Assembly: GCA_004764695.1 (NCBI GenBank)
Contig: SMSO01000006.1
Span: forward strand, 290,859-354,858
Direction: 5' to 3'
DNA: 64,000 bases
DNA from: Schizochytrium sp. TIO01
Taxonomy: Eukaryota; Sar; Bigyra; Thraustochytrida; Thraustochytriidae
Within the stretch, counting starts at the first letter, position 1. Each line of letters opens with the position of its first letter. The position numbers were made by a program, and so were the translations under genes. Shown piece after piece: positions 1 through 64,000 of the stretch. The notes below the pieces were generated by a model that was given only the letters and a program-made list of their open reading frames with translations, was not told the DNA's origin and made no database searches.

Positions 1-3000
1 TGCACGTGACGGAAAGAAAGAAGCGCTTCAGTCAATGGTTTCGACGTCAATCGAACTCTTTCCCACCAAATAAACAAATAAACAAACTTAAATTTTAAAA
101 AAACTCTTTCAGGACTAGGCGCCCCTAAGTGGGCGCTAGTGACTGCGGGGCTTTAAAAGAGAGGCAGTGAGTGGTTGGTCCTCCTCCAAAAGAAAGAAAA
201 GAAAGGCCGGCGCCGTCCTGAGAACTGAGAACTGTTTCGCTGCTTTGCTTTGCATTGCATTGCATTGCATTGCATTGCATTGCATTGCATTGCATTGCAT
301 TGCATTGCACTGCATTGCTGATTCATTGTCGGGGACTGCCTACGTACCCTCCTCTCTGACCGAAATGTGGCCATCCCTGCGATTGTGCTCAAGGACCTCC
401 GGGTTTACGGGTTTTCACAGCTCAGGTCTTCGATTGGTCTCAATCATTCGGTTTCTCGTTTACTTTACTGTTCACGCATCATTCATTCATCGACGTTCTT
501 TATTGATGGAAAGAGCGGTTCAGGTATTGTTTTTGTGTGTAAACACAAAAGCAAAGGTTGAAGGTTATGTATGCATTTGTTTGTTTGTTTGTTTGTTTGT
601 GAAATGTAATTTTCGTAGACGGTATGTATGAATGGATGGGTTCACGAATTCAGAGTATCGAAGCTTCGGCCGATTGCTTGATCAGCGTATTTCTGCAGGT
701 GCTCACACGTTCAGGCTTGGTCTTGAGTTGGGTTACGCAAAAGCAGAATCCACAAGAGATCATTTGACTCAAAGGTTTCATCGTCGCCGTGCTTCTGCTA
801 GTGATCTGGTAGATGACATTAGTTACGCTATAGTTCCGTAATGGTTCCTCCTACCGCCGATCGAATCATCGATTCATTCGCTGATCTCCTCGAGATTGTG
901 GCATTTCATTGCCATGGATCGATTGGCTCAAGCAATCGACGCTTCTGAGCAACCGGCTCGCTTGCTTGACACCGCCCTCCAAGAGTACCCAGTCGGCGTC
1001 GCCACATATTTATTCTCCTGGCCAAGCATGCATGCGATCGCAGACCCAGGTGCTCAGAATTTGCAGAACCAATATGCGCAGAATCAGCGCCTGCAAAACC
1101 AGCGAATGGAGGAATGCATAAACTAGCGTCGCCAAGTTGACTGAGCGTGCTTGCTGGCGTGCGTGCGTGCGTGCGTGCCTGCTTGGCTACTTCGCGGCGG
1201 TCAGCGACGGCGGGAGCCTCGTATGTGGCTATCTGTAACCCCTCGGGAAACTTTGTACTACCTACCTCGATTCGATACGAACACCATCGATGGACGAACC
1301 GCAGACGCCGATGCTGAGCCGCGACTGAGAGGCAGGAGGCGAAGACCGAGAGGGCCGAAGGGCACCTCGAAGGGCAGCAGACTGTGCGTGGTGGGCATAA
1401 TCAGACCGGGCCAAAGAGGCTGCGACGGAGGGACGATCGCGTTCTGATGATTGTGGTTGGTTTGTTTGTTTGTTCGTTTGTTTTAATCTGGTTCTTTGCT
1501 TATTGTTTGTTCCTTTCTTTGGAGAACGGGAGATGTAGTATACTTACTGTATGTATTGTGATTGCACGACACGCATGGGTTTGTTCAGGTCTCAGGCCGA
1601 TACGCACCACTTGAACAGTCCAACTCAAACTTGAACTCAGGGACCTCTAACTCCCGTGCGAATTGTGGATTCTGCTCAACCAAACTTGTTGTCTCATTCG
1701 CAAACCTGCAATGAAAACATTTTGCCACCTTTCTAAAGAAAGACATTTTCTAATTAATTAACAAAAAAGAGGAAAAAGAAAACATCGTGTTTTTTATTTT
1801 AAAAAAATAATGATTAACATTCATTAAAACTTTTCAATTTAAAATGTTTTCAACGTTTAGAAAATAATCATTACTGTGTTGCAAACTTCGACCCTCTCGA
1901 ACTCCAGCCAGCTATGCAACCGTTGCAGGGAGCCCAGCAACCTTCACGGTGGCCCTCGACAGCCGCAAGTCCGGCTCCTCGGCCGATCTGCCCAAACCCA
2001 GGCATGTGACAAGCAAGCGTCAAAAACAACTTGTGCCAGCTGCGACTGGCGGCACAACGAGGCGATCATTATCAGACTCCTCGAGACCTACTACTACCTA
2101 TCTGCTTGCCTCTCTGGAGTCGGCAACTTCCTGCATCCGTCGCAAGGATCAGAGTTACTTGGCTTTGCCTCTCTACTTCCACTTGCCCGCTTGTGCCGCG
2201 GTATACGGAGCCGAAACGATCGGTTGAGTTGCAAAACTCTGCGCCGTGACACCTTGTCTCATTCATCTTTAAGGCGGCTTCTTCTTGCCTCTCTGTTCAG
2301 TCGATGGCGTGCTTACAAGGTAGCAGAGATGTAGGATTACAGCGACCACGGCCAATGGGAGACCCAAGCGTCGTTGGCGGATGGCTTGCTAGCTAGCTAG
2401 CGAGCTAAGTCTTCACGGGGATCACCAGGAAGCCCGCTTTGGGGTCATTTTAATCGTAGCATACGGCAGGAAGTCCGTGTTCTTCTTCCGCCATGATTAT
2501 CGCCCAGCCTCGAAGCAAGCGGTGGTAGGTGTCTGCGAACTTTGCATGGTGGTATGTATGCCACTTGCACGGACTGTGCAGACAGCGAAAGGAGAATCGG
2601 TTATCTGGGCTCGGAGTCTTTCGCCAACCAAATGCGACGCGTGGCAGCAGCACGTCTATAATCTTGCCTTTTAAAGGACGCTCAAGCTGACACTTCTTTC
2701 CCCATTCCTAGGTTATGGTGGGAATATGTGTGGAAAAGGCATGTGTTCATCCCATGCTTGATCTTGCACAAAAACAGACAACCTGCTGGCTTGAAGAAAC
2801 TGGCACTAGGCCTACCACATCATTGCAAAACATACAAGAATTCCGTTCCTGTCTTCATCAAAATGAAAATCCAAGCATGGCTCTTACTTATGCTCTTACC
2901 AGAGATGGTTTCCTGTAGTATCTTGCCTCCGTTCAGGCATGGCCAAGTAGAGAAACGCGTGGGAAGCCCTAGCTAGAACAAGGATTCACTTTTATGGAGA

Positions 3001-3364
3001 AGCGCGTGCTCGGGCTCTTCCTACCTGCTCAATTTCCAAACAACTAATTCGTCTCTATTGCAAATTCTGGAAGGGAAAGTAAAAAAAATGACTCCTATTG
3101 TTTCAGCTTATTGTACAGAACTTAATAGAATTATCTACGATTCTTAATTAGACTTAGCGCAAAAGTGAAACAAGGCAAAAAATGCACAAAGCCCATGGCA
3201 TGAATGCCACATGCCCACCAATACTTGTCGAATTTTCGTTTGCCCAAATGCCACAGCAGAAGTTACTTGAATAGAAATGATTTTGACTATTATTGGGATA
3301 TTCGCGTTGTCTGGCTCAAGACAAGCGCAATGTATCAGACGAGCTGGAACTCTGACTCGTCTCG
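1..3364. other. Intergenic, no gene recognised
   Basis: I see no protein family, RNA gene or mobile element here. The open frames are short, have no recognisable motif and overlap in several frames. The stretch holds a TGCAT pentamer run near 251-318, a GTTT run near 572-600, a GCGT run near 1150-1180 and an AT-rich islet at about 1740-1870. Confidence 0.6.
251..318. repeat. (TGCAT)n pentanucleotide microsatellite
   Basis: About 13 copies of the pentamer TGCAT run in tandem, preceded by the related TTTGC pentamer. Because five is not a multiple of three, the run stays open in several frames and produces spurious ORFs rich in Cys-Ile-Ala-Leu-His or Met-Gln-Cys-Asn. The same pentamer, read on the other strand, recurs near 62,166-62,186. 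Confidence 0.95.
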
Positions 3365-3720
3365 AACCAAAGTTGTTTGAACCAAAGTTGTTTGAACCAA
3401 AGTTGTTTGAACCAAAGTTGTTTGAACCAAAGTTGTTTGAACCAAAGTTGCTTGAACCAAAGCTGTTTGAACCAAAGTTGTTTGAACCAAAGTTGTTTGA
3501 ACCAAAGTTGTTTGAACCAAAGTTGTTTGAACCAAAGTTGTTTGAACCAAAGTTGTTTGAACCAAAGTTGTTTGAACCAAAGTTGTTTGAACCAAAGTTG
3601 CTTGAACCAAAGCTGTTTGAACCAAAGTTGTTTGAACCAAAGTTGTTTGAACCAAAGTTGTTTGAACCAAAGTTGTTTGAACCAAAGTTGTTTGAACCGA
3701 AGTTGCTTGAACCAAAGTCC
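3365..3720. repeat. 15-bp minisatellite, about 24 copies
   Basis: A 15-bp unit (GAACCAAAGTTGTTT) is repeated about 24 times with almost no divergence. A variant unit, with C for T before TTGAACC and GCTG for GTTG after it, starts at 3451 and again at 3601, exactly 10 units apart. A partly similar variant starts at 3706. This suggests that blocks of units were duplicated as well as single units. Since 15 is a multiple of three, all three plus frames and at least one minus frame stay open. The longest, 3277-3747 (+), would read Leu-Phe-Glu-Pro-Lys repeats after a hydrophobic N-terminus. I regard coding as unproven. Confidence 0.97.
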
Positions 3721-6700
3721 CTTGCAATAGCAACAAAGATTTGTTAAGTCAAATCTACCATTATTGTTTGCCCTGTAGTTACCGTTTCTACATAAAAGGT
3801 ATAAAATTCTGTAATTGATTCTGATGAAAAGGCAAAGATAGACGCAGCAGACATGGGACTAAAGCTGACCATGTTTGTGTTCAAGGAAATTCCCTCTATC
3901 TGAATTATGCGAGCAATCCAATCCTGGAATCTCGTCCTGTAAGGTGTAAATTCAGAATCACTCCTGGTTTGGTCATGTTCACGTTCGAAGGGAATGTTGT
4001 TTTCATTTAATAGCCCATAGATTGTGCTGCCACAGCTATCGATAACTCATGGTTTTGATTTAGACAAAATAACGCACATTCTAGGACCTGGATGCTGAGT
4101 AAGAGCCAGACCCCGACTAGTCGTATCTTTGGCCTACAAAGTGATATCATCATTGCTGGTGCTGCAAGTACTTCAAGTAAGCTTCAGACGATCATAGCAA
4201 ACGGTCTACAATCTACCGATTAGATGTCGATGGCAAGTGTAAACCACGAGATTGTAACTTTAGCGGAGGGGGCTCTTGGGTATTGCACACATCTCGGCGT
4301 GATTTTAGGCTCATTAGTGGGTACTTCTGTCCGCAAACCTCAAGTACTTAGATACGTGATAGCGTGATATGGTTTTCTTTTCAAGTTGGGCAATTGGATT
4401 AGAATCGAGCATTATCTAGCGTTTTGAGCTCGAAAGTCCAACCCGATCTTAGACGCAGAAACCTTCGGAATAAACTTACAGAAGAAGAGAAGTCGAAAGT
4501 ATCCCAGCTGCTTGCGAATGGGGGTGTAGGGCGAATTTGATAAGTGGATATAAGCTCTTTTGGATCGGAGTAAGCATCATTCTGTATCCTTGATGCTCTT
4601 CTTCCAACGAAAGACAGTGTGCTCTGAAGCTCTTGGCCCTGTCCCGTTCGCTGGAGATATTCATAAGGACAAATTGAATAGTATCAATGCTTTTTCTCCC
4701 GTCTAAATTGAACCACGTAGGAGCAGTCTTTAAAAAAAGAAAAAAGAAAAAGAGATATATTCGGCCATTATGATGTCAGATCGACTTAATCAACGTGAAG
4801 TCAGTCTTTCGGGCACTCATTTATCTTTAGATTCAATGTCCTGACTCAAAACTTTGTACTACCGGAACTGCAAGTAAAACTTCTATTCGCTGAGCAATAA
4901 GTACACACGCATTTGAATAAAAGTGCACACTCCTGCAATTTGGATAAGAGGGGCCCAAAGTCCCGCAACATGATGGTGACAGCGATTCTGCACGAGACAT
5001 ACTATGTCAACATCATATCATCGCCGTTATTAGCTATCCTTCGAGACGTGGTATGCCTCTCTGCGGGGACCGTTTGTTGGTGGCAGCTTTGCACGTGGCC
5101 TCTGCAGTTGCAACTCGCAACTGCATTCTTGGCTTTCAACGGCCCAAGGATCAGCACCCATCTTAACAGATTCTCCAAATTGTGAGTGAGCACTACCTAC
5201 CTGGTACGAGTAACTAGGTACTGTTTCGTGCTATATTTCTGAAAGGAACCCTCTGGGCCCCGCTTGATTGACTTCGTCACTGGCAGTGCTCGGAAGGTAG
5301 TAGTCGCAACGACGTCAAACTATTGCTTCATACTTTTGGGAATGAGATCCGTTCAGTAGTCACTATGCTAATTGTGAACCTGCAGAACACATTCTACTCG
5401 GCTAAATGGCGTGGGTAGCGTACTAAGTAGTACCCTCTAGTTAGGTACAAATAATTGCAGTGATACTAATACCATCCATACTCGTCCACGCGAGGGTGAT
5501 TGATGAAACACCGCAAACTCACTGCTGAATATATTTGTCGATTGCTAAGAATCAATTACTACGATAATTCTACTAGGACTTATTCTGCATTAGTTCCCGC
5601 GAAGCTATCATTTGAAACACTCGCTCGCACTGGTACACATGAAGGAAGTGCCGCGATTCTCGAGTTACTAGTTACGAGCATAGACACACTCGAATTGATA
5701 ACAATCAGGCATTAAGAAACTCTGGTAGTCTCGCCCGCGGGTTTTGAAACCTAGAAAGCCGATCTCCACAATCCCAAGAACCCTCGCTCGATCCAACCAA
5801 AGTTGCCTATCGCAACACTTCGGAACGAGACTAAGTCCAGTAAACCCTCTCTCAATCTACTACTAAGGAACTTTGTCTTGCCACAGCCTTTGCCTCTAAT
5901 TTGCTTCTGAAGCTTCATATAATTGATAAATCCATGATGCTCTTTCAAGTAGATGAACGTTTATACATACACTCAAGCTCTAGGCTCCTACTGCTGCAAA
6001 CTGAACAATTTTGAAGTTGCACTAGAGGAAAATTTAGTTGCACTTTCATGGCTTTAGTCTTGTCGATTCACAAATGACCAGGGTTGGTCCATGGAGTTGA
6101 TATGAGGTGCCGGGGAGCCTGGTCTCTCGTGCATGTGCACGCGCTGGTGCTGCCACTGCCGCTCTTACAATTATTTCCTTCCGCCGGGAGATTGTATGGA
6201 ATTTATTCATCATGAGTAGAAGAGTCTCAGTTGCTCTTGATCTCTTTGGCAGTTGCTGGATGAGTAAATCCTAGTTTTTGTGTGCGTTGTTGTCCAGGGC
6301 CTTCTTGGTGTGCGAGATTGAGGGATCGGTTGTTCGATCGATTGCTTAATTTCCCCTTTTCTTTTGGTGAGAAGTTCTTTCGGAATCGTCATGCTCCTCC
6401 TTACCAATCCCAGAGCGAGTGGACGAGTGAACTATCGGCACTCGTAGAAGCAATCCCTCGGCGACATTGTAACTCGTTTTAGCTAGGTAGAGAGACACTA
6501 CTTACGCCTTGGAGTAAAAATACTAGGTAGGTAGTATCGGCACTACTACAACCACCTTCAAAGTAGTTACCACCATGTAATCATACTTTCACATTTGATT
6601 GCATTCTTTTTAGGAAAGATGATTGTAACAAATCCTACGCGTGCCTAGCCGAAACATCTACTACTAGCACACCTCGTAGGAATTGGGGGCGGGATGCAAG

Positions 6701-7127
6701 AAGTATGCATGAAGCATCGCCGTGCAGTTCGTAAATGACTATTGTTTCACTGCGAGGGCATCTACAATACCAGAGCCCTCCAGCGGGCCGTAGGTCCGGG
6801 CCAGTGATACCTTTCACGTTGCTCAGTTGCTTTCTCTTCGCGGTTTTCGTCTCAGCACGTCCGCTGTCCTACACAATCTGTGTGCTGTCTCAGCGTGTGT
6901 GCATCTCGCGGGAAGGCCCGCGTTTTGCCTGACTTTCAAGTTGCATGGTCTTCTCTTCTTCATCTCGACATAATCTTTCCTTGCATTGAAGCTCGTTTAT
7001 CTTAGCTCAGCATATCCCCAAAAACGAATTGCGTCAGCTCTTCCTAAGCTCCAGGTGCCCTGAACTCATAATTACTCAAGCAAGCAAGCAAGCAAGCAAG
7101 CAAACCAATTTCAAAGCATAACCTGTC
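3721..7127. other. Intergenic, no gene recognised
   Basis: No convincing coding frame, RNA gene or mobile element is visible. Several short clusters of CTAC/GTAG and CTAGGTA words occur (5192-5222, 5419-5449, 6521-6536). An AAGC repeat lies at the right end, just before the ankyrin gene. Confidence 0.6.
7077..7103. repeat. (AAGC)n repeat in the leader of the ankyrin gene
   Basis: Six to seven copies of AAGC lie 24 bases before the ATG of the ankyrin gene, so they probably fall in its 5' untranslated leader or core promoter. The same tetramer forms runs near 22,034-22,057, 25,997-26,015 and 49,650-49,662, so it is a general repeat of this DNA and not specific to this gene. Confidence 0.85.
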
Positions 7128-8369
7128 ATGGCGGACATTCGCTCCGTTCTGGAGCGTCAGGACCTTGTCTCTCTGCAAAACCTGGCTCGCTCAGAGCCTT
7201 CTCTGCTCGAAGCCCCAATCCCTGCCGAAGAAAACGGATTTACTCCATTGATCTTCGCTGCACAATCGAATAACCCTGAGCTAGTTCAATTTCTTATCGA
7301 AACCTGTGGCGTTAAAGTTGATGCTCCCAGCAGGTATGGTTTCACTGCTCTCATCGTCGCCTGCATGGACGGGCACACATCTACCGCTCAAACGCTCCTA
7401 ACGCATGGTGCACTAATAGATCGCGCAAATGAGCAGGGCCTGACAGCGCTCATGGGAGCGTGCATCTTTGGCCACTCCACTACAGCACGTATGCTTTTGG
7501 ATGAGGGTGCACGCGTAGATTTTCAGAATGAACACGGTTTAACGGCATTGATGGACGCTGCTACGAATGGTAAAACAGAGACGGCAAAGATGCTGCTGGA
7601 TGCGGGAGCTGTGGTGGATTTGCGAAGTAAGGAGCAGTTCACAGCCCTGATGGCGGCATGTGCTCAGGGCCAGACAGAGACAGCAAAGATGCTGATCGAG
7701 AGAGGCGCACGGGTCGATAGTTTGAACGCAGCAGGTCAGACTGCGCTGGGGCTTGCGTGCATTGGAGGCCATATTGAGACGGCTCTTATGCTTGTCAAGA
7801 ATGGCGCTAATGTAGACATCCAGGCCGAGGATGGAGTTACTCCGCTTATGCAAGCATGCCAAACTGGTCAGGGCGAAGCAGTGCAAATGCTTATTAATCA
7901 GGGCGCAGAGGTTGACCACGTTGACAAGGGCGGATGGACCGCCCTCATGCACGCGGCATATTACGGTCGTCCAGGCTGCGTGAAACTTTGCTGGATCAAC
8001 GGTGCGAGTCTCGACCCGCACGATTACAAAGGTATGGATGCGCTGGCACTAGCTCGACGCTCTGGCAAGGGCGATATCATGGTCTTTCTCGAGTATGTCA
8101 CAACCCGAGAAGTTGTTAGAGTGCTTCTAAATGATCTCCACCTCCCACGTGACATCGTACTCTCTTTCTACAATGCCAGAATAATGACACTGGATGACTG
8201 CAAGATGCTGAAAGACAAGACTCTCAAGGATATGGGCATAGCCGCTGCAGACCAGCGCCGCCAGGTTCTCACCCGGCTTGCACCTGACAATATTATGCAG
8301 TCCCGCCGCAGCTCTATCAAGGCAGCTCTTGCACGAATGTCTTTGCGCCGATCCGTTGCCAAATCATAA
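7128..8369 (+). CDS. Ankyrin-repeat protein with C-terminal SAM-like domain
   Basis: This is an intronless gene for 413 residues. About nine ankyrin repeats fill residues 36-325, with the usual TALM-A-x-x-G-x-x-x-x-A-x-x-L-L-x-x-GA pattern; one near residues 135-165 reads GLTALMDAATNG then ETAKMLLDAGA. Residues 329-385 look like a sterile alpha motif: aliphatic and aromatic spacing as in LLNDLHLP, then DCKMLKDKTLKDMGI and an RRQVLTRL helix. The C-terminal 28 residues are basic and serine-rich. There is no signal peptide or membrane segment, so the protein is probably cytosolic or nuclear. Ankyrin plus SAM proteins are usually scaffolds in signalling, and no catalytic domain is visible. The ATG at 7128 is the first in frame and fits the start of the homology. 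Its partner is unknown. The ankyrin call is firm; the SAM call is by pattern. Confidence 0.9.
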   Translation: MADIRSVLERQDLVSLQNLARSEPSLLEAPIPAEENGFTPLIFAAQSNNPELVQFLIETCGVKVDAPSRYGFTALIVACMDGHTSTAQTLLTHGALIDRANEQGLTALMGACIFGHSTTARMLLDEGARVDFQNEHGLTALMDAATNGKTETAKMLLDAGAVVDLRSKEQFTALMAACAQGQTETAKMLIERGARVDSLNAAGQTALGLACIGGHIETALMLVKNGANVDIQAEDGVTPLMQACQTGQGEAVQMLINQGAEVDHVDKGGWTALMHAAYYGRPGCVKLCWINGASLDPHDYKGMDALALARRSGKGDIMVFLEYVTTREVVRVLLNDLHLPRDIVLSFYNARIMTLDDCKMLKDKTLKDMGIAAADQRRQVLTRLAPDNIMQSRRSSIKAALARMSLRRSVAKS

Positions 8370-9906
8370 AGTGAACAGAGTCTATTGGACGTATTACCGG
8401 ATTTGAGATTGTAAAACCTGCTGGTGATACAATCTAAAAACGCATTCTACACTGCTTTCACTTTTACGAACACATTGACTATTGAACATTAGTGCAACTA
8501 CAGCTAGCCTACCAAATGTAATTAGTGGGGCGCAGGCAACGTTGTGAGTTTAAGATGACTCATTTTTACGATCAACTTTACTGTGCGTGCAATGCGAGCG
8601 AGGTTGCAGCATTTCACAAGCTGTTCTTTGAACCAACTAGATATTCTTACCGCCTTGTTATCTCTCTCCGCAGAAGGAAATATATATTTTTTTCCTTTCT
8701 CCTTTCCACTAAGGACTGCGTTGGTGATGTATAAGATTTCTTTTGACTACATACACTTTGTTTTTAAATTTCTAGGGTAAATTTTCCTTTGAAGCAGCTA
8801 CTACGACCTTGTCCTTTAACTCTTCTTCTTCTTCCTCGTTTATGTGGCACACTTTAGGCTCGACAGGTTCTGGGCTCATTACTGCAAACAAACTGTAATG
8901 AGATAACCTGACTAAGGCTACTAATGAAGTGTGTTTCGGCAGATCTATTAGGCTGGGCTAACACTCAGACCCAAGACATAGCGTAAAGGATTTATGAATA
9001 CTTAATCTCCTCGAGATTATCGTGATGTTAAACATGGACTATAAACTTCGCGGCATCTGTAACTCACACTCTAACTCTAAGCAAGTTTTCTTGGCTAACA
9101 TTTTCTGTTCTCATCCATTCCACCCTTTTCGTATGCGTAGCACATTGTTCGTAATTAGTAATGTTAAATAATAAATGAAAAGTGACCTTTTGTCTTTGAA
9201 GCCAGGTCGTAAGGTCTTCCTTTCGAGTAAAAACGTAAAGATGGAATTGTCCGCCACACAACCTGATCTTGCAATTTTCTAGCCATGAACATGCAAATTA
9301 TCGCTATTCATACGAAAGATGAAAGAACTTTTACATAATCACATGATATGATGTGTCGTAGCAATTTCTTCACAACAGTACGTAGCCTTTTGGTTATGTA
9401 TAATGAGGGAAGAGAGAGGATCGAATTCTACAACGGAGACCTAGCTAGATCAAGTATATGGATTGATTGTTATGGGAATTTGCACGTCACTGACAAATTG
9501 CTAAGCAGGTTTTTCTTAAATATTCAAAATTCGAGCTTCAAAACACAAGATGTAACAAGCAGGTGAGAAAAGAGGTGTGAAGGATGAAGTGGAAAATAGA
9601 AGTTGTAGTTGCTAGTACTATAGTTGGCTAAAGATAATATATACAATCGCATGCACATCAACGACTACTAATGTACAACGAGAAATAGACGCGGCGACAC
9701 ACGATGGACTTCAATAAAGGCGAAGTTGAGACACGAGAGTGTACGAATGAATAGGTGATATAAAAACTTCTTCACCACGAAGAAGTTTTCGTCTACAATG
9801 GCGTTCCGTAGCACACTGTTTTCTTTGTCACAAAGAAATCATCTTTTGTTCAAAGAGTTGCCTCGTCAAAAAAAATTGGCTGTGAAGAGGGTTGCATGGA
9901 TTGAGA
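8370..9906. other. Intergenic between convergent genes
   Basis: This is the space between the 3' ends of the ankyrin gene (+) and the TIL gene (-). It is AT-rich in places and presumably holds both 3' untranslated regions. No gene or sizeable repeat is visible. Confidence 0.6.
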
Positions 9907-10923
9907 TTAACGACGGTCAGAGCAGTTGGACTTGGAAACACAACGGCCCTTGTTGGTGTCAAACCATTTTGAGGAATCCTTGCAGTAGCAACCAGGCACA
10001 CAAGCGGCAATGCATGTGGTAATCTTGGCTTCACCACAAACCTTGACATCACAAGCGGATCCACATGAACGGTACTCCATAGTGTACGGGCATTGCTCAG
10101 AAGACTCATCCTTAGAGGATGCCTCTTCGTCGTACTCGAGGCTGGCAGAGGTAGAGTTGGTGGAGTTAGAGGAGTTATCAGACTGGGGATCAACCTCAGG
10201 ATCGGTGGAGAGGTCACTGGAATCGTACTCAGAAGCAGTCACATGGCCAGGTCCAGTGACAATATCGTAATCGTCACTAGAAGACTCAGAGGCAGTCACA
10301 TGGCCAGGTCCGGAGACAAGCTCATAATCGTCACTAGCGGTCTCTTGCACAACACTGACGTCAGGCTCGGTGATAAGGTCGTACTGGTCGAGAGACTCGG
10401 ACTTCTCAGTTGAGGTAACGTTGTCCTCGCTGTACTCAGAATAGTTGCCGTATGTAGTGTACACATCGAGGGAGCCAGCGCCGAGGTAAGCGTCATCACT
10501 GGAGGTCTCATCATCAGCAGAATCATCACTTGCGACATAGAGGTCATCGGTGGAGGCCGCTGTCTCGCTGGTGGAGCTTGACTTGGAGGATGATGAACAG
10601 TCGCTTCGGGAGGACACACAGGTGAGGGTGGACTTATCAAAGTAGTCGCTGGAGTCATCACAGCGGCAGAACTCCTTTTGAAAGGCAAGAGTCTCAGCAT
10701 CAGTCCAAGACGATTGCATGCTAATCATGGCGCACTGGGTGGGTTCGTCACAGTCCGAAGAAACAGAGACACCGCACACGCGCTCGTCACAGGGCGAGTA
10801 GCAGGAACGGAAATGAGTGCCACTGGGGCAGCTGGGAAGAGTGTTGACTGCCTCGGTTTGAGCAGTGGATGCAATGGCGACGGCCGCGAGAGTGATCACA
10901 AACTTGGACATGAATGTGGTCAT
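9907..10923 (-). CDS. Secreted protein with two TIL-like cysteine-rich domains
   Basis: The product has 338 residues. Residues 1-25 form a signal peptide (a hydrophobic ITLAAVAIASTA core, then AQTEA). Two ten-cysteine modules lie at residues 32-109 and 278-334. The second has Cys at 278, 287, 291, 296, 304, 308, 312, 314, 328 and 334, the spacing of the trypsin-inhibitor-like (TIL) fold with five disulfides and its CxPGCYC signature. The first matches it but carries about 20 extra residues before its CRC. Between them is a linker of about 165 residues rich in Ser, Asp, Glu and Thr, with several N-glycosylation sequons and a duplicated 19-residue unit containing GPGHVTASE. TIL domains occur in protease inhibitors and in mucin or von Willebrand type matrix proteins. 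Here an extracellular or cell-wall role, or protease inhibition, is inferred. No membrane anchor is seen at the C-terminus. Confidence 0.85.
   Translation of the reverse strand: MTTFMSKFVITLAAVAIASTAQTEAVNTLPSCPSGTHFRSCYSPCDERVCGVSVSSDCDEPTQCAMISMQSSWTDAETLAFQKEFCRCDDSSDYFDKSTLTCVSSRSDCSSSSKSSSTSETAASTDDLYVASDDSADDETSSDDAYLGAGSLDVYTTYGNYSEYSEDNVTSTEKSESLDQYDLITEPDVSVVQETASDDYELVSGPGHVTASESSSDDYDIVTGPGHVTASEYDSSDLSTDPEVDPQSDNSSNSTNSTSASLEYDEEASSKDESSEQCPYTMEYRSCGSACDVKVCGEAKITTCIAACVPGCYCKDSSKWFDTNKGRCVSKSNCSDRR
10235..10348. repeat. 57-bp in-frame tandem duplication in the TIL protein linker
   Basis: The word GCAGTCACATGGCC starts at 10,235 and again at 10,292, 57 bases apart, with similar flanks. 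This encodes two 19-residue units of the acidic linker, each containing GPGHVTASE. The period is a whole number of codons, so copy number can vary without breaking the frame. Confidence 0.85.
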
Positions 10924-11740
10924 TTTTGGATAGAAGGAGTCTGTGAGAGTAGTGGTAAAGCTTTTCTACTTCTGCTGTTGCTTTTCTTTCTTTGCTGTTT
11001 GAGTTTTGCTGATCAGAAATTGGTCGGCTGACTACGAAGCGGGGAAAATTCACCGCACGAGGCAAACGCACACCTAAACTCTGTTATGACAAGGAACGGC
11101 TCAAAGTTGTCTTTCTATGTGTTGCCGCTGTCTTCTGCACAAGTGTGTGCGTGAAACTCCGCTCGATCGCAGAAATGTATCTCACGAAAGATTGATTTTC
11201 TTCCCTCGCGCAAATGCCACGAGGAGCTATAAATCTGGGGGTGTGCGGCTTTAGTCCGAGACGGAAGACGGAATTCGCTATGGCTTCAACCGCCTGCTGC
11301 TACCTTGTGTATGCACTCGGTAGTAAGCGTATGCTGAGTCGCGCTGCGTCAAGTTCTTCTCGCTCACTCGAGCGGGATTCACCTCGATTACAGTGCTGGC
11401 CAACTAACAACTCAAGCTAGCTAGAGCTGTCTCCTGCTTCTGCTTCTTTACCTAGGACTACTTGCAAGTAAGCAGGTAAAGTAAGTATGCCTAAGCTGGT
11501 GTTCGCTCGGGGTTGAGTTCGGGTTTTGCTTTGCTTTGCTTTGCTTTGCTCGGGCTGGGATGCCGGCTGGTGTTTGGTTTCTGTCTCTGGGGATCTAGAT
11601 AAAACTACTGTATGGGCTCGAGAGCAAAGGCAGACTAGAGTCAAGTGATTGTCTGCGGCGCTGAGTCAGAGTGGCTCAGAGTGATTCGGGTTTGCTTTCC
11701 TGTTTCTTTCTCTTCTCCCTTTCTTTCTTTCTCTCCCTCT

Positions 11741-11779
11741 CTTTGTTTTTCTTTGTTTTTCTTTGTTTTTCTTTGTTTC
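11741..11779. repeat. (CTTTGTTTTT)4 decamer repeat
   Basis: Four copies of a 10-base pyrimidine-rich unit continue into the long CT-rich tract on the right. Much of 11,700-11,860 is pyrimidine on the plus strand. Confidence 0.9.
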
Positions 11780-11813
11780 TTTAAGGAAGCGTCTCGAACA
11801 AGACGGGTCTCGA

Positions 11814-11816
<3 letters not shown>

Positions 11817-11856
<40 letters not shown>
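11817..11856. repeat. (CT)20 microsatellite
   Basis: This is a pure CT run of about 40 bases. Together with the AG run at 12,722-12,770 it forms an inverted pair about 0.9 kb apart. Confidence 0.97.
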
Positions 11857-11860
<4 letters not shown>

Positions 11861-12037
11861 GGAAAGAAAGTTTTCCATTAAAAAGAGAGTATTATGGTTA
11901 AGGCAAAGAAGGAGGAATAGAACGGCGTGACAGACAGAGTTCTTCTTTTCTGCTAAAAATGTTACTTTTTTATTTTTGCAGGGAGGCAAAGATCAAAATA
12001 GAACAGCAGCACCAAGTCTGTTTGTTTCCATTCATTT

Positions 12038-12061
12038 AAAAAAAAAAAAAAAAAAAAAAAA
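12038..12061. repeat. Poly-A tract, about 24 bases
   Basis: An uninterrupted A run lies inside an AT-rich islet. No gene, target-site duplication or retroposon body is visible next to it. Confidence 0.95.
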
Positions 12062-12721
12062 CATTTTTACAGAGAAATGCTGTTCTTAAAATGTTTTAAA
12101 GAAGAGGAGGAGGCAAGATAAGGAAACAAGAGAAGAAGAAGAAACAGCCCCTTTTTGGTCTCTGTTTCCTTTCATTGCCGCCTCTGTGCCGAACCTTCCT
12201 CTCTTCGATGCTCTTTAGTGCTGCCGCTGAGAAGGGAAGAAAGTTACATATTTTAAAACTTGAACACGCAAAACATAAGGAGAAGGGAGGAAAAAAAGAA
12301 CATGGACCTGTTTTCTCCCTCTGTATATAGATAGATATATATATATACCCTCATTTGCATTCCTAATTTTAGTTTTTAAAATAGAGTGAGAAGCTCTGTT
12401 CTCTTCGATTGCCAGCCAGACTCAGAAACTCCCCTGGCCGCGTGAGGGGACAGACTCAAGCCGTAGCGTTCCGTCTTCAACCCGGCAAACGTTCCCTGAA
12501 AATAAAAAAGCGAGCGAGGCGGAGAACCGAACCATGGCCCTTAGACATAGACGTTCTGTCTCCTTCGGGTTGCGGTTTTTAAAAAGGGTTTCAATATGGC
12601 GATCCAGGCGAACGCAAGATGGGAGGTCTCACAATGTTTGTGTCCCTCTTTGCTCTCTCATCCTCTGTTTCTTCTTTCGCACCAAATTTTGAGTGTTCTG
12701 TTCGTTCACTGTCGAAGCAGA

Positions 12722-12723
12722 GG

Positions 12724-12770
<47 letters not shown>
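12722..12770. repeat. (AG)n microsatellite
   Basis: About 49 bases of nearly pure AG on the plus strand, followed by more purine-rich sequence. It is the complement of the CT run at 11,817-11,856. Confidence 0.96.
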
Positions 12771-12776
<6 letters not shown>

Positions 12777-13635
12777 GAAGAGAAGAGAAGAAGTCTTCAG
12801 AGAGCGGGAAAAAGAGAGCTGCGTTGTTGATTCTGCGCTCAACTCACCTTAAAGCTCAATCGTTTAGTTTGGTTTGCCGAAGAGAGAAAGAGAGAGGCCT
12901 CGATAAGGCAGATGGCCGGTGCGGATCGAGCACAGGCGGCGGTGCGTGCGTACCCTCACTCTTCTCCACGCTTGAAGAAGAAGAGCAAGTAGAACAGGGG
13001 TGGGTTGTCTGTCCTTCTAAAAGCGCGCCGCTGTCCCCCCGTTCTTCCTCTGTACTCAGGTCGTTCTTTTCTTTCCGTGATCTTTTCAAACTTAAAATAA
13101 ATTAATGAAAAGAATCGCTTTTTCTTGTTCTTAAAAAAGTAAAAAAGTAAAAAATTGAATTGGCCTGTTCTGCAAATGAGGTTTGAATTAAAAAAACTAA
13201 ATCAAAATCGTGAAAGACAGAGAGAGGGAAAGAAGGAAGTGTTCCAACCTTCTTCTTGTTCTTCTTCTTCGAGCTATGGTTTCTAAAACATTCATTCACC
13301 GATTCTTTCGTTCTGTTTTGCCGCACGTTTGTTTTGAAGTGCCGCCTTCGGGAACCCCTTATTATTCTTCTTCTTCTTATTATTCTTCTCGTTATTCTTG
13401 TTCTTCTTCTCTGCGCCGACTCGTTTGGAGGCCACGATCCCATCACCGGCCGAGAGCGGGGCCGCAAGTCTGGTCCTGACTGGCTGCTGCCGCGCTCCTT
13501 CTGCCGTGTCTCGAGATCGAAGAGCTCTTCTCTCTTCTCGTCTCTTCTCGTCTCTTCTCTTCTTCTTCGTTCGGCTCTCCATTCTTCAGCATCTTCAGCA
13601 TTTCCACTTCAAGTTCATTTTACTTCTACTGTCCT

Positions 13636-13698
13636 TTTAATAAAAATAATAAAATAATAATAATAATAAATATAATAAAAATAGCAGTAATAACAATA
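13636..13698. repeat. (AAT)n-rich AT islet
   Basis: Imperfect AAT and AATAAA repeats make a strongly AT-rich block between GC-rich flanks. Confidence 0.85.
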
Positions 13699-13770
13699 GC
13701 AGAGAAACGTTTCCATTTCCTTTGGATTCGGTTTTTAGCTAACTTTTATAAAGTTGAATGGTGATAATGA

Positions 13771-13795
13771 CGTATGTATGTATGTATGTACGTAT
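13771..13795. repeat. (GTAT)n tetranucleotide repeat
   Basis: Five to six copies of GTAT, with one interruption (GTAC) at the right end. Confidence 0.9.
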
Positions 13796-13991
13796 AGAGT
13801 GCCTGAAACAGAACGGTCCTGGCTGGGAGGGAGGGGCCCGTTCTTTCTTGCGGCGTTCTTTCTTCTCCGTCGCAAAAAGAAGAAAGAAAGAAAGAACCGT
13901 GGGAGAGGATGAGTGCTTCAGATGAGGTCTCGAAGTCTCAAGCGCTGCGAGAAGAAGAGAACTCGAGACGCCTCGCGAAGCCTCGCGAAGC

Positions 13992-14046
13992 CTTGCTCTT
14001 GGTCTTGGTCTTGCTCTTGCTCTTGCTCTTGCTCTTGCTCTGGCTT
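13992..14046. repeat. (CTTGCT)n hexanucleotide repeat
   Basis: About nine copies of CTTGCT or CTTGGT in tandem. On the minus strand the run reads Glu-Gln or Lys-Ser repeats, which produces low-complexity ORFs with no other support. Confidence 0.92.
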
Positions 14047-15092
14047 GGGAAGCAGCAGCTCAGGACTGCGGCTGGGCACTGGCGCAGACAGGTTCCCGCC
14101 GCCTGCTCGCGAGGTCTGTGGCTGGGTGCGACAAGGAAGACCTTCGAGGCTTTGCTTTTCCTGGAATTCAAATTCCATCCTTGAATTTGATGGATTTCTC
14201 GATTGAATTAAATTCGAAATCCAAGATCGTCACGACGGCCATGAGGCGCCTGCAGATGGGTTGGTTGCACTGCCGCCGCAGATAATCATCACCGCCACTT
14301 CGCGGCGAGGCGAAGGAGTATGAGGGCGATGCGGAGGGCCTCTCGTCTCGAAGGAGCTTTCTTTCGTGCGAGGAGAAGTTCATCTTCTGCCGCTCAAACA
14401 TGAGGACAGATTTGCTGCTACCTCGAAGAGGCGTCGCTCGACGACTAACTCCACTCGCGTACACGAACAAGGCGGAGAAGACGTTCTGAGCCACCCACGC
14501 ACGAGAAGGCGCTGCTGCCTGACCGCTCGCCGCCTCGCTACGAGGCTTGCCTTGAATCAGCACCGCCTGCTGAAAGCGACCTGCTGATCAAGGCAATTCG
14601 AATTCATTTACACGAGGGAAACAAACTCATGAGCTCGAAGGAAAACAAGTTGACGACCTTGTTCAGATTGTGTCCTATCGGCCGACCACGGATCCATTCG
14701 CTCATCAGGCAGCAAGGTTGTGGAGCCTCTGGCTGATCGGCCGCATTCATTCAACTCCACCACGGTGGGTGATGGCGCTTGAGGCTTGGCCGCGCCTCGG
14801 AAACTGAATGGCGAGTGGTTGGATGTTTTGACTTCGAATGGATATCGGGTTCAGAAGGCTCGAGTAGTGCCACGAACGAATAAAACCAACCAAGTGTACA
14901 ATCTGGAGCGAGCGTGATCAAGTCCTCGAACTGCCAGAGAACCAACCGCCTGAGCTGGAAATGATGGCTCAAGAAGGCCAAGACTTCGCTCCAAATCTCA
15001 GCTTTTCTCTTTGCACTCCTCTTTCATAGGACAAACAACCAATGACCTATGAAAACCTGCACAAGCAACCGGCAAAGAAGGAGGTGAAGTTA

Positions 15093-15120
15093 TCTAGCTA
15101 GCTAGCTAGCTAGCTAGCTT
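15093..15120. repeat. (CTAG)n self-complementary repeat
   Basis: Seven copies of the palindromic tetramer CTAG. Shorter copies of this word are frequent in intergenic DNA of the window (2393-2404, 25,730-25,743, 50,720-50,733). Confidence 0.95.
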
Positions 15121-16326
15121 CACCAAAGCGGAGGGAATTGTGGCACTCTGTGGAATTTTGGCCCTGAGATCGCAGGCGATCGCAAATCTATTCGCGCCTA
15201 GGAACGTACTGTCTCGCGAGCTTATAATAAGTCTAGTCGCCCGGGCTCAGGGAAGCAAAGCCGCGCCTAGTCCTGCTCTGCTCGTGGAGTCCTCGAGCTG
15301 GCGAGGCAAGCTGACAGCTTTGCGCCAAAGCTGGCTGTGGGTACGCTTCTCGGTGTTCGAGCCCACAACCAACCAACATTTCCCCCACAGTCACTGTCGC
15401 CGGACTTCCATCACGATCTCAGCATCAGCCTCAGAGAATGAGAGAAGGCCTCGCTGGGACGGCTGCATTTACCAGCAATCTGTTATAATTTATCCCATTG
15501 ATCCATTCATTCATTCAATCATTGATCCATTCGATTGGTATTGGTTGGTTGATTGATTGAGGACGGAGCTCTCGTTCGCCCCGGCATTCCGCTTCTCTCC
15601 GCCGCGGCGGAGGTTCTCAGGCACCTGGGCTTGTTTTGGCTCCAAATATCGGGCCCTGTGCAGAAAAACTGCAAGGTTTTCTTGAGTGCAGAAAGCATCA
15701 ATTCGCCCGAGATCCCCAAATCTCTGCTTCGAATTTCGGCCCAAGCCAGTAAGCATTCGCAACTGCAAAGTATTCGCAAACTTGCGATCGGAAAGCGAGT
15801 CAGTCGTGATCTATCTCCAAGCCTCCGTCGAATCCGAGCTCTTCTTCGCAGACGCAGGACTCTAAGCCGATCAGCCAGTCGCCGCGCAGTCCGCCATCCT
15901 CTCTGCGAATCGCATCAGCCGCTGCTCCTCAACCTCAAGCCGCCCTTCCTCTAATTCAAAGGCCCTTCCTTCTCTCACGGCAGCAGCACTTGGGCGGCTG
16001 CCTGACCCGGCATTCCATGAATAAATGAATCCCAATGCGAATTGCGGCGACACGTGACTTCTTTTCGCAATTCATTTCCAAGAACTGTGGAACATCCGCC
16101 AGTTTTCATTCATGTCTTTGATGGTTCATGGCTTTGATTGTTGGTGCCTTCGATTACTCGTGCGTTTGGTTGTTCATGCCTCTGATTGTTCATATGTGTA
16201 TCCATACATGCATGCATGCCTGCATAATACGTACGTACACATATGCATGCATCTTTATAAAATAAAATAAATTTGAAAATTTGTGAAATATTCTTTAAAC
16301 TTTAAAAATAGATAAATAAATATTTA

Positions 16327-16470
16327 CCCCCCCCCCAAACAAACAAACAAACAAACAAACAAACAAACAAACAAACAAACAAACAAACAAACAAACAAAC
16401 AAACAAACAAACAAACAAACAAACAAACAAACAAACAAACAAACAAACAAACAAACAAACAAACAAAAAA
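16327..16470. repeat. C10 followed by (AAAC)33 microsatellite
   Basis: A run of ten C leads directly into about 33 perfect copies of AAAC, the longest perfect microsatellite in the window. On the minus strand it reads as an endless Cys-Leu-Phe-Val repeat, which explains the long hydrophobic ORFs there. Confidence 0.98.
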
Positions 16471-16789
16471 GATACAGAAAAGAGTAATTTGCAAAAGCAA
16501 CGCCGCGGCTTGAAACCTCAAAGCCACCTCGCCTTCGAACAGTCCTGGGCCTCCACGGCAGAAGCTCGAGTGTCCTCAGGGCCCCGGCACAGCGACCGGT
16601 GGCGGCCAGCACAGCCCGCGATGCTCCAGGGCCGCGGGAGCGCTCCCACGGTCGGCGCCGTTGCCGCGTGTATGTCTCGCGGCGAGGCTTCTTCCTAAGA
16701 CTCGGGGCGTTACGAGCCCCTTTGTGAGCCCTTGCGAGACCCGGCAGGCCCTTAGGGCCCATTAGCGCCGGCTAATGATTCATTACACA

Positions 16790-16820
16790 GAAGAAGAAGA
16801 AGAAGAAGAAGAAGAAGAAA
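16790..16820. repeat. (AAG)n trinucleotide repeat
   Basis: About ten copies of AAG, followed by the GAATTT-rich repeats. Confidence 0.93.
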
Positions 16821-16832
16821 GGCAAAGAGGGA

Positions 16833-16925
16833 GGAATTTGAATTTCGAGGAAGGGAATTTGAATTTCGAGGAAGGATTTTTGAATTTTGAATTTTGAATT
16901 TTGAAATTTGAAATTTGAATTTGAG
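16833..16925. repeat. Compound repeat of 22-bp and 7-bp GAATTT-containing units
   Basis: A unit of about 22 bases containing GGAATTTGAATTTCGAGGAA occurs twice in tandem. It is followed by four copies of a 7-base TTTTGAA-type unit and two of AAATTTG. GAATTT and AATTC words also cluster at 14,160-14,225 and 30,810-30,850. Confidence 0.85.
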
Positions 16926-17990
16926 AGGAGTGATTTTTGAATGTGCGAGAGGAGCCATGAAAGCACTATCCAATCACTCATTCATTCATTCGGGTTCAAT
17001 CGAATTCAATCGAATTCATTGGAGTTCATGCGATGGGATTGGAGCTCGTTCGATGGAGGGAGGCTCGCGTGCCGCCGTCTCGCAACGTCGATGCTGTCGG
17101 GACAGGCCTCCCGCGTGAGCACCTGCCTGCCTGCTGCACCAACTGGTCGCGGCCAGACTCGGAGAGCGAGCTAACGCGACGCCCTCATTCCACTGCCTCG
17201 GCGACTTCAACCACGATCGCGACGAATCTTGGCTCGAAAAGCCTTCGACTTACAGCTCTCTATCTCCTTTCAAGTTGGATCCGTGCATGCATCAACATCA
17301 CTTGGCAGCTTGGTGCAAAGGAGGCAGGCATCGTGAAGAACGAGACGAGACGGTCATTGATGATAAAACGTTTGCAACGACGAGTTGGTAATCGCCGATG
17401 CTGAGCGTGATGCTGAGCGTATTGCGCGATCCTCGATCTTTTTCAGATGCTTGCAGTTCTTGTTGCTGTGCCAGCCGTCACGAGGACCTGCGCTCTGAGG
17501 AGAAAGCACGGCGGTGATCCAAAGAGACGGGCACGTTGGAGGACTTTCCAAGATGCGTGCGTGCGCGGATGATAGATAGCTTTGGTCTTCTTGCCAATCT
17601 TTTATTTCTTTGGTTAGGTCAACGGAGAGGGGGGAATGGTTGACGTTACAAACATTGTGAATTCATGCACAGTACGCAAGAAGACGCATAGGCTTCCAAG
17701 CAGCCACAGACTGGTAGCACACACAAGGTCTGAGACTTGCAGCAGTAGCAGCAGCACCAGCAGCACCAGGAGCAGCTTCTCGTAGCAATGCTCTAGGCTA
17801 TTTGGGTTCCATATTCTGCTGGAGGCAGGCAGGCAGGCAGGAAGAAGCTGCAAAAGGATTGGACCATAGATTACGACATGCGCTGATATGGTTGTAATAT
17901 CTGTTATCTGCGTGCTTACTTGAGGTGCCTATTTGAGTGGACGGGGGTCATGACTCGTGGGCGGTGGGGAATTCCAACCACAAATCCACC

Positions 17991-18018
17991 AATGAATGAA
18001 TGAATGAATGAGTGAATG
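17991..18018. repeat. (GAAT)n tetranucleotide repeat
   Basis: About seven copies of GAAT with one change. A GATT-rich stretch follows at 18,140-18,200. Confidence 0.9.
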
Positions 18019-21000
18019 CATCGATCAATCAATTTTATTGTTGCCGAAATTGTTTAAAGCAGCTGTGTCTTGCTAGATACTGTGAGCCATAGCGCAGGCT
18101 GGTGCGGATGGCTGAGCAAATAATTTTATCTTGGCATTTGTTTGATTATTTGATTATTTGAGTATTTGATTGATTGATTGATTAATTGATTAATTAACTA
18201 ATTACAAGCTGGACTACTACTAGCTACCTTCCTACGTACCTACCAAGAGATTATAAACGCGGTAGTTGTGAGGACTCGCGCGAGATGGATCTCTAGCTGG
18301 AAGAGTCAGTGATACCGGTACCGCTTAGGAGGACTTCTAAGGCTATCCGGGAGCGAGAGCGCAACAGAGACTGTGGCCCCATCCAGATTGATGATCATAA
18401 GACATGAGATATGATATGATTCGTGAATCGCTTTCAAGGCTACGAATTCAAGAAGCACGTTATTTTCAGGCGCTCCTCTCATCTTAGTACCCTCCGGTCC
18501 TCGAAATTTCGCGCGCGCCGTCGCTCATTTCCACAGAGCTCGAAAGACCGGTGGACTCGATCCCCGCCAATGGCTGGCGCGCGAGTTCACGCGCGTCCTC
18601 GCCACGACTAAAAGTTGGTTTTCCTTGCACGATGAATGACACAGGAAAGGTGGTAGATAACTTGAAAGGTACTGAAAGCAATGACAGCACGAAGCGAGTG
18701 GATCGAGGAAGTGATCAAGTGAGTTCCAAGGACTCAGTCAAGCTAAGCATATTACGCTCACTTCCTGCCATCTTGAATTTGAAGTTTTCTGTATGTTCGT
18801 TTGCTTTGGGTGGTTTGTAATGCCTTGGACCATGCTGCTTGTGTAAGATGATGTGCTCGAGTGTTACAGCGCCTGGCCGGTGGTGGGTGGACCTGGAGGC
18901 CAGAGTTGGAGGTCCACACAAGCGAACGAGTGAAATTTGGTGACAAGGTTTTGCTGACATGCCGAGTCCTTTGCACTTTAGTTAGCATTCCTTCATAAAA
19001 AGACCCTCTCTGCTGCTCGCGACGCCATCATTTCTGGCGAGCGCGCACAATGCGGAGCTTATCCGGGGCGCAGCGAAATCGAGGCAGATAATTCCAACCT
19101 TCAAAAGAGACCGCCAACGGTACCAACGGCCTTTTTGCTTCGGGTTCATCGTCAAGTTCCTACTTCTATATTCTCGTTTTCTTCAGCTGGGAAGAAAGCT
19201 GGCAGTGAGCGAGCTGGGCGCTCTTCCGGTGGTTTGCGAAGGTGATGGTCATCCTGGCCAAATGAAACGTCAAATGGAGCTGATGAAGCTTGCTTGCAAG
19301 ATCTTGAGACTCCTGCGCGCTATGAAGATACCCCAGTTGAGCATCTTTCTCCATGTTTTAGTATTGTCCATCGCAGCTTTATGAAGTTGAACAAGGGCTC
19401 CGTTCCCAATTGGAGCGCATAAATGATGAAGTTGCAAATCAGTTGGTTAATGTGCGATGCTACGATGCTGCCACAATCCTTGCTGAGCGCTCTCCATTGA
19501 AAATTTCACGTGGCGGCGCTGCACAGGAAGTTGTCGTGAGAATAAAACCGCTAGCCACCAATCTCCACTCCGTCAAACGACTTTGAAGAAGCCCGCGAGA
19601 AAGAAAAAGAGCTCTTTCCACGAGTGGTCTTGAGCGCTCTCAAGGTCTCACCGCGCCCGCCGGCGAAACCCGGGCACCTTTACTGTCAGGCGCCTAATAC
19701 TAACTACTGCATAACTACGACTACCACTGCTTTTCCCACTCGATTTGTGTTGAATGACCGGAATTGGCACGTTGCTCTTATCATCGATGAACTTTAATTA
19801 GTAGAAAGGGAGGTCATCTTCCGCTCAGGAACTCTGGAGAGAAAGACGTCCTTCAGGTTGTTCTTTGCGTTTTCAATCGCGAGCTGAGTCTGCAAAAACT
19901 GCAGATTTCTGATGAGTAATCTCAGGCGCAGAGTAGATACTAGCTGGAGATTCGAATGGCTTCCTCGTGCGAGTCGCCCAGCTCACTTGCACGCCGGTAA
20001 TGTTTGGTCCTGTCGCACCCGACGGCGTCTCTAGTTTTAGAATTAAAAGTAATCAAAATAAAAACATACTACCCGTCACGAAGCTACTGCAGGTGACACA
20101 GAGCACGATGATGGCAAAGAAGACAAGCTGCGTGCGCGTACGGAAACCACTGCTCACGCACTCACTTCGCGATCGAGTCATCGCAGATTCTCGAGCAGCG
20201 AAGCGAATATAACACGGTGTTTTATGATTCCTGCCGCCTTTCAGCTCCCCGTTCTGTTTCTTTTCTCTAGCTAGAGGCTACGGGAGTGAAGAATATAATC
20301 TGAATTGATTGATTGATGCCAACCATCGACCAATCTTTTCAAATTTATAATTTAAATTTCATAGAATGAACTAAAGTAAAGTTTAATTATTCAAAATCAA
20401 AAACCAAGAAAAAGCGTCAGGCCTCCTTGAACATAACCAGCAGCTAGCTCCCCGCAGCGCCCGCAGCCAGCTTCATCACGGGTTCCCCGTAAGCGGCTGT
20501 GTAGGCGAGATGGAAAGCCAAATTGCGCTGACTAGTTTAACTGCTGCTGTGCTGTTCGCTGCTGTCTGTCTGCTCCCCCTAGTGGTGCCTAGTTCAAATC
20601 ATTTCAAACTCTGAGCGAGTTTGACAGTGCCATGGATGTCATAGATGCCCAAGTCGGTGTAAACGGATTGAAAGCGGAGCAGCAGTTGGTAAGTTAGTTA
20701 GTTAGTTAGGCGCTCGCCTTGATTCTTGGAGTGGCGGTGACCTTCTTTGCTGTGCTTTGCGGGCGTGGCGTTCCTTCATTTCAAGTGGGCTCGTTTGGCG
20801 GGAGGCATATATATCTGCAGTGCCAGCTAGCGGCTGCTTTTTGTGAAGCATCTCAAGACAGCCTCTGCGAAAGAACTGGCGCAGGGAAGATGAGTTTCGA
20901 GGTGCTGCTTGGGCCTTGAAGTTGTTTTCACTTACTCACTTACATACTTGCTTTGCTTTCTCGAGCACTTATTACTTACTTCTTTCTTGAGCACTTACTT

Positions 21001-22033
21001 ACTTACTTATTTACTTTCTTTCTTTCTTTCTTGAGCACTTACTTGTTTACTTTACTTCTGTTGGCATGTCTCTCATTCATTATATGCATTCATTCATTCA
21101 TTCATTGCGTACCTACACTTCGTTGAACTAACGGCCACTGCTTAGCTGACCACCGGCGCGTGGCAACTAAACTCTCTGTCACGGGCAGACAGCTTCTTCG
21201 CTCTTTTCTGCTCTTCTCCTCCTTTGGCTCGTGTTGCGAAGGTTAGTTGAGCAGAGACTTATTTATTTATTTGTTTGTTTGTTTGTTTGAGGCTATTATT
21301 GCGGTGGTTGCGTCTCTTTCCATTCGTTCGAGCATCCATCACCCATTCAAAATCAATCGTTCGATTCGACCGTCGCTGTTTGAAAGCAGAGCAGTCCATC
21401 CATCGTCAGTCAGTGACTTAAAACGCAACTCCATTATTTTTTGCATTCTTTCGATGCACTTGAGTGATGAATGAGAATGAATGAGAACGAATGAATGAAT
21501 GGACACCTGTTCCAAAGCCAAAGCCGCTAGCAGACTCGTGGTTTCGACGAAGCCCAGTCCTGGTGACTCTTGCGGAACATCCCCACTGAAAGTATACTGC
21601 GAGAACAGCGCCGTAGCGGTCGATCGTTCTTTCTGAATTTTAAAACATAAATAAAATCATAAAAAATGCTGTTCTCTTTTAATTTTTATTTTATTTAATG
21701 AAAGATTGAAATAAAACTTTTCAAGAAGTTCTCCGTGATGTTTTAAACTTATTTTTAAAAAAAATGAAAAAAGAACACCAACTTTAGAAACTTATCTTTT
21801 TTAATTTGCGTTGTTTGTTTATTTAGGAGTACCTACAACGAAGTTCTTCAAGATTATAGCAAGAAGGCCATCCCGCTTACCTTTGGAACCATTTACAATG
21901 CAATTATACATGGACTACAGTCCAATTATTCAAGATTACAGCAAGAAAGCCTACTTTTGAAAATCACTCAATCACTTAATTACCTCAAGTTGCGGCTGAA
22001 AGAGAACGCAGAGCAGCACTGTCTGCTGACTCA

Positions 22034-22140
22034 AAGCAAGCAAGCAAGCAAGCAAGCGAGTGAGTCTTCCTTCCTTTCTTTCTCGCTGCTGAGACCGAGC
22101 AGTCAGTCAGTCAGACAGACAGTCAGTCAGTCAGACAGTC
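22034..22140. repeat. (AAGC)n and (AGTC/AGAC)n repeats
   Basis: Six copies of AAGC at about 22,034-22,057 are followed, after unique sequence, by about ten copies of AGTC or AGAC at 22,101-22,140. Confidence 0.9.
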
Positions 22141-22260
22141 TGCTTACAACAGCAGCAGTCAGCGCATCAGCTTTCTATCGTGAACAGCCTCACTCAATCA
22201 TCTCTCTGAGAAGCACCGTTTCACTCGATCCATCCATCTTCTTCTTCTTCATATCAGCTC

Positions 22261-22303
22261 CTGTTCCTTTCTTCTCTGTTCCTTTCTTCTCTGTTCCTTT
22301 CTT
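22261..22303. repeat. 15-bp pyrimidine-rich tandem repeat, 2.9 copies
   Basis: The unit CTGTTCCTTTCTTCT begins at 22,261, 22,276 and 22,291 (the last copy is short by two bases). Confidence 0.93.
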
Positions 22304-25300
22304 ACCGTCGTGCTCTTCAAAGATATCATGGCGCCGCAGAGTCCTAGCCAACGCTAGCAAGGTACTATGCCGGCGGAGACGTGCGTGGAGAAGGGCGCCA
22401 AAGCTACGATGCGCGACGCGAGCGGCGCTGCGTAATGACTGAGGGACTGACTGACGTCTGCCTCGCCGAGACGGACGAGCGGGCCGACTTAGGATGTATT
22501 GGCTGCTTATTCTGCGGAGAAGGGCGATCTCTGCAAAACGTTCCCGACCTCCAAGACGGGTTTGGGCAAGCAACATTTAAGTAAGCTCAGGGCTGCCTGC
22601 GTTCGGAACGGCGCGGCGCTTCGGAACAGAACGCTGCTGCGGAGCCCATGCGATTCGGCGCATGTAAATAAGCGGCGCAAGTCATAGACGCGCTGCGGGT
22701 TTTGTTTTGGGGGGCTGTAAAGTAAGTAGAAAGTGCTGTGCCTGAGGGCGCGTATAATTGAGGAACTCTTCGCAAGGCACGCACCGAAAGATTTGTTTGC
22801 TGTTTCATGCTCGAATGATTCGTTTGGTGTAGAAAGGAAGCTGTAAGATTTGGGTTTTCAACGGGTTGTATATAAGAAATGTTGACCATGACTTTTGTTT
22901 TACTTTGTTTTACTTTGGTTTGAACTGTTGTATAGATTTAATTGAAAAAAAAGTAGAAATGATTTTATAAGAAATTATGAACGGCAGCTGTGTATCTTTA
23001 GTAGGTAGTAGTAGGTAGGTAGGTAGGTAAGTAAAGTTGAAAATCATGATTCAGGGCATTCTGTATGACATGAGGTCGTGGGCTCATGGTGCTTGGCAGA
23101 CTTCGTCAGGGAAGTCCTCTTGCCGCCTTCCCACTCGCTCGTGCAAGGCCTCTTGGAACGCAGGCGCCTGGACTCCGACGCCCGCCTGTCCACCCATCGC
23201 GGAGACGGTCTATCTGCAAGCGCCTAGGGAGCCGGGCTCTGCATGCCTTTGGTAATATGGACGTTTTCGCACTTTATGGACAGCGTAGCACAGGCCTTTG
23301 TGAAGGACTGCCATATATTACATACATTGCAAGTCAAAGGTGCAGTGCCTGCTCTTTCAGTTAATCAGTCCATCTATCTATCAATCTAAATCAATCAAGC
23401 AGTCAGTCTACCCCTTTATCTGTATAAAGTCCAAGCCAGAGCGTGTCGATCGGCCTTTACAATACAAGTTTTCAACCTGCCGACATGTCTACTCGAATTC
23501 AAGGTCATTATAATTTATATCTATTCTGGCACACTCGCTAGATGTCCGGGCTCAAGTTCTTCTTCGCCGTGCTGGCCAGCCGAAGATGCCGCATTCCTCA
23601 GAGCATACATAACAGATCGCAGCAACCAAGCTGAAAGAGCCGAGCCTCGCACGAGGCGAACCCTTCGCACAGAACCATCGAAGTCGGTTACTGGCAGCCC
23701 AGCCGACTGCCTGTCTGAGTGAGTGAGTGCGTGAGTGAGTGTTTTCAAAGTAATAAAGTAAAAAGTCACCAAGTGCTCGCCGAAGCGTCTCCCCGTCGAT
23801 GACCTAGTCAGCTCCGGAGTGGCCATCGTGATCACCAATCATAGCCCACCGAATCGCGCGTGAAACTCCAAAGAAACACATTCCTCGAGTGCCCCATCGA
23901 ATGCATCGTGAATCTATCGAACTCGCTCATGGAGATAGTGCTGGAAATAACTGCCAGGGTAACCAAGTAAACTGCTAACGAAACAGAGCAATGTTCTCGC
24001 CATCATGAGCGAGTCAGACTGTCTCGATAGTCAGCATCTTCACCCTCACTTTACATCAAACCTCGACTCTCCTGTCCTCCCACAATCATCATCATCATCA
24101 TATAAAAATCTTTCATTTGTAATCATCGATAGTGACTCATCGCTCAATTTGCTGAGGACAGCGCCACGCCAGACAGCAGTTCAGCGCCCTTTGTGATCGC
24201 AAAGAACGATGCTGCACCCAGGAGTTGACATGCATAGGTTGGCTTGAGAGGTTGTAGGTTGTACTGTATGCCACTATGAGTGCTACGGGCACCTGCCTAA
24301 CTAGCGTCCGCTGTCTTCTTTGCAGCTTCAATTTGGGCTGCTGTTGCGTGGCAGTTTGAAGGGAGGCACCCGCATCATGCCCGCTCGCTTGCGGATTCAA
24401 GAGCTGCGGTTCCCCAGGTGAGGCGGAAGGGCAGTTATTGATCCTTGTAGCTTCATCATGCAAAAGCTGCCCCATTCAAGTGATCCTCTGTTCCATTCGG
24501 TCAATTCAGCTCATTTGATAGATAACAGTAGGAACCTAGCTCGCTAGAGGGTACACTAACAGTAGCACGAAGTACTAGTAGGTGGTGATCCTTTGTGCAG
24601 GAATCGCCACATGAGGCAGAGCCATGCACACAGGGGAGCGAAATCGTTCTCAAAGGAAAGCCGTCAAGCTGCTGAAGGCGCGGCCTGACAAGGCCCAAAG
24701 ACGTAAACACGCCCTGCTCCCCAGCTGGTGCGCAGCAGCTTGCTGCCTCTGGTTTCACTGACAGAGCTATCTTTGAATAACCTTCACGTGCCGCAGCCAA
24801 GGGAAAACCTGCAGGCGCCAAAATTGAATACGGGTGAGTGCTAGAGAAAATGCCTTTTGGGTCCTAGTACTAGTGTCAGGGAAACGACGTGCAGCGATGG
24901 GGAAACCGAAGATCCTGGCCGGCCAGGATCGATCTGCCTTGCGCCACCGCTACAAACAAAAGGTAGTAGGTCACAGTTGGACGGAACGTTTGCCTTTGAA
25001 CGCTCGCTGTACCTTTTGCCTGAATCCCCGCTCGCCCAACCTAGACAGGCATCAGTTCTCCGAGGTTTCCGCCCACCAGCGTTGAGGTTCGACAATTACA
25101 GCGGCTATTGAAATTTACCCATTACCCATTTTCTCGCGATCGGTACTTCTCGGGTTGGTCTTCGAGACTTGCTCGAGGAGGAGGAGGTTCCGGACAGTCG
25201 ATCTCTTCTTCGGCATCGCTCGCTGGCAGCTCATTGATAGTGCATGCACGTCCGCCGCTCCGCCAGGGAAGCCTGTCCTGGCTGCTCGTCTAGGGCAGAA

Positions 25301-25341
25301 CAGAGCGAGAGAAAAAGGCCAGGAGGCACGAAAGAAGCGAG

Positions 25342-25364
25342 GCAGCAGCAGCAGCAGCAGCAGC
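25342..25364. repeat. (CAG)n, about 7 copies
   Basis: A short CAG run. It reads as Ser, Gln or Ala depending on frame. No supported coding frame surrounds it, unlike the CAG runs at 53.5 and 58.6 kb. Confidence 0.9.
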
Positions 25365-26909
25365 GCTGCGCGTGAACGCGCGGCAGTTCTGCGGCGCTGG
25401 CACCTGCCGCTCTGCGATGCCCTAGCTTTGGTTGTGGCCATCTCAGAAGCAGCGATCCTCCCCGCAGACTCCCGCAGCCCCGCAGCTGGCTTCCGGGTGG
25501 GTTCTGCTCTGCGGCGCTCTCTGTTCTTCTTTCCGCGGCGCTTCCAGCTGCCTGTTTCTCCACTCCAGAGAAGAACTTGCTCCGGCCACCTTCTACTCTG
25601 GTCCTCGTGAGTTGGCTCAGCCGAGTGCGCTCTCGCGAGCTGACCTCATCAGGAGCTATAGACCTGCCAGCCGGCAGCCAGCTAGTCGGCGAGTTTTGGT
25701 TTCTTTCTCTCCGCTGCAATCATAACTAGCCAGCTAGCTAGCTATATATATACTTACGCACTGCTTCCTCTGTTGGTGAACTCACGAGCAGCTAGAGATC
25801 AATCAACAACTGCTAGTGCGCTTGACCCAGTGGGGACTATAACGAGTTGTACAGAGGGAAGAAGAAGAAGAAAGGCACTACATCAAAGCTGCCTGAGGAT
25901 GAATACAGCATGGAAAGCTTGGGACCCGGATCCTGGAAACTGGTTCCCTGGGGAGGCGACCAGGACGGCGCAAGAGGTGCAAACAAGCAGGCACGTAAGC
26001 AAGCAAGCAAGCAAGACCCGGTGCCATTGGCGCCCGGAAGGTCTGCGCGCGAAGGGATCTTTGGGACGCGGTTCGCCATCGTTCGGGGCTCGGCGAGAGA
26101 GCTTGTGGCTTGGCTTTTGCCCCGGTTCTGCTCCGGTTCTGCTCTGGTTCTTCTCTGAGACTTGAGCTGCTCGCCTCTCGAGGAAGGGAACCAGCCAGCA
26201 GAGTAAGATAGCTCGCTGGGAAGCTTTGCAGTAAATGAATGAAGGCCTCGTGACGGTCACGCTCAGCACTGTCAAGGCTCGCGGCGTGACGAAGAAGGTG
26301 GCGAGCAGCGGAAGGTTTGTAGGGGTTCACGAAAGCCGCGGCAGAGTGACTTGATGACGCAAAAGCGGCCTCTTCAGGGAACGGTACAAAAGGAGGCTTT
26401 ACTTCACTTATTAATTAGCCAGCTGCCCAAGGTTTCGAATATTTGAACAGGACAGAGAACGCCATCCTCTGCGTAGGATCCATTGGAACACCGCCGTTCC
26501 TTTCAACTCGTCTCACTGGGGACGCACCCGTTTCGTCGACACTGAGCCAAGCTATCTCATCAGTTCCCCATTCTTTTATCCATTTATTCATTCACTCTCG
26601 AGGACGCATTCATTCCAAGGATGTTCTTTTTCTTCGTTTTCTTCTTGCTTTTTCTTTTTATTAATAACTCATGCAACGTCATGAGGAGGGAATTGAAACA
26701 TGGATTGATTTTCTATTTTAATACTAATATTTAATTTAATTTTATTTTTTAAAAAAAAATGTTTAAAACAATTCACAGTGCTTGTTCTGCTCAAAAAGAA
26801 CAAGGAAAAGAAAGAGAAACTCAAAGGAAGAAGAAACAAATAAAAAAGTATTTTGCAATGCAAGAGGGGAACGAGCAAAAGAACGAATGGCAAAGAAGAA
26901 CGAGCACAG

Positions 26910-26948
<39 letters not shown>
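26910..26948. repeat. Poly-A tract, about 39 bases
   Basis: The longest A homopolymer in the window. The sequence before it is A-rich rather than a recognisable retroposon or processed gene copy. Confidence 0.95.
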
Positions 26949-26951
<3 letters not shown>

Positions 26952-27905
26952 AGCCCGGCGGAGAAAGAGAGCCACCATAGGGGACATCCCAAAGGTCCCA
27001 GCGGCGCCATCATTGACGATCGCTGCGCTTATCGGGCCTTGGATCAGCAACCAGACGCCACGCGCGTTTCCCTTACGCTCGAGCTCTGCCCATTGCCGTG
27101 AAAGCAAGCCTGAAGCCCGCCCACATCCATATCCACCAGAGCCTTGAACCAATCTCCCGATCGATGATTTATTTATCGCAAAAGCTCTGACTTGAGCAAA
27201 CTTTCGCTCATCGTTCTCTTTTCCCTTCTTTCAAAGGCTTTTACTTACTTACTGTGATAGTACGCCTGCGTTCTTCCTTTTCTGCAACCTTGTCCCTGCT
27301 TTCGTTCTACTTTTCAGGAACTAATATGATCAATTGTCTTTTATTTAAACATATTTTTAATAGTAATCATGACAACAAGAAAGAAGGGGAATGAGAACAG
27401 GTTAACACTACCGCAAAATCATTTATTTGTTGATTGATAAACTGATTGATTGATAAACTGATTGATAGATAAACTGATTGAATGACTGATTGATTGACTT
27501 ATATTCTGTGTTGTTAAAACGAATGCTGAAAGGCTGGCGTTCTTGCGTTGACAGCTGTTCTTTTCTCGAGGGCCAGGCGGTGTTCTCTTTCTCTCCCGGC
27601 AGGTGCCTTCTTCGATGCCTGCTCTGATCACAGAAAGCCAGGCCAAAGTCCTCGGTCACGTTGCCCCACCCACGCACTCACTTATTCACTTATTCACTGA
27701 CTCCCCATCCATTAGGCAGACAGACAGACAGACAGACACAAAGAAAGGCCTCCCGCCCGAACTGCCTCGAAGCCCGGTGCTGCACAGACCAACCCTTGAA
27801 ACTCCGTTCCCTCCGGCGCTTGAGGCGTCGAGAATCGCGCTTCTGCTGCCTTAGCGAAGTCCAATCTTCTTTCTTCTTCTTGCTTTCCTCTTCTTTTTCT
27901 TGAAG

Positions 27906-27907
27906 GA

Positions 27908-27987
<80 letters not shown>

Positions 27988-27998
27988 AGGAAAGAAAG
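27906..27998. repeat. (AAAG)n, about 23 copies
   Basis: A pure-purine tetranucleotide array of about 90 bases, directly preceded by a TTCTTC-rich pyrimidine stretch (about 27,866-27,900). The junction therefore switches strand asymmetry and could fold back. Confidence 0.96.
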
Positions 27999-30246
27999 AC
28001 TCCTAGCAGGAGGGGTAGCAGTGCTGGCTAGCAGGCGTTCTTTTGGAAAGTAGATCGATCGAGAGCACTGTTCCATTGGCGGTAAGGGACAGCTAGCGGT
28101 AAAGCTAGGGGGAGAGCGACTGAGGTGGAAAGGAGAGAGAGAAGAGAACGCCAAGAACTGAGGCTCGGATCGCCTCGCGTGGCATTGGTGCACGGCTGGA
28201 TGAATGGAATGGCGGGATGGACGACGGAGAAGAGGCCTCCGGGGCTGAGAGATCATCGAAGCGAAGATGCCTGCAGCCTGCTGCCCCGGAGATTTAGTGG
28301 AGGCCCGCCGCTTCCGCTTCGTCTGCCGGCCGGGTCGCGACCCGTGAAGGGCGGCTCGAAAATCTCGCGCACGCTCGCTGTCTCCTGGCACACGCACACC
28401 ACCCTCACTGCCCCCCAGACTTGCCTCGGGCACCTTGCATGTACAGTCGCTACGGGGGCATTATGGGAATTGTGCACTTGTGGGGACAGCCCATTCTGCG
28501 CTGTCCCCAGATAGATCGAAGCAAGCTTTTTGACGATCCTAAAGAAGATCATGCATGAATGAAGATAATGAATGAATGAAGAGTAGCGACGCAGTGGACT
28601 CTGTTCTACTGTTTTCTGGAGGGTTTCCGGGCGGCGATGGCCAGCACCTACGTAGGTACGATATTGAAGGAGGAGGATTATTTCAGCTGGTGGCTTGTTC
28701 GCTGCAGTTTTGCAGGGGTTAGGAGTGGGGAATTCTGGGCGCAGAGGCTACCCTCATTCATCAGCAGCATGCCTGTGTTGCATATAGAGCTTCCTGGTAG
28801 GCCGATAGTTAGTTGTTCTTTAGTCAGTTGTTTAGTTAGTTAGTTGGTTGGTTGGTTGTTTAGTTGTCTAGTTTGTTAGTTAATTAGTTTGTCAGTTTGT
28901 TAGTTTGTTAGTTAATTAATCAGTGCTCTCGAGGGGCACCCAAAGTTGAACGTCTGAGACAAGGGTTTCTTTATTTCAGTCTGGCCGGGGCTGCCACGAT
29001 CGAGAAGACAACAACGAAGGAGTATGGTGTGGCGCTGCAGACCTTGCTTCGAGCTACCTGGCACCGGCGAGACTCAGTGCCCCACCCCCCCTCCCCTGAC
29101 AATACAGCGCGGAGGAGCGCCATAAAATGTGACGGTGGAGTGGTAGCTGTAGCCAGCCAAAATGATAAACTATGCAGAGCAAGTACCCAAATTGCTCGCG
29201 CAAGCGCCTCGTTTTGACTCACTCACTGCCAGGCTGAGCGTTAGCGCCTCCGCAGACCATTCGCTCAGGACAGAAGGCGCCTGGTCAATTACTCTTTTTG
29301 TGACGGCCACTCCTGAAAGCTGTAGACTGTCGCTGAAGCGAGCTGGTGTTAGCGGAATCAGGCCAGGCAGGCAGCAGGCAGACATGCAGACTTGAAGAAG
29401 AAGTTGTGCTCGCTCGCAGGTCAGCGGCTAATTGTAGGAACTCGTAACAGAGTGATGAAGCAGGTAGTAAGTAGCAAGAGCGAGTGCCCTACGTGCTGTC
29501 TATTGCATATGTCTATCAGTACCAGATCCTAAGGCGCCCGGATTCGCTGGCTAGCGCGAGTCACTTGGTAGCTCGCGAGATCGCGAGCCCAAGAACACTG
29601 GCGTGAACACTGTTAGCTGAGACTATCGCAGCCAACCTGCTTTGGTGAGTTTGCAAACACTGCAGCTTTTTGTAGGTAGCAGGGAACTTGAGTTTGAAGG
29701 CAGAGCACAGCGCGCTGTCCTCAGCTCACTTCTCCTAGCGCAAACAGCGCCGAGCGCCGAGACTCTGCTCGGCTCGGCTCCAGCACTTCGTTGGTGATCG
29801 AGCCCGGGCGTGCGGCGGGCGACCCCCGGCACGCAGGAGAGAAAAAGGCCCTGCCAGCTGTAAACTGCGCCTAGCAGAGGCGATGGATGTGTGTTTTCTC
29901 GTGAAGCCCCGCACGCGAGAGCACCGTGAAACGGCCTCACTTGCATGGAAAAGGAGTCAGACTGGAAAGCGGCACTGCAAGCAGCGTCTTGGAAACTCCA
30001 GCCAGCCCTTGGAGTTCCTTTGTAAACGAGGCCCCCCTGGGCAATGAATGCAAACTGCTGCTCCTGCCACACGGCCGTCTTCACAATCATTCGCATTCAA
30101 TAGCGGCTCAAGGTTCAAGTACCTCCTCCTCCTCCCCATGTCTACGAGACCAACAAGATCAAGACCAACAGCGACAGCGACAACAAACACAACTTCCGCC
30201 AGGCTCTCTGCAACCCTGCTTGCTACCTGGTCCCGAGTCGCTCCGA

Positions 30247-30249
<3 letters not shown>

Positions 30250-30277
<28 letters not shown>
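30250..30277. repeat. (AG)14 microsatellite
   Basis: A pure AG run of about 28 bases. Similar interrupted GA runs follow at about 30,645-30,690. Confidence 0.94.
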
Positions 30278-31859
30278 TCGCCGTAACTTCCCAAGCCGTT
30301 GGCAAGTTGGCTTTTGAGCTCAGATAACTGACGCACATTGAGGCGCCATTTGTCTCTCTGTTTCGGAGTCCCTCTTTGAGCGGTTCCTCTCTCAGGGAGA
30401 GACAGAGATACCCCAGAGGTGGACGTGCGCTGGGCTCATGGAGCGAGGCCGAATGTCTGCGAAGAGCAGAGGGTCGCTCGTTCGACCTCCTTTCGCCTCG
30501 AGCCCAGGCCGCTGCCGTGCGTCGGCCTCGTCAGTCGAGCAGCAACGAGCACGCTGGCCGCCACGGCCGCTGGCCGCTACGGCTGCTGCGGATGAGACGG
30601 CTCATGGATGGAATGCTTTGAAAATATCCAACGAGACACAGCGACAGAGAGAGAGAGACACACAGCGACAGAGAGAGAGAGAGAGAGAGACGTAACGCGG
30701 AACCAACTAGTCGTGAAAAGACCGTCGGCGTGGGAGGCAGAAGACCTCAACCCGAGCTGGCTGGGCTTTGTTTGGACTGCGAGGAGGTGAGAGGGCGAAA
30801 GAGGCGCGCAGCGGTTCGGAATTTGAATCGAAGGTTTTGAATCTTGAATCTCTCAATCATTCAAAAGATCTCCTCTACGCGTGGCCCGCGCACGCCTCGA
30901 AACCAGCCTCCCTCCGCAGCCTAGACCGCGAGAGGTGCCTTCCCGGCGAGCCCGAGTGCCACGTAGGCGGAAAGGCCTCGATATTTGCCTGAGCTCCACC
31001 TCGATCCGAGTTTCTATCCTATCTCGAAAGATTGATCAGATCAGATGGGCCCCACACTGCCAGAAAGTACACACCTCATGACATGCATGACAGACATGCA
31101 TGAGATCGATAGACAGCGCGAGCCCTCCAATCCTGCGAGGCCTGGCCGTGCCTCTATGCGTGCGTGCGTGCGTGTGACAGGAGCAGGGCGAGGCCTTCAA
31201 ATGCACGCACGCCCTTCGATCCGATGCAATGGAAAGCCCATCTGGTTCGAGTTGGTCGATGATGGACCGTGAAATGAAAGCAGTGGTGAAACACTCCATG
31301 TCAACAGGTGTGTACCTCCTCCTCCTTTTCGAAGTGCATTACATACATACAATGTTGGCTGACCTTGTGGAGACGAAATGGCTGCAGATTTGGTTCCCGC
31401 GAGGTAGCGAGTGAGTGGAATGAATGAAGACATGAATGGATGAATTCCTACGACCCATCCTTGTTGTTTGTCAGCGCCTGAAATGAATGTGAGAACTACT
31501 ACGACTACCAAAAGATATTTTGAGTGGCCGAGTTGGAGGTGTGACCATAGATGAGGGCTCCTGCTTAGCGAACTATAGACACGCTTAGCAGGAGCCAGCG
31601 AATAGTGCGATCGAAATTCCAGATATCAAGTTATTTGTTTTATGTATCAATGTATTTGTTTGTTTGTTTGCTTGTTTGCTTATTTGTTGGTTGGTGGGTG
31701 GGTGGGTGGGTAGGTTCTTCTTTCTGTAAAATTGTGGCGTTCTATATTCGCTTTTTGGCCCTCCTTCTCAACTCACCTCTTTTTGTTTTCCGGCACCGTG
31801 ATGACCAACGTTTGGAGTCTGGGTTGAAGATTGCTCTTCGCTATTTCTGGCTGTTCTCT

Positions 31860-32170
31860 TTTTTTTAAAATAAAAAATATCTTTGCAAAGTAAAGCTTTT
31901 CTGTGTCTTTTTTCACTTGTCACTTATTTAGTTTCATTTCATTTATAATCTCAAGAACTTTGAGGGGAAATGAACACAAAACAAAAAGGGGTGTTCTTTC
32001 CCAATTTATTCTTATTATTTTATTATAAAATTTATTATAAACATATAATAAAAATAATTGTTTTTTAAAAGAGTATACAAAATATTTATTCATCTTTCAA
32101 TAATAATAATGATCATAATAATAATAACAATAAAATCTTAGAATGAAAAGATAAAATGAAAAACACCTTG
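31860..32170. other. Extended AT-rich islet
   Basis: About 300 bases are dominated by A and T, with AATAATAAT, TTATTATAAA and TTTTTTAAAA words, between GC-rich flanks. It is the largest of several such islets in the desert. It has no coding frame. A replication-origin or matrix-attachment role is possible but unproven. Confidence 0.6.
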
Positions 32171-33757
32171 ATAAAACGAAAACGCCAAAGAAGAGAACAG
32201 CAGAATGTTCAACGAGGCCATCGAACTTCTTCAAGCTGGAAAGACCACGATATGCTGACAGAAACAGCGATCACGCTGAGGACGGCGCTGCAAAAAGGGA
32301 TCACCGTCTTGGCTTGAGCCATTTCCCAAGCAGCTGCTGAAAGACCACTTGACAGAAGGAGCGGGACTTGCTTGCTCCTTTCTGGCCGGGACCCAAGCGA
32401 GAACAGAACAACGCAGAACAGTAAAGAACACAATGAAACAAAGTGGAAAGAACGGAACAGCAGCGCTGAGGAACTTGATCCGGACGCACAAAGAAAGCGA
32501 GCGAGAGAACGAGAGAACGGGAGAACGAGAGAACGAGAACGCATGGAAAAGAGAAAGGTCTGAGAAGACCGACCGCGTTCCTTTCTTTGACAAAGAATTG
32601 ACAATCAAAAAGTAAAGCTCTCTTTCCATTCGTTTCATTCGCTGTGGCGAGTAGAGAGCGCTCGCGAGGCCTTTGCGAAGGCCTTCGGCGCGTCCTGAGA
32701 AGGGTCGGGCGAGCAGGGAAGGAAGGCAGCGCCGCTGCTGGATGATGCTGTTGTTGGGACTCCTGCAGGAGGAGAAGGAGCGCTCGTGATGGTCCATGCG
32801 CGGGCGGGCCGGCGGGGAAATGGGACAGGGCTTCTTCTTTGAGAGGCGCCAGCAAGGCGCGCAGCACACGAGGCCGAGGCCGGGGAAGCCGCGCGTACAC
32901 TGAGGGAGGAGGAGGAGGAGGAGGAGGAGGCAGCGAGCGAGTGCTGTGAAACTCGATCGACACCGCTTCTCTTCGAAATCTTGTTCTCAAACGAAGGAGG
33001 CGATCAAACGAAAGATCCGCTCTCAACGTTCTTGTTTTCAAATTAATTGTTTATTTATTTCTTGATTGATTTATTTATTGTTTTGCAAAATGTGAAATAA
33101 ATGAGAAAGAAAGGGATAGAACTCGAGGTTTGTTTGGTATTCAGGAGGATGCGTGAAGCGTGAAAAGGGGAAGGAGGAGGTAATTGGTTGATTGAACGAG
33201 GTTCGATGGATGACCTTCACGGCCCAAGTCGAACTGTTCGCGAGTTACGCTTCAGGAAAAGGCAAACGTCTTAACTTGTTTATGACTGACTCTTCACGGG
33301 TTACTTCTTGAACCGAGCTAGTGCGCCGACTAGTATTCTGGGGATGAAGATGAGAAAGAACAGGCTGGCCAGCGGCATCCCAGCTCCAGGCAACGCAAGG
33401 AACCGGTCGAGAAAGGCGCCATTTCGATCGCATGAAAACTCACTCGAAACTCCTCCTCCGCTGTCTACAACAGAAACACTCAAAGTGAACGCCCAGAAAG
33501 TAAAACTGGACAGCGATTCAACATTCTCGTGATTTCATCCAGCTCGGAGTCCTGGCACCTACCTACCTAGCTATCTATCAACCTGTCTCTTCGCGTTGCC
33601 AGTTTGGACCCTGGCTCGGATTGCTATCTCGGCCGCAAAGATTAAACTCTCAAAGGTCTTGAGCGCCGAAACGAACCGCTGCTGCATCTGCTTCAAGTTG
33701 GTCGAAGCCTAAATAGACCTAGATCGACAAGAATTTCGCTGCGAAGCTCTCTTTCGT

Positions 33758-33795
33758 ATGAAGATCTTATCATTACGAAGATCTTATCATTACGA
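33758..33795. repeat. 18-bp tandem duplication
   Basis: The sequence GAAGATCTTATCATTAC appears twice in direct succession. It looks like a recent slippage duplication. Confidence 0.85.
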
Positions 33796-34100
33796 AGAGG
33801 CAGAGACCAACCAACAGACTTTAGCACACTCTCTGCGACACGTGATGCCTGTGTGCTGCTCAGCACATGCAGCACGTCCGGAAACGCGCTCTACAAACCA
33901 AAGAGATTCACTCACGCTGGAGGGGAGTCTGCTGATGCCGAAGAAGAAGGTCATGACAGTGGAAAGCAAGCAAGTAGAAAACGCAAGAGCAACGTGAATA
34001 ACAGCAGTGACAGGCCGACCTCGAACAGATTTGGCCTCTGGCTGGCGATACGTTGGCAAGTGGGTAGATCAACTTTGCAGTTGGAGATTCGGACAATGGA

Positions 34101-37100
34101 CAAAGTTACGAAGGAAATCTGCCGTTAGCTCGTGCTTGAAGCGCACCTTGAATCCTGCAATCCCAAAGAAATAGCCGAACCAAAGCCAGCCTCAGTCTCT
34201 GAATATTGGCAAGATCAACATGGAGTTTAAGCTCAAGCCTCAGCTCCAAACGCGAAAGTCGAGAACCAAGCTCGAATTCGAGAGTCGGGTGAAATCAAAT
34301 AGCGGAAAGAGTACTTGCTTGCAAGATAAACCAAGTTAAAAATCCGTGCGGGTGAGCGCTTGTCGAGGTGCCCGTGAAAGACGCAACGGCCCCGCAGCTA
34401 GCCGTCATGGCGAAACTCGGCGAGACAGCGCTAGTATGCCTCGCTATGCGGCTTCACCCACAGCTTATGCCCGCAAATCCACCTTGGTGTGGGGCGTCAC
34501 GGCACCAAATTAGCTTCATAAATGATGTGTACAATCAATCCATCGATCTTGAAAAGGGTCAGTCAAATCTCAACCGATGAGATTGTTCAAAACCCGACAT
34601 AGGTCTCCCAGAGAGACAGAGCTGTCATACCGAGGCCAACGACGCACGCCACATCGAAAACCAGAAGTCCACTCCAGCCAGGATTAACGTCCTGAATGTG
34701 TAATTCTGTAAAACTCGAATCTTGAAAGACAGAGACACGATAAAGTGGACAGAATTATGCCCAGCAACGGCCTTAAAACCGCTGCGCGCAGCACCTTCTC
34801 CAACCTCCGCAAAGATCCCTCGCCAACGCTCCAATAAACGAAATTAACCCTACACAAAACCAACATCACCCCTGGATTGGCCTCCTTTATTGCCGCAACG
34901 CAAGACAACCAACCTTGAAGAAGAAGCAAGTTTCGCCAACCGAGACAGAGAGTCATTTAGCATAATTTCGAACTAACTCCATGACTCCAGCGCTTTGGAA
35001 CATGTGGAACGACGGGTTTAGTGGACAACAAAGGACTATGACGACCTGTCCCACTGCGAGCTCGGGATTCTACGGTCCGAAGAGTCTGCAGAAACCGATG
35101 TACATCGTGGCGGAGCACAGGCCTTCGCGCAGAGTTTACAGCAGCAGCAACCCTAGATCTCCTAGTGGCAGGTGACGCAGTTGCGGTCCGCTGTTGCTGA
35201 GCTCATTGAATTGTCAATAATATCCCTTTATTACCAAAAGGCTGGCGACTTGATTCTCGTTCTTTTGTCTGGTTTGATTGTTAAAGTAACCTTACAAGTT
35301 GAAGAAACAAAGGTAGTTCTGATCTTCAAGGAATATTTCGATGGAATAGAGTCACAAAACAAAGATAATCGAAAAAAGACACATCCCCTTGGTGCAGCAT
35401 CATACCTGCGGCGCGTTCAAGATGCGAGTGCCATGAGCGGAAACCGCGGGCTGGGCACGCAGCCTTCCTTGAAGAACTGGCTGGTAGTGGGAAGCACGAC
35501 TACCGGAAGCAGCTTCACAGCGTTTCAGGTTGCAACGTCGCGAGACCGTTCTCGCAAGAACGGCCAAGCGTTGTCATATTCTTTCGCTTCAGAATTTTGG
35601 AACACAAGAATTGAAAACCTCAGGCATTTCGTTTTTTTTTTAAGGGGAACTTTAACCAGTAGTAGTCTCCAAAGAATTGAAAACATAAGCTCTTCGCTAC
35701 TCTGTCTCGCTCATGTGATAATAGGGTAGTTATTTATACTAGAAAAGGCAGGGTTCTTCGTTTGTGGAGAAAACAATGATGGGAACAGCGCAACATGCAA
35801 TTCTCATTGTTAAAGCGCATCTGTGCTGATTCTACACGCGTCGCTCGTAGTGCCTATCTAATGCCTTCAGGATATATAGCACAATTTATTTTCATTCCAC
35901 ACCTACGCTTATAGACATAAATTAACAATTGATTCGTCCATGCCCTCCGATTTTTAGCCAAAATATATGATTTTACTTTTGTGCCAATACTGTAGAGAAC
36001 AATCATCATCATCGAACCCTCCGTGCTGGAATTCTAGCTGTTAAATTTTGTTGGTCTTGGTCAGAATGCTAAGAAAATCTCAAACCTCTAGATCTAAAAC
36101 TCGCCGCATTGCATTAACGCTGCATAAGTTATTCAGGGACAAACAGCAGATTCAGGACAAAGCAATCTAGCACAGGGATGTTCAGACAAACGTGCAATAT
36201 GTAAGAATATAAGAAATCACATCGTTCGAGCTAAAACTCTTTTCTGACAGAAATTATATTGAAGAATCTATGTTTCAATGCACTGAAGGTCTTGTCAACT
36301 GTGCCAAAATTTACGTTCGACTTGATATAACCAGTTATCTCCAGCCTATCGAAGAGGGTTTTTCATAATGCGGATGATAATTAGTATTAACAAACGGAGC
36401 ACCTGATTTGGCCATATCAGTTTAGTATAGATTGCTGTTGTGAGCTCAGCAGGAATGTATAGATAGATTCTTGTTGAATCTTTGTTAAAAAGTCATCCCG
36501 TAACGAATTTTATGAGGAAGCAAGTCCTAGCGCAATGCCAATCCACTACTCGCCATTCTTGAAGAGTATCATAAGTTATGTTCGCCATACCAACCAACAC
36601 AAAACTAAGGAAAGGTCATACTATACCAGCGCGACAGTTATGTATTAATAAACTTTTTCCCCAAAATAATTCACGGCAAGAGAGACTTGAGAAATTACAT
36701 GCTACTACAGCCCACCATATGAGGCATGTCCTTTGAGTGAAAGAGCTTTTCAGTCGAACTTATGAAATATCTATATCTTCTCACACTTACTTCACCAAAC
36801 CTGGCGATATTGGCCTGAAATGCGTGAAACACATAGCGATGATTTTGTATACTTTGAAAAGAAATTATGTTTTTGCTAAATTGATTAACAGTATGACACT
36901 ACACAACAAATATTCATTCATAATTTAGAGGATATTAGAGGATATGCAATGACCTTTCAATGGTTTGATTTTCATACTCACCATGAAGTAAATGAGAGTC
37001 CCTTAAGGACTGGATTTCTCAGGTAGAACTAATACGATTAGGCATCCCTACCTTGTAATTGCAGTGAACAATGACATTGTTCTCCTGTAAACAAGATACG

Positions 37101-37182
37101 TCATATCAATCCAAGTACGAAGTAAAGACAACTTTTCCCTTCACGATGTGAAGAATGCTCCACTTGTGGTAAATGCTAGAGC
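34101..37182. other. Intergenic, no gene recognised
   Basis: The repeats thin out and the sequence becomes AT-rich toward 37 kb. Open frames at 34,981-35,175 and 35,172-35,729 (+) adjoin but carry no motif, and their composition resembles non-coding DNA. The last few hundred bases probably hold the 3' untranslated region of the amidase gene. Confidence 0.5.
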
Positions 37183-38904
37183 TTATGGTAAAACAGTTCG
37201 CGGAGGTTTCCAGCCAACGATACCGATATTTTCTAAATGCATGGCTGTTGCAATTGTTAAATGATCATTACCATTCGCGGCAACTAGCTGCACACCTGTG
37301 GGCAAATGCTTGTCACGAGATAATCCTGTGGGCACTGCTGTGGCCGGTACCTCCATAACATTCAAAATAGCAGTCGCAGCGCAATCCGCAAAGAACAAAA
37401 GGTTAGGTAAGGGACCGTGCAAGGGAGCTGGTGTTGGCAAGCTCGGGAAGATCAGCACACCATTGTCGCCAAGTAAATCATTCATTTCCAAACGCAAATC
37501 TGATCCCTTTGAAAGGTTTGAGAGATGTTCCTTCGGCACCAAATCTTTGAAACGCTCCACAAGTGCAAGCCCAAGAGCAGGAAACGTATGTCTTGTCCCC
37601 AGTCCGCAAGTTGCGAGCCCTTTGAAAATCTCCCATATCGGAGTCAGAACATAGCCAAGCCCTTCGGAGATGATTTCCACAAACGGCACTTCTTGGGCTT
37701 CTTGTAACATTGCTGACCAAATGTTGAATGCTCTCTTGAGCCCCTTGAATTCAACAGGATGCACCTCCACACCAAGAGATGCCTCCAAAGCTTGAACAAC
37801 CCGTTCCTGAGCTTCTTGCATAGCTGGGTCTCGAGATCGTAGCACCCCTAGAACAGTGCCAGGTTGGTCCCAAACTACATAAAACTTGAGTTTGCGCATG
37901 TCCACGCTACATGGATCAGGCCAAGACAATGACTTCATGAAAGGCCGCTGCTTAGCTAGATAGCTGACTTCATCACTTGTTGGCTCAATCAGTTCATTTG
38001 ATTCGACAGGCCCTGCCATAATACGTAACAAGGGAAATAAATCCCGAGCATACCGAGCTGTAGGTCCCAATTGGCAGTAGCTTTCAACTTTCCCATGTAC
38101 AATTGGTAATGTACGCATATTTGGAACGGCTCCGCCCGTTGGCTTGTGACCAAAAACTCCATTGTAGAGCGCAGGAATTCTTGTGCTTCCACCCACATCC
38201 GATGTCACACCAAAGGAACCACACAAAGAGGAGACCAAAGCAGAAGTACCACCGCTACTTCCTCCACACGTTCGACGTAGGTCATATGGCATATTTGTGA
38301 CACCATGCACTGGATTGCTTGACTCAAACCACATGCAAGCTTCACTAGTATTACCGCATGCCAAAATAATCGCTCCTTTGGTTAAAAGACGGTTGAGCAC
38401 TGGGTTAATTTTCTTGCCCTTTTGATGTCGACGGCCAAAAATTCCACCAGTGAAGGGAAAATCAGGATACTCAAAAACCTCTTTGCTAATGAATGGAACA
38501 CCCATCAGTTCTGGTAGTGTATTTATATTGCCATTGCTGCTGCATCGGGCAATCTCAGCATCTACCCATTGTGCCTGGCGACGTGCTGCCTCAAAGGATT
38601 GTCCTACAGCAGCATTGAGTGCTGGGTTCACTGCATTAATCTGATTAATGTAAAGGTCCACCATTTCTTCAGAGGTCACCTCTCTATTACGCAACTTCTC
38701 TGCAAGCTCCATCGTAGACCATCTTAGTCGAAGATCGCTCTCGGCGATTGCATGCACAACACCTTCATGTGCCAACCGCAAAGCTTTATCGATGCGAGCT
38801 TGCCTTAAAAGATATAGAGCAGCCACGAGGCACACCAACATCAACCCTGGATAAGAAGCGAGCACCTGAGCAGAGACATCGTCCACGCTGGGAAACTGCA
38901 CCAT
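37183..38904 (-). CDS. Fatty-acid amide hydrolase-like amidase
   Basis: This is an amidase-signature enzyme of 573 residues. I place the start at the ATG at 38,904; the open frame continues upstream only to a GTG. Numbered from that ATG, the Ser-Ser-Lys triad is Lys141 (in FISKEVFEYP), Ser216 (in GGSSGGTSA) and Ser240 (in DVGGSTRIPA). The spacings (75 and 24) equal those of mammalian FAAH (Lys142, Ser217, Ser241). A hydrophobic segment at about residues 16-35 should anchor it in a membrane. The family hydrolyses fatty-acid primary amides and N-acylethanolamines. The membrane anchor and the SKEVFEYP and GVFGHKPTGG motifs favour the FAAH type over bacterial or GatA-type amidases, but the substrate is inferred. 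No intron is seen. The nearest neighbour, on the same strand 0.9 kb upstream, is an unrelated membrane protein. Confidence 0.92.
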   Translation of the reverse strand: MVQFPSVDDVSAQVLASYPGLMLVCLVAALYLLRQARIDKALRLAHEGVVHAIAESDLRLRWSTMELAEKLRNREVTSEEMVDLYINQINAVNPALNAAVGQSFEAARRQAQWVDAEIARCSSNGNINTLPELMGVPFISKEVFEYPDFPFTGGIFGRRHQKGKKINPVLNRLLTKGAIILACGNTSEACMWFESSNPVHGVTNMPYDLRRTCGGSSGGTSALVSSLCGSFGVTSDVGGSTRIPALYNGVFGHKPTGGAVPNMRTLPIVHGKVESYCQLGPTARYARDLFPLLRIMAGPVESNELIEPTSDEVSYLAKQRPFMKSLSWPDPCSVDMRKLKFYVVWDQPGTVLGVLRSRDPAMQEAQERVVQALEASLGVEVHPVEFKGLKRAFNIWSAMLQEAQEVPFVEIISEGLGYVLTPIWEIFKGLATCGLGTRHTFPALGLALVERFKDLVPKEHLSNLSKGSDLRLEMNDLLGDNGVLIFPSLPTPAPLHGPLPNLLFFADCAATAILNVMEVPATAVPTGLSRDKHLPTGVQLVAANGNDHLTIATAMHLENIGIVGWKPPRTVLP

Positions 38905-39780
38905 TGAAATATAGGGAAGTGCCACCACACTAGACTCTAGTTTGACAACCACTACTTGAGCACAATCAACCAGCTTGAGGATCCACTGTTGATTTTAGTT
39001 TGGGATCCTGGTTTGAAGTGTTTGAAGTCTTCCCTTTGCTAAACCTGTTAGATGGCACTACCATACTCGGATGAGTCCTACATAGGTAGGTACCTAGTAC
39101 TACAGTAGCAGTTAATGGAGAGTTGAGAGCGAATGATTGAGAGCAGTCAGCTGGCGTGGAGACGGGCCTTCAAGACAGAGGTTGACACTTTGCAAGTAAT
39201 AATTCACTGGGAAGATAGTATTAAACCATAATATTATGAGCCCTTCTCAGCTTGTGCTCTTTGAAACCATGACACTGCTGGCTTTTCTACGCAAATAGCG
39301 ACAAGCACCTTCAAGGTATCAATAATACCAATTACAAATTACAGAAAGGGGAGGCTTAGATTCATGAAAATACCATGCTTGGGAAGCACAATATAATATA
39401 AGCCCCTACTACGATGTTCTTGATATAAAATTGAAGTGATGCTATCAAGGTATGTAATTGCGGCTGAAAGATATCACAAAAAGAGCAAAAGCTTCACAGC
39501 GGTTTTTATAATAAGGAAACTACGATCAGAACAATATATTTCCCTGCTAGGTTTGCGCAACCAACTTCAAACGAACCAAGGGAAATTGTAGAAACCACTG
39601 TTCATGTATGTCAAGGTAGGCTACTAAAAAGGGGAGGAGAGAAAGGAAAACACAGCAATTGGCGGTCATGCCTCGATCTTCATTTGGATTCTGCAGCTGT
39701 TCGTCCAGAACCTGCCTGTCAAGAATTGTAAAAATCCGTTATCCGAGGAGGAGATTCTCCTGGCGAGCTAGAGAAGGGAT
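38905..39780. other. Intergenic, probable amidase promoter
   Basis: This lies between two genes on the minus strand. It holds a CTAC/GTAG-rich palindromic cluster at 39,080-39,107 (AGGTAGGTACCTAGTACT), about 180 bases upstream of the amidase start. That cluster resembles words in other intergenic regions. No gene is visible. Confidence 0.55.
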
Positions 39781-40368
39781 TTACTTAGACTTGCCTGTAT
39801 CCGCGTTGTCAAGAGGCACGTGAGATCCAGCGATATAGCTTGGCGACGGGTTCTGCAGGTCCAGCAAGTCCTCTCGGGACTCCTTGATGAGCGTGGCATT
39901 ACCCCGCATGTAGCGCAAAGCAATAATGACAACCATGAGGTAGAACAAAGTCATGGGAATAAGCTCCGAGTTGATTCTACCCTGCTCAGCCAAAGCGAAT
40001 GCGAAAAAACCAATCTGTGTGGCGAGCGGAATCAAAGACATCCTGAAGAAGTTGTCACTTGTAAAGTTGTCAAAGGAACTCTCTTGCTTGTTCAACCATG
40101 CTGCCGAGAGACCGTAAAACACAGCACTAAGCGCATCAAACGCGGCAAAATCAAGATTATCTTTGTGCGCCAAAGCAGCATAAGCAGCAAAAAATACCAG
40201 AGCACAGGTCAGCCGAAAGAGAAATGTACGCCACATTAAATTAAACGCTTCCGTCTGGACATGGAGAGTTTGCAGAGGTCGGTCTGCGCGCTCAATGAAC
40301 TGTTGCTCAAAGTCGCTACGAGCTTCCTGCCGCTCCCGCCCTCCGGCCTTGCGTGACCGAAGCCCCAT
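39781..40368 (-). CDS. Small four-span membrane protein, function unknown
   Basis: The product has 195 residues. The N-terminus is basic and polar (about residues 1-45), followed by four hydrophobic segments at about 48-67, 73-92, 109-128 and 134-153, and a polar C-terminal tail with many Asp and Ser. There is no signal peptide before the first span. The reading frame is clean from an ATG at 40,368 and its composition resembles the other genes nearby. I do not recognise the family. Length and topology recall small endoplasmic-reticulum proteins such as Jagunal, but I see no diagnostic motif and do not assign it. It is transcribed away from the golgin gene, whose start is 958 bases off, so the two may share a promoter region. 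Confidence 0.75.
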   Translation of the reverse strand: MGLRSRKAGGRERQEARSDFEQQFIERADRPLQTLHVQTEAFNLMWRTFLFRLTCALVFFAAYAALAHKDNLDFAAFDALSAVFYGLSAAWLNKQESSFDNFTSDNFFRMSLIPLATQIGFFAFALAEQGRINSELIPMTLFYLMVVIIALRYMRGNATLIKESREDLLDLQNPSPSYIAGSHVPLDNADTGKSK

Positions 40369-41326
40369 CGTGCTCTCTATGGAGTCTACTTAAAGCCCCA
40401 AACTAAACAAACAAAAAACGGCAAGCTCACGAAAAGCCCTCCGTGGTTATAAATATGTTGTGCGTCAACCCTCAGTGATGCTTTGGCTGAATGAATGGAT
40501 CAAAAATCGCGTTGATCGTGCTTCTAGAGCCCTCAAAAATATATGCTCTCGTCCACGTCACTGAGCGGCAGCTGATTCTCTACTTGCAGCACAATATATT
40601 GTTTACCTTGTAAGTCAATTATTAAACTTACATAATAAACTATTCCTCCCAACAAGTGAGCTATTTTTGCGCCAAGTAGACGATTCACAAGTTCCATGCG
40701 AAAGTGGCACAAAGGGGAACTCGCAAGTAGAACAAAGAGTTTAGTCCATAGTAGCACTTGCGGATATGAATAGGCTATATGGAGAAAGTTCTAGTGTAGC
40801 CAGTATTACTGGCACTTTACCGAGAAGGGAGACGCTTTCTTTCCCTCTTACATCTCTTCTAGCATTTCTTTGCGCAGAGCTTGCTTGCTCCACCCAGATC
40901 GAAAACGCGGTACGGTGCTGGTTGAGTTTGGGAAAGAGGCAAAGGGACTGCAGGGACGCGACAAGTCCTTCTGCAGGCGTCCTTTCTTGCAGCAATTATC
41001 GCCAAAGCAACGTGTCTTCGTTCACGCCGCGGTTTTTGGCGGGCCTGTTGAGCACCATCGTACCGGTGTGTTCGAGCTTACATACAAACATAGACGTACA
41101 AATAGATCCTTCGAAGGTACAAAGGGTTTACATGGCAAGATAAGCTCTTGGGAGGACTGTACAGCTTAGGGACGCAACTGAGAGGACTCGACTCAGCGAG
41201 GACTTTTGTTGACAAAGCTTTTTCTCCCTCGAAGAGCCGTATTCAGGGTCTACAGAATTGTAAGAGTGCAATCTGAGGTCGATAAATTTTGCTTCAGGGG
41301 TGACCCTAAACTAATATTTGTCCACA
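40369..41326. other. Divergent intergenic region
   Basis: This separates the start of the membrane protein gene (-) from the start of the golgin gene (+) and should hold both promoters. An open frame of 125 codons (40,766-41,143, +) has no motif and is probably chance. Confidence 0.55.
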
Positions 41327-44300
41327 ATGAACTGGCTTGAGAGCGTGAAAAGCAACGCCCAGAAGCTGGTGGAAGAGGGCAAACAATATGCAGAAAAGAT
41401 GGAGCAGGCGCTCATGGAGGGCGAAGAGGACTCCAGCGATGATTCCAATGAAAGTGACGAAGGAGATGACGTCGACTCCAACGTTGATGATCATGAAACT
41501 CAGGGAGATCAAGGAGAAGAGCACTCTACCAAAGTTTCAAAATCTCAAAGAAAGTCGAGACCAAAAGACCGGGAACAAGACGATGACGAGGTGAGCTGGT
41601 CTGACGATGGCAATGGCGAATGGGGTGAAGAAGATGCGGATAGTATCACCAGTTCTAAAAAAGTTGACGCTGGTACGGATGAAGATCCACCAAAAGATCA
41701 TGCTCAGGCTGCAAGTAGCTCTGCAGCAGGCCTTTTTGGCTTGGTCAGCAGTGGGTTACACAATCTGTTAGACGATGAAGGGGATGAAGAGGATTCTGAA
41801 AGTGACAGCGGCCCTCAAGGAAGTGGCTGGGGTGATGCTGAAGAAAGCCTTGATGAGGGAGACGTTGAGGAGGAGAGTGGGCGCCAAAGATCATCATCTA
41901 AATCTGATGCAACTCAATCTAAGGCTGGTGGTGCTTCTCGCTCAAACCCCATGTTCAATTTTATGAACCAAATGGGACGTATGATTGCCACGGCAGATGA
42001 AGAAGAGGGTGAAGAACAAAAGACAGCACAGATGCAGCATCTCTTAACAGAAGCAGAAAATCTGAAATCGCACATGCTGCTTCTGACTGAGGAGAAGAAG
42101 TTCTTTGAACAACGGATTCGGGAATATGAGCAAGAACGGGAAACCATGGAGAAGGAAATGCAAGCTCTTCGAGACGCAAATCCCGCAGCGTCTTCTGACG
42201 TGGATACACAAGAGTCCCTGAAGAAGCTTCAAGATCAACTCCACGAAGCGCTAACCGAAGCAGCAGCTCATCAAGCAGAAATTGACACACTTCGCGCTGA
42301 ATTGGACTCTAAGCCAAACCTCGAGGCCGAGGGAAAGGGCCGCGAGCAGCTCCGCAGTGAACGCGAGGCATTTGAAGCAAGCAAAGCACGCATTGCTCAA
42401 GAAAATGCTGACTTACAAAATAAACTTTCTGAAGTTACTGAAACATCACGCTCGCAGCAAGCTGAACTGGATGATTTGCGCGCACAAGTCGAGCGATTGG
42501 TCCCACTTGCAGACAAGGCAGAGACACTGCAGCAAGAGCTTGACCAAGCCTCTGAAAATGCTGCAACTGAAAGCCATTCCCAACTTGAAGCGCTCCAAAG
42601 TGAACTTGAGGCGCTGAAAGAGAAACTAGTTCAGGCTGAACAGGCTCTTGCAGAAGCTACCCATGACGAAGAAATCGAAGATCTTCAAAGCAAACTTCAA
42701 GATGCAAATGAAAAGCTGCAGGAAGCACAAAATGCAACTGCTATGGCTAAGGAACTACAGGAACAAGCAAACGCCTATAATGAGGAAATCCATCGCCTCA
42801 CAGAGGAGCTTGAAAATACAAAAGCAGGGGGTGAGACAGAAATGGACTCTCTTCGTGAGGAATTGTCTTCAAAGAATGCAGAACTTGGTCGTCTTGCCGA
42901 GGAACTCCAATCTGCCAAGGCTGATGGTGAGACAGAAATGGGCTCTCTTCGTGAGGAATTGTCTTCAAAGAATGCAGAACTTGATCGTCTTGCCGAGGAA
43001 CTCAAATCCGCAGAGGTCGGAGGTGCGACGGAGATGGAAACACTGCGTGAGGAGTTGACCTCGAAGAATGCTGAACTTGAGCGTCTCACTGAGGAGCTTG
43101 CATCTGCGAAGACTGGCGATGATACGGAGATGGAAACGCTGCGTGACGAGCTATCTTCAAAGAATATCGAGCTTGAACGTCTTACCGATGAACTCGAATC
43201 TGCCAAGGCAGGAGGTGAGTCAGAGATGGAAAAACTGCGCGAGGAGCTATCTACGAAGAATGCCGAGCTTGAACGACTTGCCGAGGAACTCGAATCTGCC
43301 AAGGCAGGAGGTGAGTCAGAGATGGAATCACTGCGCGAGGAGCTGTCTACGAAGAATGCTGAGCTTGAACGTCTTGCCGAGGAACTCGAATCCTCCAAGG
43401 CAGGAGGTGAGTCAGAGATGGATTCACTTCGGGAGGAATTGTCAACAAAGAATGCCGAACTCGAGCGTCTCGCTGAGGAAATTGAATCAACTAAGACTGG
43501 TGGTGAGAACGAGGCAAGTTCTCTTCGTGATGAGCTTTTAAGCAAGACTACAGAGCTTGAGCGCCTCAGGGAGGAGCTTGAAAGCTCCAAACTTGGTGGA
43601 GAGAGTGAATTAGCCACTCTTCGTGGAGAGCTTGCTAGCAAGTCTTCCGAGCTTGATCGCCTGATTGAGGAGCTCGAGACCACAAAAGCTGGTGGCGAAA
43701 GCGAGGCTTTGTCACTCCGTGAAGAACTGGCCAATAAAGATGCCGAACTTGAGAAGCTTCTTACAGAACTTGAGACCACCAAGGAACAGCGCGAAAGCGA
43801 GGTTGAATCAATGCGAGGTACTTTTGAGTCTAGAACGGCTGAATTGGAGCAACGCGAAAAGGAGCTCGAGCGCGAGCTAGCAACTCAGTCTGAGGTCCTT
43901 CACGACGCTCAAGAAGCGCTCACGATTGCCCGCTCCAGCGGAGACGAAGAACTCATATCTCTCCGTACAATGCTTGATGAAAAGAACCATGAGTTGCGCG
44001 AAGCCCAAGAGTCGTCTGAATTGCGAGCTTCCGAGGTAACTGATCTTCGAGCACAACTTGAGCAAGTTCGCGTCAGCCTTGAGCAGTCGACAGAGGAACA
44101 GCAAAAGACTCGCGAGGATGCTAGTGCTGAGACAGCAAAATTACAGGAGCGTCTCGAAGAAGTTGAAACCAAACTGGCAGCTGCACAGACTGATGTTGCA
44201 GAGGCCGAACACCTCCGTGAGCAATTCGATGAGTTGCGCAAAAAGTATGGCAAGGGAGAACATGGGAAGGCTCTCGTCGATCATGTCGAACGTCTCGCTG

Positions 44301-47300
44301 AAGAGCGTCTCAAGGGATATCTTGCTGCCCGTGGACTTGTACAAGACCAGGACGATGAAGACGAAGATGCCGAGGCTGCCTTGGACCGAGGTCTTGCCGC
44401 AGATCGTAGCAAGCTCATATCCTTGGAGGCAGAGCTTGAAAGTGCGCGTACAACTCTAGAGGAGTCTTGGCGTAACCTGGAAAATGAACAAGCTAAACAC
44501 GAAGCCAAGGAACAAGAGCTTGTGCAAGCGCAAAAGCATATCGAAGAGCTACAAGTGAGCCAAGCTAATTTGCAGGCCACAACACAAAAGGAACTTGAAG
44601 AAGCTTTACAAAAAGTCAAAGATTTGGAGCAGGAGCTTGAAACTGGAAAATCATCTCGGGAATCAGAAGCTGGCCAACTGCAGGAAGCCGAACAGAGTCT
44701 GGAGGTACTCCGTGTGGATCTCAACAAGGCACAGGAATACTCAAAGGGTGTTGAAGAGAAGATGGCGAAGCTCAAGGGACAGTACCTTGAACTGTTACGC
44801 AGCCGGTCAAGCGAAAAGGATGAGACTTCATCTGCACTTTCCGATAAAAGTGAACAATTGGAGGCTGCTCTTGCAGATTTGAAGAAGGCCAGCGATGATT
44901 TGGAGGCCTTGCAAACAGCAAAGGATACAGCTGAAGAAAGGCTCAGAGTTCTGGAGAAGGCAAATGTAGACGCGTTGGAGGCTGCTGAATCCGACCAAGC
45001 AAACATTCAAGCAGAATTGGAAGAAGTCCGAGCGGCTTTGAACAGTGAACGTCAGGCTTGGGAGGCAAAGGAGGCTGAACTAGAAGCCAAGATCTCTGCT
45101 CAAGAATCTCAAGATGAGAGTCACCAACAGGTTGTACAGGCGGAGCTTGACGATTTGCGTGCAGCAAACAACAAGCTGAAGGAAGAATTAGAGACCAAAG
45201 AGACCGAATTTAAGGCCAAAGTCTCAGAGCAAGAATCCCAGGCTGAGTCAGACAAGCAATCTCTACTAAGCGAGCTTGAAGAAGCTCGTGTGCAGCTTCA
45301 GAAGGCTACTGAAGAGTGGGAGTCGAAATTGGCAAAACTTGAAGCCAGCTCTGCGGCACAAGGAGAACAGGTCGAAGCTGGCAAGCAAGCTTTGCAAACT
45401 GAACTTGAAGACATCCGATCAGCTTACGAGAGAGACAAGAGCAAGTGGGAGTCCAAGGAGGTTGACTGGGAAAACAATATGTCAGATCAAATATCCGCTA
45501 TGGACAACGAGAAGCAGGCACTGGAGGCAGAGCTAGAGCAGCTGCGCTCCAGCCATTCACAAGCTGTTGCTGAGTGGGAATCTAAGGAAGCTGACTGGAA
45601 TACACGTATTTCAGAGCGCGACTCTGAGACTAAAGATAAGTTGCAAGCTGCAGAGACGGAGCTAGAGGAACTTCGGAAATTGCCCGAGCTTCTTGAGGGC
45701 GAAAAGGCTCGCGCGCAGAGCGCAGAAGAACAAGCGTCAGAACTTGAAGGAAAACTTGAGCAAGCTTTGAACTCCAAGAATGACGAGGTGGAGTCGCTCG
45801 AGACAAAGCTTGAGTCGCTGCGCCAGGAGCTTGAGAAGACCCAAGGTGAACGTGAGGAATTGGAGACATCTAGTGCACAGGCCTGGCAAGAGGAAAAAAC
45901 TGCTTTGATGGCGGAGTTGGACGCAACCAAAGAAAAGGTTCAAGATCTTGAACGAATGCAACGCGAGCTTGCAGAAGCTCATGAAACGTTTGCGGAAGAG
46001 CGTGCTGCTCTCCAACATGAGCTGGCTGAGAAGGAGACATCTTTGGCCAATCTCGCCGACGCAAAAGAGGAGCTTCTCGCTCTCAAACAGCAAAGCCAAT
46101 CTGACCTTGCAGCCCTTGAAGACGAGATTTCCGTTTTAAAGGCCGCTGTTGATCGCGCAGAGGAGCGTGCGAGCGTGTCTGCAGAAGAGCGCGTCGCTGA
46201 ACTAGAGGCTGTGAATGCAGAACACAACGCCGAGGTCAGCAAGCTCCGAAGCGAACTTGCTGAGATCAAGAGTGCTGGTAAGAAGCAAAAGCTGCATACC
46301 GAAACACGTGTGCAAGAGTTAAACGAGAAGCACGCTCAAGAGCTTGCTGAGATGGAGGCCCGTCTTTCGACCGCGCACGCTACTGAAGCAGCCGAAACCC
46401 AGGCCCGCATTCAGGAGTTTGAGTCTAAACTCAAAGAAAGTGAGACTAAACTGCAAGAGAGCTCCGCTCGCGTACAGGAACTTGAAGATGCCCTTTCTAA
46501 GGCGCGTAGTGAGAGTGAAGAATTAGCGCGTAGTGAGAGTGAAGCCTTGGAGGCCAAGTTGCGTGGGGAGTTGAACGAAGCTGTGGCCAAAGCCGCGGAA
46601 GAGGCACGCGAGGCTGCTCAAGCTGAGGCCGAAGCTGAAGCGGCGACTTCTACCGGCGAATTGCAAAAGTACAAACGCAAGGCACAGGCTGCAATGAAGG
46701 CTTCACAAGCCAAGCTCAAGGCTCGCGATGAACAGATTGCCAAGTTGTCCCAAGATCTTTCGACTGCCCGTCAGCAGATAATTGATCTTGAGCGAGAACC
46801 TGTCGAGCGTGTCGTAGTGAAGGAAATTCACACAGACACACCTGCACAGGCAGCAGCACCTGGTCCTGATGTCATTGCTCTCGAGGCAGAAAAGGCTAAG
46901 CTAGAGGAAGCACTTGAGGCGGAGCGTGCGGCAGCCGAGGCAGCACGCACGGAGGTCTTAACAATTCAAGCTCAGCTCCAAGCCCAAGCCGAGGATTTGC
47001 AGTCCTTGCGTGAGCTAGCCCAAGAACAGGGAAGCGTGGCACAGAGCAACCAAGCTCAAGCTGAAGCAGAAAGGCAGCGCTGGCGTTCTGATATGGAGGC
47101 CGCATTGCAGAATGAACGACAAGAACATGCTCGTGCCCTGGCTGATTTACGTACAAACTTACAGAGTGCCCAGGAGGAAGCCGCTCGTCACCGCTCAGAA
47201 GCCGAGTCTCTGCGAGCAGAGAAGCAACATCGAATGTCAGAACTTGTGCTTAACGTTATTGAAGAGCCGACTTCTCGGAGCTCTACTCCACCTGTTGCCA

Positions 47301-47584
47301 CAGAGAGAATCAAAAGAAAATCTTCTCTTAGTGGTGCAGGTAGCATCACCAATGATCCAGAAATGGGGATGCCACTGCCGCGTCTTGCTTCCTCGAAATT
47401 ACACCCGAGCCCGATGCCCCCTCTTAAATCTTTGCTTCGCCGTCGCGAGGTAATTGTTGCTCTCGTTTATGTTGCTATTATTCACCTTGCAATGATGTCA
47501 ATGTACCGAAGCTGCATTGCTTCGAGTGGAGCACTTGCAGATATTGGCAACGATGACCTCATTCTTGACGATAACAGTCTTTAA
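41327..47584 (+). CDS. Golgin-84-like coiled-coil protein with C-terminal membrane anchor
   Basis: The product has 2,085 residues from the ATG at 41,327; the frame is open slightly further upstream, but only to a TTG. The N-terminus (MNWLESVKSNAQKL, then VEEGKQYAEKMEQAL) resembles the start of golgin-84 and TMF-type golgins. Residues about 30-230 are very acidic and Ser-rich. From about 230 to 1,970 the protein is almost continuous coiled coil rich in Glu, Leu, Lys, Ala and Gln, including eleven 32-residue repeats (about 503-854). A Ser/Pro linker leads to a single hydrophobic segment at about 2,042-2,060, after LKSLLRRRE and containing ALVYVAIIHL, like the tail anchor of golgin-84 with its LLHLW-type motif. 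A Golgi vesicle tether is the likely role. The length exceeds golgin-84 (about 730 residues) and is nearer giantin. Long coiled coils mimic one another, so the exact orthology is uncertain. Confidence 0.82.
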   Translation: MNWLESVKSNAQKLVEEGKQYAEKMEQALMEGEEDSSDDSNESDEGDDVDSNVDDHETQGDQGEEHSTKVSKSQRKSRPKDREQDDDEVSWSDDGNGEWGEEDADSITSSKKVDAGTDEDPPKDHAQAASSSAAGLFGLVSSGLHNLLDDEGDEEDSESDSGPQGSGWGDAEESLDEGDVEEESGRQRSSSKSDATQSKAGGASRSNPMFNFMNQMGRMIATADEEEGEEQKTAQMQHLLTEAENLKSHMLLLTEEKKFFEQRIREYEQERETMEKEMQALRDANPAASSDVDTQESLKKLQDQLHEALTEAAAHQAEIDTLRAELDSKPNLEAEGKGREQLRSEREAFEASKARIAQENADLQNKLSEVTETSRSQQAELDDLRAQVERLVPLADKAETLQQELDQASENAATESHSQLEALQSELEALKEKLVQAEQALAEATHDEEIEDLQSKLQDANEKLQEAQNATAMAKELQEQANAYNEEIHRLTEELENTKAGGETEMDSLREELSSKNAELGRLAEELQSAKADGETEMGSLREELSSKNAELDRLAEELKSAEVGGATEMETLREELTSKNAELERLTEELASAKTGDDTEMETLRDELSSKNIELERLTDELESAKAGGESEMEKLREELSTKNAELERLAEELESAKAGGESEMESLREELSTKNAELERLAEELESSKAGGESEMDSLREELSTKNAELERLAEEIESTKTGGENEASSLRDELLSKTTELERLREELESSKLGGESELATLRGELASKSSELDRLIEELETTKAGGESEALSLREELANKDAELEKLLTELETTKEQRESEVESMRGTFESRTAELEQREKELERELATQSEVLHDAQEALTIARSSGDEELISLRTMLDEKNHELREAQESSELRASEVTDLRAQLEQVRVSLEQSTEEQQKTREDASAETAKLQERLEEVETKLAAAQTDVAEAEHLREQFDELRKKYGKGEHGKALVDHVERLAEERLKGYLAARGLVQDQDDEDEDAEAALDRGLAADRSKLISLEAELESARTTLEESWRNLENEQAKHEAKEQELVQAQKHIEELQVSQANLQATTQKELEEALQKVKDLEQELETGKSSRESEAGQLQEAEQSLEVLRVDLNKAQEYSKGVEEKMAKLKGQYLELLRSRSSEKDETSSALSDKSEQLEAALADLKKASDDLEALQTAKDTAEERLRVLEKANVDALEAAESDQANIQAELEEVRAALNSERQAWEAKEAELEAKISAQESQDESHQQVVQAELDDLRAANNKLKEELETKETEFKAKVSEQESQAESDKQSLLSELEEARVQLQKATEEWESKLAKLEASSAAQGEQVEAGKQALQTELEDIRSAYERDKSKWESKEVDWENNMSDQISAMDNEKQALEAELEQLRSSHSQAVAEWESKEADWNTRISERDSETKDKLQAAETELEELRKLPELLEGEKARAQSAEEQASELEGKLEQALNSKNDEVESLETKLESLRQELEKTQGEREELETSSAQAWQEEKTALMAELDATKEKVQDLERMQRELAEAHETFAEERAALQHELAEKETSLANLADAKEELLALKQQSQSDLAALEDEISVLKAAVDRAEERASVSAEERVAELEAVNAEHNAEVSKLRSELAEIKSAGKKQKLHTETRVQELNEKHAQELAEMEARLSTAHATEAAETQARIQEFESKLKESETKLQESSARVQELEDALSKARSESEELARSESEALEAKLRGELNEAVAKAAEEAREAAQAEAEAEAATSTGELQKYKRKAQAAMKASQAKLKARDEQIAKLSQDLSTARQQIIDLEREPVERVVVKEIHTDTPAQAAAPGPDVIALEAEKAKLEEALEAERAAAEAARTEVLTIQAQLQAQAEDLQSLRELAQEQGSVAQSNQAQAEAERQRWRSDMEAALQNERQEHARALADLRTNLQSAQEEAARHRSEAESLRAEKQHRMSELVLNVIEEPTSRSSTPPVATERIKRKSSLSGAGSITNDPEMGMPLPRLASSKLHPSPMPPLKSLLRRREVIVALVYVAIIHLAMMSMYRSCIASSGALADIGNDDLILDDNSL
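42833..43888 (+). repeat. Eleven 96-bp in-frame repeats in the golgin
   Basis: The unit is 96 bases (32 codons) and follows a pattern like E-x-E-M-x-S-L-R-E-E-L-S-x-K-N-A-E-L-x-R-L. The first unit begins at 42,833 and the second at 42,929. The middle copies are the most alike and the last two or three have diverged, as expected if unequal exchange works mainly in the centre. A 32-residue period equals three heptads plus one hendecad, which keeps the coiled coil continuous. Confidence 0.93.
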
Positions 47585-48992
47585 ATCATAATAACTATGA
47601 CATCGAACCTCCCGATTGTGTAGGTACGTACAGGCACTTGAGAATTCTTGTAGAGTGCATTCGGCATCTCTGAATACCTCTTATAATTTTTATAATAAGA
47701 AGATTATACGGAGTTTGATGAACTTCTAAACACTGCATTGGATCTCACCTTTTCTTTTTTCTTCTGCTCTTGAAAATGAGATGATAACAGTATGTACCTA
47801 TATCTACTTCACTCTCATGCTCTAGAGTCAGAGGCGACTACTATCAATCCTGTTACTTGGGTGCAAAAGTCAAGCCAAAACAATCAGATCACTCATTTGG
47901 CAGCACACAATAAACACACAAGAACCTAGATTCGCGAGTGTTATGCTTGGAGTACCCAAGTAACAGGATTCATAGGAGTAGCCTTTGACTAGTGCGAGTC
48001 GAGTTGATACCAGATTGTACAAACCATGGAGAGCTTTTGCATGAGGTTCTCAACTCTTGTAGCTGCTGAGTCTTTGTCACACGCACTTCCCCTTAAGTTT
48101 CCCAATATGATGAAATGGTTAGTGGACTCAAGAGGCCACCTGCAACTCATGCAATGATATTGATCTGGTCGGAGTGCGTGAGAGAGACTGTCCAAGATAG
48201 GCAGTCTCTTTTATAAACTTCTATGCCTCCTATTGAAATATCATACCAAATGATGACTCACTGACAAAATAAAATAGAATTAAAGGTGTGATCGATCATA
48301 CATCGCTTTAAAATTTTTTTAAAGCGTCTGTCCCAGTGTCTGCAGTCTAGCTAAAGAGCTGCATGAATTAGTTTCTTGTCAAAGGTTTTAAAATCTTGAC
48401 AATAAATAATAAGTTTCGTATCCGGGTCAGAACTTAAGTATTGCTGCAAGAACTCACCGCGAATAGGTACTTAATTGTTTTCCCCGCAGGAGTTTGCATC
48501 GTGAAACTCAATCAAAATATAGGAAAACACTCAAAGTCGCCTCGTACGTTACTCTTGTTATTAGGTAAAGTACCTACCTACCTAGTACACACCGCATTCT
48601 TCATTTCTAGGGGTACTACTATTTGAATTATGGGACTCGTTAATGTAGAAGCTCTAAAGGCTTGCGTCATCATGCTGCGGGGTTGGGGCCGAGTCCGACC
48701 AAGTCCGATCAAAAGATTTCAGATCTTCAATTTGAGAATCACAATGAATGTAAGAGTTTTGTTGTTAATAAGTTCTAGCAATGAAGTCTTCAACATCGCA
48801 CTTTTTTTCTGATGATAAACTGCTACGTTGGCTAGAACAGCTCACAAGTCCATTGATGGTTTTCTTATGCACAATGGTGGCGAGCTCTATTTTAAAAACC
48901 ACAGTCCAAATTAAGCTTGAGACAAAGTATGCTTTGCTTTCCTCAGCCAGAGAGGAATCTCAGATATTCTGCGTGCTCGGTTTATTTCTTCC

Positions 48993-48993
<1 letters not shown>

Positions 48994-49031
<38 letters not shown>

Positions 49032-49050
49032 AAATTAAATTAAATTAAAC
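48994..49050. repeat. Poly-T (34) plus (AAATT)n
   Basis: About 34 T in a row are followed by four to five copies of the pentamer AAATT, then more AT-rich sequence. Confidence 0.95.
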
Positions 49051-49630
49051 AACAAAACAATAAAATAATAATAAAGAGAAGATGAAGTCGCAGCAATCCA
49101 ATCAATACCAAGTGTTCGTTTCCAAATAAAAATCAGACCCACCAGAGATATGTCTTGCCAAAACAAGGTACTAGCAGGGGGTAAGTTGATTGGATGCGAA
49201 CTGATAGCGCTTGCGAAGGGGAGAAGTCTGACCCTCTAAGTCACTAATCTCGAGGCATTGGAATGCACCACCACTGCGTCTTTGGCATGCCTCAACTTAA
49301 ACGAAGCGCGCCATCCTTCAACCTACCTACCTTTTTATTCGTGCAGATAACGAGACCAACGTATAGATTAGCGCGATCCGGTGAACCCAGCTAGTCCTTC
49401 ATCGCAGGGCTGCAGCAGCAAACCTATGCAGCACATTGTAATGCGAGAAAACCGATTGTAATGCGCTCCTGCGGGCAAAGAAAGTAAAGTCTCCAATGTT
49501 TGCAAGCCATCGTCACAGGTCCATCCACGATAGTACCATCCTCCATACAACAGAAGAGGCCCATCAATCTCGCTAAAGGTGAAGATGGCAGTGGAGACAG
49601 CAACATAAAAGTCGCACGTCTTGCCTTGGA

Positions 49631-49714
49631 CTAAGCACCCAAGCACCCAAGCAAGCAAGCTAGCAACCAAGCTAGCAACCAAGCTAGCAAGCTAGCAAAG
49701 TAGCAAGCAACCAA
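49631..49714. repeat. AAGCACCC / AAGC / AAGCTAGCAACC compound repeat
   Basis: The short unit AAGC is mixed with CTAGCAACC units in tandem over about 80 bases. Confidence 0.85.
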
Positions 49715-50253
49715 GCGTCTTCGCTGATTCTTTGTTGTGCGGCACGAGCCTCGACGACGCAAGCGGCAACGTGTTCTTCGTTCCAACTCTGTCTTCCTGC
49801 AAGCCCATCTTCGAACACTAACTCCATTCTTCCTCCCGCCGTTTGCCGAGTTTCTCTACCTCTGCCACGGTCTGTCTGTGCCAACGCGAAAGGCGGCAGC
49901 TCGCTCGCGCCCTTCGGGTCCAGCGTGTCGAGTTCCCTCGACCGACGGAGGCCTTGGCCGTGCGCGAGCTGAGCTGAGAACCGGTTTGCGGCAGAGGACA
50001 ATCAATCAGGCAGGACAAGCAAGCCAAGGCACCTTGAAGACCGCATTACCTGGGCTCGTTTTTGCGCCCTTTTCTGCAGCAAAATAAGGTCCCACATTCC
50101 GGTACCTGGCTTCTTCCTGCTCCGCAGAACACGCCTGCTCATGATGCAATCGCTCGCCCAAGCTGGATCGATCCCGTCCAGTAAGTGCTTCAAAGCTCCT
50201 GCTGCTTGGATGGGTGCTCGGCCAATCAGCTGCTGCAGCGCTCCGCATCGCGT

Positions 50254-50271
50254 GATCGATCGATCGATCGA
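50254..50271. repeat. (GATC)n self-complementary repeat
   Basis: Four to five copies of the palindromic tetramer GATC/ATCG. Confidence 0.9.
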
Positions 50272-51079
50272 GGGAGTGCATGCGATGATGATACGTGCCG
50301 CAGCCAGCTAGCTTCAAGTTGAATGAATGAACTACTTACTTTGCATTCATTTCTGCCGCAGTTCTGAGCACATTCATTCTCCGTCGAGTCTTGTTTTAGG
50401 GCACGGCCGTGGAGATGCTGTCCTCGCTAGCGAGCCTCTAATCTCTCTGCTACCCCTTGGCGCCTCTCGCCTCGGGTTCTCTATTACCTACCCGGCGCAT
50501 GGCTTGTGATCGTCCTCATAGTGAGTGCGTGAGTGCGTGAGCTTGTTTATAATTAATTGTTATATTTACACGCAGATACGTGCAAACTTTCCTCATGACA
50601 GCTCATTGAGCCTGCAGAGCATGGCATCCATTGCATTGCATCGGAGTCTCGTGCTGTGCGTGCTGACCGTGAATCAAGACGTCGATCGATACATCGTTGT
50701 CTTCACACGCTTTCTAACTAGCTAGCTAGCTATAGCTTCCAGGTACTAGTCTAGTACCCCCTAGTAGTTGCTTATAGCTACGTAGCCACTACGCACCTAC
50801 TAACTACCTATAGCTAGCTAGTACCGATTAGCCGTGGGTAAGTAAGTAAGTAATAAGTAAGTAATAAGTAAGTAAGTAAGGGATTGAAAGGGCACGGAAA
50901 TAACAAATACAGACAGCATAGTATTGCATAATACAATCGTTCTTTGGATCATTGAAGCATTGTTTGATTCATTCTCGCATTCTCCTGCTCACGACTCGAC
51001 GTTGCGTGCTGCGTCGCGGGACCGCTGCTGCAAAACTCGCTCTCACAAAGGCAGCGCTCGCAGGTCACGTGCTTGCAGC

Positions 51080-52493
51080 ATGGCGCGCAACGTGCTGGCC
51101 TTCGTGGCCCTCTACTGCTACGTGCAGTTTGTGGTGTGGTAAGTACCCGAGGGACGACGACCGTCATCAATCAATCAAATCGAGCAATGAAATGGCCACG
51201 GCGCACCTATCTTTGGCAATCTCTCGCTTGCCCTAGCCAGCTTCTCTTGAGTCGAGCTTGTTGAGCTTTCGGTCCAGAGGGATGGGGTACAAGGGGATGG
51301 GCCTTTGCTGACTCCGGAAGCCCGTGACAACGACTGTCCTGTACGTTGCTACTCAGGAAAGTAGTGCCGGACAGCCTGTGCGCCAGTGTACCAAAAGGTC
51401 CATAGAAGTTCTACGAAAGAGAGATGGTGGCCATGAACTCGACCTGACTGAGATCATGCATGGTGAGAGATTGAATACCACCCATGACCCAGCTCTAGCA
51501 TTAAGAATAGACGAGTACCGTGATTGTAATTGATTGTGCATATTTTGCAAGGGCAAGATGACGATCATGAACGAACGATCTGATTGATTAGCTCGTCTTT
51601 GGTTTAGTACACGCAGAGCACCTTCGAGACAACGAAAGGAAAAAATGGAACAACTGACGAAATTGGAATATTGTGACAAACTTCATATTGCACGTACTAA
51701 TTGCAGCCCTTTTCACACTCTGATCGCAATTGTCTCCGGGACGGCGAATGCGTATGCGCTGACCAAGTCCATCTGTGATGCAATGGGCATCAAGTTCAAG
51801 CACACGCCCAACTCGCAAGCTTTGCATAAGAATGCAATGTACTTGTGCAACCACAGAAGTTGGGGTGACTTCTTCATGGACCAGACCATCTGCAACGGTG
51901 GAGCTTACCTTTCGCGGCTTCTGGTGATCCTCGGCTGCCCTATGTCGAGCTTGTATGCATATCTAACTCACGCAACATGGTTTTTCAACCGTAAGAAGGG
52001 TATTGACCGCGAAGCGCTTGGCAACTACATCCAGACCCAGTGGATGGCGCGTCCTAGCAAAGGACTGATTGTGTACCCTGAGGGTACACGTAACTTGGTC
52101 ATGGAGCCATTGCGCCTCAAAACCGGTGTTCTCAAGATGGCCTACGATTACCAGCGACCTGTACAAACTGTCGTAACCACCAACAAGGAGCTTGTGGCCA
52201 ATGAGAAGGACATGCAGATGCAGAGGAATGTTGAGTGCATCACTAGCATCTCTGTGGTCATCAAGCCCGAGGACTTCAAGACCTTCGAGGAATTCGTGGA
52301 GGCTGTGCGTGAGCAGTTCGTCGAGACTTGGAAGGATGCTTATGGATGTGACCCGAAGGAAGCCATCTCCTATCTGCCACCATTTGGGCTCAGTAAGCCA
52401 GAATTCGAGCCTGTGCCCTACTCCAGGAGAATTTGGTACGCTCGAATTATTGTTGTCCTCTTCTCGCTTATGCTGTATGCTTCGCGCAAATAA
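51080..52493 (+). CDS. PlsC-type lysophospholipid acyltransferase, two exons (51080-51138, 51707-52493)
   Basis: The predicted protein of 281 residues joins exon 51,080-51,138 (MARNVLAFVALYCYVQFVV) to exon 51,707-52,493. The split codon TG|C gives Cys20 and the frame then continues with PFHTLIAIVSG. It carries the acyltransferase motifs: HX4D as NHRSWGD (His69, Asp74), a FFNRKKGIDRE block (about 112-122) and EGTR as YPEGTRN (145-148). Hydrophobic stretches lie at the N-terminus (about 4-33) and near the C-terminus (YARIIVVLFSLMLYA). The family moves acyl groups from acyl-CoA to lysophosphatidate or other lysophospholipids at the endoplasmic reticulum; the exact substrate is not clear from sequence. 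The alternative start at 51,645 lies inside the intron and would give an N-terminus with no membrane span. An acceptor-like TTGCAG just before the first ATG leaves room for a further non-coding 5' exon. Confidence 0.87.
51139..51706 (+). other. Intron of the acyltransferase gene
   Basis: The donor GTAAGT follows ...GTGGTGTG at 51,138, and the acceptor ...TACTAATTGCAG ends at 51,706. The length is 568 bases. A TACTAAT branch-like motif lies very near the acceptor. Joining the exons preserves the frame exactly (two bases left in exon 1, one in exon 2) and supplies the N-terminal membrane span the family usually has. Confidence 0.78.
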
Positions 52494-53405
52494 TTTGGTC
52501 AGCAACCCACTCAAAGTGGTCAAAACTGCCCTCTTCCTGATATGACACCTGCCTGCATCAACTGATGATTGATTCAGGTATGCGCATGGACATTAATCCT
52601 ATGTCTGTCTTGACACAGACATTTACATGCGTGGTAAATAAGTCACCGCGCACAGGATACCTTTGATGACGATACCTAGCAATTCTTACATGACTTCTTG
52701 TCTATTTCCTCGCGGTTCTCCTTTTGATAATTTGTGTTTTGTTCAACCGGTGTGCTATGTCTCTCCCCCCTCACACCTCTCCTTATTGTTTTTCACTCCT
52801 TTCTAATCTCCTTCACTCAAGTAGTATAGCATTGGCCTGGCTTTCCTGGCACCTCAAAACTTCCGTAGTAGACTCCCAAACCTTTAGCTTTGCGAGGAAC
52901 TTGCAGAAGGCGAGTATCATCAATCAGGAGCTGATGAAAGACGCAGAACAACTTCGACAAGGGGTCTGTCTCCACAATTTAGATGATGCGAAAACAACAA
53001 CAACAAAAGATATTTTTATTCATATTTCTGTCTGCAAAAATAAATGTTCGCCATACCAATAACCAACTCTCCTTGCATTTGACACAAGTGAAAACAGTAA
53101 ATCTTCTTTTCTCTGAATACACTAGACGCAGATAATCACTTACCTTCAATATGAAGCGAAAAGTCTATAACAAGTTAATTGTTAGGGCTTGGAATTTAGT
53201 TGAGTTGCAGGGTGTACTGTAAGCATGAAGGCTGCTGACGAGTATATATATATGCTTGCTTGTAGTCGGAGAAAAAAATGAAAAAATAGTGCTTGAGTAT
53301 AAGAAGTGGTTCTACACAACACACAATCATCCATCTCATTCACTTCATTTCAACAAGAACCGCTGATGACTAGTTTAATGTTGTCACAGGCCGAATGAAT
53401 AATTC
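52494..53405. other. Intergenic between convergent genes
   Basis: This holds the 3' untranslated regions of the acyltransferase (+) and the CHAT gene (-). It has an AT-rich, pyrimidine-rich character and no gene. Confidence 0.6.
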
Positions 53406-56069
53406 TCAAAATGTAGTTCGTGTCTTTGGCGAAACACAGTCGTATCGGCCTGGGTTTCTTCCAGCAGCAGAAGATGCAAAGCGCGGCACACTAGAACCAA
53501 ATCCTGAAGGCACCTGATGCTGATGCTGATGCTGCTGCTGCTGCTGCTGTTGTTGTTGCTGTTGCTGCTGCTGCTGCTGCTGTTGGGATACCGCCGAAAT
53601 GTCAATAAAGCTCGGACCCGAGTGTGCAGGGGCGTTGGCCGTAAATACCCTCCGTGGCTTCGTAGGTGTTTGGGGTGCTTGTGATGAGGATGTTGGGCTT
53701 TGGCTATCCTTGTTTCCCTTTGCAGTCGATCTGCTCGACGCAGATGTTGAAGTTGCTATGGATGCCGCGGTGTCTGTTGATGCAGACGTAAACACTCGAT
53801 TGCGCGAAGCTCTCCGCGAATGTGCAATTCCGTCACCAGCAGCTTTCCACTTCGTCTCGTCTGAAGACTTCTCTGATTCCCGCACCCGCTCCCGCAACGC
53901 AGATTCCTGAGCAGCTTTGAATTGCTCCGTAGATGCCAACGTTGCTTCGGCACGCGCACGATGAGTAAAAGTTGGCTGAAGATAGCGCGATGATGTCTCT
54001 TTCTTTTCACGAGAAGAAGAGGAAAACTTCGGACCTGAAGATGACGTACTGTTTGTTCGTAATTTATTTGTGCTTGAAGTTGGAGCGCCTGCTTTACTTG
54101 ATTTAGAAGTTGTACGACGTGGCGCCACGCGTGAAGTGTTGATGCGAACACCGCTTGTTTCGCGACGGCGTGTTGCTCCTGTGGCACTTCGAGTGTTGGT
54201 TTCACTTGAGCGGTTGGGGGAAACGTTTTGGTCAGAAACCAGCCTCGTAGTCTTAGTTTTGGTGCGTGATGTGTCCTTCTTTTCGCGCTCTTGATATTTA
54301 TCTAGTGCATCTCGGAGATCTTGGATTTCGCGATCCTTGGTACTCAATAAACGCATACCTTCTTGAATCATGCGCCGTAGACTCTTGTTTTCAGAATCCA
54401 TATCATGATGGCGACGCACTGAGACAGAATTAAGTCGCATAGTTCCATTGGCTCGAAATAAGCAGACAGTGTCAACATGGTCAGGGTCTACCCCGTGGGG
54501 ATGAGTAGGATGCAACCCCGACCCAGGATGCGGGCGATGGTGCGATGCACCAGCAGCGCCGGCGCCGAAACGACTGGGATGGTGATTATAGTGAGTCATT
54601 GCCGAAGTATTTGGAGGCCCTGGTCGCTGATGAACTGCTTTGCGGCGATCGTTGACAGACATACGGTGTTTCCCTTCGAGATAAGCACGCTCAATACTCT
54701 TTCCGTAAGCTAGCGCTTCGTAAAATCCCTTGGAAAAGTGCAATGCGCTTGAGTCTGACATTTTGCCTTTGGCACAAATAGCCATTGGAATGCCGACTCC
54801 AAGCAGCTGCTCACAAGCAAGCTGGGAGTGGCAGGCATTCAGTAAAATACACCGCAAATCAAGAGCATAAGGTGACATCATCTCTGCAAATGCTTTGGTG
54901 CTTACAAAGTTCATCCCTGGTCGTCCACCCATTTCGAAGGCAAGGGATCCAACTCCGGCCTCGAGAATCTGTTTTTTTGTGAGAACTATATCTTTTGTAC
55001 AGTTAGGCCCACCGTCTGGAAGACGGAGAACCAGCGGGTCATGGTCGCTGCACACATCCATGGCTGTTGAATCAGGAGTGCTGGGCCTTGACGGTGGACC
55101 TGGACTTAGTGATGGGTCTGTAGGTCCGTCGGTGGCTTGTGTGAAAACGAGCAAGCGACGCTCATCTACACGCTCCTCAGCATCCGCTTGCAGTACAATT
55201 TTTGTTGTAGATCGCCGGATCATCCGAAAGTCTGGCGTGAGTGAGCGTGCTTTGCTAGTTTCCACAACCTCAGCTAAGCTACCTGTGGCTTCGTTCGCCT
55301 CACAACGTTTTGTCAATGTACGGCCACGCTCACCACTGGATGTAGTGCTTGGCGAGAGCTGTGGTACATCGCTACAGCTCCTGCTACGTTCGCGTGTTTC
55401 ATAGTTGGACATATCTAAGAATCCATCCTCTTTCTCATCCTCATCATATCTTTCTACAGAATCCTCACCGCGCGTAGGAACTGGTCTTGATGCTGCTGGT
55501 GGTGGCATTGCCTTCCGTTTGTCAGGTGTACCGGGAGGTCCAGGTCCACTGTTTCCTGTGTTATTGTTGCCGCTTCCTGCATTCCCAGGAGAATCTATTT
55601 CATCCATGAAGTTCATAGCTTGCACTTCGAGGTGTTTGCTTACCTGTGCTGCAAGTTCGTGGATACCAGAAACACTTGCACTACTGGACTGGAACCTGCG
55701 CGCAACATCGGGTCCATGTTGACGGTGAAGTTCCGAGAAGATAAGTCGTACCAGATGATTATCCACGTCACAGTGTCCACTAAAGTGAATCACATCGTAT
55801 GAGGAACCTTGCGATGATTTCCACAGCAGCCTTTGCGCCAAATCATCCACGGTTGCTGCAGGGAGCACATCCAGAGAGATATCCACGCGTCCAGAATGTT
55901 CTGCAAGTGATATTGATTGTCGAATTGCCCTCTCCTCTGCTTGAAGATGTAATCTTTGATGTGAACTTGGATCTGAAGAGACCATCAGCACCTCCCATTT
56001 CTTCGCAAGGTCGGCCTTATGTTCACCTCCACCAGACTCAAGTCGCACGGGTCCCTGGATTTGTACCAT
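53406..56069 (-). CDS. CHAT-domain (caspase-like) protein with long disordered regions
   Basis: The product has 887 residues and no intron. Residues 26-115 match the first half of a CHAT domain: a VLMVSSDP strand, the QAEERAIRQSIS helix, VLPAATVDDLAQRLL, and YDVIHFSGH with the catalytic-type His99. The second half follows at about 375-465: DLRCILLNACHS with Cys413, then AICAKGKMSDSSALHFSKGFYEALAYGKSIERAY. CHAT proteins are clan CD cysteine proteases related to caspases and separase. In this family His and Cys usually lie tens of residues apart (26 in human separase). Here about 314 residues lie between them, mostly Ser, Pro, Gly and charged, likely a loop insertion. His99 is followed by Cys where Gly is common. 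After 470 the chain is basic, Ser/Thr-rich and disordered, with one short coiled coil (about 557-597) and a polyglutamine tract near the end. No TPR or WD repeats are seen. Protease activity and substrate are inferred. Confidence 0.85.
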   Translation of the reverse strand: MVQIQGPVRLESGGGEHKADLAKKWEVLMVSSDPSSHQRLHLQAEERAIRQSISLAEHSGRVDISLDVLPAATVDDLAQRLLWKSSQGSSYDVIHFSGHCDVDNHLVRLIFSELHRQHGPDVARRFQSSSASVSGIHELAAQVSKHLEVQAMNFMDEIDSPGNAGSGNNNTGNSGPGPPGTPDKRKAMPPPAASRPVPTRGEDSVERYDEDEKEDGFLDMSNYETRERSRSCSDVPQLSPSTTSSGERGRTLTKRCEANEATGSLAEVVETSKARSLTPDFRMIRRSTTKIVLQADAEERVDERRLLVFTQATDGPTDPSLSPGPPSRPSTPDSTAMDVCSDHDPLVLRLPDGGPNCTKDIVLTKKQILEAGVGSLAFEMGGRPGMNFVSTKAFAEMMSPYALDLRCILLNACHSQLACEQLLGVGIPMAICAKGKMSDSSALHFSKGFYEALAYGKSIERAYLEGKHRMSVNDRRKAVHQRPGPPNTSAMTHYNHHPSRFGAGAAGASHHRPHPGSGLHPTHPHGVDPDHVDTVCLFRANGTMRLNSVSVRRHHDMDSENKSLRRMIQEGMRLLSTKDREIQDLRDALDKYQEREKKDTSRTKTKTTRLVSDQNVSPNRSSETNTRSATGATRRRETSGVRINTSRVAPRRTTSKSSKAGAPTSSTNKLRTNSTSSSGPKFSSSSREKKETSSRYLQPTFTHRARAEATLASTEQFKAAQESALRERVRESEKSSDETKWKAAGDGIAHSRRASRNRVFTSASTDTAASIATSTSASSRSTAKGNKDSQSPTSSSQAPQTPTKPRRVFTANAPAHSGPSFIDISAVSQQQQQQQQQQQQQQQQQQHQHQHQVPSGFGSSVPRFASSAAGRNPGRYDCVSPKTRTTF
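53517..53585. repeat. CAG/CAA repeat encoding polyglutamine in the CHAT protein
   Basis: On the minus strand about 18 Gln codons (CAG mixed with CAA) are followed by three His-Gln pairs. The mix of CAG and CAA suggests the tract is kept at the protein level, since pure CAG runs are less stable. Confidence 0.93.
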
Positions 56070-57728
56070 TCTCTTTTGTGTACAGTATAGCTTCGCAGAA
56101 ATTTATAGAGCTACAACGAGGCCTTTCTCTCCGTTTGAAAGCGGGTTCTGCGGAATTCTGCTTGAATTCTACGTAAATCTAGCTCGAAAATGCGCAAACT
56201 TGGACAGAGCTGGTGCCAAAGGCGTCAGTTGCACGCAATGATGGCCCAGCGATGGCCCCAACTCCGTTGCCTCCGCCGCTGGCTACGCCGGCGGTGGCGC
56301 CGAGGCGGCCGGGCTCGCGCTCCTGCGCTGCGCCGCAATTGCTGCGCCGGTACACCTACCCGGTATCAGGCGTAAACGGGATCTGCGGCCACTAAGTTTA
56401 CTTTCGCTCGCTCTTCGATTCTCGAAGTAAGTCTTCATTCATTCATTCATTTATTCACTCATTTATTCATTCGTTCGACGACTATAGCCCACTTATTAAT
56501 TCCTGAATCAATAGGTTATTCCCTCTCACCTACTGTGATTTACAATAGGCTTTTAAGTGAACAAGTAACCAAGAACTGCTTATTATGTCCCCATTGGCGG
56601 CCAAGTTTTGTTTCACTTCTGTCAGAATATGTGCAGTAAGTTATATAGGTTATAGAAGCTTGGGAATAATAGCACACTCCAGATTGGAAGACTGCGATGT
56701 GTAAATAAAGGAGTCGCGTGCGCACCATAAGCCTGGGCTGGTTGGCACAGCTATCGATCTGTATGGAGTAGTTGAGCAGACTAGATCATGGTAGAGTGAA
56801 ATAGGCGGCTAGTTGGGTTTCCCCGCGACGCGACTGCATAAAGCTCGGGTTCTTGGCCAGCCAATTGTCATCGAGTTACTCGATGGGCTTCCTAGTAGCA
56901 CCCTATATAATATTATACCTAGGGGTACAGGGGTCGCCGAGGACCTTGTCGTTGAAAACCATATACTAACTTAGTAAGGGCATCCAGGAATAGATGTTGA
57001 GCTGGGGCTGCAAGGGGAATCAAGCTAGCGCAGAATCTATTTGGTTTGAGAATGTAGCTCCAGGTTGCCGTTTTTATTGAAGTTTTTATATAGCTCTGGA
57101 CCTACTGATGTTGTTTGAGAAAGTCCTTAGGAGCCCGAAGCAAGGAGTTGAAGCTGAATACATTTTCCCCAAACTAGCAGGCCATACCACACCATTTGCC
57201 TTGCAGTCGTCTTTTCAGAGTGTCGTCGATTGTGCTAACAATGAAAAAGCTGAGTAAATAAGATATACGAAAATAGATCACCAATTTGAGAAGAAACTCC
57301 CTTGCTTTTGTTTAGATAGGACAAACATCGACGAGTGACCCTCCACTGCTCTTTGTTCTGCTACTGGTCGAAAAAACTTGAGAGTTCTGATTCTTCTCTG
57401 ACTTTAGGCACAGTTACGTACATGTGTCACCCATCCATTACTGTAAAGTAATCTCAAGCGTCTGGCGTGATCGTTGCATGTTGAGGTATTGTATTTCCTG
57501 GAAGAATGATGATAGCACAAACTAAGATGTTGGATGCCACTTGTGTGAAATACAACAGGTAGAAAACCTTTTTGAACTTAAATCCCTTAAGGCCAAAAGC
57601 CCTAAGGGGAAAATCTTTTGGAGTGAACTCGCGGATGTAGGACTGTGGTACTCTGCCCCTACTGGATGATAAAGAGGAAAAAGATCAGTTTTTTTATAAA
57701 GATTTTCTTTTTTTTGGTATTAGAAGAG
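56070..57728. other. Intergenic, no gene recognised
   Basis: This holds the promoter side of the CHAT gene and the 3' side of the CAF1 gene. A GC-rich stretch at 56,220-56,360 reads as Arg-rich frames without homology. An ATTC repeat lies at about 56,434-56,475. Confidence 0.6.
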
Positions 57729-59231
57729 TTATACACGACCTTTGCCAAGACCATGCATGAGGCCAACGTAGCTAGCTTCATCAAAGTTATTGTTGAAGAA
57801 ACGACGCCGAAGTGCAAAGAACACAGATGCAGTGAGCAAAGAATCAGACCCAGCCTGGTGCATTGGTCCGACGCGCTCAACTTCAAGTTCTTCCGCAAGC
57901 TTCGAGAGACCGCTCTTGAAGGGCGCGCCTTCGAGCTTTGTCATGATGGCCTTGACATCAAACATGGCAGGAAAGTACAAAAGCAGCAAGTTGAAGAACT
58001 CGACTTCCTTGTCTGGCAGCGGCGCACAGGTCAGCACCTTAAGCAGGTAGGCGACGTCGAAGCCACCGTGAAAAGTCACCCACTTCACCTCCTTCATGAG
58101 CACCAGGCCAGAAGACATAAGTTGCTCACCAAAATCCTGCACATCAATGCCCATTTTTTCATGCAAATCAAAGTCAATGCCACTGCGCACAAGCAAGTCA
58201 ATGGAGTCCTGCGCATACATATCATCTGTGAGGCTAAATTTAAAGTGAAACTGCCAGCATGGGCAGTCCTCCGCGAAATTACCCTCATCATCCGTAAGTG
58301 CAATACCGAGTTGGATCAATTTAAGCAGGTCTACGTTGCAACGAAGAGTCTGATATTGAAAGTCATCCGTGCTTTCAAATGAGCCGATTGGTCGAGCTAC
58401 AACACCCGGAAATTCTGTGTCCATCGCAATGTAATTGTATTTTTGCACGACGCTGCGAATAACAGCCATTTCCTGGTCCAAGTTGTCCCGCCACACGTCA
58501 CGAATCTCCACCTTCTTTCCCTTGTACTCGTAAACGTGGCCACGGGTTTTGATGAGCTTACTCATCTCTGGGTCTTCCAAGCCTGGGCGCGCTCCTGGGG
58601 GTGGCGGCAGGTTTTGTTGTTGTTGCTGGTGTTGCTGGTGTTGTTGGTGTTGCTGCAGATGCTGTTGTTGAAGGTGTTGCTGGTGTTGTTGGTGTTGCTG
58701 CTGGTGGTGCTGCGGTTGTTGCTGGTGTTGTTGGTGTTGCTGCTGTGCTGCAAACGGTGATGCGTGAGACTGGTAGTGGTGCATTGGTCTGTTCTGTGGC
58801 GCTGACTGATGTTGCTGGAGCATGCTTTGGTGCGCATGGTGCATTGAGGGTTGTTGATGCATTTGTTGGTAGTGTTGTTGTTGGCCATGCTGCATGCCCG
58901 AGCCAAGGTGTTGGCTCTGCTGACCATATGGCTGTTGAGGGCCACCACGCTGTGATTGCATTGAGTGCATCTGATTTAGCATACCACCACCCATGTTGCC
59001 GCCCATGCTGCCGTCTGGCCCACCGTATCTATTGTCGGAACCGCTGAGGCCTGGCATCTGGTAACCTGAATTGTGACCACCAATGTAGCCCTGGTAGGCT
59101 CCCGAGTCACCGCCTCCGCCGTTGTACGAGCCTCCGTCCATGCCAAGGCCACTGAGACCGCCACCGCCCCCGCCTACATAGTTTCCATAGTCTCCTCCGC
59201 TACCGAGACCGTTCAGTTGATTACTGTGCAT
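57729..59231 (-). CDS. CAF1: CAF1/POP2 deadenylase, catalytic subunit of CCR4-NOT
   Basis: The product has 500 residues. Residues about 222-497 form the DEDDh 3'-5' exoribonuclease domain that shortens mRNA poly(A) tails in the CCR4-NOT complex. The domain opens with a VEIRDVWRDNLDQEM motif. Catalytic residues are Asp271 and Glu273 (IAMDTEFPG), Asp392 (FHGGFDVAYLLK), His458 and Asp463 (MHQAGSDSLLTASVFF). The Asp271-Asp392 spacing of 121 equals that of human CNOT7 (Asp40-Asp161), and the His-Asp spacing of 5 is also the same. Before the domain lies a low-complexity region: Gly/Ser/Tyr-rich (1-95), then Gln/His-rich (96-207). Yeast Pop2 also has a Gln-rich N-terminus, but most animal and plant CAF1 proteins do not. 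The gene is intronless from the ATG at 59,231. Cytoplasmic and P-body localisation is expected for the family. Confidence 0.96.
   Translation of the reverse strand: MHSNQLNGLGSGGDYGNYVGGGGGGLSGLGMDGGSYNGGGGDSGAYQGYIGGHNSGYQMPGLSGSDNRYGGPDGSMGGNMGGGMLNQMHSMQSQRGGPQQPYGQQSQHLGSGMQHGQQQHYQQMHQQPSMHHAHQSMLQQHQSAPQNRPMHHYQSHASPFAAQQQHQQHQQQPQHHQQQHQQHQQHLQQQHLQQHQQHQQHQQQQQNLPPPPGARPGLEDPEMSKLIKTRGHVYEYKGKKVEIRDVWRDNLDQEMAVIRSVVQKYNYIAMDTEFPGVVARPIGSFESTDDFQYQTLRCNVDLLKLIQLGIALTDDEGNFAEDCPCWQFHFKFSLTDDMYAQDSIDLLVRSGIDFDLHEKMGIDVQDFGEQLMSSGLVLMKEVKWVTFHGGFDVAYLLKVLTCAPLPDKEVEFFNLLLLYFPAMFDVKAIMTKLEGAPFKSGLSKLAEELEVERVGPMHQAGSDSLLTASVFFALRRRFFNNNFDEASYVGLMHGLGKGRV
58613..58746. repeat. CAG/CAC/CAA repeats encoding the Gln/His tract of CAF1
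   Basis: Imperfect trinucleotide repeats (TTG, CTG and GTG on the plus strand) encode alternating runs of Gln with single His residues. The array extends at lower density to about 58,940. Confidence 0.92.
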
Positions 59232-60460
59232 GCTTAAGCAAAATCACCATGGATCATTTTAAAGTTTGCAAGAGTATACATAAGCAGGATATGAAGGTTT
59301 AAGAAAATAAAGAATTCGAGGATTTTCATTTTCAGTCGTTTCGTCGAGATCAAAAGCACCAAAAGCCAACAATTCACAGAGCATGCCGCAAGATCAATCC
59401 CAAACACCGACGATCCCAAAATGTCCATTCCCAGTTGCATAATATTGATCCACATATCAAATATTGCCCAATCAGTATTGAAGAATAAACCAGCGAATCC
59501 ACCGTCCACACACGCCACAAATGAAAGTGATAGCCCCGCGCGGACATCAGCAAATCAAAGCACAAAATCATTTTAAAACCCGTCAGCTGCCATGATTTCC
59601 AAAGGATTAACCATTGCGACAATAACCAAAAACTTACCCTGACAACATAGCGCCTCCTCGTCGCGCCTACAAAAAGAAGGCCCTATCCTCGCAAGCTCGG
59701 CTACAGTTGACGAGGTCTCTGAGGAAGAGAGATACAGAGAGATAAAGAGATACAAAGAGAGAGAGAGATAGAGAAGAATGAAGGAGCAAGAAAGACAAGA
59801 ACAGCCAAGCTCGAGGTGCTCCAGCTGAGGCGCTGAAAATGCGAGGTTCAATGCTAGGGCCTAGTTCAGGTCTCTCGCCGGGCCACCAAAGTCCAACAAG
59901 ATAAGCTTTGCGCGGTCGCAGGAGTTGCGCAAGAAACAAACTTGCAAAGGCTCGAAAGAGAAAGAAAGAGAGAGAGAGGGAGTCTAATCTGCCGCTGTGT
60001 CTCACTTCTGCCGCCTGGCCCGGCGCCAGTGCGCGCGGGGGAGGCGGGCGGGCCCCGGGAGCGCAGCCAGCTGTGCTGCTGCAGCCGCCGCAATCAAGAA
60101 CGCCGCCGCTCGCCGCGCAGTCGCCGCTATGAGCGAATGATCGCCTGCCTTCTGTTTGCCCCGTGACAAATCACATCAATCGTCATAGACTGTGCTCGAA
60201 TAGTGCGTCCATCTACTAGTAACTCTAGCAGTGCTAGATGATATTTTAGGCACGAAGTTCATACAATCAATCGAAGATAAGAAAGCAGACTGAAAGAAGA
60301 TAATTGCACGCATGATTCATGGTGCCTTCGAGCAGAGCCAAAATGTGAGACCTCTCCGCGCTGTACGAGTGGCAATTGAAATGCGTTTTGGCTTGCTTAT
60401 TCCCATGAATCGCAAGCCCTGCGTCTCGATCTTCTTCGAATCCGTCAAGATGTGGATGCG

Positions 60461-60514
60461 CTTTCTTTCTTTCTTTCTTTCTTCCTTTCTTTCTTTCTTT
60501 CTTTCTTTCTTTTC
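60461..60514. repeat. (TTTC)n tetranucleotide repeat
   Basis: About 13 copies of TTTC with one CTTCC interruption, all pyrimidine on the plus strand. Confidence 0.95.
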
Positions 60515-62165
60515 TCCGCCTTTATAAATCTCTCGTTTTTCCCACATAGAAATTGGTAGCACCCAGCTACGCTCTACACTAGCCCCGGGCTCTCTAGGGG
60601 CCCCTAGAAGATAAGCTATGGATCCCTCAACAATACTATTCCTCCTCCTTTTTCTCGTTGAGCTTGTTGTTCTTCTGCTAATATCTATGACCACTGGAGA
60701 CTACTGCTATCGTTTGTGGTATATACCTGGTAGAGTCGAGCGAGGCTAGTTGCGGCGTGAGGAGGTCAAATAAATATCTTACTTCGCCCTTCGAGGAGAG
60801 ACCATTCCATTCGACAAATCGCTGCTTTGCGATGACTTCGGGCGGCCGGGTGGAGAATCCTTGGGATGAGAGCTTCAACTTTAGAGCTTCGAAGCATGGG
60901 TAGAATCTGGGCGAACGTATGTGCGTGGAAATTGTCATAATAAAATGGCGATGGGGAATTTGACGTGCGTGAACTATTGCGATCATGGCAATCTGCAGTC
61001 GAATGTAATTTGGGAGCATGTGACCATGCACTGGGTTCGATGAAGAGGATGATGACTGGAATATACATGCACATGAACGTCAGATTAGGTCAAGAGCATT
61101 GGGCTGTGAAGGTTCTTACTTGCGAAGCTGTATGTGTGAATTCCCCAATCTGAACGAATAGCAAGCTAACTCAAAGCGGGACCCAAAAGTCGCTTATAGT
61201 TCATCAGGTGACTGTGTTTTTCATTAAAGATAGTAGCATCGTTCTGCGGCAGATTTACTTGATAACATACCAGTACTAGGCACAGTTTCCGAATAAACAT
61301 GTTTGCCTCTGACCTTTTTTTAAAGGTGTAAATGTTAAGGTAAACCACATCAAATCGAGACTCGAGCCTTCGAAAGCCCACTATGGTATATGGTATGGGC
61401 CACACACACTTCAGCTAGGCTTCAACAGTAAAACCGAGGTTCTCTGGGACATCAAAGTTCTATAAAGTTTTGCTTGTCTGACCCTATACAGAGTATCCCA
61501 ATACTCCAAGTTTAATTTCAGCGTAGCACCTTTCTGTGCATATCTGCGCATACTACGTTAGCATCGAAGCACCAAGAGCCGCCATTTGCTTCATTCAAAC
61601 TGAAGACGCATGTTATTAATTTAAAGCAAAATGGTGTTTCTACCCTTTGATTTCTTTAAACCTCCTTTCTCCAATAGCCTAAAATTCATCTGCGTACCCA
61701 AGCCTCCAGTATTCTCATCCTGCAAGAGTCTATGTTTCTCTCTGCCGTCTCCGAGTGTCCTTGGCTGCTACACACAAGAGCAGGGTCGCCTGGCTAGCCG
61801 CGGACGCTCTGTGGTGAGGTCTCGTTAGCGGGACTTTATCTCGTGCATTTACCCTTTCTTCCCAAATTCTAGTTTTCATGATTTTCTTCCGTTCCGCTTT
61901 CGGGAGCTTACCTTTGGACCACTTCAACTTCTCTCAAGCTCAAGTCATCTACCTACTTCAAGCTCAAGTTCAACTTCGCCTCTCATCGCAGAAGCTGCTC
62001 AAGAGACATAGACATGAACGAAGCATTCCCGGTCCTGAGCAAGTGAGTACTACGAACAAGAGCTGGAAAAACGAGAGACGAATGTAATGCAGGCCATTGA
62101 AAATGTTTTACAACATGTAAATGCAATTCAACGTAATGTAGTGCAATTCAGTATGATACCATACA

Positions 62166-62186
62166 ATGCAATGCAATGCAATGCAA
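62166..62186. repeat. (AATGC)n pentanucleotide repeat
   Basis: Four copies of AATGC. This is the complement of the pentamer run at 251-318. Confidence 0.88.
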
Positions 62187-63036
62187 GACTGACCTGAAGG
62201 CCTTGAGCAAAAGAACGTACTGCAGGAACCACGGCGAACTTCTGGCTTCGATGCAACTCTGTTTGCCCGCTTCTGTGTGGTCCATACATTCAGCTGCCGC
62301 AATCTTCGCTCGAGCTACGCGACCTTTGGTATGCGAGCACCACGTTGACCTACAATCAATCTTGAGTTTTGGGAATCAATAAATTGCGTTGATAAATTCA
62401 TAATCTTTGAACAAATTCGTGAGCGGCCCAAGAAAGCGGAAGAAATGAGAAGAAATGAGTGTAATACATGGGCCTATGCAATAAGCTAGAAGAGCATAAG
62501 GCTGGCAGCCAGTAACAGTGGATAGGACAGGGATAGGATCACTGGCACGTCCTTAGACATCTTCAGAACAAGAGTGGCTTAGAAACCATAAAAGCTGGTC
62601 GGTTTTATCTAAAACTGTGCAGCTGCTAGCTCCTGGGCCAGCAGAGCAGCTGCAAAATCGTATGCTGCAGCTAACACATCCCTCTGCGGCCATCGAACAA
62701 AGAATTGCGTATAGTTAGTTTCCTGACTTCCAAAGGTTCTTATTATGGTAAGGATGGCTGTTTGTTTTGCTAGAATCAATGAAGTGAAATAACTACAAGT
62801 GAACAATAGGCCCAACAAGTGAAGTATTTTTCGAATATAGAAGTCTACCTACATGAGCAAAGTAGAGCAAACTCAGGGAAGTGAAACAAATATGAAAAGT
62901 CAAGCAAGCCAAAAGTAAATGAAAAGCACTGCAGACTTGCAACGCGTCCGCAGCGTCGCTGCCCAACCCTCTGCTTCTCCTCTCGCCGTTTGTGCGAGCT
63001 TATAGCCACCAATTTAGTCAGTCGGCGTCAGGAGCA

Positions 63037-64000
63037 ATGCTAGCAGCTCTTGCCACGCGGCGTCTGGCCCCTGGCCTTCGCCCGCGTCCCGGCGCAGCCT
63101 CACTTGCAGCGGCCTCAATGCGGCGGCTGGCAGCAGCGCCGAGGACCCTCGCGGTGACGGCGACGCCCGCAGCAAAAACTGTGAGCCCACCCTTGGGAAC
63201 AAGCGGTGTGAACTCAACCGTCATGCGCGACCGTGGGGTAGGATATTGGCTTTTGGGCACATCTGCGGCAGTCTTCGGCATGGTGGTCTTGGGCGGCGTA
63301 ACTCGGTTGACAAGGTCCGGACTGTCCATGGTAGACTGGCGGCCCCAGGGATCTATGTTGCCGAAAGATGATGCTGCTTGGACTATTGAGTTTGAGAAGT
63401 ACAAACAGTTCCCGGAGTACAAGCGTATGAACCAGGGCATGACGCTCGAGGAGTTCAAGTACATTTACTTTATGGAATGGTTTCACCGCATGTGGGGCCG
63501 TGGCCTTGGTGTAGTCTTCGGACTGCCGTTTATGTACTTCATGGCCCGCGGTCGTATCCAGAAGTTGCCCGGAATGACTCCTAAGCTCTTTGGTCTGCTG
63601 GCTCTCGGTGGCGGCCAGGGTCTCGTGGGTTGGTGGATGGTTAAGAGTGGCCTTGAGGAGCCCGCCCATGACTGGAAGGAGCCCCGCGTGAGCCCATACC
63701 GCCTGGCAGCTCACTTGACTGTGGCTCTGGGTGTTTTCACTGGCCTTGTGTGGACTGGACTCACTGCTCTCAACCCCCAGCCCCTCTTGGCCACTGCTGT
63801 GGACCCGAAGATCCTCAAGTTCCGCAAGTGGGGCGCTGGAGTCCTCGCGCTCGTTGGTGTGACTTTCGTCTCGGGCGCCTTTGTCGCTGGAAACGATGCT
63901 GGACGCGCTTACAATGATTGGCCACTCTACGCTGGAGACTGGATCCCCAAGGAAATTTGGGACAACACCCTCGAGCCGGCCTGGCGCAACATCTTTGAGA
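63037..64000 (+). CDS. COX15: Heme A synthase, mitochondrial (COX15), partial at the window end
   Basis: 321 codons are present and the 3' end lies beyond the window; the family is usually about 400 residues. COX15 oxidises the methyl group of heme O to make heme A for cytochrome c oxidase, in the mitochondrial inner membrane. Residues 1-45 are Arg/Ala-rich without acids, as in a mitochondrial presequence. The family signatures are clear: VLGGVTRLTRSGLSM and DWRPQGSMLP (about 84-109), EFEKYKQFPEYKRMNQGM (about 118-135), FKYIYFMEWFHRMWGR (about 140-155, with His150 as a probable heme ligand), GGGQGLVGWWMVKSGL (about 191-206) and AAHLTVALG (His226, second probable ligand). SGAFVAGNDAGRAYNDWP begins the second half. 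Codon use is more GC-rich at third positions than in the golgin gene, which may reflect strong expression. No intron is seen so far. Confidence 0.97.
   Translation, partial: MLAALATRRLAPGLRPRPGAASLAAASMRRLAAAPRTLAVTATPAAKTVSPPLGTSGVNSTVMRDRGVGYWLLGTSAAVFGMVVLGGVTRLTRSGLSMVDWRPQGSMLPKDDAAWTIEFEKYKQFPEYKRMNQGMTLEEFKYIYFMEWFHRMWGRGLGVVFGLPFMYFMARGRIQKLPGMTPKLFGLLALGGGQGLVGWWMVKSGLEEPAHDWKEPRVSPYRLAAHLTVALGVFTGLVWTGLTALNPQPLLATAVDPKILKFRKWGAGVLALVGVTFVSGAFVAGNDAGRAYNDWPLYAGDWIPKEIWDNTLEPAWRNIFE

Follow-up and report, generated by a model that had tools for sequence, protein, structure and literature searches.

CHAT proteases are under study as enzymes linked to CRISPR and within the gasdermin systems of fungi, and eukaryotic CHAT genes are already in print from corals and fungi. 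Activation of TPR-CHAT turns the rigid H-sheet and C-helix of its catalytic pocket into a flexible H-loop and C-loop (PMC9729208). The C11 proteases PmC11 and clostripain have an activation loop that is cut between the catalytic histidine and cysteine; in PmC11, the active site is obstructed by a segment of loop L5, which lies between His133 and Cys179, and cleavage at Lys147 removes this block (PMC4850288 for both). The excerpted text of PMC9729208 also relates the clan CD fold of separase (C50) to that of CHAT. We found nothing in the open-licence literature that links thraustochytrids or Hondaea to the CHAT domain, and none of the matches listed joined this domain with labyrinthulomycetes, Aurantiochytrium or stramenopiles. 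We consider it rather probable that the protein described here belongs to a small family of eukaryotic CHAT proteases, in what is probably a thraustochytrid, and would act as an endopeptidase with a His99/Cys413 dyad and a gated pocket.

The reading frame and its relatives

The window, meaning the whole 64,000-nucleotide stretch of DNA that was analysed, carries on its minus strand a whole reading frame, stop codon included, for a CHAT-family protein of 887 residues (53406..56069; all features of this gene given below lie on the same, minus strand). The open frame spans 898 codons, and its ATG lies 11 codons after the upstream in-frame stop. The original prediction of a CHAT-like frame in which HFSGH and LNAC are split by a long stretch proved real. 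Judged from the sequences, this motif pair is no chance occurrence, because both motifs align in register across orthologues. We rejected the idea that the insert is an intron or a frame artefact. The frame is open, third-position GC is even over the length of the gene (0.35–0.46 in 12 blocks), and an insert is also carried by P0003 (His–Cys spacing of 332), which its MMETSP name, with 'type:complete', marks as a transcript-derived open reading frame.

A protein search with the query returned five relatives at E ≤ 0.001 (P0001–P0005). P0001 is from Hondaea fermentalgiana, a thraustochytrid of the Labyrinthulomycetes (E = 3e-180); P0002 and P0004 come from JGI data and P0003 from MMETSP, and P0005 is without the N-terminal half. 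P0001, as the nearest orthologue, makes it probable that the window's organism is a thraustochytrid, a marine protist. Searching with P0004, a compact orthologue, brought in P0008 (EukProt, E = 2e-34) and P0009 (ENA, E = 2e-9). The three protein searches scored 7987 to 7997 candidates, those sharing the most words, and the compact CHATs that served for comparison include many weak matches (E up to 8.7) with a precomputed CHAT label. When contigs were scanned with the family alignment and two peptide patterns, prokaryotes gave 49 pattern stretches with a single relative, a compact CHAT from a Bacteroidetes MAG, and viruses gave 56 stretches with no relative.

In a tree that took in 31 of 34 rows (P0005, P0022 and P0023 were left out), the five close members grouped together (100/99), P0008 joined them at 92/88, and P0009 fell outside. 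This does not establish a single origin of the insert: because P0009 lies outside the group, two changes are needed on this tree, in which the long branches (own_C34, P0006, P0007, P0009 and others) are flagged as unsure.

The neighbouring genes encode an acyltransferase and a CAF1 ribonuclease, and neither provides a functional hint. The CAF1 ribonuclease (57729-59231, minus strand) has a long N-terminal extension rich in Gly and in His/Gln. Also in the window is a 2089-codon open frame (41315-47584, plus strand) with coiled-coil type Pfam matches in its first 1000 codons and no Pfam match at E ≤ 0.001 after them.

The CHAT core and the C-terminal region

Alignments and the model of the orthologue P0004 place the N-terminal half of the CHAT core at residues 22–103 (55761..56006). 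Aligned to that model, it has predicted strands at 25–31, 64–69 and 93–97 and predicted helices at 42–58 and 74–86, and it contains HFSGH (residues 95–99), which ends at the catalytic-type His99 (codon 55773..55775). The C-terminal half, located by a profile match and alignments, covers residues 375–476 (54642..54947) and includes LNAC, which ends at the catalytic-type Cys413 (codon 54831..54833), giving a His-to-Cys spacing of 314. After a variable linker (477–533), TVCLFR (534–539, 54453..54470) is likely the last core strand. The N-terminal and C-terminal halves are 55–85% and 56–83% identical to those of relatives, respectively.

Against the Pfam CHAT profile (PF12770), the query scored 21.8 bits, below the curated cut-off of 24, and P0004 scored 18.3, also below it; P0001 (35.0), P0009 (30.7) and P0008 (24.6) scored above it. 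Splitting of the domain by a long insert plausibly lowers the score of the query. The profile comparison proposed in the original prediction thus gave a CHAT match, although a sub-threshold one, and no C50 match at E ≤ 1. The sole NCBIfam match, HetF, scored 12 bits against a cut-off of 1200. Homology to CHAT over both domain halves came from two further comparisons. When the six-row family alignment was compared, profile against profile (hhalign), with 11 compact CHATs (99.7%, E = 4.3e-27), two stretches were paired, residues 22 to roughly 103 and those from roughly 376 on, and the insert was skipped. BLASTP against the TIR-CHAT protein P0006 aligned two separate stretches of the query, 27–107 (37%) and 394–472 (39%). 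These comparisons and the orthologue model support CHAT identity even though the query lies below the Pfam cut-off.

The predicted structure of P0004 joins both halves in one caspase-like domain. Predicted by itself, the query gave no confident fold (mean pLDDT 40.7, pTM 0.24), and the fold is supported by the orthologue prediction and by the alignment that took in compact CHATs; both are consistent with the earlier view that the fold is intact despite the insert. From this model and from conservation, we infer that the two CHAT halves pack together and that His99 and Cys413, the dyad residues of CHAT, form a caspase-like dyad.

The protein had been called single-domain, a description that fails, as a coiled-coil-like helix and a conserved motif lie outside the core. 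The helix is predicted at residues 557–605 (54255..54401), with block means of 72–92 over 561–600 and a counterpart in the P0004 model, and would presumably make the protein oligomeric. Beyond it lies a basic tail (607–850, 53520..54251, pI 11.5) that is predicted to be disordered, as claimed earlier. This tail holds a run of 18 Gln (829–846); the polyglutamine is therefore real but not common to relatives, with no comparable run in those of the six-row family alignment (P0002 has 4 Q). The motif, FGSSVPRF (857–864, 53478..53501), is found in all six rows of the close family alignment, sits in an otherwise poorly conserved tail and is absent from the more distant P0008. A flagellar PG-rich repeat was suspected; Pfam gave no supporting match. 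Nor did we see a family of such motifs across the genome: relaxed to a DNA pattern, the motif matched 7 places, one of which reads FGSSSPRF on contig C31, compared with 3 for the reversed control.

Conservation of the coiled coil and FGSSVPRF outside the core could suggest a pseudoprotease or scaffold, in which the fold is kept and the protein is a coiled-coil cytoskeletal or signalling adaptor, and the CHAT relative P0006 does have Met in place of Cys. Across the 28 aligned rows, however, His is found at the dyad position in 27 (P0005 is without that region) and Cys in 27 (the exception being P0006). Among the family rows (query, P0001–P0005, P0008 and P0009; P0005 for Cys only), all 7 that cover the His site and all 8 that cover the Cys site keep the residue, as the original prediction held, and we regard a pseudoprotease as quite improbable.

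The insert between histidine and cysteine

Relative to compact CHATs, alignments and motif spacing define an insert of approximately residues 104–374 (54948..55760). Conservation and the P0004 model mark out an N-terminal edge of three predicted helices (104–158, 55596..55760) and a C-terminal edge in which a hairpin (LVLRLP / TKDIVL) and a helix are predicted (342–374, 54948..55046). Between them, conservation and composition delimit a variable Ser/Thr/Pro-rich middle that is predicted to be disordered (161–341, 55047..55589). Residues 104–160 are 53–91% identical to four relatives and residues 342–374 are 64–88% identical to five, whereas the middle is 60% identical to P0001 and 22–25% to P0002–P0004, and its length of 181 residues compares with 68–188 in relatives. 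Because the identities of the edges are near those of the core and that of the middle is far lower, the insert reads, at the sequence level, as a module whose edges are conserved and whose middle varies. Within the middle, LLVFT (306–310, 55140..55154), identified from alignments and the P0004 model, has the counterparts LLVFS, MLVFS or LLISN in relatives and is predicted in P0004, with low confidence, to be partly a strand. The P0004 loop 150–188, the counterpart of the disordered middle, has pLDDT below 50. Of the roughly 300 disordered residues originally described, the long insert stands, but disorder is predicted for only about 180, the edges being conserved and predicted to be ordered.

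We measured the His–Cys spacing in 31 proteins (the query and 30 found), 27 of which had both motifs; P0005 is without the His region, P0006 is without the Cys, and no Cys motif was found in P0022 and P0023. The orthologue comparison called for earlier showed that the family rows share the insert, with spacings of 154–332 in seven rows (314 in the query). Among the 20 non-family proteins with both motifs, the spacing was 42–45 in 18, and P0020 (70) and P0021 (66) have smaller extensions, that of P0020 at the same place.

By analogy with described proteases, the protein is most likely catalytically active as a cysteine endopeptidase, with the insert module gating its pocket. We favour gating because the insert occupies the same His-to-Cys connection as the control elements of TPR-CHAT and the C11 proteases. 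The module would replace the turn of 2–4 residues found in compact CHATs just after the catalytic His, in the order three helices, long disordered loop, short strand, hairpin and helix. This position would correspond to the H-sheet/H-loop site beside the catalytic His in TPR-CHAT and to the activation-loop site in C11 proteases. Binding, phosphorylation or cleavage of the loop may be the trigger, cleavage being one possibility. Catalysis, gating and oligomerization are functions that we infer.

The low identity of the insert middle to P0002–P0004 fits the expectation for a spacer and counts against a gating module. One alternative is an inert, passively tolerated insert in an active protease that is controlled by the coiled coil, the tail or partners. 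The wide variation in insert length is consistent with this explanation, as are the smaller extensions in P0020 and P0021. By contrast, both edges are approximately as conserved as the core and predicted to be ordered in an orthologue, and the insert adjoins the catalytic His, so we judge a passive spacer unlikely.

C11 proteases offer a reasonable analogy for the earlier suggestion that the insert could be a regulatory loop or a site of self-cleavage. Self-processing in particular would mean a cut between His99 and Cys413 that leaves the active enzyme in two chains, like PmC11 and clostripain. However, inspection of the family alignment by eye revealed no clear common cleavage motif in the variable middle, and TPR-CHAT and separase are controlled by allostery or an inhibitor, in the account given by part of PMC9729208. 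We find self-processing improbable, and return to gating by the module as the preferred explanation.

More tentatively, and with considerable doubt, these proteins may form a distinct eukaryotic CHAT class, present in a thraustochytrid, its close relatives and, further away, at least one other eukaryote (P0008). In such a class, a bipartite in-core regulatory module (helical cap and hairpin, linked by a phosphorylatable or cleavable disordered loop) would switch a protease assembled through its coiled coil, and the role of this enzyme would be separate from those of NLR-type immunity and separase. If true, a conserved protist branch, free-standing and with a control module in this connection, would represent a further means of gating caspase-like enzymes, and the protein would let loop-controlled activation be tested directly.

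Comparison with other CHAT proteins and known systems

The 64-Mb genome (37 contigs, introns ignored) contains at least four CHAT-profile places besides the query at E ≤ 0.001, a search from which the query's own frame is absent; among these five (query and L001–L004), the long insert is found in the query only. L004 (contig C3) is a separase, with matches to Peptidase_C50 (E = 9.8e-76) and SAP (E = 1.6e-11) in the same frame. We ruled out the query as a separase orthologue, as L004 carries this strong C50 match and the query has none at E ≤ 1. An anti-phage defence gene was also rejected, with 0 PADLOC families at E ≤ 1. L001, L002 and L003 (contigs C33, C34 and C32) have a compact CHAT over the cut-off in long open frames. 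They share this domain type with the query but have no long insert (spacing 41–47), and they stand apart in the tree (99/99) on long, flagged branches. Sub-threshold NB-ARC and AAA-type matches follow their CHAT domains; they are possibly NLR-like CHAT proteins, recalling the fungal CHAT NLRs described in part of PMC12881547.

The C11 profile is not among the three Pfam families that matched the query at E ≤ 1. The likeness to C11 is confined to loop position and fold, and PmC11 has 46 residues from His133 to Cys179, compared with 314 in the query. TPR-CHAT (Csx29, of Craspase) is likewise a CHAT protease with gating elements at its active site, and its H585/C627 dyad has a spacing of 42 (PMC9729208, in part). 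It belongs to a CRISPR setting, whereas the query lies in a eukaryotic genome without one, and Pfam detected no TPR repeats beside the query's CHAT domain at E ≤ 1. In structure, the orthologue model came closest to SAVED-CHAT (PDB 8tl0) and other compact CHATs, and the sequence matches were weak (E = 0.21 and 0.058); Pfam found no SAVED domain in the query. Like the query, these compact proteins have a CHAT core with HF.GH and LNAC, and they differ from it in the distance between the two dyad residues, which is 42–45 in 18 of 20 and 66–70 in the remaining two, as against 314 in the query.
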